From NCBI RefSeq assembly GCF_027706725.1, contig NZ_JAQFWQ010000066.1:1-38480 (forward strand): a DNA stretch of 38,480 bases, in the 5' to 3' direction. The DNA comes from Nocardiopsis endophytica (GTDB lineage Bacteria; Actinomycetota; Actinomycetes; Streptosporangiales; Streptosporangiaceae). Below, piece after piece: positions 1-38,480 of this stretch. The notes beneath the pieces are model-generated. The model worked only from the letters and a program-made list of their open reading frames with translations, made no database searches and had not been told where the DNA came from. Position 1 is the stretch's first letter. Each line of letters opens with the position of its first letter. Both the position numbers and the translations under genes were made by a program.

Positions 1-311
1 TGTGCGTGGTCGGCGTGGTTGGCAGCGACGGAGCAAGCGGGGCGGTTCCCGGGCCCTGCCTGCCGTCCGGCAGCCCCCGGGCGGTCTGGGCGGCGGCTCG
101 GCAGGTCCCCCGCTCACGGGCCCCAGCCGGGCGGCGGGTCGTCGGGGTGTGAGGTGGAGGGCGGCGACGAGGTCAGGTCGGCGGCCCATGCGGCAGCGCT
201 GTCGGCCGCGGCGCGTGTGCGTGGTCGGCGTGGTTGGCAGCGACGGAGCAAGCGGGGCGGTTCCCGGGCCTCGCCAGCCGTCCGGCAGCCCCCGGGCGGT
301 GCGGGGGTGCG
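1..311 (+). repeat. Left array of about 215-bp tandem repeat units, module 1 (truncated by window start)
   Basis: One complete unit (1-215) is followed by a partial second (216-311). Both begin TGTGCGTGGTCGGCGTGG and share the segment GGCGGTTCCCGGGCC. The same unit is found at 22985-23400 in this orientation, and reverse-complemented at 600-1215 and 24107-24645. No reading frame here has protein-like composition or a recognisable domain, so I call it non-coding. The array probably continues to the left of the window. Confidence 0.85.
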
Positions 312-316
312 CTGTC

Positions 317-378
317 GTTGATCTCGGGGAAGTCGGGCTTATCGTGTCCGGTTTAACCCCGAGTTCCCCGAGATCATC
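317..378. repeat. Dispersed hairpin element, subfamily A (module 1 copy)
   Basis: Imperfect palindrome with 21-bp arms: GTTGATCTCGGGGAAGTCGGG against its near-complement, with two mismatches, around a loop of about 20 nt. It is an inverted-orientation relative of the copies at 11006-11069 and 16751-16813. It is followed at about 391-418 by a spacer containing ATACCGGGCATAACGGGCA, which recurs next to the hairpins at 11145-11175 and 24003-24035. Confidence 0.85.
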
Positions 379-438
379 GCGGAGCAGGCCTCCCGGGCGG
401 CGGATACCGGGCATAACGGGCAGCAGGGGAGGGGGCCG

Positions 439-504
439 GGCATCCTGTGTCGTGGAATCGACGCTTTTTGGCTGATCAGGCGTCGGTTTTACGACGCTGG
501 ATGC
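439..504. repeat. Dispersed hairpin element, subfamily C (ends GGCATCC / GGATGCC), module 1
   Basis: Inverted repeat with arms of about 26 bp: GGCATCC, then GTCGT, then CGACGC, pairing with the 3' copy with about five mismatches. A homologous element lies at 23916-23982 and decayed copies at about 11184-11235 and 11349-11400. In modules 1 and 2 it lies next to a subfamily B hairpin, 27-60 bp away. Confidence 0.75.
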
Positions 505-531
505 CCCCGCACCCCTTCGCTCGCCCCCTTC

Positions 532-599
532 GGCGATGATCTCGACAAGAGTGCTGTCAAAACCGCCGGAATGACAGCACCTTTGTCGAGATCATCGCC
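532..599. repeat. Dispersed hairpin element, subfamily B (ends GGCGATGATCTCGAC), module 1
   Basis: 28-bp arms with two mismatches flank a 12-nt loop centred on CCGCCGG. Near-identical copies lie at 24041-24106 and 33521-33584, all with the internal arm segment GTGCTG/CAGCAC. In modules 1 and 2 the reverse-oriented long repeat array begins directly after this hairpin, so it marks the symmetry point of the module. Confidence 0.9.
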
Positions 600-1215
600 G
601 GGCAGGGGCGCACTGGGTCGACGGGCGCCACGAACGCGGGCGACCATCCGCCCTCCTTGTCGCATTGCCGCCTGGACCGCGAGCGACCGGACGGACGGCA
701 GGTGGGGCCGGGGAACCGCCCTGCTGTCGCCGTCGCCGCCCATCACGGTGACCATGTACACGCGCCGCGGCCGACAGCGCTACCGGATGGGCTGCTGGCC
801 TTCGTCGTCGCCGCCCTTCACGCCGCACTCCGGCGGCCCGCCGCCCGGCCGGGGTCCGTGAGCGGGGTACCTGCTGGGCCGCCCACCGCCCGCACCGCCC
901 GGGGGCTGCCGGACGGCTGGCGAGGCCAGGGAACCGCCCCGCTTGCTCCGTCGCCGCCCACCACGCCGACCACGTGCACGCCTTGCAGTCGACAGCGCTA
1001 CCGGATGGGCTGCTGGCCTTCGTCGTCGCCGCCCTCCACGCCGCGCCCCGGCGGCCCGCCGCCCGGCTGGGGCCCATGAGCGGGGGACCTGCTGAGCCGC
1101 CCGGCCACCTTGACCGCTCCGAGGGCTGCCGGACGGCTGGCGATGTCAGGGAACCGCCAGGCTGTCTCCGTCGCCGCCCATCACGGGGACCATGCACACG
1201 CCTGCCGCCCGGCGG
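600..1215 (-). repeat. Right array of 218-220-bp repeat units in inverted orientation, module 1
   Basis: Three reverse-complement copies of the unit seen at 1-215. The conserved GGAACCGCC segment occurs at 712, 930 and 1150, giving periods of 218 and 220 bp. TACCGGATGGGCTGCTGGCC and the adjoining bases are repeated almost exactly between the first two units. With 1-311 it forms a large imperfect inverted repeat centred on the hairpins at 317-599. Protein-like frames exist on both strands only because GC-rich DNA has few stops; none resembles a protein family. Confidence 0.85.
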
Positions 1216-1508
1216 CGCTGGCTTGAGTGTCGCCGACGGCTCCTCAGGGGCGACCTTCCCTCGGCCTCTCTCCCGGCGCCTGGTGAGGGCGATCCGGCAG
1301 GGCCCCAGGGCACGCGACCACGCTCCGTCGTCGTGGCGCTTGGTCCGCTTCCGGTGGAAAGCCCCGACTCTCCAGGGCATCCCGGCGCTGAATGTATTCG
1401 TTTCCGCTCGCGTCAGCACAATCGGCGATTAGGGTGTCACTGGCTGTAATACACGGGCGAGGACTTCCGTCCTCGGCGTGACTGTGGGTGCGATCGGGGG
1501 AGGTCGAG
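1216..1508. other. Intergenic region upstream of the diguanylate cyclase
   Basis: No gene or repeat recognised. The last 120 bases are less GC-rich and contain TGGCTGTAATAC near 1441-1452, a possible -10 region for the gene starting at 1509. The promoter assignment is weak. Confidence 0.4.
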
Positions 1509-2852
1509 GTGGCGGTGGCCGAGCGGTGCGTCACGCCCTGCGCGCGGTCCCTGGTGAAGAAGGTGCGCGGATGGCCCGTCTTCCGCCAGGCGCCCCCGAT
1601 GCTCGCCTTCATGGGGGTCGTGCTCCTGACGGCGCTCGTCGCACTCGTCCCCGCCGCGGTGTCCGCGCCGCTCCGCCTCCGCGACACCCTCCTCTTCTCG
1701 GCCCTGGTCCTGTGCGCGGCCCTGTGCGTGGAGGCGATGCGCCGCCTCGGCACCCCCTCGGGCCTCACCCGGGACCTCTTCGGCGCCTGGTGGATACCGA
1801 CCCTCCTGCTCCTGCCACCCGTCTACTCGCTGCTCATCCCCATCCCCGTCTACCTCCTCCTCCAGTTCCGCATACGGCGCACCATGGTGCACCGCAGGGT
1901 GTTCAACGCCGCCTCGGTCGCGATCGCCGGGGCGGCGTCGTCGTGGCTCTTCCACACGGTGGCCGACATCCCCGCCGGGGAGGCCGAGCGGGCCGTCCCC
2001 GAGGTGCTGTTCACCCCCTCCGGGGCGCTGCTGGCGTTCGTGTGCTGCGCCCTGTTCACCGTCTTCAACACCGCGGTCATCACCGTCGCCGTCCGGCTCA
2101 GCGCGCCCGACGCCCCCTGGCGCCGCCTGCTGTGGGACCGGGAGGCGGTCACCGTCGACAGCGTGGAGCTGTGCGTGGGCATCACGGTGGCCATCCTGTC
2201 CGGCCTGTCGGTGCTGCTGCTGGCCATCGCCCTGCCGCCGGTGCTGCTCCTCCAGCGCAGCCTGATGTACCAGCAGCTCCAGGCGGCGGCCCGCAACGAC
2301 CCCAAGACGGGGCTGCTCAACGCCGCCACCTGGGAGCGGGAGGCGGGGACCGTCATCGAGCAGGCGCTCCGGGACCGGCAGCGGGCGGCCGTGCTCATCG
2401 TCGACATCGACCACTTCAAGCGGGTCAACGACACCTACGGCCACCTGGTCGGCGACCAGATCCTGCACGCGGTGGCCACGACCCTGGACGGGCAGCTGCG
2501 CCCGCGCGACGTCATCGGGCGGTTCGGCGGGGAGGAGTTCGTCGTCCTGCTGCCCGAGACCGACCTGGCCGACGCGTGCAAGGTGGCCGAGCGCCTGCGC
2601 CGGCGCGTGAGCGCGCTGCGGCCGTTGGTGGAAGGGGTGCCGATCGACGTGACGGTGTCGATCGGAGTGGCGCTGCTCCACGTGCACGGGGACGACCTGG
2701 TCGACCTGATGGCCCTGGCCGACCTCGCCCTGTACCGGGCCAAGGACGCGGGCCGGGACCGCGTGCGCCTGCCGATGACCGGTGAGGGGCTGGTCCCCGG
2801 CCAGCAGCGGGCGGACCAGGCCCCGGCCCGCCGCACCGCCCGCGGTTCCTGA
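1509..2852 (+). CDS. Membrane-anchored diguanylate cyclase (GGDEF domain)
   Basis: Predicted to make cyclic di-GMP from two GTP. The 447-aa protein has an N-terminal membrane part with about six hydrophobic segments (roughly residues 25-250) and a C-terminal GGDEF domain (about 275-435). The catalytic loop is GGEEF at 340-344, preceded five residues earlier by RPRD (331-334), a product-inhibition I-site (RxxD), so the enzyme is probably active and feedback-inhibited. The segment DIDHFKRVNDTYGH is the usual nucleotide and metal-binding stretch. I chose GTG 1509 because GGGGGAGG (1496-1502) lies six bases upstream; GTG 1488 and GTG 1515 are alternatives. No EAL or HD-GYP partner is nearby. In related actinomycetes c-di-GMP controls development, but the role here is unknown. 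The sensor part is not a domain I can name. Confidence 0.9.
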   Translation: MAVAERCVTPCARSLVKKVRGWPVFRQAPPMLAFMGVVLLTALVALVPAAVSAPLRLRDTLLFSALVLCAALCVEAMRRLGTPSGLTRDLFGAWWIPTLLLLPPVYSLLIPIPVYLLLQFRIRRTMVHRRVFNAASVAIAGAASSWLFHTVADIPAGEAERAVPEVLFTPSGALLAFVCCALFTVFNTAVITVAVRLSAPDAPWRRLLWDREAVTVDSVELCVGITVAILSGLSVLLLAIALPPVLLLQRSLMYQQLQAAARNDPKTGLLNAATWEREAGTVIEQALRDRQRAAVLIVDIDHFKRVNDTYGHLVGDQILHAVATTLDGQLRPRDVIGRFGGEEFVVLLPETDLADACKVAERLRRRVSALRPLVEGVPIDVTVSIGVALLHVHGDDLVDLMALADLALYRAKDAGRDRVRLPMTGEGLVPGQQRADQAPARRTARGS

Positions 2853-2871
2853 GCGGGGCGCGCCCGCTTTT
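2852..2871 (+). terminator. Intrinsic terminator of the diguanylate cyclase gene
   Basis: Stem AGCGGG/CCCGCT with a 5-nt loop followed by TTTT. It starts inside the stop codon at 2850-2852. The short U-tract makes it one of the few canonical Rho-independent signals in the window. Confidence 0.6.
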
Positions 2872-2914
2872 CCACAGGCGGAGAACGCACCCCCGCCGTG
2901 CGTGACGGCGCCTG

Positions 2915-2926
2915 CACAGTGGGCGC
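2915..2926 (+). promoter_or_regulatory. -10-like hexamer CACAGT six bases before ATG 2927
   Basis: CACAGT (2915-2920) followed by GGGCGC and the start codon. The spacing matches eight other genes here and suggests a leaderless transcript. No convincing -35 is visible. Confidence 0.4.
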
Positions 2927-4105
2927 ATGACCTCAGATGACCGCATGCCCCCGGGCGGCGCGGCCCCCATGGTCGCGCTGCGCCGCCCCGAAGACGTCAT
3001 CCGTGCCGTCCCCGCCCTCCTCGGGCGCCCGCCCGACGACTCCGTCGTCGTGCTCGGCCTCCGGGGTCCGACCGGCCGGGTCCGCATCGCCCTGTCGGCC
3101 CCCGCCGACGAGCCGCCCGACGAATTCGCCCGGGCCACCGCCGAGGCGCTCGCGGCCGAAGGGTGCGGCTCGGCGCTCGCCGTCGGCTACGGCCCCGCCG
3201 CACAAATCACCCCGCGCATGGACGCGCTGCGCCGGGCCGTCCCGCTCCACGGCATCGAGCTGCGCGACGCCCTCCGCGTCACCGACGGGCGGTACTGGTC
3301 CTACCTGTGCCCCTCGCCCGACTGCTGCCCGGCCGAAGGGGTCCCGGTGCCCCGGGGCGGTCCCCCGGTCGTGCCGCCCGCCGCCCTGCGTGGCGGGCCG
3401 ACGGATGCGGGCGGGGCGGTGGGGGAGGTGGCCCCCGTGGACGGGCCCGAGCGCGACCGGATGGACCGCGCCACCGCCGCCGCCGAGGCCCGCTGCGCCC
3501 GCATGTGGAGCAGCCGGGACGGCGGCGGCCACTCGGCCTTCGGCACCGCCTTCCGCGCCGAAGGCCTGCGCGAGGTCCGGGCCGCCGTGGCCGGGGCGCT
3601 CGCCGGACGCGCGCCGGGCGGGGCCGACCGGGTGGCCTGGCTCGCGCTGCTGCTGGTGTCGGTGCGGGTCCGGGACGAGGCCTGGGTGTACATCCGCGCC
3701 GAGAACGCCGCCCTCCACGCCGACCTGTGGCGCCGGGTGTTCCGTATGGCCGACCCCGCCTATGCCGCCGCCCCGGGGTCGCTGCTGGCCTTCGCGGCCT
3801 GGCTGGGCGGCGACGCCCCGCTCGCCGAGGCGGCGCTCGACCGGGTCGCCCGCCTGGCCCCGCGCTACTCGATGGCGGCACTGATCCGCCAGGCCGTGGA
3901 CCACCGGCTCTCCCCGGACCGGTGGCGTCCGGTGACCCCGGAGTGGCTGGAGCGCAACTCCCCGGAGGGGCGCTCGGGGGGACACCCGGCGGGACGCCCG
4001 GTGGGCCCTCCGGCGGGCGGGCCGGGGGAGGGGGTGCCGGAGCACCCGCGAGAGCGCCCGGCCGACCGTGCGGAACCCCCGGACGCGGAGGGTCCGACGC
4101 CCTGA
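2927..4105 (+). CDS. DUF4192 domain-containing protein
   Basis: 392-aa soluble protein of the actinobacterial DUF4192 family, whose biochemical function is not established. The N-terminal part shows the family pattern: a LRRPEDVIRAVPALLGR segment, then PDDSVVVLGL, and later RDALRVTDGRYWSYLC followed by a Cys-rich DCCPAEG. The last 60 residues or so are Pro/Gly-rich and probably disordered. ATG 2927 has no clear Shine-Dalgarno but has a -10-like hexamer six bases upstream, so translation may be leaderless. It lies between the diguanylate cyclase and ettA on the same strand but appears to have its own promoter, and so does ettA. No transmembrane segment or signal peptide is seen. Confidence 0.85.
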   Translation: MTSDDRMPPGGAAPMVALRRPEDVIRAVPALLGRPPDDSVVVLGLRGPTGRVRIALSAPADEPPDEFARATAEALAAEGCGSALAVGYGPAAQITPRMDALRRAVPLHGIELRDALRVTDGRYWSYLCPSPDCCPAEGVPVPRGGPPVVPPAALRGGPTDAGGAVGEVAPVDGPERDRMDRATAAAEARCARMWSSRDGGGHSAFGTAFRAEGLREVRAAVAGALAGRAPGGADRVAWLALLLVSVRVRDEAWVYIRAENAALHADLWRRVFRMADPAYAAAPGSLLAFAAWLGGDAPLAEAALDRVARLAPRYSMAALIRQAVDHRLSPDRWRPVTPEWLERNSPEGRSGGHPAGRPVGPPAGGPGEGVPEHPRERPADRAEPPDAEGPTP

Positions 4106-4134
4106 TCGTGTGCCGGGCACATGCGCGAACGCCC

Positions 4135-4146
4135 TAGGCTGGAGGC
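4135..4146 (+). promoter_or_regulatory. -10 hexamer TAGGCT immediately upstream of ettA
   Basis: TAGGCT (4135-4140), then GGAGGC, then ATG 4147. The six-base interval holds a perfect Shine-Dalgarno that could only act if transcription starts upstream of it; a start at the ATG would give a leaderless mRNA. Confidence 0.5.
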
Positions 4147-5811
4147 ATGCCGGAGTACATCTTTACCATGCAGAACGTGCGCAAGGCGCACGGCGACAAA
4201 GTCGTCCTGGACAACGTGTCGGGCTCCTTCCTGCCCGGAGCCAAGATCGGTGTCGTGGGGCCGAACGGCGCGGGCAAGTCCACCCTGCTGAAGGTGATGG
4301 CCGGCCTGGAGCAGCCGTCCAACGGCGAGGCGCGCCTGATGCCCGGGTTCACCGTCGGCCTGCTGGCCCAGGAGCCCGAGCTCGACGCCGACAAGTCGGT
4401 CCTGGAGAACGTCGAGGAAGGCGTCGCCGAGACCAAGGCGATGATGAGCCGCTTCAACGAGATCGCCGAGAAGATGGCGACCGACTACTCCGACGAGCTC
4501 CTCGAAGAGATGGGCAAGCTTCAGGAGCAGCTCGACCACCGCAACGCCTGGGACCTGGACAGCCAGCTCGCCCAGGCCATGGACGCCCTGCGCTGCCCCC
4601 CGGGCGACGCCTCCATCTCCCAGCTCTCCGGCGGCGAGAAGCGCCGTGTGGCGCTGTGCAAGCTCCTGCTGGAGCAGCCCGACCTGCTCCTGCTCGACGA
4701 GCCCACCAACCACCTGGACGCCGAGAGCGTGCAGTGGCTGGAGCAGCACCTGGCGAACTACCCCGGCACCATCGTCGCCATCACCCACGACCGGTACTTC
4801 CTCGACCACGTCGCCGGGTGGATCCTGGAGCTGGACCGCGGGCACTTCTACCCCTACGAGGGCAACTACACCACCTACCTCGACAACAAGGCCTCCCGCC
4901 TCAAGGTCGAGGGCCAGAAGGACGCCAAGCAGGCCAAGCGCATCGCCGACGAGCTGGAGTGGGTGCGCTCCAACGCCAAGGCCCGCCAGAGCAAGAGCAA
5001 GGCCCGCCTGCAGCGCTACGAGGAGATGGCCACCGAGGCCGCCAAGACGCGCAAGCTCGACTTCGAGGAGATCCAGATCCCGCCGGGCCCGCGCCTGGGC
5101 ACCAGCGTGGTCGAGGTCAAGAACCTCACCAAGGGCTTCGAGGACCGGATCCTCATCGAGGACCTGAGCTTCTCCCTGCCGCCCAACGGCATCGTCGGTG
5201 TCATCGGCCCCAACGGCGTCGGCAAGACCACGCTGTTCAAGATGATCGTCGGCGAGGAGGAGCCGGACAGCGGCAGCATCGCCGTCGGTGACACGGTCAA
5301 GATCTCCTACGTCGACCAGTACCGCGCCCGCATCGACGACAAGAAGAACGTCTGGGAGGCCATCTCCGACGGGGAGAGCTTCATCCAGGTCGGTAACGTC
5401 GAGATCCCCAGCCGCGCCTACACGGCCGCGTTCGGGTTCAAGGGGTCGGACCAGCAGAAGCCCTCCGGGGTGCTCTCCGGCGGCGAGCGCAACCGGGTGA
5501 ACCTGGCGCTCACCCTCAAGCAGGGCGGCAACCTGCTGCTGCTGGACGAGCCCACCAACGACCTGGACGTGGAGACCCTGGGGTCGCTGGAGAAGGCGCT
5601 GCTGGACTTCCCCGGCTGCGCCGTGATCACCTCCCACGACCGCTGGTTCCTCGACCGCGTCGCCACCCACATCCTGGCCTGGGAGGGCGGCTCGGACTGG
5701 TTCTGGTTCGAGGGCAACTTCGAGGCCTACGAGAAGAACAAGATCGAGCGCCTGGGCCCGGACGCGGCCCGGCCGCACGCCGTCACCCACCGCAAGCTCA
5801 CCCGCGACTGA
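4147..5811 (+). CDS. ettA: Energy-dependent translational throttle protein EttA (ABC-F ATPase)
   Basis: 554-aa ABC-F protein, the usual EttA length. EttA binds the ribosomal E site and gates entry of the 70S initiation complex into elongation according to ATP/ADP ratio. There are two ABC domains without membrane segments. The first has Walker A GPNGAGKS at 38-45, signature LSGGE at 160-164 and Walker B DEPTNHLD from 184. The second has GPNGVGKT at 354-361, LSGGE at 443-447 and DEPTNDLD from 467. Catalytic glutamates are E185 and E468. The charged linker between domains (about 245-315) is rich in Lys/Arg and carries the RxNxKARQxKSKARLxRYE pattern of the ribosome-contacting linker. It is well conserved and shows no resistance-type extension, so a housekeeping role is most likely. 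It is followed by a GC-rich hairpin and glbO, a neighbour also found near ettA in mycobacteria. Confidence 0.97.
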
Positions 5812-5836
5812 CGGAGGACGCGGACGGTCCGGCATC

Positions 5837-5875
5837 GGCGCGCGGCGGGCACCCGGAAGGGCCCCGCCCCGCGCC
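5837..5875 (+). terminator. GC-rich hairpin after ettA
   Basis: Left arm GGCGCGCGGCGGG and right arm CCCCGCCCCGCGCC pair with few mismatches. It lies 25 bases after the ettA stop and has no U-tract, as is common in high-GC actinobacteria. Confidence 0.5.
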
Positions 5876-5984
5876 GCGTCACGGCGGCTCAGCGCGCCGC
5901 CGCGGCCCGTCGTATTCCCGCGCCCGTGATCTCCGTCCGCGGACTCGCCCTCGGCGGCGGGGGCGCATAAGCTGGCAGCCGATT

Positions 5985-6500
5985 ATGACTTCCGCGCGCG
6001 ATGACCAAGTGACGTTCTACGACGCCGTCGGCGGCGAGGAGGCGTTCACCCGCCTCGTCCGCCGCTTCTACGAAGGGGTCGCCGGGGACCCGGTCCTCCG
6101 GGCGATGTACCCGGAGGAGGACCTGGGCCCGGCCGAGGAGCGCCTGCGCCTGTTCCTGATGCAGTACTGGGGCGGGCCGCGCACCTACTCCGAGCGGCGC
6201 GGCCACCCGCGCCTGCGCATGCGGCACTTCCCCTTCCGCATCGGCGCCGCCGAGCGCGACCGGTGGCTGGAGCACATGCGCGCCGCCGTGGACTCCCTGG
6301 AGCTGCCCCGGGAGCTGGACGCCCGGCTCTGGGAGTACCTCGTCTACGCCGCGCACAGCATGGTGAACGTGCCCGAGGAGGAGGCCCTGCCGCAGGTCGG
6401 GAACCCGACCGGGATCACCGTCGCCTCCGGCACGGAGTCCGCCTCCCGCGAGGACGGGGACGACGACGGCGGCGAGACGGTCACGATCTCCTTGAAGTGA
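5985..6500 (+). CDS. glbO: Group II truncated haemoglobin (trHbO)
   Basis: 171-aa globin of the actinobacterial GlbO group, implicated in oxygen/NO chemistry and redox protection. Haem-pocket residues align with M. tuberculosis trHbO at a constant offset of six: Tyr B10 = Y29, Tyr CD1 = Y42, proximal His F8 = H81, Trp G8 = W94. The globin core ends near residue 135. The last 35 residues are acidic (several Asp/Glu/Gly runs) and probably disordered. A -10-like TAAGCT at 5968-5973 lies 11 bases before ATG 5985. The final 20 bases overlap the 3' end of the convergent MFS gene, so the two stop codons lie inside each other's reading frames. The position just after ettA on the same strand is shared with other actinobacteria, but the hairpin between them argues for separate transcription. 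Confidence 0.95.
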
Positions 6501-7704
6501 CGGGGACGGCGGCGGCCGCGGCCGCCGCGAACACCGCGCAGGCGGCGAACACGGCGGGCAGCCCCGCGCCGTCGATCACCGGGGCCATCATCACCGGGGT
6601 GAGGGTGGTGCTGACGGCCTGGAGCCAGTTCTGCGCCGCCAGCGCCCGCCCGGCCCACGCGGTCCCGGCGATCTCGGCGACCGAGGTGAAAGTGAGCCCG
6701 TTGTGGCTCATCGACAGCACCAGGCAGACCAGCAGCAGCGGCACCGCCGTCCACGGTGCGGGACCGGGCACGGCGGCCAGGAGCAGCAGGCAGCACGTGG
6801 AGACCGAGGCGAGGACGCGCACCGGGCGCATCCGGTCGCCGATCCGGTCGGAGGCCAGGCCGAGCAGGAGCCGTCCGGCGGCCCCCGGGACCTGGGCTGC
6901 GGCCACGACGGCGCCGGCGGCGGGGGCCGACCAGCCGTGCTCCTGCACCAGGTAGACGAGGGCGTAGGCCATGAGGGAGATCTGGGGGACGCCCAGGAGC
7001 ATGCTGACGCCGTGGACCCGCCAGATGGTCCAGGCGCGGTAGGGGGAGCCGGACGCACCGCGCGCGGAGTGGCCGCTCCCCTCCGGTCCCGCCTCCTCTC
7101 CTGGCCGCGTGCCCCGACCGCCGCCCGTGCCGGTCGCCTCCCGCTGCGGAGGGGGCGACAGCAGTAGCACGGTGGGCGCGGCGGCCGCGGCCAGGGCCGC
7201 GGGAAGCAGCATCGCGCCGATGAACCCCCAGCGCTCGGCGGCCACGGGGAGCACGACGGCGGCGATCCCCATGCCGAGGGGGAGGGCGGACTGCCGGATG
7301 CCCATCGCCAGGCCGCGCTCGCGGGCGGAGAACCAGGAGAGGATGAGGCGTCCGCTCGCCGCGTTGACCGGGCCGCCCGCGGCCCCGGCGAGGAAGAGGA
7401 CCCCGCCGACCGTCCAGGGGCCGGCCGCCAGGGGGAGCAGGGCGAGCGCCCCGGCGGTCAGGAGGAGGCTGAGCGCCATGGTGGGGCGCTCGCCGACCCG
7501 GTCGATGACGACGCCCCAGGCGAGCAGGGTGACCAGGAGCCCGAAGGCGGGGAGGCCGACGAGCATCCCGGCCTGCGCGGTGGAGAGCCCGTACGCGTCC
7601 CGGAGCTGGGGGAGGACGTAGGGGACCCCGTACATGGCGGCGACGCTGGCGATCTGCGCGGCCATGCTGACGGAGAGGATCACCCAACGATTCCGAACCC
7701 GCAC
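6481..7704 (-). CDS. MFS transporter
   Basis: 407-aa major facilitator with about 12 hydrophobic segments split into two six-helix halves by a hydrophilic Gly/Arg-rich loop at about residues 195-235. An RVGERP stretch after helix 2 and the [11 protein letters not shown] loop after helix 8 are the family's conserved cytoplasmic motifs. The substrate cannot be told from sequence; the overall pattern resembles the CynX/NNP and oxalate-formate type permeases. GTG 7704 is the start: TAGGCT (read on this strand, 7711-7716) sits exactly six bases upstream, predicting a leaderless mRNA. It ends with a 20-bp convergent overlap with glbO. It is separated from the downstream-numbered PucR-type gene by about 100 bp on the same strand and may be co-transcribed with it only by read-through. 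Confidence 0.85.
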
Positions 7705-7716
7705 CGGGCCAGCCTA
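7705..7716 (-). promoter_or_regulatory. -10 hexamer TAGGCT for the MFS gene
   Basis: TAGGCT at 7711-7716 on the minus strand, six bases before GTG 7704. This is the same geometry as ettA and the amidase gene. Confidence 0.5.
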
Positions 7717-7807
7717 GGAGGTGCCCCGAGACCCGTCGGCCACCGGGTTCCGTATGCGGACAGCGCTGGAACCCCCTCGGAGGGCGGTCCGACGGCCGCC
7801 GAGGCCG

Positions 7808-9838
7808 TTACCAGCCGTCCTGGCCTGGGCCGCCCTCTAGGTCGACGCCTCCGTGCAGCAAGGTGTGCAACCGCAGTGCCGTCTGGATCTCCAGGGCCCG
7901 CTGCGGGGACTGCCAGTCGCGGCCCAGCAGCCGTCCCACCCGTTCCAGCCTCTGCGTCACCGTGTTCACGTGGACGTGCAGCGCGTCCTTCGCCTTCGCC
8001 GGGCTCGCGCCGTGCGCGAAGTACGCCCGCAACGTCTCCGTCAGCGCCGTCCCCTTCTCCGCGTCGTAGGCGAGGACCGGCCCCAGCGTCGCCTCCACGA
8101 ACCCGCGCACGTCCCGATCGCCGCCCAGCAGCAGGCCCAGGAACCCCAGGTCCTCCGGGCGGGCCACCTCGCCCGCGCGCCCCAGCGCCGTCAGTGCCCG
8201 CAGGCACCTCCGGGCCTCCGCGAACGCCTCCCGCACACCCGCCGGTCCCGGACGCGTCCCCGCCACACCCGCCGTCACCTGCGCGTTCACCGCGGCCGAC
8301 AGTGCCTTTGCCGCGGCCGCGCCCTCACCGTGCGGCAGCACCAGCACGGTCACCGGCCCCCGCGCCCCCGCCAGCCCGCCGCCGGTCTCCGCCAGGTGCA
8401 GCGCCGCCGACGCCAGCCGCCCCGCGTGCGCCCCCGGCGCCTCGGCCGCCACCGCCTCGTACGGGGCGTCCAGGTCCACTCCCAACCGGGCCGCCCGGTG
8501 GCGCAGCGTGTCCGCCCACGCCCCGTCGGCCCCGTCCGTCCCCGGGCCGTCCAGCAGGGCGTCCAGCAGCGCCGTGCGCACCCGGTGCTCGGCCTCGCTC
8601 GCCGACCGCCGCACCACCAGCAGCAGCGCGATCACCATCGCCGCGCGCTCCAGGATCCGCAGGTCGGCCGCGTCCAGCCGGACCCCCTCCAGGACGAGCG
8701 TGCCCAGCGGCTCGCCGCCCGCCATCACCGGAGCCGCGCACACCCTCTCGCCCTGCACCACACGGCCGCCGGCCCGCGCCGCGCGGACGGCCTCCTCGAC
8801 CGCCCGGAGGTCCGTTCCGCTCTCGTCACCGCCCCCGTCCGCGGCGTCCTCGGCCCCTGCCCCGGCGCCTTCGATGGCCGCCCGGCCCGCCCCGGCGACC
8901 GGCGGGGGTTCGCCCACCAGGTGCGCCCGGCCGCCCAGGACCTCGCTGACGGCCGCCTCCACGTCCTCCACGCCGCCGCCGCGCAGCACCAGGTCGGTGA
9001 AGCGCTCGTGGGCGGCGGCGGCCCGCTCCACCCCGGCGCTGTGCTCGGTGAGCCGCTGGTTGACCTCGCCCAGCTCCTCCAGCGCCGCCCGGGTGTCCTC
9101 CAGCAGCCCCGCGTTGTCGATGGCGATGGAGGCGTGCGCGGCCAGCGACCCCAGCAGCGCCACCTCCTCGTGCGAGAACGGCCGCTCGCGCCGGTTGGCC
9201 GCGAACAGCACCCCGATCACCCGCCCGTTGAGCTGCAGCGGCACCCCGAGGATCGCGACCAGGCCCTCCTCCCGCACACCGGCGTCGATGTCGTCGGTGT
9301 GCAGGAACCGGGCGTCGTTGAGGTAGTTGGCGGTGACGTAGGGCAGCGCCGTCTGGGCCACCAGCCCGCCCAGGCCGTCGCCGGGGCTGAGCCGCAGCCG
9401 CTGGAACCGGGCCGAGACCGATCCGGAGGTGACCCGCATGCTGGTGCCGCCGTCGTCGCGCTCCTGGTCGCGCAGGGTCAGGTAGGCGGTGTCGGTCCCC
9501 AGCAGGTTGCGGGCGCGGTCGACGATGGCGTGCAGCACCCGGTCCAGGTCGCGCATGCCCGCCAGGTCGCTCGCGGTCTCGTAGAGCGCCGCCAGCTCCG
9601 ATTCGCGCCGCCGCCGGTCGGCCAGCACCGACCGCACCTCCAGCGCCAGCACCTTGGTGGTCTCCAGCTCGGCGAGGCGTTCGGGGTCCCACCCGGCCGC
9701 CCGCGCGTCCATCAGGGGGCGCTCGTACTCCACGGCCGGGGCGTCGCGCAGCAGCAGGCGCAGGAACCAGGTCTGCGGCCCCTCGCCGCCGACCGGGCCG
9801 GGCAGCGGGGCCGCGGGCCGGTTCAGGTCGCGCTCCAA
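7808..9838 (-). CDS. GAF-domain PucR-family transcriptional regulator
   Basis: About 676 aa. A short N-terminal helical region is followed by a GAF sensor domain (about 83-235; segments such as ARNLLGTDTAYLTL and GLGGLVAQT), a coiled helical linker (about 240-300), a second poorly defined regulatory region, and the C-terminal PucR-type HTH (about 600-665, KAKDALHVHVNTVTQRLERV). It is probably a ligand-sensing DNA-binding regulator. The frame runs open far upstream, but protein-like composition begins only at the 3' end of bdhA. I chose TTG 9838 (minus strand), which overlaps the bdhA stop by 16 bp and suggests translational coupling; no ATG or GTG fits better. Its pairing with bdhA and a divergent MHS transporter suggests it controls 3-hydroxybutyrate use (inference). 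The gene ends with TAA at 7808-7810. Confidence 0.85.
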   Translation of the reverse strand: MERDLNRPAAPLPGPVGGEGPQTWFLRLLLRDAPAVEYERPLMDARAAGWDPERLAELETTKVLALEVRSVLADRRRRESELAALYETASDLAGMRDLDRVLHAIVDRARNLLGTDTAYLTLRDQERDDGGTSMRVTSGSVSARFQRLRLSPGDGLGGLVAQTALPYVTANYLNDARFLHTDDIDAGVREEGLVAILGVPLQLNGRVIGVLFAANRRERPFSHEEVALLGSLAAHASIAIDNAGLLEDTRAALEELGEVNQRLTEHSAGVERAAAAHERFTDLVLRGGGVEDVEAAVSEVLGGRAHLVGEPPPVAGAGRAAIEGAGAGAEDAADGGGDESGTDLRAVEEAVRAARAGGRVVQGERVCAAPVMAGGEPLGTLVLEGVRLDAADLRILERAAMVIALLLVVRRSASEAEHRVRTALLDALLDGPGTDGADGAWADTLRHRAARLGVDLDAPYEAVAAEAPGAHAGRLASAALHLAETGGGLAGARGPVTVLVLPHGEGAAAAKALSAAVNAQVTAGVAGTRPGPAGVREAFAEARRCLRALTALGRAGEVARPEDLGFLGLLLGGDRDVRGFVEATLGPVLAYDAEKGTALTETLRAYFAHGASPAKAKDALHVHVNTVTQRLERVGRLLGRDWQSPQRALEIQTALRLHTLLHGGVDLEGGPGQDGW

Positions 9839-10608
9839 CCGCCGTCGAGCACGAGCGAGGAGCCGGTGACGAACGCCGCCCCCGGGCCGCACAGGTAGGC
9901 GACCGCCTCGGCCACCTCCTCGGGCTCCAGCAGCCGCTTGAGCGGTGAGCGGGCCAGCAGGACGCGCTCGGCGACCTCCTCGGCCGGGATGGCGTGCGCG
10001 GCCGCCTGCTCGGCGATCTGCCCCTCGACCAGCGGGGTGCGCACGTATCCCGGGCAGACGCAGTTGGAGGTGACGCCGTGCGGCGCGGCCTCGGCCGCCA
10101 CCGCCTTGGAGAAGCCCTCCAGGGCGTGCTTGGCCGTGGTGTAGGCGGACTTGTAGGGGGAGGCGCGCAGTCCGTGCACCGAGGAGATGTTCACGATCCG
10201 GCCCCATCCCCGGGCGTACATGTGCGGGAGCGCGGCGCGCACGATGCGGAAGGGCGACTCGACCATCACCCTCATCATCAGGGCGAAGCGCTCGGGAGGG
10301 AAGTCCTCGACGGGCGCGACCGTCTGCATGCCGGCGTTGTTGACGACGATGTCGGCGCCCTCGCCGAGGGCCGCCGCCGTCGCCGGGTCGTCGAGGTCGA
10401 CCACGCGGGGCCGTCCCGCGCCGCCGGCGGCGAGCTCTTCGACCCCGTCGGCGTCGCGGTCGACCAGGAGCACGTCGGCCCCGGCGGCGGACAGGCGCAG
10501 CGCGCAGGCGCGGCCGATGCCGGAGGCCGCCCCGGTCACCACGGCCGTCCGCCCCTCCAGGTCGAGCGGTCCGGCCAGGGGCCCGGGGCGCTGCTCGGTG
10601 GTGGTCAT
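9823..10608 (-). CDS. bdhA: D-3-hydroxybutyrate dehydrogenase (SDR family)
   Basis: 261-aa classical short-chain dehydrogenase, NAD-dependent, interconverting 3-hydroxybutyrate and acetoacetate in the cytosol. It has the TGAASGIG cofactor motif (25-32), NNAG (90-93), and catalytic S143, Y156 and K160. The stretches SVHGLRASPYKSAY and CPGYVRTPLVEGQI are typical of 3-hydroxybutyrate dehydrogenases rather than SDRs in general, which supports the specific name. ATG 10608 is preceded by GGTGAGGA at a good distance. The reading frame stays open about 210 bases upstream but has no conserved sequence there. It overlaps the PucR-type regulator by 16 bp and is divergent from an MHS transporter nearly 1 kb away. 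Possible jobs are PHB breakdown or ketone-body catabolism; no PHB synthase or CoA-transferase is present in the window. Confidence 0.9.
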   Translation of the reverse strand: MTTTEQRPGPLAGPLDLEGRTAVVTGAASGIGRACALRLSAAGADVLLVDRDADGVEELAAGGAGRPRVVDLDDPATAAALGEGADIVVNNAGMQTVAPVEDFPPERFALMMRVMVESPFRIVRAALPHMYARGWGRIVNISSVHGLRASPYKSAYTTAKHALEGFSKAVAAEAAPHGVTSNCVCPGYVRTPLVEGQIAEQAAAHAIPAEEVAERVLLARSPLKRLLEPEEVAEAVAYLCGPGAAFVTGSSLVLDGGWSAT

Positions 10609-10928
10609 GGCGTCCTCACCTCGTCTCGTCGCACGCACCGGCGGGCCGGCGCTCCGACCGCCCGAAGGGCGGGGGAGCGGGAGCGCAGGGGATCGACGGC
10701 CCCGCTCGGCGCTCGTCAGGCGCCGTCGCGGCGGCCCGGGATCAATGTAGGCGGGCTCCGTCGAATCGGTCATGTCGGCACAGACCACACAGGTGACGGT
10801 ATCCATGTGCGCCAAAGCCATGCGGCTGTGCCGCTCTCCGGAACGGCGGGTCCCCCGCTCCCTGCCGCGCCCGGCTGCCGGGCCGCCGGGCGGAGGGCGG
10901 TGACGAAACCGCTGGAGCCGGGCGGTTC
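10609..10928. other. Intergenic region, first part of the bdhA / MHS divergent gap
   Basis: No gene seen. It must hold the bdhA promoter; no strong -35/-10 pair stands out. GC-rich inverted segments are present but not distinctive. Confidence 0.4.
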
Positions 10929-11102
10929 CTTAGAGCTCGCGCGGATAGGCGGGCGCGCCGCAGGGGCCGAGCCTCGCGCCCCGCCGCCGACCGCCGCCCC
11001 CGTGTCGTTGATCTCGGGGAAGCCGGGGTAAAAACGGACAGCATAAGCCCGACTTCCCCGAGATCAACGCCGAGCACGCCCGCCCATCCGCGCGGGCTCT
11101 TA
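10929..11102. repeat. Dispersed hairpin element, subfamily A, with outer arms
   Basis: The core hairpin is 11006-11069 (GTTGATCTCGGGGAAG, pairing with CTTCCCCGAGATCAAC). It is identical over about 63 bp, loop included, to 16751-16813. Outer inverted arms lie at 10930-10957 and 11071-11101, matching the pattern TAAGAGCCCGCGCGGA then GGCGGGCG. Single copies of the outer arm also flank the cores at 16751 and 30833, so the arm belongs to the element. Confidence 0.85.
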
Positions 11103-11400
11103 GCCCTGCCTGCCGTCTGCCGGGCCTCTCTCGGTCCGGGTGGGCGGCGCATACCGGGCACACCGGGCGCGACATGCGGGGTCGGGCATCCGCTGCGGTG
11201 AAATGGCCGTCCCAGGGGTGATCGGGTGGCGGAACCGCCGCCTTCGTCGCCTCGGGGCCACCGCCGGAGCTCGGGAGGGAGCCCCGCACCCCCGCCCTTC
11301 CAGGCATGCCGAACGCGCTTCAGGTGTGTCCGGTGTGAAGTGCGGTCTCCGGCGATCCTGTGCGGCGAAACAGGTGTTTTGAGCATGATCAGGCGGCGAT
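11103..11400 (+). repeat. Decayed composite repeat module
   Basis: Contains, in order, a fragment of the 215-220-bp unit (CCCTGCCTGCCG near 11104), the conserved spacer with ATACCGGGCA (about 11145-11175), and two degenerate direct copies of the subfamily C element (about 11184-11235 and 11349-11400, each with GGCATCC- or GGCGATCC-like starts and TGATCNGG). The order A hairpin, spacer, C element matches module 1. No gene is visible. Confidence 0.6.
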
Positions 11401-11594
11401 CCCCCGTCGCCGCGGCATGTGGCCCACCGACACCGCGCGGCCCTCATCCCCGTGTGCGCCCCCTATGGTTCCCGCCACACCCGGGGCCTACCTTGCTCGT
11501 GCCGGGCCTGTGACCTCGTGTCCCGGGCCGGAGAAACGGCCGGCCGTCCGATCACCAGATCCCCCGACACTGCACCCCGAAAAGGTGGACGCCC

Positions 11595-12986
11595 ATGGCA
11601 TCGACGCGCGCCCCCGCCTCCCGCGGATCGTTCGCGAAGGTGGTGACCTCCAGCCTCATCGGCACCACCATCGAGTGGTACGACTTCTTCCTCTACGGAT
11701 CGGCGGCCGCCCTCGTCTTCGGCACCGTCTTCTTCCCCGACGCCGACCCCCTCACCGGGGTCCTCCTCTCCTTCGGCACCTACGCCGTCGGCTTCGTCGC
11801 CCGCCCCCTCGGCGGCCTCGTCTTCGGGCACTTCGGCGACCGAACCGGCCGCAAGCGCCTGCTCGTCATCAGCCTGTTGATGATGGGCGCCGCCACCTTC
11901 GCCATCGGGCTGCTCCCGGGGTACGCCACCATCGGCATCGCCGCGCCGCTCCTGCTCATCCTCCTCCGCGTCATCCAGGGCTTCGCCCTCGGCGGCGAGT
12001 GGGGCGGCGCCGTCCTGCTCGTCTCCGAGCACGGAAGCGCCCGGCACCGCGGCTTCTGGGCCTCCTGGCCGCAGGCCGGGGTGCCCTGCGGCAACCTGCT
12101 GGCGACCGCCGTGCTGGCGGTGCTGGCCGCCGTCCAGCCTGCCGAGGCCTTCGACGCCTGGGGCTGGCGCATCCCGTTCCTGCTGTCCGGGCTGCTGGTC
12201 CTCATCGGCCTGTACATCCGCCTGGCCGTCTCGGAGTCCCCGGTGTTCCTGGAGGCCGCCCGCAAGGCCGAGGCCTCCGCGCAGGCGTCCGGCCCCGCCG
12301 AGCGCGCGCCCCTCGTCGGCGTCCTGCGCGACCACTGGCGCGAGCTGCTGGTGGCGATGGGCGTCCGCGTCGCCGAGAACATCTCCTACTACGTGATCAC
12401 CGCGTTCATCCTGGTCTACGCGGTGCAGGAGGCCGGGGTCGAGCGCGGAACGGTGCTCAACGCCCTGCTCGTGGCGGCGGTGGTCCAGCTCGCGGCGATC
12501 CCGCTGTGGGGCGCCCTGTCCGACAGGGTGGGCCGCCGCCCCGTGGTCGCCTTCGGCGCCGCCGGGGTCGGCGTGTGGATGTTCGTCTTCTTCCCGCTGG
12601 TCGACCGGGCGGGCTTCGGGGCGATCCTCGCCGCCGCCGGGGTGGGGCTGGTCCTGCACGCCGCCATGTACGGCCCACAGGCCGCCTACTTCTCCGAGCT
12701 GTTCGGCACCCGCACGCGCTACTCGGGCGCGTCCATCGGCTACCAGCTCGCCTCGATCGTCGCCGGGGGACTGGCCCCGCTGATCGCCACCTCCCTGCTT
12801 GCGGCGTTCGCCTCGGCGGTGCCGGTGGCCGTGTACGTGGCCGGGGCGGCGGTGCTCACCCTGGTGGCGGTGGCCGCCTCCCCGGAGACCCGCGCCCGCG
12901 ACCTGGGAGACGGCGGCGGGTCGGGCGCGGAGCCGGCCGGGGACGCGGGCGCGGCCCCGGCGGAGGGTCAGGCCGGGTCCCGGTAG
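11595..12986 (+). CDS. MHS-family MFS transporter (metabolite:H+ symporter)
   Basis: 463-aa symporter of the MHS family (the ProP/ShiA/KgtP/citrate permease group), which imports organic acids or osmolytes with protons. Diagnostic sequences are GTTIEWYDFFLYG at about 23-35, GHFGDRTGRKRLL between helices 2 and 3, GFALGGEWGGA near helix 4, and SDRVGRRP in the second half. About 12 transmembrane segments are visible. ATG 11595 has AAGGTGG upstream with suitable spacing. It is divergent from bdhA and its putative regulator, so 3-hydroxybutyrate or another short organic acid is a reasonable guess for substrate; sequence alone does not fix it. The last 19 bases overlap the convergent thioesterase gene. 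Confidence 0.9.
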   Translation: MASTRAPASRGSFAKVVTSSLIGTTIEWYDFFLYGSAAALVFGTVFFPDADPLTGVLLSFGTYAVGFVARPLGGLVFGHFGDRTGRKRLLVISLLMMGAATFAIGLLPGYATIGIAAPLLLILLRVIQGFALGGEWGGAVLLVSEHGSARHRGFWASWPQAGVPCGNLLATAVLAVLAAVQPAEAFDAWGWRIPFLLSGLLVLIGLYIRLAVSESPVFLEAARKAEASAQASGPAERAPLVGVLRDHWRELLVAMGVRVAENISYYVITAFILVYAVQEAGVERGTVLNALLVAAVVQLAAIPLWGALSDRVGRRPVVAFGAAGVGVWMFVFFPLVDRAGFGAILAAAGVGLVLHAAMYGPQAAYFSELFGTRTRYSGASIGYQLASIVAGGLAPLIATSLLAAFASAVPVAVYVAGAAVLTLVAVAASPETRARDLGDGGGSGAEPAGDAGAAPAEGQAGSR

Positions 12987-13504
12987 CCCTCCAGGTACTC
13001 CAGCTCGGCGGGGGTGAGCCGGCGCGACCGCTGCCGCTCCAGGTCGTAGCCGACGATGACGGACTCGGCGCGCAGGTAGACCCGCTCGTCGTCGAGGATC
13101 TCGTAGGCCAGCCGGAAGCTGGCCCCGCGGACCTCGGTGACGCGGGTCTCCACCCGCACGGGGTCCCGCCGCAGCAGCAGCGGGGCCACGTAGTCCACCT
13201 CGTGGCGGGCCACCACCATGGCGCCGAGAGGGCCGTCGCCATCGCCGTCGCCGCCCGGGGCGTCCCACCTCAGGAACGCGATGCGGGCGTCCTCCAGGTA
13301 GGTCAGCATCCGCACGTTGTTCACGTGGTTCAGCGGGTCCAGGTCGGCGAAGCGCACGTGGGCGAGGTGCACGTGGCGCCGTCCGCGCTCCGGCGCGGCG
13401 GCGCCGTCCCCGGCCGTGTTCCCGGCCGCCTCCGCGGCCTGCGTGCTCTGCGGTTCCGTCCCGGTGTCCAGCACGTTGTTCCCCGTCCCCCTGGTCCGAC
13501 TCAT
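12968..13504 (-). CDS. Hotdog-fold acyl-CoA thioesterase (4HBT type)
   Basis: 178 aa. The single hotdog domain runs from about residue 45, with VRFADLDPLNHVNNVRMLTY carrying the 4HBT active-site Asp and the conserved HVNN. It probably hydrolyses a fatty- or aromatic-acyl-CoA. The first 43 residues or so are Ala/Gly/Thr-rich and unlike the family, so a later GTG start just before the domain is possible. I kept ATG 13504 because GGAAGG lies four bases upstream. A 12-bp palindrome ATACC-AG-GGTAT (13523-13534) lies 20-30 bases upstream and may be a promoter or operator site. It overlaps the MHS transporter by 19 bp at the 3' end and follows the peptidase gene on the same strand after a strong hairpin. 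Confidence 0.85.
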   Translation of the reverse strand: MSRTRGTGNNVLDTGTEPQSTQAAEAAGNTAGDGAAAPERGRRHVHLAHVRFADLDPLNHVNNVRMLTYLEDARIAFLRWDAPGGDGDGDGPLGAMVVARHEVDYVAPLLLRRDPVRVETRVTEVRGASFRLAYEILDDERVYLRAESVIVGYDLERQRSRRLTPAELEYLEGYRDPA

Positions 13505-13551
13505 GGCCCTTCCGGGCACGGCATACCAGGGTATCGGGGGTCCCGACCGGC

Positions 13552-13583
13552 GTCCGGGGCGGGGCGGACGCGCCGCCCCGGAC
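13552..13583 (-). terminator. Perfect GC hairpin after the S9 peptidase gene
   Basis: 11-bp perfect stem GTCCGGGGCGG/CCGCCCCGGAC with a 10-nt loop, starting 23 bases after the peptidase stop on the minus strand. It probably separates this gene from the thioesterase. Confidence 0.6.
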
Positions 13584-13605
13584 GGGACGCCCCGGCCCGC
13601 CCCGG

Positions 13606-15756
13606 TCACTCCTCGGTCGACGCGTCGCCGCCCAAGCCCGTGTACCGGGCCAGGAACGCCAACTGGTGCGCGCTGAGCGCCACGCTCCGGCTCACCGACC
13701 GCGCGCTGTGCCCCACCTGGGCCTCCCGGCGGATCAGCACCGGCCGCTCCTCCGGCGGCGCCGCCGTGGCGTGCTGAAGCGCCGCGCACATCTTCCGCGC
13801 GTGCAGGGGGTCCACCCGGGTGTCGTTGTCGAAGACGGTGAACAGCGTCGCCGGGTACCGCACCCCCTCACGCACCCTGTGGTACGGCGAGTAGGCCAGC
13901 AGCCACTCCAGCTCCTCCGGCACGTCGGCGCTGCCGTACTCCACGCTCCACAGCCGGCCGAGCCCGAACCGCTCGTAGCGCACCATGTCCAGCAGCGGCG
14001 CCGATGAGACGGCGGCGGCGAACAGGTCCGGGCGCTGCGTGAGGGCCGCGCCCACCAGCAGCCCGCCGTTGCTGCCGCCCATCACCGCCAGCCCGTCGGC
14101 GCGGGCCGTGCCCGAGGACACCAGGTGCTCGGCGGCGGCGACGCAGTCGTCGAAGACGTTCTGCTTGGACCCGAGCATCCCCGCCCGGTGCCACTCCTCG
14201 CCCTCCTCCAGGCCGCCGCGCAGGTTGGCCACGGCGTAGGCGCCCCCGGCCCGCACCCACGCCAGGATGGTGGCCGAGTACCCGGGCGTCATGGAGATGG
14301 AGAAGCCGCCGTAGCCGTACAGCACCGTGGGCCGCGGCCGGTCGCCCCCGCCTGCCGCCCCGTCCCCGCCGGCCCCCTCGTCCCCGTCGTCGGGGCGGAT
14401 CACCAGCATCCGTACCGGGGTGCCGTCCCGGGAGACCGCCACCTGCTGCTCGGTGCGGACCGGGGGCAGGTCGAGCCCGTCGGCGCCCGGCGCCGACGCC
14501 CACCGCTCCAGCCGCCCGGTGCGCGCGTCAAGGCGGTGCACCTCCACGGGCGTGGTGTGGTCGGTGTAGGTGAACCACACCTCGTGCCCGCCCTCGGGGC
14601 GGTCCATCAGGCCGCCGACGCTTCCCAGGCCGGGCAGGCGCACCGTCTCCAGCAGCTCCCCCGTGGCCAGGTCGTGCCGCGTGACCTCGCTGATCGCGTG
14701 CCGCCGCCAGGAGGCCACCACCTGGGGGCGCTCCAGCTCCGGCCCGTCGAGCAGCGCGTAGTCGTCCAGCACCGCCTCCGGGTCGGGCCCGATGAGGGTG
14801 CGCCAGTTCTCCGCCCCGGGGTCGGCGGGGTCGCCCACGCACAGGCGGCCGCGCGGGGAGTCCCGGTCGGTGAACAGGTACAGCCGCCCGTCCCGCCCCA
14901 CGTGCGGGGAGGCCTCGGCGTCCACGCCCACCTGCACGGGGCGCAGCCGCGGCTCCTCCAGGGGGCCGTCACGCAGGTCGGCGATCCAGGCGTCGTTGCT
15001 GGCCGAGGTGCCCTCCGAGGCGGTCAGCACCAGGTGGTGCCCGTCGCGCCCGACCGCCACCCCGAAGTACTCGGTCATGCCGCGCCCCTCGCCGAAGACC
15101 GCGGTGTCCGACTCGGCCGGGGCGCCCACCCGGTGCAGGTACACCCGCCGGTGGTACTGGCGCTCGTCCTCGGGGACCTGCTCGGGCGGCAGCCGCCGCA
15201 CGTAGTAGAAGGCCTCCCCGCCGGGCAGCCACGCCACGGGGGAGTACCGGCAGCGGTCGATGGGCCCGTCCACGACCGCCCCGGTGGCCACGTCCATCAC
15301 CCGCAGCAGCGGCTCCTCGTCGCCGCCCTCGGAGACCTGGTAGGCCAGCAGGCGGCCCTCCCGGTCCGGCCGCCAGTAGTCCAGCGTGGTGGTCCCGGCC
15401 GGGTCGAGCGCGTTCGGGTCGACCAGCACCCGCTCCCCCTCGCCGGGGGCCGCGGTCACCAGCACGCCGTGCTCGGCGTCGGGGGCGCGCCGCACGAAGA
15501 ACGACCGCTCGCCGCGCCACACCGGCGGGCCGGTGTACCCGGCGGACAGCAGCGCACGGATGTCGGCGGCGAACCGCTCCTGCCCGGTGAAGCCGCGCGC
15601 CGCGGCGGCGAAGAGCGCGTCCTGGGCCGCGGACCACTCCTTGGTCCGCGCCGCCCCGGCGTCCTCCAGCCACCGGTAGGGGTCGGCGACGCGCCTCCCG
15701 TGCAGCTCGTCCACCAGGTCCTGGCGCTCGGCGAGGGGGTAGCGGAGATCAGGCAT
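13606..15756 (-). CDS. Prolyl oligopeptidase-family serine peptidase (S9)
   Basis: 716-aa cytosolic-type enzyme, the normal length for S9A. The N-terminal segment (YPLAERQDLVDELHGRRVADPYRWLED) and a beta-propeller region (about 75-430) are followed by the alpha/beta-hydrolase domain. Catalytic residues are S562 in GGSNGG, D645 in DNDTRVD and H683 in QVGHSAR. Upstream of the serine, YGYGGF and NLRGG match the family's oxyanion region. The likely activity is cleavage of small peptides after proline. There is no signal peptide. A TAGAGT hexamer at 15763-15768 (minus strand) is six bases before ATG 15756 and there is no Shine-Dalgarno, so the transcript is probably leaderless. Confidence 0.93.
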   Translation of the reverse strand: MPDLRYPLAERQDLVDELHGRRVADPYRWLEDAGAARTKEWSAAQDALFAAAARGFTGQERFAADIRALLSAGYTGPPVWRGERSFFVRRAPDAEHGVLVTAAPGEGERVLVDPNALDPAGTTTLDYWRPDREGRLLAYQVSEGGDEEPLLRVMDVATGAVVDGPIDRCRYSPVAWLPGGEAFYYVRRLPPEQVPEDERQYHRRVYLHRVGAPAESDTAVFGEGRGMTEYFGVAVGRDGHHLVLTASEGTSASNDAWIADLRDGPLEEPRLRPVQVGVDAEASPHVGRDGRLYLFTDRDSPRGRLCVGDPADPGAENWRTLIGPDPEAVLDDYALLDGPELERPQVVASWRRHAISEVTRHDLATGELLETVRLPGLGSVGGLMDRPEGGHEVWFTYTDHTTPVEVHRLDARTGRLERWASAPGADGLDLPPVRTEQQVAVSRDGTPVRMLVIRPDDGDEGAGGDGAAGGGDRPRPTVLYGYGGFSISMTPGYSATILAWVRAGGAYAVANLRGGLEEGEEWHRAGMLGSKQNVFDDCVAAAEHLVSSGTARADGLAVMGGSNGGLLVGAALTQRPDLFAAAVSSAPLLDMVRYERFGLGRLWSVEYGSADVPEELEWLLAYSPYHRVREGVRYPATLFTVFDNDTRVDPLHARKMCAALQHATAAPPEERPVLIRREAQVGHSARSVSRSVALSAHQLAFLARYTGLGGDASTEE

Positions 15757-15768
15757 GCCTGAACTCTA
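15757..15768 (-). promoter_or_regulatory. -10 hexamer TAGAGT for the S9 peptidase gene
   Basis: TAGAGT at 15763-15768 on the minus strand, exactly six bases from ATG 15756. No good -35 at the usual spacing is visible. Confidence 0.5.
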
Positions 15769-15996
15769 CTTAAACGGCCGACAAGGGCGGCGCCGGGCCG
15801 GGAGAAGGGCGGCCGGACCGCGGGGAAAGCGCCCCCGGTCGGCGCGCTTCCCCGATTCCGGGAGAGGTCTGCGCGATTATCGGAGCCCAGTGGTCCAGCG
15901 CCGCCGCGGGAAAACGGGGTGGCGGGGGAGCGGTCGGACAAAGCAAACTTGATTGCGGGACGTCACTCGGCGGGAAACCACCCACGGGAGGTCCGT

Positions 15997-16104
15997 GTGG
16001 AAGAGTCGACAGCGCCGGCCGTCAGGCCGGCCCACAGGGAGGTCTCCTGGCTGGCCGACCGGCTGGCCGGGGTCGAGACACGCAGTCCGGGGGCGGCCGC
16101 ATGA
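15997..16104 (+). CDS. Putative 35-aa peptide, translationally coupled to the HNH gene
   Basis: Short ORF starting GTG 15997 with GGGAGG five bases upstream (15986-15991), ending in ATGA where its TGA (16102-16104) overlaps the ATG of the HNH gene. The middle (PAHREVSWLADRLAGVETR) looks like an amphipathic helix. I recognise no family. The good ribosome site and exact stop-start overlap make coupling plausible even if the peptide has no function of its own; the HNH gene lacks a clear Shine-Dalgarno. Confidence 0.45.
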   Translation: MEESTAPAVRPAHREVSWLADRLAGVETRSPGAAA

Positions 16105-16646
16105 GCACCGCCACCGGAACGGAGGGCGGTCCGGTAAGCCGCCATGTACTGCTGCTCAACGCCAGCTACGAGCCGCTGACCACGCTCCCGCTGCGCCGCG
16201 CGGTGCTCCTGGTGCTGCGGGACAAGGCCGAAGTGGTGCACGGGGACGCCGCGGGCACGGTGCTCCACTCGGCGTCGATGGTGCTGTCGGTGCCGTCGGT
16301 CATCCGGCTGCACCGCTACATCAGGGTCCCCTACCGCAGGCGGATCCCCCTCACCAGGGTCGCGCTGATGCGCCGGGACGGGCACCACTGCGCGTACTGC
16401 GGCAAGCGGGCCGAGACCATCGACCACGTGGTCCCGCGCTCCAGGGGAGGCGCGCACGTGTGGGAGAACGTGGTGGCCTCGTGCAAGCCGTGCAACCACC
16501 GCAAGGCCGACCGGCTCCTGGACGAGCTGGGGTGGAGGCTGAACGTCACCCCGACGGTGCCGCGCGGCCTGCACTGGCGGCTGATCAACGGCGAGCAGCA
16601 CGGCGATCCCCAGTGGGCGCCGTACATGACACGCCAGGCGGCCTGA
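16101..16646 (+). CDS. HNH endonuclease
   Basis: 181-aa protein of the actinobacterial HNH family that begins with an LLLNASYEPL segment (here from about residue 17). The HNH motif is in the second half: C97-x2-C100, D108-H109, N123, C128-x2-C131 and H133, giving a Cys4 zinc site and the His-Asn-His metal-binding nuclease centre. The target is unknown. Such genes are single-copy and conserved in many actinobacteria without any adjacent methylase or phage gene, so a housekeeping DNA-processing role is more likely than defence (inference). It starts at ATG 16101 inside the stop of a 35-aa ORF. A subfamily A hairpin lies about 100 bp downstream, before fmdB. Confidence 0.9.
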   Translation: MSTATGTEGGPVSRHVLLLNASYEPLTTLPLRRAVLLVLRDKAEVVHGDAAGTVLHSASMVLSVPSVIRLHRYIRVPYRRRIPLTRVALMRRDGHHCAYCGKRAETIDHVVPRSRGGAHVWENVVASCKPCNHRKADRLLDELGWRLNVTPTVPRGLHWRLINGEQHGDPQWAPYMTRQAA

Positions 16647-16750
16647 CCGTAGGGGCGGCCCGAGTCGGACGTTCCGACGTCCCGTCCGACCCGGGCCTCC
16701 CACCCCCCGGCGGGCGCCGCGTGGGCCGTCGCCGAGCGCCGCCCCTGTGT

Positions 16751-16845
16751 CGTTGATCTCGGGGAAGCCGGGGTAAAAACGGACAGCATAAGCCCGACTT
16801 CCCCGAGATCAACACAGGGTGCGCCCGCCTGTCCGCGGGCTCTTA
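16751..16845. repeat. Dispersed hairpin element, subfamily A, with one outer arm
   Basis: Core hairpin 16751-16813, identical through the loop to 11006-11068, which implies recent copying or conversion. The outer arm lies only on the right (16814-16845: GCGCCCGCCTGTCCGCGGGC, then TCTTAG). The end of this arm, TTAGGAT, forms the -10 hexamer of the next gene, so the element appears to supply part of the fmdB promoter. Confidence 0.85.
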
Positions 16846-16855
16846 GGATGCCTCC
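16844..16855 (+). promoter_or_regulatory. -10 hexamer TAGGAT, six bases before fmdB-like start
   Basis: TAGGAT at 16844-16849, then GCCTCC, then ATG 16856. The first bases of the hexamer lie in the outer arm of the dispersed hairpin element. Confidence 0.5.
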
Positions 16856-17062
16856 ATGCCCCGATACGAGTACGCCTGCCGCGAGTGCGGCACCACCTTC
16901 GAGCTGAGCCGCCCGATGGCCGAGTCGGACGCCCCGGCGCCCTGTCCCGGCGGCCACGGCGACACCGTCAAGCTGCTGTCCCGCGTCGCTGTCGCCGGGA
17001 TGGCCCAGGCCCCCGCACCGGCCGGCGGCTGCTGCGGTGGCGGGTGCTGCGGCGGAGGCTGA
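16856..17062 (+). CDS. FmdB-family zinc-ribbon protein
   Basis: 68-aa protein starting MPRYEYAC, the family signature. C8-x2-C11 forms the first knuckle; the second is reduced to C30-x3-H34 in CPGGH. The C-terminus is a Gly/Cys tail (CCGGGCCGGG) that could bind metal. FmdB/CxxC regulatory proteins are widespread small zinc proteins; a regulatory role in formamidase expression was proposed for the founding member, but the role here is unknown. The transcript is probably leaderless. Its stop is only three bases from the convergent ilvD stop. Confidence 0.88.
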   Translation: MPRYEYACRECGTTFELSRPMAESDAPAPCPGGHGDTVKLLSRVAVAGMAQAPAPAGGCCGGGCCGGG

Positions 17063-17065
17063 GGG

Positions 17066-18928
17066 TCAGTCCTCGACCTGGGACACGTCGCGGGCGGCGC
17101 CGGTGGAGGCGGACGTGGCCATCGCCGCGTACGCCCGCAGCGCCGGGGTCACCTTCCGCTCACGCGCGCGCGGCCGGTAGCCGCCCTGCTCCTTGAGCAG
17201 GCGCTCGCGGCGGGCGGCCAGCTCGTCCTCGGGCACCTCCAGCACCAGCCCCCGGGAGGGGATGTCGATGCTGATGATGTCCCCGTCCTCGACCAGGGCG
17301 ATGTCGCCCCCGGCCGCCGCCTCGGGGGAGGCGTGGCCGATGGACAGCCCCGAGGTGCCGCCGGAGAAGCGCCCGTCGGTCACCAGCGCGCACGCCTTGC
17401 CCAGGCCGCGCCCCTTCAGGAAGCTGGTCGGGTAGAGCATCTCCTGCATGCCCGGGCCGCCCTTGGGGCCCTCGTAGCGGATGACCACCACGTCGCCCGG
17501 CTCGACCCGCTTGTTGAGGATGCCGTCGACGGCCTCCTCCTGGCTCTCGAAGACCTTCGCCGGGCCGCTGAAGGTCAGCAGCTCCTCGTCGACGCCGGCC
17601 GTCTTGACCACGGCCCCGTCGGCGGCCATGTTGCCGAAGAGCACCGCCAGCCCGCCGTCGGCGCTGTAGGCGCTGCCGACCGACCGGATGCAGCCGCCGT
17701 CGCGGTCGGTGTCCAGGCCGTCCCAGCGCACGTCCTGGGAGTAGGCCTTGGTGGTGCGCTTGCCGCCCGGTGCGGCGTGGAACAGCTCCACCGCCTCGGG
17801 GGAGGCGGTCGGCTCCATGATGTCCCACTCGGCCAGGCACTCGCCGACGGTCTTGCCATGGACCGTGGGCAGGGAGGTGTCGATCAGCCCCCCGCGCGCC
17901 AGCTCGCCCATGATGGCGGGGATGCCGCCCGCCCGGTGGACGTCCTCGATGTGGTACTTCTCGGTGTTCGGCGCCACCTTGCACAGGCACGGCACCCGGC
18001 GGGAGAGCTCGTCGATCTCGGGCAGGCCGAAGCCCACGCCGCCCTCGGTGGCCGCCGCCAGCAGGTGCAGGATGGTGTTGGTGGACCCGCCCATGGCGAT
18101 GTCCAGCGCCATGGCGTTGGCGAAGGCCTGCGGGGTGGCGATAGACAACGGCAGCACCGAGGAGTCGTCGTCCTGGTAGTAGCGCCGCGCCGCGTCCACG
18201 ACCAGCCGCCCGGCGTCCTCGTAGAGCCGCTTGCGGGCCACGTGCGTGGCCAGCACGGTGCCGTTGCCCGGCAGCGCCAGCCCGATCGCCTCGGTCAGGC
18301 AGTTCATCGAGTTGGCGGTGAACATGCCCGAGCAGGAGCCGCAGGTGGGGCAGGCGGCCTCCTCCAGGGTGGCCAGCTCCTCGTCGGAGACGCTCTCGTC
18401 GGCGGCGGCGACCATCGGGTTGATCAGGTCGAGCTTGCGCTCCTTGGTGGCGGTGCCGTCGACCACCGTGACCCGCCCGGCCTCCATCGGGCCGCCGGAG
18501 ACGAACACCGTGGGGATGTTCAGCCGCATCGCGGCCAGCAGCATGCCCGGGGTGATCTTGTCGCAGTTGGACACGCACACCAGGGCGTCCGCGCAGTGCG
18601 CGTTGACCATGTACTCGACCGCGTCGGCGATGAGCTCGCGGCTGGGCAGCGAGTAGAGCATGCCGCCGTGGCCCATGGCGATGCCGTCGTCCACGGCGAT
18701 GGTGTTGAACTCGCGGGGGACGCCGCCCGCCTCGCGGACGGCGCCGGAGACGACGTCGGCGACCTCGCGCAGGTGCACGTGGCCGGGGACGAACTGGGTG
18801 AAGCTGTTGGCCACGGCCACGATCGGCTTGCCGAAGTCCTCGCGCTCTACCCCGGAGGCGCGCATGAGGGCGCGCGCGCCGACCATGTTCCTGCCGTGGG
18901 TGACCGTGCGTGAGCGGAGTTCTGGCAT
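17066..18928 (-). CDS. ilvD: Dihydroxy-acid dehydratase
   Basis: 620 aa, close to E. coli IlvD (616 aa) and collinear with it. It dehydrates 2,3-dihydroxy-isovalerate and -methylvalerate in valine, isoleucine and pantothenate synthesis, using an Fe-S cluster. It starts [15 protein letters not shown], with [38 protein letters not shown] (C122) and [11 protein letters not shown] (C193, C196, C199), all as in the E. coli-type enzyme. The C-terminal region has [18 protein letters not shown] and [18 protein letters not shown] 18928 follows GGGAG. No other branched-chain gene is adjacent. The 290-bp leader contains repeated GAGACG motifs that may be regulatory. The stop faces the FmdB-like gene with no space for a separate terminator. 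Confidence 0.97.
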
Positions 18929-18943
18929 GGGGTGCTCCCGATC

Positions 18944-19029
18944 GAGACGTTCTCTTCCGTGAATCCTAGCCCCGCCGGAGGCGTGCTCGCGTCTCGAACC
19001 TGAAGATAGGACGTCCGAATATTGAGACG
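18944..19029 (-). promoter_or_regulatory. ilvD leader with repeated GAGACG motifs
   Basis: CGTCTC (18990-18995) and GAGACG (19024-19029) form an inverted pair around the palindrome GGACGTCC (19009-19016) and the AT-rich GAATATTGAG. A third GAGACG at about 18945-18950 lies near the start codon. This is the most AT-rich stretch of the leader, so the promoter is probably here. The regulator is unknown. Confidence 0.4.
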
Positions 19030-19127
19030 AGCGGTGGTCGCGGGCGACCGTGGGCAGTGGTCGTGGACGACCGTGCAGGGCCGCGGGCGCCCGGGACGGC
19101 CCAGAACGTCCCCGGGCGGCGGACGTG

Positions 19128-19161
19128 CGTCGGGGGCGGGACATGCGTCCCGCCCCCGACG
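19128..19161 (-). terminator. Perfect 15-bp hairpin after the NERD gene
   Basis: CGTCGGGGGCGGGAC pairs perfectly with GTCCCGCCCCCGACG around a 4-nt loop. It lies 59 bases past the NERD stop and isolates ilvD from it. There is no U-tract. Confidence 0.65.
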
Positions 19162-19219
19162 CGGCCCGGTCGCGACCGGTGCCGCCCGTACCGTTTGCGT
19201 CCGTCCGCTCCCCGCGCGG

Positions 19220-20056
19220 TCAGTACCGCGCCGGAAGCACCTTCTCCGCCGCCTTGTGGATCTCCTCGATCTCCTTCTCGGTGAGCCTGCTCTTGCCCGA
19301 GCGCAGCCACTTGCGGACCTTCTGGCCCTGGATGACGTCCACACCGCGCAGGTTGTGGCTGTCCCAGGGCATGCCGGGGCCGTAGATCGCCAGCGCCGCG
19401 CGGACCGTGATCTCGCGGCCGAGCTCCTCGCTGATCAGCCGCTGGGCCTCGCGCGCCTCGGACAGGGCCTCGTCGATCCGCTCGTTCTTGGAGAACCGCC
19501 CGTGGTAGAGCTTCTCCAGCTTGTTGCGGAGGGGGAGGCGCTTGTCCCACGACTCGGAGTCGATGGCGAACGCGCCGCGCCGCCCCACGATGAAGTGGTC
19601 GATCTGCCCGTTGCCGCCGGGCACGCCGCGCGCGTGCAGGACCCGGTAGCCCACCTTCTTCATCACCCGCAGCTGGGCCTCGGTGCGCCGCTGGGCCATC
19701 GAGGGCTTGCGCCACCGCGGCACCTCGGACTGGCGCCGGGCGGCGTGCACCGCGAGGGCGATCAGCGTGCCCGCGGCGAAGGTGGCGCCGATGCGCCAGT
19801 CGCCGGTGAGGAGTCCGGCCGCCAGGCCGGCCAGGAGCGCGGCGGCTCCGCGAACGGCCCAGCGGCGTGCGTCCTTGGAATTGAGCAGGTCGCCATAGGT
19901 CGTCCGGGCCTCATCGTCGGGGCCCGCCGAATTCCGGGAGCGGGAGTCCGCTCCGGCCGACACGAAAAAGGGCGACAGGGAAGCCGCCTCCTGGCGCTGG
20001 GCGCCGTCCTTCTCACTGGTTGCCGATTCCACGATGGAAAGAGTAGTTCGATCCAT
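19220..20056 (-). CDS. NERD (nuclease-related domain) membrane protein
   Basis: 278 aa. A hydrophilic N-terminus (1-65) is followed by two hydrophobic segments (about 70-86 and 90-106), then a NERD domain (about 122-235). The core strand pattern is QIDHFIVGRRGAFAID (151-166) followed by SESW (167-170). NERD domains are distant relatives of PD-(D/E)xK nucleases, and the usual lysine after the second acidic residue (IDSKxW-like) is glutamate here (E168), so catalysis is uncertain. No helicase or kinase fusion is present. TAGGAC at 20063-20068 (minus strand) is six bases before ATG 20056, with no Shine-Dalgarno, so the mRNA is probably leaderless. It is divergent from the amidase gene and ends before a strong hairpin. 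Confidence 0.82.
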   Translation of the reverse strand: MDRTTLSIVESATSEKDGAQRQEAASLSPFFVSAGADSRSRNSAGPDDEARTTYGDLLNSKDARRWAVRGAAALLAGLAAGLLTGDWRIGATFAAGTLIALAVHAARRQSEVPRWRKPSMAQRRTEAQLRVMKKVGYRVLHARGVPGGNGQIDHFIVGRRGAFAIDSESWDKRLPLRNKLEKLYHGRFSKNERIDEALSEAREAQRLISEELGREITVRAALAIYGPGMPWDSHNLRGVDVIQGQKVRKWLRSGKSRLTEKEIEEIHKAAEKVLPARY

Positions 20057-20068
20057 ATACGAGTCCTA
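20057..20068 (-). promoter_or_regulatory. -10 hexamer TAGGAC for the NERD gene
   Basis: TAGGAC at 20063-20068 on the minus strand, six bases from ATG 20056. Confidence 0.45.
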
Positions 20069-20160
20069 GTCCATCGAAACTCACACTTTTCTTCCCCGGG
20101 CACTTCCGGCCGCACGCGTGTCCCCGGGGTAAGAGCAGGGAAGGCTTACCTTTCGGCCAT

Positions 20161-20174
20161 CCTCTCTAGAGAGG
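20161..20174. promoter_or_regulatory. 14-bp perfect palindrome CCTCTCTAGAGAGG in a divergent promoter region
   Basis: Perfect inverted repeat with no spacer, midway between the divergent NERD and amidase starts. It is a candidate operator for either gene. The central CTAG is rare in high-GC DNA, which makes the site stand out. No regulator gene is adjacent. Confidence 0.4.
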
Positions 20175-20260
20175 TGGCCCGGCCGCATGCCGGCGCGGCC
20201 CCGGCACGGCCTCGGCGCGGTCCCGGCGGCGCCGGTCGGCCCTGTCCGGGCGCGGGGGTC

Positions 20261-20272
20261 TAGGCTTCGTCC
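20261..20272 (+). promoter_or_regulatory. -10 hexamer TAGGCT for the amidase gene
   Basis: TAGGCT at 20261-20266, then TCGTCC, then ATG 20273. No Shine-Dalgarno is present. Confidence 0.5.
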
Positions 20273-21706
20273 ATGGGTCAGATTCACGATTTGACGGCGT
20301 TGGAGCAGGCAGCGGCGGTGCGCCGCCGGGAGCTGTCCCCGGTGGAGATCGCCGACCACTACCTGGACCGGATCGAGCGGATCGGCCCCCGGGTGGGGGC
20401 GTTCATTACGGTCACCGCGGAAATCGCGCGCGAACAGGCCCGCAACGCGGAGAAACGGGTCGTCCGCGACACGCCGGAGGAGCTGCCGCCGCTGCTCGGC
20501 GTCCCGGTGCCGGTCAAGGACCTCACCCCGGTGGCGGGGGTGCGCTGGACCTCCGGGTCGGCCGCCTTCGCCGACCGCACCGCCGAGGTGGACGCCGACG
20601 TGGCCGCGCGGCTGCGCGCCGCCGGGACGGTGCTCACCGGCAAGACCAACACCCCCGAGTTCGGGGTGCCCTGCTACACCGAGAACGACATCGCCCCGCC
20701 CGCCCGCACCCCCTGGGACCCCACCCGCTCGGCCGGGGGCTCCAGCGGCGGCGCCGCGGCCGCCGTCGCCGCGGGCCTGGCCCCGGCCGCGCACGCCAGC
20801 GACGGCGGCGGGTCGATCCGCATCCCCGCCTCGGTGTGCGGGCTGTTCGGCATCAAGCCCTCCCGGGGGCGCATCACCAACGCCCCGCTGCAGCCCGACT
20901 TCATCGGGCTGTCCACCAGCGGCCCGCTGGCGCGGACCGTCGCCGACGCCGCCGCGCTGCTCGACGCCATGGCCGGGGGCGCCCCGGGGGACTACTACGC
21001 CCCGCCGCACAGCGGTGACGCGCGCACCTTCCTCGACCACGCCCGCGCCGAGCCCGGACGGCTGCGCATCGGCCGCTTCTCCGCCTCCCCGGTGCCCGGC
21101 GCCGAGCTCCACCCCGAGGTGGCCGCGGGCTACGAGGAGGCCTCCCGGCTGCTGGCCTCCCTCGGCCACGAGGTCGAGGAGGTCGACCCGCCGTTCGACG
21201 CCTCGCTGATGCGGATGTTCGAGGTGGTCTGGGCGGCCATGGCGGTGGCCACCCCGGTGCCCGAGGAGGACGAGGCGCGGCTGCGGCCCATCACCCGGGG
21301 CATGCGCGCCCGCGCCCGCGCCGCCTCGGTCGAGGACTACATCCGCGCCACCGGCGGCATCCAGATGGCGCTGCGCCGGGCCGTGCCGCGGCTGGACGCC
21401 TACGACGTGCTGCTGTCCCCGACGCTGGCGCAGCTCCCGGCGCCGGTGGGGCACTTCGCCTCCGACGACCCGCGCGAGGAGTTCGCCAAGATGTCGGCGT
21501 TCACGCCCTTCACCTCCATGTTCAACGTGACGGGCCAGCCGTCGGCGAGCGTGCCGCTGCACTGGACCGGTGAAGGGCTGCCGGTCGGCGTCATGCTGAC
21601 GGGGCGGCTGGGGGAGGAGGGGACGCTGCTGTCCCTGTCGGCCCAGCTGGAGCGGGCCCGGCCGTGGGCGGGCCGCCGTCCGGACCTGTCCGGCCTGGAG
21701 TCCTGA
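20273..21706 (+). CDS. Amidase (amidase-signature family)
   Basis: 477-aa hydrolase of the amidase-signature family, which uses a Ser-cisSer-Lys triad. Candidate residues are K82 in VPVKDL, the cis-serine in GGSSGG (157/158) and nucleophile S181 in [10 protein letters not shown]. It is too diverged from GatA to be the Glu-tRNA amidotransferase subunit, and no gatB or gatC is nearby, so a general amide or nitrile-derived amide substrate is more likely. There is no signal peptide. The likely leaderless start at ATG 20273 is set by TAGGCT six bases upstream. The last 116 bases lie antisense to the end of the MFS gene, an unusually long coding overlap for this window. Confidence 0.92.
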
Positions 21707-22895
21707 TCCCCAGGCTGAGCAGCGCGGCGAGGGTGGCCAGGGCGGCGGCGCCGCCGAGGCCCAGGGCCACCCCGCCGTGGTCGATCAGCCAGCCGGTCAG
21801 CGGCGAGGCGATGGCGATGCCGCCGGTGGTCGCGGTGGTCATCCAGCCGTAGGCCTCGCCGCGCCGCTCCGGCGGGGCCAGGTCGCCCAGGCGCTCGGTG
21901 ACCGCGGCCACCGTGGGGGCGATCGCCAGGCCGGCGATGAACAGCACCGGGGTGATCAGCCAGGGGCTGGGCAGGTGCAGCACCGGCGGCACCAGCGGCA
22001 CGATCAGCACCGCACCCGCCGCGGTGCCGAAGGCCCGCAGGGAGATGCGCGGCGGCCCGGCCAGCGCGCCCGCGGCCAGCCCGCCGACCAGCGAGCCGAA
22101 GGCGTAGACCGCCATCAGGCCCCCGGCGTACCCGGGGGTGCCCAGCTCCCGCGCCCAGGCCACCATCGCCAGGTCGACCGAGCCGAGACCGGCGACCAGC
22201 GCCATCACCACCCCGATGACCAGCAGCAGGCGGGGGTCGGCCAGCAGCGACCGGCGCCGGCCGCCCGAGGCCTCGGGCGCGCCGTCGGCGCCGGCGGCCT
22301 CGTGCGGGAGGGTGTGCCCGGCCCGGCGCAGCGCCAGCGCGAAACCGGTGGCCCCGGTGCAGGCGATGGCCCCGAGGACGAGCAGCCCGATCCGGCCGCC
22401 GCCGACCCCGACCACCGCGGCGGCCAGAAGTGGGCCCACGATGAACAGCAGTTCCTGGAGGGTCGCCTCGGCGGCGAACACGGCCTGCCGGGTGGGGCCG
22501 GAGGTGATGCGCGGCCACAGGGACCGGCCGATCTGCGTGGCCGGGGGCTGGAAGACGCCGGTGGCCACCGCCAGCGGCAGCGCCGCCCACCACAGCCAGG
22601 CGGGCAGGAACGCCATCGCGGTCAGCCCGAGGCCGTAGACCAGGGCGGAGAACAGCAGGAGCCGGTCGTTGGGGCGGCGGTCGGCCATGCGCCCCCGGAT
22701 GGGCCCACCGAGCGCGGTGCCCACGGTCAGGCCCCCGGCGACCAGTCCCGCCAGCGCATAGGAGCCGGTCCACCCCGCGACCAGGAAGGTGACCGCGATC
22801 GGCATGCCCCCGATGTGCAGCCGGGCCGCCAGCGACCAGAAGAGCAGCGCCCCGAGCCGGGGCACGGCGAACAGCCGTCGGTAGGACTGGAGCAT
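21591..22895 (-). CDS. MFS transporter (drug/solute efflux type)
   Basis: About 434 aa from ATG 22895, with about 12 membrane segments and a hydrophilic central loop near residues 195-220. The MADRRPNDRLL loop after helix 2 is the conserved cytoplasmic motif, and GPIRGRMADRRP is typical of actinobacterial efflux-like MFS proteins. Substrate unknown. The last 37 residues or so are a Pro/Ala/Gly tail with no membrane character, encoded entirely within the 3' end of the convergent amidase gene. TTG 22907 is an alternative start in the same frame; ATG 22895 has AGTAGGA just upstream. The promoter region has two TAGGAC copies 22 bp apart, suggesting local regulation. Confidence 0.85.
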   Translation of the reverse strand: MLQSYRRLFAVPRLGALLFWSLAARLHIGGMPIAVTFLVAGWTGSYALAGLVAGGLTVGTALGGPIRGRMADRRPNDRLLLFSALVYGLGLTAMAFLPAWLWWAALPLAVATGVFQPPATQIGRSLWPRITSGPTRQAVFAAEATLQELLFIVGPLLAAAVVGVGGGRIGLLVLGAIACTGATGFALALRRAGHTLPHEAAGADGAPEASGGRRRSLLADPRLLLVIGVVMALVAGLGSVDLAMVAWARELGTPGYAGGLMAVYAFGSLVGGLAAGALAGPPRISLRAFGTAAGAVLIVPLVPPVLHLPSPWLITPVLFIAGLAIAPTVAAVTERLGDLAPPERRGEAYGWMTTATTGGIAIASPLTGWLIDHGGVALGLGGAAALATLAALLSLGIRTPGRTGPDGGPPTAGPAPAGPTGTAASPPPPAAPSA

Positions 22896-22896
22896 T

Positions 22897-22924
22897 GTCC
22901 TACTCAATCACAGGATTCGTCCTA
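22897..22924 (-). promoter_or_regulatory. Two TAGGAC direct repeats, 22 bp apart, upstream of the MFS gene
   Basis: On the minus strand TAGGAC occurs at 22919-22924 and 22897-22902, each followed by an A-rich context (ACGAAT, AATG). The distal copy could be the -10 element; the proximal copy overlaps the ribosome-binding region. The spacing of about two helical turns could also serve a repressor. The area is much more AT-rich than its surroundings. Confidence 0.35.
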
Positions 22925-22984
22925 TTGTTAAAGGGTCCCATGTGTGGGTACACAGGGACGTCCGCAACCCGGTGAACAGGCACC

Positions 22985-23400
22985 CGGCGCGGAGTCGAGT
23001 GAAGGGCGCCGACGAGGAGAGGTCGGGGCCCGTGCGGCAGCGCTGTCGGGCGCGGCGCGTGTGCGTGGTCTCCGTTGTTGGCGGCGACGGAGCGAGCGGG
23101 GCGGTTCCCGGGCCCTGCCTGCCGGGCGCAAGCCCCCTCGCGGTCCGGGTGGGTGGGCCGGCTGGGCTGGTACCCCGCTCACGGACACCAGCCGGGCGGC
23201 CGGCCGCCGGAGTGTGAGCGGGATGGCAGCGGCGACGAAGATCCGCGGCCCGTACCGCAGCGCCGTCGGCCGTCCGGCGTGTGCGTGGTCACCGTGAATG
23301 GCAGCGACGGAGCGAGCGGGGCGGTTCCCGGGCCCTGCCTGCCGGGCGCAAGCCCCCTCGCGGTCCGGGCAGGCGGTGCGGCGGGCAGGGTTCGCGCTCT
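22985..23400 (+). repeat. Left array of about 220-bp units, module 2
   Basis: Two units in the same orientation as 1-311. GCGGTTCCCG occurs at 23101 and 23321, a 220-bp period, and the stretch GGGCCCTGCCTGCCGGGCGC is repeated exactly with its flanks. No coding content. Confidence 0.85.
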
Positions 23401-23915
23401 TCGTTGCCCGGCACGCTCTCCGGGCCAGCCCGGTGAACCCCGGCAGGTTCGTGACCTGGTCGAACACTCCGCGTTAAGGGCAGGGAGGGGTGGGAAGCGC
23501 GCTTGGCGACACCCGCCAAGACCCCGGGGCGACGAACACGGCGGTACCAGAACGGGATTCGGGAACAGGGCGCCCGGTTCCTGCCTGTTTGGGTGGCCCG
23601 GGTTGCCGCTCGGGGTGCCGGTACGGCCGCCCGCCCGCTCCGGCCGCGCACCCACGGGCTGCGATGGGCCGATATCGACTACACCCGGTGACACCGGGAC
23701 CGGCGAACGGCCCCAGTGTGCCGTTTAGGGGCCTTCTGGAACCGAATCCCGTTCTGGTATCGCGATGACCGCGCATCCGCACCGCCCGCGAGGCCGGTCC
23801 GGGTATCGAACAGGGCGCCGGAGGGGGCCCGGCGCCCTCGGAACCGGGCAAATCGGGTGCCGTGTCGGTATCGGCTCGGCCGGAACCCGCCTTCCGGGCG
23901 CCTCGGGTGGCCGGG
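23401..23915. repeat. Module 2 core, with 18-bp inverted repeat
   Basis: TACCAGAACGGGATTCGG at 23545-23562 has an exact reverse complement at 23742-23759, 179 bases away, and the match continues imperfectly on both sides. The region between has no gene. Module 1 lacks this segment, so it looks like an insertion or a variable core. Confidence 0.7.
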
Positions 23916-23982
23916 GCCATCTTGAGTGGTGAAATCGACGCCTGATCCGCCTAAAAGCGTCGATTTCACGACGCTGGATGCC
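23916..23982. repeat. Dispersed hairpin element, subfamily C, module 2
   Basis: The inner stem is perfect: GTGAAATCGACGC pairs with GCGTCGATTTCAC; the outer arm ends in GGATGCC. Homologous to 439-504. It is followed by the conserved spacer (TGCCCGTTATGCCCGGTAT, reverse-complement orientation relative to module 1). Confidence 0.85.
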
Positions 23983-24040
23983 CAACCCCCTCTCCCGGTG
24001 CCCGTTATGCCCGGTATGCACCGCCCGGACGGCCCTCTCC

Positions 24041-24106
24041 GCGATGATCTCGACGGAAGTGCTGTCAAAACCGCCGGAATGACAGCACTCTTGTCGAGAT
24101 CATCGC
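24041..24106. repeat. Dispersed hairpin element, subfamily B, module 2
   Basis: GCGATGATCTCGAC pairs with GTCGAGATCATCGC; the internal GTGCTGTCA/TGACAGCAC stem and the CCGCCGG loop match 532-599 almost exactly. The inverted long array starts directly after it, as in module 1. Confidence 0.9.
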
Positions 24107-24645
24107 CGGGCAGGGGCGCACCGCGGGGGTGCGGCCGCCACGAGCGCGGACGACCACGCACCCGCCCGGCCACGCCGCCGCCCGGACCGCGATGGGCCCG
24201 CCGCCCGGCAGGCGGGGCCGGGGAACCGCCCTGCTCTGGCCGTCGCCGCCGACCACGCCGGCCACGCACACGCCGGACGGCCGACAGTGCTACAGCCAGG
24301 GCCACCGACCTTCCTCGTCGCCGCCCTCCACCCCACACCCCGCTGGCCCGCCGCCCGGCCGGGGCCAGGAAGCGGGGTACCTGCTCAGTCGCCCGACCAA
24401 CCGGACTACCAGCGACCGGACAGACGGCAGGCAGCGTCCGGGAATCGCTCGGCTGTCGCCGTCGCTGCCGAGAACGGTGACCACGCACACGCGCTGCGCC
24501 CGACAGCGCTACAGCACGGGCCGCCGACCTTTCCTCGTCGCCGCCCTCTACCCCACACTCCGCTGGCCCGCCGCTCGGCCGGAACTCGCAAGCGGGGTAC
24601 CTGCTGGTCCGCCGCCTCCGGTATTGCGAGGGGGGCACCTCCCGA
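24107..24645 (-). repeat. Right array of about 219-bp units in inverted orientation, module 2
   Basis: Reverse-complement units with conserved GGGAACCGCC at 24221 and its variant GGAATCGCTC at 24441, and two copies of a segment containing CGACCTTCCTCGTCGCCGCC or CGACCTTTCCTCGTCGCCGCC. The first 100 bases match the equivalent part of module 1 (from 600). It pairs with 22985-23400 as a giant imperfect inverted repeat. Confidence 0.85.
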
Positions 24646-24895
24646 ACGGGGCCGGGCGCGGGGTGTACCGAGGGCGTGTGTACTCCGGGCGCTCGGCGAC
24701 GTCGCAGTTCGGGGCGCTCATCCAAGGCCCGCGCAGGCCCTACCCCGGCCCCGCCCAGACCCCACCCCGGCCCCGCGCATGCCCCGCACATGCCCCGCGC
24801 GCAGTGAACCGGACCCCTCTGCGGCTGGTTCCGGTCCCGAACGGTGCATGGCGTTCAAGGCCCGAACGGCCCTCCATGCGGCATCATCGTGTGCT
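24646..24895. other. Intergenic region upstream of malQ
   Basis: No gene seen. A C-rich stretch with repeated CCCCGCGCATG/CCCCGCACATG segments lies at about 24736-24805. The malQ frame is open through it but the composition is not protein-like. CATCAT (24882-24887), eight bases before GTG 24896, is a weak -10 candidate. Confidence 0.4.
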
Positions 24896-26953
24896 GTGAG
24901 CGATGCGGACCTGGCCCGGCTGGCCGAAGAGCACGGCGTAGCGACCACCTACGAGGACTGGCGGGGCCGCCGCGTGCGCGTCGGTGCCGACACCCTCCGC
25001 CACGTCCTGGCCGCACTGGGGGTCGACGCCTCCGACCCGCGCGCCTCCCTGGAGGCCCACTGGGCCGACCAGGCCCGCCGCCTGCTGCCCCCCGCGGTCG
25101 TCGCCCGCGCCGGGCGCTCGCCCCGGACACCCCTGCCCGACGGCGCCCGCTCCTGGGTCGAGCTGGCCGACGGCGGCTGGGCCCGCCCCGGGCCCGACCT
25201 GCCCACCGGCGTGCACTCCCTGCACGCCGAGTGCCACGGCGTCGCGCAGAGCGCCCCGCTCCTCGTCGTCCCCGAGAGGCTGGAACCCCCGCGCGCGCTG
25301 GGCGACCGCCGCGCCTGGGGACTGACCGCGCAGCTGTACTCCATCCGCTCCCGCGCCTCTTGGGGCCTGGGCGACCTGCGCGACCTGGCCGAACTCGCCG
25401 ACTGGAGCGCGCGCGACCTGGGCGCCGCCTTCACCGCCGTCAACCCGGTCCACGCCGCCGAACCCGAGATCCCCCTCGAACCCTCCCCCTACCTGCCGGT
25501 CAGCCGCCGCTACGCCAACCCCCTCTACCTCCGCGTCGAGGACGTGCCCGAGTACGCCCGCCTCGACCCCACCCAGCGCGAGGCCGTCCAGCGCCTCGCC
25601 CGCCCCCTGCGCGAACGCGGCCGCACCGCCGACCTCCTCGACCGCGACTCGGTGTGGGGCGCCAAGCGCGCCGCCCTGGAAGCCCTGTACCAGGTGCCGC
25701 GCTCACCCGCCCGCGAGGCCGCCTTCCAGGCCTACCTGGAGCGCGAGGGCGCCCCGCTGGTCGAGTACGCCACCTGGTGCGCCCTGGCCGAGGAACACGG
25801 CCCCGACTACCGCTCCTGGCCGCCGGAGCTGCGCGACGTCTCCGCCCAGGAGGTGGGCGCGCGGGCCCTGCGCCGCTGGCCCGAGGTCGACTTCCACCGC
25901 TGGCTGCAGTGGGTGCTCGACGACCAGCTCGCCGCCGCCCAGGCCAGCGCGCGCGCCGCCGGGATGCCGATCGGCATCGTGCACGACATGGCGGTGGGCG
26001 TGCGCACCGGCGGCGCCGACGCCTGGATGTACCGCGGCACCCTGGTGGAGGGGGTGAGCGTCGGCGCCCCGCCGGACGCCTTCAACCAGCAGGGCCAGGA
26101 CTGGTCGCAGCCGCCCTGGCACCCGGTCCGGCTGGCTGAGGAGGGCTACGCGCCCTTCCGCCAGACCCTTCGCCAGACCATGCGGCACGCGGGAGGCGTG
26201 CGCGCCGACCACGTCGCCGGGCTGTTCCGGCTGTGGTGGATCCCCGAGGGCGCCGACCCCTCCGAAGGCGTCTACGTCCGCTACGACCACGAGGGCATGG
26301 TGGGCTCCCTCCTGCTCACCGCGCAGGAGAGCGGCGCCCTGGTGGTCGGCGAGGACCTGGGCACGATCGAGCCGTGGGTCCGCGACCACCTGGCCGAGCG
26401 CGGCGTCCTGGGCACCTCGGTGCTCTGGTTCGAGCGGGACGAGGACGGCGCCCCCAAGCGCCCCGAGGACTGGCGCCGCGCCTGCATGGCCACCGTCGCC
26501 ACGCACGACCTGCCGCCGGTGGCGTCCTTCCTCACCGCCGAGCACGTGGAGCTGCGCGACCGGCTCGGACTGCTCGACCGCCCCGTGGCCGAGGAGCGGG
26601 CCGATGCCGAGGCGCAGGTGGAGGCCTGGCGCCGCCGCCTGGTGGAGCTGGGCCTGCTGGACGAGGGGGTGGACCCGGTCTCCTCGCCGTCCACGGTGGT
26701 GGCCGCGCTCCACGCCTACCTGGCGCGCACCCCGGCGCAGCTGGTCGGACTGGCCCTGACCGACCTGGTGGGCGACCGGCGGATGCAGAACCAGCCCGGC
26801 ACGTCCACCGAGTACCCCAACTGGCGGATGCCGCTCACCAGCGCCGAGGGCGAACCGGTGCTGCTGGACGAGCTCTTCGCCGACCCGCATCTGTCGGCGG
26901 CGGTGCGCCGCGCCCTGCAGCCGGTCACCGCCGGCCTGTGCCGGGGGCGGTGA
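24896..26953 (+). CDS. malQ: 4-alpha-glucanotransferase (amylomaltase)
   Basis: 685-aa GH77 enzyme that transfers alpha-1,4-glucan segments in maltodextrin and glycogen metabolism. The N-terminal module (about 1-120: LARLAEEHGVATTYEDWRGR and TLRHVLAALGVDAS) is the extra domain typical of actinobacterial MalQ. The catalytic domain has the nucleophile D438 in VRADHV, acid/base E486 in GEDLG and transition-state D538 in THDLPP, with DAFNQQGQDWSQPPW as the 250s-loop region. The frame is open back to 24287 across repeat DNA, but conserved sequence begins at GTG 24896. It stands alone with no maltose transport genes nearby. It is convergent with pepN, and two hairpins separate them. Confidence 0.95.
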   Translation: MSDADLARLAEEHGVATTYEDWRGRRVRVGADTLRHVLAALGVDASDPRASLEAHWADQARRLLPPAVVARAGRSPRTPLPDGARSWVELADGGWARPGPDLPTGVHSLHAECHGVAQSAPLLVVPERLEPPRALGDRRAWGLTAQLYSIRSRASWGLGDLRDLAELADWSARDLGAAFTAVNPVHAAEPEIPLEPSPYLPVSRRYANPLYLRVEDVPEYARLDPTQREAVQRLARPLRERGRTADLLDRDSVWGAKRAALEALYQVPRSPAREAAFQAYLEREGAPLVEYATWCALAEEHGPDYRSWPPELRDVSAQEVGARALRRWPEVDFHRWLQWVLDDQLAAAQASARAAGMPIGIVHDMAVGVRTGGADAWMYRGTLVEGVSVGAPPDAFNQQGQDWSQPPWHPVRLAEEGYAPFRQTLRQTMRHAGGVRADHVAGLFRLWWIPEGADPSEGVYVRYDHEGMVGSLLLTAQESGALVVGEDLGTIEPWVRDHLAERGVLGTSVLWFERDEDGAPKRPEDWRRACMATVATHDLPPVASFLTAEHVELRDRLGLLDRPVAEERADAEAQVEAWRRRLVELGLLDEGVDPVSSPSTVVAALHAYLARTPAQLVGLALTDLVGDRRMQNQPGTSTEYPNWRMPLTSAEGEPVLLDELFADPHLSAAVRRALQPVTAGLCRGR

Positions 26954-26970
26954 GCCCGCGGCCCTTCTGT

Positions 26971-27034
26971 CGTTGATCTCGGGAAATCCGACGCTACAAG
27001 CGCGGTTTTAGCGTCGGTTTTCCCGAGATCAACG
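26971..27034. repeat. Dispersed hairpin element, subfamily D (solo)
   Basis: GTTGATCTCGGGAAA...CGACGCTA pairs with TAGCGTCGGTTTTCCCGAGATCAAC over about 26 bp with few mismatches. The ends match subfamily A, the inner arm matches 30833-30896. It lies 17 bases after the malQ stop and could act as a terminator as well. Confidence 0.85.
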
Positions 27035-27042
27035 GGGAATCG

Positions 27043-27076
27043 GGCGGGGCCGGGGGATAAGACCCCCGGCCCCGCC
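27043..27076. terminator. Bidirectional terminator between malQ and pepN
   Basis: 14-bp perfect stem GGCGGGGCCGGGGG/CCCCCGGCCCCGCC with loop ATAAGA, between convergent genes. It stands beside the subfamily D hairpin, so termination does not depend on that element. Confidence 0.75.
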
Positions 27077-27129
27077 GTATCGCTTGCGCGCTTACCGGCT
27101 ACGCGCCCGCCGGCTACGCCTCCGGTCCG

Positions 27130-29682
27130 CTACTTCTCGGCCGCACCGGCCTCGGCGTCGCGGCGGCGGGCGCGCAGCGCGCGCTCGACCGTGGCCCGGC
27201 CCTCGATCAGCAGGCGGTGCAGCGCCGGAGCCGGGGACTGCGCCTCGATGTAGGCGTCCGTCCGGCGCAGCGTCTGCTCCTCGACCAGGTGGGAGGGGTA
27301 GGCGATCTCGGCGAAGGACTGGGCGAACTCCTTCGTCCAGCCCTCCCAGACCTCGCCCAGCCGCGCGAAGTACGGCTCCACGTACGGACGGCACAGCTCG
27401 GCGTGGGAGGGCTCGGTGAAGCCCAGCAGCGTCGCCCGGAACTCGGCGTTGGCCATGTCCCCGGCGGTGATGCGGTCCCAGGCCGCCGCCTTCGCCTCGG
27501 CCGTGGGGATCGCGGCCCGGCAGGCCGCAGCGAACCGCTCGCCGGTGGCCGTGGGGTCGGACTCCAGCTCCGCCGCGATCTCCTTCTCCCCGGCCCTGCC
27601 GCGCGCCACCAGGCGGCGCAGCAGTGTCCAGCGCAGGTCCGTGTCGACGGTCAGCCCCTCGACCTCCAGCGCGCCGTCCAGCAGCCCCTGCAGCAGCGAC
27701 AGGTGCTCGTCGGACACGGCCGCGTCGGCGAACCCGTGCGCGTAGACCAGCTGCAGGTCGCTGCCGGGCTCGGCGGCCGTCAGCAGGTCGCGCAGCTTGG
27801 CGGCCAGCAGGTCGAACCCGGCCGGCGCCCACTCCGGGTCGGCGTAGTTCACCAGCGCCGACACCGCCTGGCGCAGCAGCATCTGGGCCACCGACACGTC
27901 GTGCACCCCGCCGATGCCCGACTCCACCAGCCGCACGTAGTCGCGCGCGGCCATCTCCGCGTCCCGGGTCATGTCCCAGGCGGCCGAGAAGCACAGCGCG
28001 CGCGGCAGCGACTCGGCGATCTCGCCGACGCCCTCCACCACGGTGCGCAGCGACCGCTCGTCCAGGCGGACCTTGGTGAAGGTCAGGTCGTCGTCGTTGA
28101 TGAGCACCAGGTCCGGGCGCTCCTCGCCGACCAGCTCGGGCACCTCGGTGCGCGCCCCGCGCACGTCCAGCTCGACCCGGCGGCGCCGCACGATCCCCTT
28201 GTCGGTGCGGTCGTACAGCCCCACCGCCAGGCGGTGGTCGCGCAGCGTCGGGTAGTCCTCGGCCGCCTCCTGCAGCACCGCGAAGGAGGTGAAGCGGCCC
28301 TGGTCGTCGGTGGCGAACTCGGGGCGCATGGTGTTGACCCCGGCCGTCTCCAGCCACTGCCGCGACCAGTCCGACAGGTCGCGCCCGGAGGCCCGCTCCA
28401 GCTGCCGCAGCAGGTCCGACAGCTCGGTGTTGCCGTAGGCGTGCTCCTTGAAATACTCGCGCACGCCCTCGAAGAACGCGTCCACGCCCACGTAGGCCAC
28501 CAGCTGCTTGAGCACCGAGGCGCCCTTGGCGTAGGTGATGCCGTCGAAGTTGACCTCCACCGCCTGCATGTCGGGGATGTCGGCGGCGATGGGGTGGGTG
28601 GAGGGCAGCTGGTCCTGTCGCAGCGCCCAGGCCTTCTCCACGTTGGCGAAGGTCGTCCAGGCGTCGGTCCACTTGGTGGCCTCGGCCTGGCAGTGCACGC
28701 TGGAGTAGGTCGCGAACGACTCGTTCAGCCACAGGTCGTCCCACCAGCGCATGGTGACCAGGTCGCCGAACCACATGTGCGCCATCTCGTGGAGGATCGT
28801 CTCGGCGCGCCGCTCGTAGCGCGCGTCGGTCACCCGGGAGCGGAAGACGTAGTCCTCCAGGAAGGTGACCGCCCCGGCGTTCTCCATCGCCCCGGCGTTG
28901 AACTCGGGCACGAAGAGCTGGTCGTACTTGCCGAAGGGGTACCGCATCCCGAAGACGCGGTGGTAGAAGTCGAAGCCCTGCTTGGTGACCTCGAAGATGG
29001 CGTCGGCGTCCAGGTGCTCGGCCAGCGAGGCGCGGCAGAAGACGCCCAGCGGGATGCCGTCGTGGGAGTCGCGCTCCACGTGGTAGGGCCCGGCGATGAG
29101 CGCGGTGATGTAGGTGGAGACCGGGTCGGTGGCCGGGAAGTGCCAGCGCACCGCGTCCTCACGGCCCTCGACCGGCGCGCGCTCGGTGTCCGGCGCGCTG
29201 TTGGAGACCACCTCGAAGTCGGTCGGCGCGGTCACCGCGAGCTCGAAGCGGGCCTTGAGGTCCGGCTGGTCGAAGCAGGTGTACATGCGGTGCGCGTCGG
29301 AGGTCTCGAACTGCGTGTACAGGTAGACCTTGCCGTCGACCGGGTCGACGAACCGGTGCAGGCCCTCGCCGGTGCGCATGTAGGCGGCCTTGGCGACCAC
29401 GGTCAGCTCGTTGGAGGCCTCCAGGCCGTCCAGAGCGATCCGCCCGCCGTCGAAGACCTGCGCCGGGTCGAGGGCGCGCCCGTTGAGCACGACGGACTCC
29501 ACCTCGGGGGCCACCAGGTCCACGAACGTGGACGCCCCGGGCTCGCTGCAGTCGAAGCGGATCTTCGTGGTGGACGCGAACGTCGTGTCCCCGGTGGTCA
29601 GGTCGAGCTCGACGCCGTAGGAGGCGACGTCGAGGAGCCTCGCGCGCTCACGTGCCTCGTCGCGTGTCAGGTTGCCCGCCAC
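27130..29682 (-). CDS. pepN: Aminopeptidase N (M1 family)
   Basis: 850-aa zinc aminopeptidase, the usual length for actinobacterial PepN. It removes N-terminal residues from peptides in the cytosol. The exopeptidase motif GAMEN is at 264-268, the zinc site HEMAH at 298-302 with third ligand E321 (WLNE), and the catalytic Tyr region follows. The N-terminal beta domain and C-terminal helical domain (ERAP1-like) are complete. There is no signal peptide. GTG 29682 is chosen because GAAGGGAG lies about 8 bases upstream. It is divergent from the Rv2466c-like reductase gene, the same neighbour it has in M. tuberculosis (Rv2467/Rv2466c). Confidence 0.96.
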   Translation of the reverse strand: MAGNLTRDEARERARLLDVASYGVELDLTTGDTTFASTTKIRFDCSEPGASTFVDLVAPEVESVVLNGRALDPAQVFDGGRIALDGLEASNELTVVAKAAYMRTGEGLHRFVDPVDGKVYLYTQFETSDAHRMYTCFDQPDLKARFELAVTAPTDFEVVSNSAPDTERAPVEGREDAVRWHFPATDPVSTYITALIAGPYHVERDSHDGIPLGVFCRASLAEHLDADAIFEVTKQGFDFYHRVFGMRYPFGKYDQLFVPEFNAGAMENAGAVTFLEDYVFRSRVTDARYERRAETILHEMAHMWFGDLVTMRWWDDLWLNESFATYSSVHCQAEATKWTDAWTTFANVEKAWALRQDQLPSTHPIAADIPDMQAVEVNFDGITYAKGASVLKQLVAYVGVDAFFEGVREYFKEHAYGNTELSDLLRQLERASGRDLSDWSRQWLETAGVNTMRPEFATDDQGRFTSFAVLQEAAEDYPTLRDHRLAVGLYDRTDKGIVRRRRVELDVRGARTEVPELVGEERPDLVLINDDDLTFTKVRLDERSLRTVVEGVGEIAESLPRALCFSAAWDMTRDAEMAARDYVRLVESGIGGVHDVSVAQMLLRQAVSALVNYADPEWAPAGFDLLAAKLRDLLTAAEPGSDLQLVYAHGFADAAVSDEHLSLLQGLLDGALEVEGLTVDTDLRWTLLRRLVARGRAGEKEIAAELESDPTATGERFAAACRAAIPTAEAKAAAWDRITAGDMANAEFRATLLGFTEPSHAELCRPYVEPYFARLGEVWEGWTKEFAQSFAEIAYPSHLVEEQTLRRTDAYIEAQSPAPALHRLLIEGRATVERALRARRRDAEAGAAEK

Positions 29683-29916
29683 GTACCGCTCCCTTCACGG
29701 CCGCCGTCATCGCCGGCCGGACTCGACGAACGGCCCCCGTGCGCCGTGCGCGCCCGGCGGCCCCTGTGATTCGGTTTCCTCCGTTGATCCTGCCACTTCC
29801 CGACCGCCGATGCGGAACCGGAATGCCGGGCGCGGCGGCGGGGTTGTGGAGTTGGGGCGGCCCCGGGGCCGCCCGGGCGACCCCCCACTGACGACCCGGA
29901 GAACGAGGGCGGAGCG

Positions 29917-30528
29917 ATGAGCGAGACGAAGACGGTGGACTTCTGGTTCGACCCGGCGTGCCCGTGGGCCTGGCTGGCGTCTCGGTGGCTGCTGGAGGTC
30001 GAGAAGGTCCGGCCGGTGAAGGCCCGCTGGCACGTGATGAGCCTGGCCGTCCTCAACGAGGGGCGTGAGGACCTGCCCGAGCGCTACCGCGAGATGCTCA
30101 CGACGGCCTGGGGGCCGGTGCGGGTGGCGATCGCGGCCGAGCAGCGGTTCGGCCAGGACGTCCTGGGCCCGCTGTACACGGCCATGGGCAATCGCATCCA
30201 CGTGCAGGGGCAGGAGCTGGGCCCGGAGCCGGTGCGCGGGGCGCTCAAGGAGCTGGACCTGCCGGCCGACCTGGCCGACGCGGCCGAGTCCACCGACTAC
30301 GATGAGGCCCTGCGCGCCTCCCACAAGGACGGGATCGACCGCGTCGGCGAAGAGGTCGGCACGCCGGTGATCTCCGTGGAGGGGGTGTCCTTCTTCGGTC
30401 CGGTGGTGACCCCCGCCCCCAAGGGCGAGGCGGCCGGGCGGCTGTGGGACGGCGTGCTGCTGGTCGCCGGGACCGACGGCTTCTTCGAGCTGAAGCGCAG
30501 CCGCACCCGCGACCCGATCTTCGACTGA
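29917..30528 (+). CDS. Rv2466c-family mycothiol-dependent reductase (DsbA-like thioredoxin fold)
   Basis: 203 aa, collinear with M. tuberculosis Rv2466c (mycothiol-dependent nitroreductase/mycoredoxin-like, needed for oxidative stress tolerance and nitro-prodrug activation). The N-terminal [11 protein letters not shown] holds the active-site cysteine C15, but the second position of the CPWC motif is alanine (A18), so this is a one-cysteine variant that would need a monothiol mechanism with mycothiol. [32 protein letters not shown] and FFGPV are the conserved helical-insert and cis-Pro-side segments. ATG 29917 follows GGCGGAG. The gene is divergent from pepN and is followed by a perfect hairpin and then a small acidic ORF. 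Confidence 0.92.
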
Positions 30529-30570
30529 GAACGCGCACCGGAACGGCACACGAGGCGATGCGGCCGCGCG

Positions 30571-30595
30571 GCTCCGGCGCCGGGGGCGCCGGAGC
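30571..30595 (+). terminator. Perfect hairpin after the Rv2466c-like gene
   Basis: GCTCCGGCGCC/GGCGCCGGAGC, 11-bp stem with loop GGG, extended by CGGCCG/CGGCCG outside. It lies 43 bases past the stop. Confidence 0.6.
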
Positions 30596-30633
30596 GGCCG
30601 GGCGCACGGAGAACAGCACCGGGAGGACCGGCG

Positions 30634-30792
30634 ATGAGCGGACCTGACGACGAGCGGCGGGTCGACCTGTCGGACGACGAGCCGCCCGTCCTGCCCGACA
30701 TCACCGACGACGAGCGCGGCTCGTCGTGGGGCGAGCGCGAGGAGGACGACATCGCGCGCCTGCTGGAGGACCGCCCGCCGCACTGGGGCTGA
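30634..30792 (+). CDS. Small acidic protein, unknown function
   Basis: 52-aa ORF, ATG 30634 with GGGAGGA about seven bases upstream. It is very acidic (about 18 Asp/Glu), with the order DLSDDEPPVLPDITDDE, SSWGEREEDDIARLLEDR and the C-terminus PPHWG. Codon third positions are mostly G/C, as in neighbouring genes, which supports translation. Similar short acidic proteins ending in DRPPH- are, to my recollection, common in streptomycetes and relatives, but I cannot name a family. There is no membrane segment or metal site. It is on the same strand as the Rv2466c-like gene but beyond its hairpin terminator. Confidence 0.7.
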   Translation: MSGPDDERRVDLSDDEPPVLPDITDDERGSSWGEREEDDIARLLEDRPPHWG

Positions 30793-30797
30793 TCCGG

Positions 30798-30896
30798 GCT
30801 CGGAGCCCGCGCGGACAGGCGGGGGTGCTCCGCGTTGATCTCGGGAGAAACGACGCTACCGGGCCGCTTTTTGGGGCGGTTCTCCCGAGATCAACG
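30798..30896. repeat. Dispersed hairpin element, subfamily D, with left outer arm
   Basis: Core 30833-30896: GTTGATCTCGGGAGAA pairs with TTCTCCCGAGATCAAC (one mismatch), inner arm CGACGCTA partly paired. The left arm GAGCCCGCGCGGACAGGCGG is the same outer arm as at 11071-11102 and 16814-16845. Confidence 0.85.
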
Positions 30897-30972
30897 GCGC
30901 AGGGGCGGCGATCGGCGGCGGGTTTCGGAGGAGCTCTCCGGGCCCCTGGATCGCTTCCGCGCGGCCCGCGAA

Positions 30973-31012
30973 CACCTGGAGGGGCCCACCGGCCGGTGGG
31001 CCCCTCCAGGTG
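30973..31012. terminator. 40-bp perfect palindrome
   Basis: CACCTGGAGGGGCCCACCGG followed directly by its exact complement. It can form a 20-bp (in RNA, about 18-bp plus 4-nt loop) hairpin. It lies about 180 bases after the small acidic ORF and 230 bases before the aldehyde dehydrogenase, so it could end transcription from the left. It is longer than any other perfect palindrome seen here. Confidence 0.55.
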
Positions 31013-31240
31013 CTCCGGCGGAGGCGCGGAACATGCTCCCGTGCAGGGCGTCGCGGCCGCGGTCGGCCGGGCGCGGCTCCGGGGCGCTGACCGGATCCCG
31101 CGACTGGCTCCCCGCCCGCCGACGGGCGGTCACGGGCGCCGAGGGCTCCCCGGACGCGATCCCGGTGCGCGCACCTGCTCCGGGCCCCGGAACGGGCCCC
31201 GGGCGGATTAACCTAACAGTGTTCTGGGAAGGTGGGCGGC
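31013..31240. promoter_or_regulatory. Aldehyde dehydrogenase upstream region
   Basis: No gene seen. GGATTAACCTAACAGTG at 31205-31221 is the only AT-rich patch and probably contains the -10 element (TAACCT or TAACAG), giving a leader of about 25 bases with the site GGGAAGG (31226-31232). Confidence 0.4.
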
Positions 31241-32662
31241 ATGCGATCCCTCTACATCGAGGGCGCCTGGACGCCCTCCGCCTCCGACGCCTCCATCGAC
31301 GTCGTCGACCCGTCGACCGAGGAGGTCATCGACGCCGTCCCCGCGGGGGACGCGTCCGACGCCGACCGCGCCGTCGGCGCCGCCCGGGCCGCCTTCCCCG
31401 GCTGGTCGGCCCTGCCCGTCGCCGAGCGCCGCGCCGCCCTGGGCAAGGCCCTGGACCTGCTGCGCGAGCGCGCCGACGGTATGGCCCGCACCATGGCCGC
31501 CGACATGGGCGCCCCGCTGCGCTTCGCCGCCAAGGTCCAGGTCGGCCTGCCGCTGCTGATGTTCTCCACCTTCCTGGACCTGGCCGAGGAGGTCGGGGAG
31601 CGCTACTTCACCGGCGAGGAGGTCGGCAGCTCGCTGGTGGTGCGCGAGCCCTACGGGGTCGTCGGCGCCATCACCCCGTGGAACTACCCCCTGCACCAGG
31701 TCGTGCTCAAGGTCGTCCCGGCCATGCTCGCCGGGAACACCGTGGTGCTCAAGCCAAGCGAGGTCGCCCCGCTCAGCGCCTACGACCTGGCCGAGGCGCT
31801 GCACGACGCGGGCCTGCCGCCGGGCGTGTTCAACCTCGTCATGGGCACCGGCCCCGAGGTCGGCGAGGCGATCGCCGCGCACCCGGATGTCGACATGGTC
31901 TCCTTCACCGGTTCCGGCCGCGCCGGGACCCGGGTGAGCGAGGTCGCCGCCGCCACCGTCAAGAAGGTCGCCCTGGAGCTGGGCGGCAAGTCCCCGAACG
32001 TGCTGCTGGACGACGCCGACCTTCCCGCCGCCGTCAAGGCCGGGGTCGCCGACGTCATGCGCAACACCGGGCAGAGCTGCAACGCCCTGACCCGCATGCT
32101 GGTCCCGCGCTCCCGCTACGACGAGGCGGTCGCCCTGGCCGCCGAGGCCGCCGCCAAGTACGCCCCGGGCGACCCCAGGGAGGAGGGCACCCGGATGGGG
32201 CCGGTCGTCTCCGCCGCCCAGCTCGAGCGGGTGCGGGGCTACATCGAGGCGGGCGTCGCCGAGGGCGCCCGGCTGGTGGCCGGGGGAGCGGAGGCGCCCG
32301 AGGGGGCCGGGCGCGGCTACTTCGTGCGCCCCACGGTCTTCGCCGACGTCACCAACGACATGCGCATCGCCCGGGAGGAGATCTTCGGGCCGGTCCTCAC
32401 CGTCATCGCCTACGACGACGAGGAGGACGCGGTGCGCATCGCCAACGACACCGAGTACGGCCTGGCGGCGGGGGTGTGGTCCGGCGACGCCGACCGCGCC
32501 ATGCGGGTGGCGCGCCGCCTGCGCGCCGGCCAGGTGCAGGTCAACGGCGGCGGCGTGAACCCGCTCGCACCGTTCGGCGGGTACAAGCGCTCGGGTGTGG
32601 GGCGCGAGTGGGGCCTGCACGGGCTGGACGAGTTCTGCGAGGTCAAGGCCATCCAGCGGTGA
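31241..32662 (+). CDS. NAD(P)-dependent aldehyde dehydrogenase
   Basis: 473-aa ALDH superfamily enzyme oxidising an aldehyde to its acid. Catalytic residues are E246 in LELGGKSPN and C280 in NTGQSCNA, with PWNYPL as the oxyanion/cofactor stretch, FTGSGRAGT as the cofactor loop and EEIFGPV near the C-terminus. The substrate is not evident; the pattern is that of broad class 1/2 ALDHs. I prefer ATG 31241, with GGGAAGG eight bases upstream, over the in-frame GTG 31232. It sits alone between repeat/palindrome DNA and a small membrane-peptide gene. It interrupts the pepN-Rv2466c-rpiB neighbourhood known from mycobacteria, suggesting a lineage-specific insertion (inference). Confidence 0.93.
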
Positions 32663-32698
32663 CGGGTGGGGCCGGACGGGGCACCCGGGACCGCCGCA

Positions 32699-32762
32699 TA
32701 GGATGATCTGAGGCGTTTCGCCCCGGTTGTTATGTCCCGGTTCCCGTCTGTCGAGGTGTGAC
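32699..32762 (+). promoter_or_regulatory. Promoter and leader of the small membrane protein gene
   Basis: TAGGAT -10 hexamer at 32699-32704, then a leader of about 50 bases with GAGGTG before GTG 32763. Unlike many genes here, this one has a normal leader. Confidence 0.45.
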
Positions 32763-32918
32763 GTGAGCAGCAAGCCCGCAGTGTCCAAGGCCGGTCCGCT
32801 GAGCAAGGACGTCAAGGCCATGGTCGTCACGAACGTGGTGGCGATCCTGTCCATGGCCCTGTTCGCGGCCCTGGGCCTGGGCGTCGCCTACGCCGCCAAC
32901 GGCACCCTGGTGTTCTGA
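32763..32918 (+). CDS. Small single-pass membrane protein, unknown function
   Basis: 51 aa from GTG 32763, preceded by GAGGTG. A short charged N-terminus (SKPAVSKAGPLSKDVKAM) is followed by one hydrophobic helix (about 20-45) and a short tail ending GTLVF. The positive N-terminal side predicts N-in topology. I do not recognise a family; a stable membrane peptide upstream of rpiB is plausible because the frame has typical codon bias, its own promoter-like TAGGAT and a ribosome-binding site. rpiB follows 98 bases later with its own promoter signal. Confidence 0.7.
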   Translation: MSSKPAVSKAGPLSKDVKAMVVTNVVAILSMALFAALGLGVAYAANGTLVF

Positions 32919-33004
32919 GGCAGGCCGACGGCCCACCGCGGCCCGCTCCGCCCCGCGACCCGGGGCAGGGGCGGGCCGCGGCGCTTTGTGCGCCGCTGAC
33001 CTGC

Positions 33005-33016
33005 CACACTAGGGGC
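33005..33016 (+). promoter_or_regulatory. -10-like CACACT six bases before rpiB
   Basis: CACACT (33005-33010), then AGGGGC, then GTG 33017; same spacing as the other presumed leaderless genes. A TAGGGG offset is also visible. Confidence 0.4.
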
Positions 33017-33484
33017 GTGCGAGTTTATCTTGGTTCCGATCACGCGGGCTACGAACTGAAGGAGCACCTGGTGTCCTGGCTCAAGGAGCACGGGCACGAG
33101 GTCGCCGACGCGGGCCCGGCCGTCTACGACGCCGTCGACGACTACCCGCCGTTCGTGCTGCGCGCCGCCGAAGGCGTCGCCGCCGACCCGGGCGCCCTGG
33201 GGATCGTCATCGGCGGCTCCGGCAACGGCGAGCAGATCGCCGCGAACAAGGTGAAGGGCGTGCGCGCCGCGCTGGCCTGGAGCGAGGACACGGCGGTGCT
33301 GGCCCGCGAGCACAACGACGCGAACGTGGTCGCGATCGGGGCGCGCATGCACAGCCTGGAGGAGGCGACCCGCCTGGTGGAGCGCTTCCTGGAGACGCCC
33401 TACAGCGGGGAGGAGCGGCACACGCGCCGCATCGACATGCTGTCCCGCTACGAGGAGACCGGCGAGCTGCCGCCGCTGCCGTAG
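33017..33484 (+). CDS. rpiB: Ribose-5-phosphate isomerase B
   Basis: 155-aa RpiB/LacAB-family isomerase interconverting ribose-5-phosphate and ribulose-5-phosphate in the pentose phosphate pathway. It begins VYLGSDHAGYELK, with the phosphate-binding and active-site segments expected. The loop GGSGNGEQIAANK (67-79) has glutamate E72 where the E. coli enzyme relies on cysteine, as in the M. tuberculosis type. It lies near pepN and the Rv2466c homologue, as in mycobacteria (Rv2465c-Rv2467). The start is GTG 33017, probably leaderless. Downstream are a subfamily B hairpin and a perfect terminator before the convergent acetyltransferase. Confidence 0.95.
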   Translation: MRVYLGSDHAGYELKEHLVSWLKEHGHEVADAGPAVYDAVDDYPPFVLRAAEGVAADPGALGIVIGGSGNGEQIAANKVKGVRAALAWSEDTAVLAREHNDANVVAIGARMHSLEEATRLVERFLETPYSGEERHTRRIDMLSRYEETGELPPLP

Positions 33485-33520
33485 GCCGTGCGGAGTTCCC
33501 CCCTCACTCGGCCTCTCAGG

Positions 33521-33584
33521 CGTTGATCTCGACGAGAGTGCTGCCGAATCCGCCGGAATGACAGCACTTTTGTCGAGATCATCG
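33521..33584. repeat. Dispersed hairpin element, subfamily B (solo)
   Basis: CGTTGATCTCGACGAGAGTG pairs with CACTTTTGTCGAGATCATCG (four mismatches); internal stem GTGCTG/CAGCAC and CCGCCGG loop as at 532-599 and 24041-24106. The left end has the subfamily A form GTTGATC while the right has GATCATC, linking the two subfamilies. Confidence 0.85.
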
Positions 33585-33619
33585 GCGAGGGGGCCGGTGA
33601 GCCGGGGCGAGGACGGCCA

Positions 33620-33659
33620 CGGGCCCGCCGACGCCTGCCGAAGGCGATCGGCGGGCCCG
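33620..33659. terminator. Terminator between rpiB and the Eis-like gene
   Basis: 12-bp perfect stem CGGGCCCGCCGA/TCGGCGGGCCCG with an inner CGCCT/AGGCG stem, between convergent genes. It may serve both strands. The remaining gap to 33957 is GC-rich and holds nothing else I recognise. Confidence 0.65.
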
Positions 33660-33957
33660 CTGCGCTGCCGGTGAGCGGACCCGCCGGGCGGGACGTCCCC
33701 GGAGCCCGTCCGGGGGACGACGTCCTGCAGCGACCGTAATACGGTTCGCGCCCCCTGAAAAGTGCCGGATCCCCGCAGGCACAGGAGGGCCGCGGCGCAA
33801 CAGCGGCGGGCGGCCGGAAGCCGATGCGGACGGCGGCCGCGGCCGCCGGAGGCCACGGCATTCGGCGGGACACCGGCAGGGCAGGGCGCCGAGGCGGGAG
33901 GATGCGCCGCCACCCGGCATCGCCGCCGACCGCGGCCGGGAACGGCGCCCGGGTCCG

Positions 33958-35211
33958 CTAGAAGACCACCGAGCAGAACGGCTCGTGGTCGATCGTCAGG
34001 GCCAGGTCCAGCTCCGCGGCCGCGCGCGGGGCCGTCTCCGTGGCCATGCCCGCAGCGGTGTACGAGCCCAGCCTCGTCGAGCCGAGGTAGGCCGCGCCCA
34101 GCTGGGACACGTCCACCACCAGGTCCGGTTCGGCCTCCGTACGGACGCACTGGACCGACCCGGCGCCGTCGGCCCGCAGCCGCCACCGCCCGGCGTTCCA
34201 CGGGCAGTCGCGGTCGGCCACCTCCAGCACGGTGTCCACCGGCGCGGCGTACGAGCGCTCCTCCAGCGCCCGGGGCAGGTCCACCAGCCGGATCCACAGC
34301 GGCTCGCCGACCGCCGCGCGCAGCCGGCCCCGGTCGGCGAGCAGGTGGGGCAGGGGCGTGTCGTCGGGCAGCATGTCCACCGAGACCTCGCTCACCAGGT
34401 CCCGCCCGAGCAGGTGCTCCCACAGCAGCGCCTCGGCGGCCGGGGTGGTGGAGAAGACCTGGGCGACCTCCATCCGCCCGTCCGGGACCTCGTCGTCCCA
34501 CCCGCCCTTGGTCCGGTACACCGCGTACCCCTGGGGGCCGGAGGCGTTCGCGGCCACCACGCACAGCTTGGCCGCGTAGCCGCCGCGCTCGTCCGGCTCG
34601 TCGCGGAGCAGCAGGTCCCACCAGGCCCCGTCGCGCTGGAACTCGCCGACCCGCCGGGCGGCCACCGTCTCGTGCACCTGCTCCATCTCCTTGCGCATGT
34701 CCGCGAGGAGGCCCAGGCTCAGCGACAGCGACGCGTCGCGCGGAACGTCGGGGCGAAGCGCCGTCTCCCGGGTGAGCATCCGGGCGCGGATGGTCCGGGA
34801 CGCCGGGCCGTACCCGAACCGCCCGTAGATGGCGCCCTCGGTGGCGAAGAGGGCGGCCACGCTCTCCCCGGCCTCGTGGACGTCGGCGAGCTGGCGGCGC
34901 ATCAGCGCGCTCAGCACGCCCCGGCGCCGGTGCGTGGGCCACACGCCCACCGCCGAGACCCCGGCCACCGGCCGCGGCCCGCCGGGCAGTGTCATGGTGA
35001 ACGGGTGCACCACGGTGGTGCCGACCATCCGGTCGCCGTCGAAGGCGGCCAGGGTGCGGTCCAGACGGGTGAGGGGGCGCCGGAACTCCTCGTCCTCGGG
35101 GGCGCGGGCGGACAGAAGGGCGGTCCCGCACACGCGGGCGAAGGCGGTGAACTCGTCGGACTCGATGGGCCGGACCGGCCACCGCGGGCCGGAGACTGCG
35201 TTGTCGTCCAT
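33958..35211 (-). CDS. Eis-like GNAT family N-acetyltransferase
   Basis: 417-aa multi-domain GNAT enzyme of the Eis family (bipartite GNAT plus C-terminal sterol-carrier-like domain). The acetyl-CoA site is VSAVGVWPTHRRRGVL (about 85-100). Y129 in AIYGRFGYG corresponds to the general acid of mycobacterial Eis, and the protein ends in a C-terminal phenylalanine whose carboxylate serves as general base in that family. In mycobacteria Eis acetylates aminoglycosides and other amines; substrate here is unknown. ATG 35211 is six bases after TAGGAC (35218-35223, minus strand), and no Shine-Dalgarno is visible, so the mRNA is probably leaderless. It is divergent from the phosphatase gene. Confidence 0.9.
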   Translation of the reverse strand: MDDNAVSGPRWPVRPIESDEFTAFARVCGTALLSARAPEDEEFRRPLTRLDRTLAAFDGDRMVGTTVVHPFTMTLPGGPRPVAGVSAVGVWPTHRRRGVLSALMRRQLADVHEAGESVAALFATEGAIYGRFGYGPASRTIRARMLTRETALRPDVPRDASLSLSLGLLADMRKEMEQVHETVAARRVGEFQRDGAWWDLLLRDEPDERGGYAAKLCVVAANASGPQGYAVYRTKGGWDDEVPDGRMEVAQVFSTTPAAEALLWEHLLGRDLVSEVSVDMLPDDTPLPHLLADRGRLRAAVGEPLWIRLVDLPRALEERSYAAPVDTVLEVADRDCPWNAGRWRLRADGAGSVQCVRTEAEPDLVVDVSQLGAAYLGSTRLGSYTAAGMATETAPRAAAELDLALTIDHEPFCSVVF

Positions 35212-35223
35212 GCTGATGTCCTA
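35212..35223 (-). promoter_or_regulatory. -10 hexamer TAGGAC for the Eis-like gene
   Basis: TAGGAC at 35218-35223 on the minus strand, then ATCAGC, then ATG 35211. Confidence 0.5.
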
Positions 35224-35437
35224 CTACCGGCGCCGCGCGCGGGCGAATGGTTTTTCCGCCGAATCGGGTGTGAGATCGCCGGATGCCTGACGCGAGCCCG
35301 CTCGTCCGGCCATACTTGACCATGAGGAGTTCTGCGCGATTTCCGGGCTGCACGCTGGGGCGATATCGGATGGTCCCTTTTCGGGGTTGCTGTCGCATTT
35401 GCCGCCGGGGCGGCGTGCTCGACCGGTTTTCCCGCGC

Positions 35438-35452
35438 TAAGGTGCGGGAACG
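35438..35452 (+). promoter_or_regulatory. -10 hexamer TAAGGT upstream of the phosphatase gene
   Basis: TAAGGT at 35438-35443, nine bases before ATG 35453. The leader is very short or absent; no Shine-Dalgarno is visible. Confidence 0.45.
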
Positions 35453-36568
35453 ATGAACTCCACGCCTGCCGCGAAGCTCAGCCGCCGAGCGCGGTCCCTC
35501 TGGCAGCGCGCGGCGGCCTTCCTCAGGCGCAAGGTGCTCTTCCGCTACCGGCTGGTGCTCATCACCCTGGTGCTGCTGGCCGTCGGCATCTGCGCCGGGG
35601 CCGTGTGGGGGCCGCCCGGGTGGTTCCCGCCCAGCGCCGTCATCCTCACCGTGCTCGCCGGGGGCCTACTCCTCAAACGCAAGAGCCTGGCATTCCTGCT
35701 GGGCGTGGTCGCCGTCGCGCTGGTGGCCACCGCCCTGGCCCTGGACTTCGGCCAGGTCGGCCCCGGCCTGGCGGTCACCATCGGCGTCGCCGGAGTGCTC
35801 GCCTACCTGCTGTCGGGGGTGCGCGAGCGCCTGGGCGTGCAGGGGTTCGGCGGCGAGAAGATGCTGCTGGAGCTGCGCGACCGGCTGCGCGCCCAGGGCC
35901 GCCTGCCCGACCTCCCGCAGGGGTGGGGCGCCGGTGCGGTGCTGCGCCAGGCGGGAGGCTCCTCCTTCGGCGGCGACTTCCTGCTGTCCCGCCTGCACGA
36001 GGGGCGCCTGGACCTGGCCCTGGTCGACGTCTCCGGCAAGGGCGTGGACGCCGGAACCCGCGCCCTGCTGCTCTCAGGCGCCTTCAGCGGCATGCTCGGC
36101 GCCGTCCCCTCCGAGCGCTTCCTCGCCTACTGCAACGACCACCTCGTCCGCACGGCCGAGGGTGAGGGATTCGTCACGGCCGCGCACCTGAGCATCGACC
36201 TCGAAACCGGCGACTACCTCATCACTTCGGCCGGCCATCCCCCGGCGGTCCAGTTCGACAACGGGGCCGGACAGTGGTCGACTACCGATGCCAAGGGCGT
36301 CGTGCTCGGAGTGATCCCCGAGATGACCTACACGCCGGTGGAGGGCCGTCTGCGCCCCGGCGACGCGATCATGCTCTACACCGACGGGCTGATCGAGACC
36401 CCCGGCGAGGACCTCGACGCCGGCGTCGACCGCCTCCTCGGCGCCGCCGAGGGAATGGTCGCCCAGGGGTCGCTCCAGGGCTTCCGCAAGGGCATCGAGC
36501 GCATCGTGGACACCCTCGGCAAGGGCGGCAACGACGACACCGCGCTCGTGGTCATCTGGCGTTCCTGA
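35453..36568 (+). CDS. Membrane-bound PP2C-family (SpoIIE-type) protein phosphatase
   Basis: 371 aa. A basic N-terminus is followed by about four membrane segments (roughly 32-53, 60-75, 77-98 and 103-121) and a cytoplasmic SpoIIE/PP2C phosphatase domain (about 160-371). Metal-binding and catalytic motifs are intact: GGDF (173-176, D175), DVSGKG (192-197), SAGHPP, YTDGLIE and GGNDDTAL with D361/D362. It probably dephosphorylates a serine/threonine phosphoprotein such as an anti-sigma factor antagonist. No kinase, STAS or sigma gene is adjacent in the window. There is no GAF or PAS sensor domain, so the membrane part may be the sensor. The next gene, mgtE, lies about 110 bases downstream on the same strand and may share transcription. 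Confidence 0.9.
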   Translation: MNSTPAAKLSRRARSLWQRAAAFLRRKVLFRYRLVLITLVLLAVGICAGAVWGPPGWFPPSAVILTVLAGGLLLKRKSLAFLLGVVAVALVATALALDFGQVGPGLAVTIGVAGVLAYLLSGVRERLGVQGFGGEKMLLELRDRLRAQGRLPDLPQGWGAGAVLRQAGGSSFGGDFLLSRLHEGRLDLALVDVSGKGVDAGTRALLLSGAFSGMLGAVPSERFLAYCNDHLVRTAEGEGFVTAAHLSIDLETGDYLITSAGHPPAVQFDNGAGQWSTTDAKGVVLGVIPEMTYTPVEGRLRPGDAIMLYTDGLIETPGEDLDAGVDRLLGAAEGMVAQGSLQGFRKGIERIVDTLGKGGNDDTALVVIWRS

Positions 36569-36679
36569 CGCCGTTCCCGGGTGGGCCCCCGGGCGGGGGT
36601 AGTGTCGCACGGTGCCCGCCCCGGGCCCGCGCGTGCCCGGAACGCGCCGACGGACGAGGGAGCGAAGGGGGTGCCCGGT

Positions 36680-38023
36680 ATGGCCGACGAGGACAACGGC
36701 GAAGAGCTCATCCGGCTGATCGAAGAGAACGACCTCACCGGTATCCGCCTATGGCTGGCCAGCCATGCCCCCTATGAGATCGCCGACGAGCTGGAACGCA
36801 TGGACAGCAGTCGGGCGATCGTGCCCTTCCGGCTCCTGGACAAGGACCGCGAGCTGGAGGTCTTCGAGGAGCTCGACCCCGTCCACCAGCAGGAGATCCT
36901 GGTCGGCCTGCGCGACGCGGCCTTCCACGACCTGCTGGAGGAGATGGACCCCGACGACCGCGCCCGGCTGATCGGGGAGGCGCCCGCCAAGATCGCCACC
37001 CGCGCGCTGGCCGGGCTCAGCCCCGCCGAGCGCAAGATGACCGCCGCGCTGCTCGGCTACCCCGAGGGCTCGGTCGGCCGGTACATGACGCCGGAGACGG
37101 TGATCCTGCACCGGGACCTGTCGGTGGGGCGCGCCCTGGAGGTGGTGCGGGCCAAGAGCGCCGAGGCCGAGACCGTCTACACCCTGCCGGTGGTCGCCGA
37201 CGGCCGCCGCTTCGACGGCACCGTTCAGCTCGCCGACCTGGTGCGCGCCGACGACGACACCCCGCTCAAGGACGTCGTGGACGTCCTGGTGCCCAGGGTG
37301 CAGGCCGCCGAGCCCGCCGAGGACGCCGCCCGCCTGATGCAGGAGGCCAACCTGGTCGCGCTGCCGGTGGTCGACTCCGAGGAGCGCTTCGTCGGGCTGC
37401 TCACCTTCGACGACGCCCTGGAGCTGATCGAGGCCGCCGACTCCGAGGACATCGCCCGCCAGTCCGGCGCCAGCCCGGTCGCCGGGCACTACGTGGCCGC
37501 GAGCGTGGTGCGGCTGGCCCGGGCCCGGGCCACCTGGCTGCTGCTGCTCATCGTCGCCGCCACCCTGACCGTCAACGTCATGCAGGCCTATGAGGCGACG
37601 CTGGAGCAGGTCACCGCCCTGGCCCTGTTCGTGCCGATGCTCACCGGCACCGGCGGGAACGTCGGCTCGCAGTCGGCCACCGCCATCGTGCGCGCGCTGG
37701 CCGTGGGCGAGGTGCGGGTGCGCGACCTGCCCCGGGTGGCGGGCAAGGAGGCGCGGGTCGGCCTGCTGCTGGGGCTGATGCTGGCCGCCGTGGCGATGGT
37801 GATCGGATCGGCCCTGGTGGGCACGCTGATCGCCGGGGTGGTGGCGGCCTCGGTGATCGCCATCTGCACCTGGGCGGCGGTGATCGGGAGCTGTATGCCG
37901 CTGCTGGCGCGCCGCGTGGGCGTGGACCCGGCCGTGGTGTCGGCGCCGCTGGTGGCCACCCTGGTCGACGCGACCGGCCTGCTCATCTACTTCAACATCG
38001 CGCGGCTGGTGCTGCACATCTGA
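36680..38023 (+). CDS. mgtE: Magnesium transporter MgtE
   Basis: 447-aa Mg2+ channel/transporter of the MgtE/SLC41 family. An N domain (about 10-110, superhelical with ELDPVHQQEILVGL and EEMDPDDRARLI) is followed by two CBS domains (about 120-245, YMTPETVILHRDLSVGRAL) that sense intracellular Mg2+, and a C-terminal membrane part of about five helices with the pore motif PMLTGTGGNVGSQSATAI. I use ATG 36680 with AGGGGG nine bases upstream; GTG 36671 is a possible alternative, and the longer frame from 36581 is not protein-like. A terminator follows directly. The phosphatase gene upstream may be in the same transcript. Confidence 0.95.
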   Translation: MADEDNGEELIRLIEENDLTGIRLWLASHAPYEIADELERMDSSRAIVPFRLLDKDRELEVFEELDPVHQQEILVGLRDAAFHDLLEEMDPDDRARLIGEAPAKIATRALAGLSPAERKMTAALLGYPEGSVGRYMTPETVILHRDLSVGRALEVVRAKSAEAETVYTLPVVADGRRFDGTVQLADLVRADDDTPLKDVVDVLVPRVQAAEPAEDAARLMQEANLVALPVVDSEERFVGLLTFDDALELIEAADSEDIARQSGASPVAGHYVAASVVRLARARATWLLLLIVAATLTVNVMQAYEATLEQVTALALFVPMLTGTGGNVGSQSATAIVRALAVGEVRVRDLPRVAGKEARVGLLLGLMLAAVAMVIGSALVGTLIAGVVAASVIAICTWAAVIGSCMPLLARRVGVDPAVVSAPLVATLVDATGLLIYFNIARLVLHI

Positions 38024-38028
38024 GGACC

Positions 38029-38051
38029 CCGGGGGCGCGGTGCGCCCCCGG
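38029..38051 (+). terminator. Terminator after mgtE
   Basis: 10-bp perfect stem CCGGGGGCGC/GCGCCCCCGG with loop GGT, six bases after the stop codon. Confidence 0.7.
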
Positions 38052-38157
38052 CCCCGCCCCCGCTGGCCCGCCCGTGCCCGCCTCCGGGCATGATCGCCGG
38101 GGACGCCGGGTATCGGTTACGGAGAGACACTGGCCGGACGCGCCGAAGGGGGACGGA

Positions 38158-38376
38158 ATGTCCGGAATCGGAGACGCTTTCGACAAGGCCAAGAAGGCCG
38201 CGGCGGACCACGGTGAGAAGCTCGCCGAAGGGGTCGAGAAGGCGGCCGGCTTCGCCAAGGAGAAGACCGGCGGCGCGCACGACGACAAGATCGACAAGGC
38301 CGGCGGTGCGGCGACCGAGTACCTCCGCAAGCAGGCGGCCAAGCAGCGCGGCGAGGACGGCGGCAAGGAGGCCTGA
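38158..38376 (+). CDS. MT0933-like small protein (annotated as antitoxin family)
   Basis: 72-aa Lys/Ala/Glu-rich protein, mostly one predicted amphipathic helix, starting MSGIGDAFDKAKKAAADHGEK. It resembles the actinobacterial MT0933-type family, named after a proposed antitoxin, in which lysine- and alanine-rich repeats KAKK-, EKAAGFAKEK and DKIDKAGG recur. ATG 38158 has AAGGGGGA upstream. No toxin gene is next to it within the window, and mgtE precedes it beyond a terminator, so a stress-protein-like role is as likely as antitoxin. GGGTAT at 38108-38113 resembles a stress sigma -10, but a matching -35 is lacking. Confidence 0.75.
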   Translation: MSGIGDAFDKAKKAAADHGEKLAEGVEKAAGFAKEKTGGAHDDKIDKAGGAATEYLRKQAAKQRGEDGGKEA

Positions 38377-38420
38377 CGGGGAGCCGCCGCGCGCACGCGC
38401 GCGAACGCCGGAAAGGTGCG

Positions 38421-38480
38421 GCGCCCCGGGCGGCGGGCCGTCCGGGTGTGGCGTGGAGGGCAGCGACGAGAAGAGGCCAG
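38421..38480 (+). repeat. Start of another long-repeat array (cut by window end)
   Basis: GGCGGCGGGCCGTCCGGGTG and the following GTGGAGGGCAGCGACGAG match the later part of the unit at 120-180 in the same orientation. A third full module probably lies beyond the window. Confidence 0.65.

Follow-up and report, generated by a model that had tools for sequence, protein, structure and literature searches.

Kilobase-sized composite repeats with opposed tandem arms around a palindromic core in Nocardiopsis

Several kinds of repeated bacterial DNA, namely BOX, RUP, SPRITE and IS elements, show a bias toward positions between convergent genes, which the sections of PMC3049150 that treat them take as evidence of mobile parasitic DNA. 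The modules that we describe here resemble the BOX elements of Streptococcus pneumoniae, for which the same sections report fixed modules combined with a tandem module of variable number, many intergenic copies, predicted stem-loops, over-representation between convergent genes and a mover that is unproven (PMC3049150). They differ in that, as BOX is presented there, the boxB repeats lie between boxA and boxC, whereas here the variable repeats form two outer arms that point inward (PMC3049150). It is by architecture that we set BOX apart from our modules. BOX elements are also much shorter than the Nocardiopsis modules, which are GC-rich and non-coding and measure 1–2.5 kb. Mycobacterial interspersed repetitive units resemble our modules in being intergenic tandem repeats that occur by the dozen, dispersed through an actinobacterial genome; unlike our modules, they are not known to have opposed arms or a palindromic core.

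The window, by which we mean the whole stretch of DNA analysed (38,480 bp, the complete contig C66 of the source genome, 74% GC), contains two of these modules, which were annotated by nhmmer searches with unit and palindrome profiles made from the window itself. In module 1 (1–1198), whose left arm is cut off by the contig start, a full unit of ~213 bp (1–212, plus strand) is followed by the innermost half unit of that arm (216–305, plus strand, profile positions 1–90); next come palindromes A (315–384), B (435–507) and C (528–604), each recognised by profile and by folding, and then, on the minus strand, the innermost half unit (662–760) and two full units (764–977 and 985–1198) of the right arm. 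The first-pass annotation of this DNA had placed tandem units, their orientations and hairpins close to these positions; the inverted units that it saw on the right are present, but the arm holds 2.5 of them (a half and two full) rather than 3. As that annotation also recognised, module 2 (22985–24648) follows the plan of module 1, to which it adds a core segment D of ~525–530 bp and from which it omits palindrome A. Its left arm, on the plus strand, consists of an outer partial unit (22985–23056), a full unit (23060–23272) and the innermost half unit (23280–23385); segment D (23386–23914, plus strand) includes at 23452–23467 (plus strand) a 16-bp motif, TGACCTGGTCGAACAC, found by motif comparison to be common to the type II cores described below; palindromes B (23914–23986) and C (24035–24112) complete the core, and the right arm, on the minus strand, runs from the innermost half unit (24168–24270) through a full unit (24278–24489) to an outer partial unit (24493–24648). 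The best inverted and direct self-matches were 326 and 319 bits for module 1 and 298 and 175 bits for module 2, compared with maxima of 39 and 33 bits and of 43 and 33 bits, respectively, among 60 dinucleotide shuffles of each; 24 other 1.4-kb stretches of the window reached no more than 90 bits inverted and 107 bits direct. A GGDEF (diguanylate cyclase) gene (1509–2852) directly adjoins module 1. At the right contig end, a weak profile match (22 bits) marks a partial unit (38426–38478, plus strand) that is perhaps the start of another module cut by the assembly.

The source genome (G000) contains dozens of copies. Searched with module 1, it gave 220 matches, drawn from the best 40 candidate stretches, and at least 40 modules by the scoring of those 40; our sample comprises 38 module loci (L020–L057) plus the window, 39 loci in all. 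The orientation rule, whose failure in other copies the first-pass annotation had named beforehand as the refuting outcome, holds throughout: across the 38 modules or half-modules in which A, B or C could be recognised (the units-only loci L034 and L042 were left out), none of the 152 units is misoriented, and every one points at the core. In 46 of 50 arms the innermost unit is about half complete, ending at profile positions 90–112. Read from B towards C, the 23 cores that have both comprise six A-A-B-C, six A-B-C, eight B-C, two B-A-C and one B-C-A-A, the usual plan being D or A-A, then B, then C. Segment D occurs in 4 of the 39 loci (module 2 and three others, one of them cut by a contig end), and is present in 3 and absent from 14 of the 17 loci that no contig end cuts; among 39 loci scanned in relatives, it was found in 15 from N. 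chromatogenes and N. suaedae, one of these with a match of just 206 bp, and there was one further match of 78 bp. The outer ends of modules fall at many different unit positions, both here and in the relative G004. Since 22 sampled loci (L028, L029, L034, L035 and L040–L057) run into contig ends, two module halves at different contig ends may be one module; from these loci and the left end of the window, it appears that short-read assemblies are probably fragmented by the modules.

For comparison we used N. chromatogenes (G001), N. suaedae (G002), N. potens (G003), a relative assembled in 3 contigs (G004) and N. halophila (G005). In N. chromatogenes and N. suaedae the units, which we call type I, are ~213 bp long with a consensus nearly the same as that of the source genome, and the units of N. 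halophila align only partly to this consensus. The innermost unit ends at profile positions 101–105 in 9 of 10 N. chromatogenes arms; in N. suaedae its end varies, and some arms are cut by contig ends. In N. potens and G004 the opposed arrays are built from a ~76-bp unit (type II), and a search with the profile of either unit type fails to recover the other (best E 0.21). With module 1 as query there were three weak matches in N. potens (best 1e-6) and two in G004 (best 2e-4); many other family members were similar. Both arms surround a core in all 29 N. potens loci and in 39 of the first 40 G004 modules; eleven further G004 sites were sampled, some of them incomplete.

Units of one module are more alike than units of different modules in the source genome (mean identity 0.79–0.82 within vs 0.77 between) and in G004 (0.78–0.82 vs 0.74), and not in N. 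potens (0.68–0.74 vs 0.71); in two of the three genomes, then, the values fit local recombination that would keep the units of a module alike. Strong homogenisation within species was considered and rejected, as the unit consensus is nearly identical in the source genome, N. chromatogenes and N. suaedae and the identities within and between genomes overlap. The SbcD gene is retained in all six genomes, so its loss does not account for the survival of the inverted repeats. A phage or plasmid origin of type I was likewise set aside: module 1 had no match at E 1e-5 in 72,556 plasmid and 50,697 phage records.

The two types do share something in the core. A profile of D, run against G004 cores, placed 10 of the 12 best hits listed at one position and on one strand (E 0.003–0.02), whereas 20-base-block shuffles gave nothing below E 2.8 and reversed sequence gave nothing. 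Allowing up to 2 mismatches, the 16-base motif occurs in 29 of 29 N. potens, 47 of 50 G004, 8 of 10 N. chromatogenes, 7 of 13 N. suaedae, 1 of 5 N. halophila and 5 of 39 source-genome loci, a count made with no shuffled control and one in which a few hits fall outside modules. This common motif suggests a constrained site. It also brings in an alternative that we regard as possible but unlikely, namely that the modules are host-selected DNA sites to which a nucleoid, segregation or termination protein binds through both units and core; the opposed arrays would concentrate that protein at dozens of places on the chromosome, and the repeat would change in sequence along with it. A strict architecture under two unalignable unit types and a motif common to both are what such sites would be expected to show; D and its motif are, however, absent from most uncut cores of the source genome, and no candidate for the binding protein was identified. 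A more specific version seems to us distinctly improbable: a dispersed "centromere-like" element with dozens of sites per genome, at which a host protein would recognise a DNA structure made by the inward arrays and the palindromic core and would evolve together with it, selection acting on the architecture while the unit is replaced between species groups in the way that eukaryotic satellite DNA is.

On either strand, the consensus sequences of A, B and C give hairpins that are nearly perfect, and hairpins of other sequence stand at the expected place of B in several N. chromatogenes and N. suaedae cores (a repeat search with a short distance limit misses the N. chromatogenes core hairpins, a limit of that method). 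This raises a further reading, which we consider quite unlikely, that the modules are structured RNAs or two-way transcription terminators in which transcripts arriving from either side fold into hairpins and stop; the strong stems on both strands are in its favour. If a structure is maintained as RNA from one strand, G-T mismatches should outnumber A-C mismatches on that strand. Among module-oriented copies (22 of A, 23 of B and 23 of C) we counted 14, 38 and 28 G-T and 29, 33 and 38 A-C stem mismatches, respectively, or 80 G-T vs 100 A-C in all, which, with no RNA positive control, reveals no surplus of G-U on the strand of the module and counts against this reading; the stems of A lean to A-C (P = 0.03). 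Changes on both sides of a pair were seen in 9 of 28 pairs in A, 4 of 31 in B and 6 of 33 in C. A looser stem count gave 88 G-T vs 87 A-C, and RNAalifold, a program with its own preference for G-U, selects pairs that lean to G-T as a terminator or RNA would predict (26:7 in B and 39:8 in C); we prefer the first count because its stems were picked without favouring G-T.

Whole cores fold on both strands. Against column-shuffled alignments (12 forward-strand shuffles each), D scored z values of −5.8 forward and −4.7 reverse and the type II cores −12.9 and −9.2, and in the folded alignments G-T exceeds A-C on both strands (369:180 and 283:177 for D; 444:212 and 344:214 for type II). Both results lend some support to an RNA or terminator, but the reverse-strand values rest on forward-strand shuffles, and core folding therefore does not decide the strand. 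An Rfam scan of the window, which holds two type I modules, gave 0 matches at the gathering score, a further point against RNA. The first-pass annotation had offered a very long structured RNA as one of its options, which the strand-neutral count and the Rfam result leave disfavoured despite the RNAalifold lean and the strong folding on both strands. Its option of extrusion as DNA would fit the palindromes, the absent strand bias and the loops of A and C, which are found in both orientations. The lack of strand bias is equally what a protein-binding DNA site would show.

Palindromes A and C are also found alone, outside modules. In the window, profile searches placed solo copies of A at 11005–11073, at 16750–16817 (between genes called convergent), at 26970–27038 (17 bp past a gene end, again between genes called convergent) and at 30828–30897, and a solo C at 33515–33590, likewise between genes called convergent. 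A pattern for A with fixed ends, TTGATCTCGGG...CCCGAGATCAA, and a variable stem, 60 bp long in nearly all matches listed, matched 189 times in the source genome (inside and outside modules), 63 times in N. halophila, 49 times in N. suaedae, once in N. chromatogenes and not at all in N. potens or G004; the reversed pattern gave 0 matches. At stem positions 10, 13, 14, 17, 18 and 20, more than one Watson-Crick pair occurs and pairing is above the expectation from column composition (23 distinct copies from the source genome and N. suaedae). Palindrome A looks like a REPIN-like family without an evident RAYT. The Y1 transposase that marks RAYTs (PF01797) had no match in N. potens or G004, short low-scoring matches in N. 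chromatogenes and N. suaedae, and one full match each in the source genome and N. halophila; the 3.4-kb locus of the source-genome gene (within about 1.5 kb) contains no A, B, C or unit. A RAYT/REPIN system was therefore rejected as the general mover, given a source-genome gene unlinked to the repeats and two genomes with no Y1 match.

Could the modules instead be coding sequence, or what is left of it? No frame is open in all 15 copies of D, and neither D nor the type II cores show an open frame common to all copies; of 198 pairwise indels (the pairs are not independent), 178 are not multiples of 3; unit spacings such as 214, 215, 216, 218 and 221 bp do not keep frame; and Pfam gave no hit for either of the two long frames that cover modules 1 and 2 on the minus strand. 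A coding repeat was rejected on these grounds. Transposase genes do lie inside two modules, one of the mutator family (L022:3880–5145) and one of ISL3 (L252:4130–5509), and a gene with an rve domain lies beside D in a third locus (L098:71–928), as might be expected of decayed insertion sequences, but these are three families at three single loci, and no transposase common to the modules was found. Together with the frames, spacings and Pfam results, this leaves descent from a decayed insertion sequence or coding domain, which the first-pass annotation had named as the refuting outcome, largely refuted and in our view very improbable. The same annotation took the form to be unexplained by a classical transposon, and we agree, having seen neither fixed ends nor a transposase common to the modules.

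Module 2 lies between divergent genes, one for an MFS protein (21594–22907, minus strand) and malQ (24896–26953, plus strand), which is not where a two-way terminator would be looked for. At the same site an array is present in N. suaedae (at two contig ends), N. potens and G004; N. chromatogenes has a short remnant, and N. halophila about 860 bp without self-repeats. Of the best 20 of 80 malQ loci, two have self-matching arrays upstream of the gene, namely those of N. suaedae (where the contig end cuts the array) and N. potens. Flanks are shared with sampled module loci of the source genome at 6 of 13 N. suaedae loci, 1 of 5 N. halophila loci and 0 of 10 N. chromatogenes loci, and with module loci of G004 at module 2 (both flanks) and at L045/L102 and L052/L125 (one flank each). 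By their flanks, some loci are old and shared between species, and the retention of many of them fits old residence or selection. The persistence of an array at the site of module 2 in four genomes and the 6 shared N. suaedae loci favour a host-selected site, against which stand the remnant in N. chromatogenes and the lack of a recognisable array in N. halophila.

N. potens and G004 share few loci. Six of the 29 N. potens loci could be placed, of which 5 coincide with sampled G004 module loci and 1 is empty; for L229 only the left flank was found. At the empty site, one N. potens module (L225, ~1.8 kb) is missing from G004, where flanks ~96% identical enclose 207 bp (L241, contig C1, near 2055179–2055387). 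The sequences between the flanks of this one filled/empty pair are unrelated, and no target duplication was seen by eye; the single site could instead be a deletion in G004. L241 includes a stretch of 39 bp that matches the 3′ end of the adjacent gene at 87% identity. A host-selected site would not lead one to expect an empty site or so few shared loci, nor the spacing of modules in G004, which is irregular by eye. The same spacing bears on the chromosome-organising site, a candidate role that the first-pass annotation had offered as an option. At L022/L131, L030/L106, L021/L108 and L070/L117, and less clearly at L040/L127, the modules of different species lie a few kb apart in different intergenic gaps, which may reflect local relocation or chance.

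Where modules sit relative to genes differs between genomes. Considering gaps with both neighbours within 600 bp, G004 has 17 convergent gaps among 32 with a module vs 14 among 105 without (P = 1.1e-5), and 1 divergent gap among the 32 vs 32 among the 105; this set drops 7 of 39 module gaps, the module 2 locus among them, and all 39 comprise 20 convergent, 17 co-directional and 2 divergent gaps. In the source genome there is no convergent bias, with only 4 of 17 modules lying between convergent genes (both neighbours called). Our home-made gene caller misreads some membrane-protein genes; neither of the two callers used picked up the MFS gene next to module 2, and the second typed its divergent G004 counterpart as "++". 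The convergent placement in G004 would suit a terminator; it is also a preference for places where insertion hurts least.

On balance we favour, with modest confidence, a giant, composite, non-coding, non-autonomous interspersed repeat of the BIME/BOX-like class that works as DNA and may have a host function. This interspersed, non-autonomous reading is the parsimonious one, given copies that differ between close species, the lack of a common gene and the placement in G004. Counting against it, no mover and no fixed ends were found, nor any target duplication at the one filled/empty pair. Of the four options in the first-pass annotation, a non-autonomous mobile composite is the best supported, by the dozens of copies, the empty site and the lineage-specific copies, and further by the absence of a cargo gene and the convergent-gene bias in G004. 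Each copy consists of a palindromic core flanked on either side by one half unit and a variable number of inward tandem units, and copies would arise and disappear within a genome with no gene of their own, most likely as non-autonomous elements that move rather than only being lost. The long inverted arms and palindromes would invite hairpins or cruciforms, which may be the working form of the DNA, and recombination or replication across the inverted arms could leave flipped loops. Placement after genes may reflect tolerance or a mild two-way transcription-barrier effect. If this is right, bacteria host kilobase-sized composite repeats whose opposed-array architecture has outlived the replacement of the repeat unit. 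Such repeats would offer a test bed for non-coding repeat spread without a known mover and for long imperfect inverted repeats that survive in cells keeping the SbcD gene, as well as a test of whether architecture alone can be selected.

The interspersed repeat reading can be set against further known systems. As in REP/BIME and REPIN-RAYT, in the parts of PMC3116915 and PMC3733652 that describe them, the modules include extragenic palindromes in many copies, both single and clustered; unlike REPIN-RAYT as described there, they have a fixed order and orientation (PMC3116915, PMC3733652). A palindrome pair forming a hairpin with many dispersed copies is found in palindrome A and not in the module as a whole, and REPIN-RAYT differs further in its RAYT linkage, which we do not see, N. 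potens and G004 having no Y1 transposase hit. With MITEs, going by the features summarised in the relevant part of PMC3049150, the modules have in common that they are non-coding, inverted, base-paired and probably non-autonomous; they differ from them in their GC-richness, their tandem arms and the lack of fixed terminal repeats, of a target duplication that could be seen and of an identified related IS (PMC3049150). An insertion sequence would bring its own transposase, common to its copies, whereas transposases were found at single module loci. In the open-access literature searched, no description of such an opposed-array form was found; apparently new are the strictness of the opposed-array plan, the large size and the survival under two unalignable units. 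Membership in REPIN-RAYT or among MITEs is unsupported by the features compared; what the modules do have is ordered, distinct sub-sequences, units of variable number, an intergenic location and many copies, as in composites of the BOX/BIME class, and they belong with the composite interspersed repeats in the broad sense.
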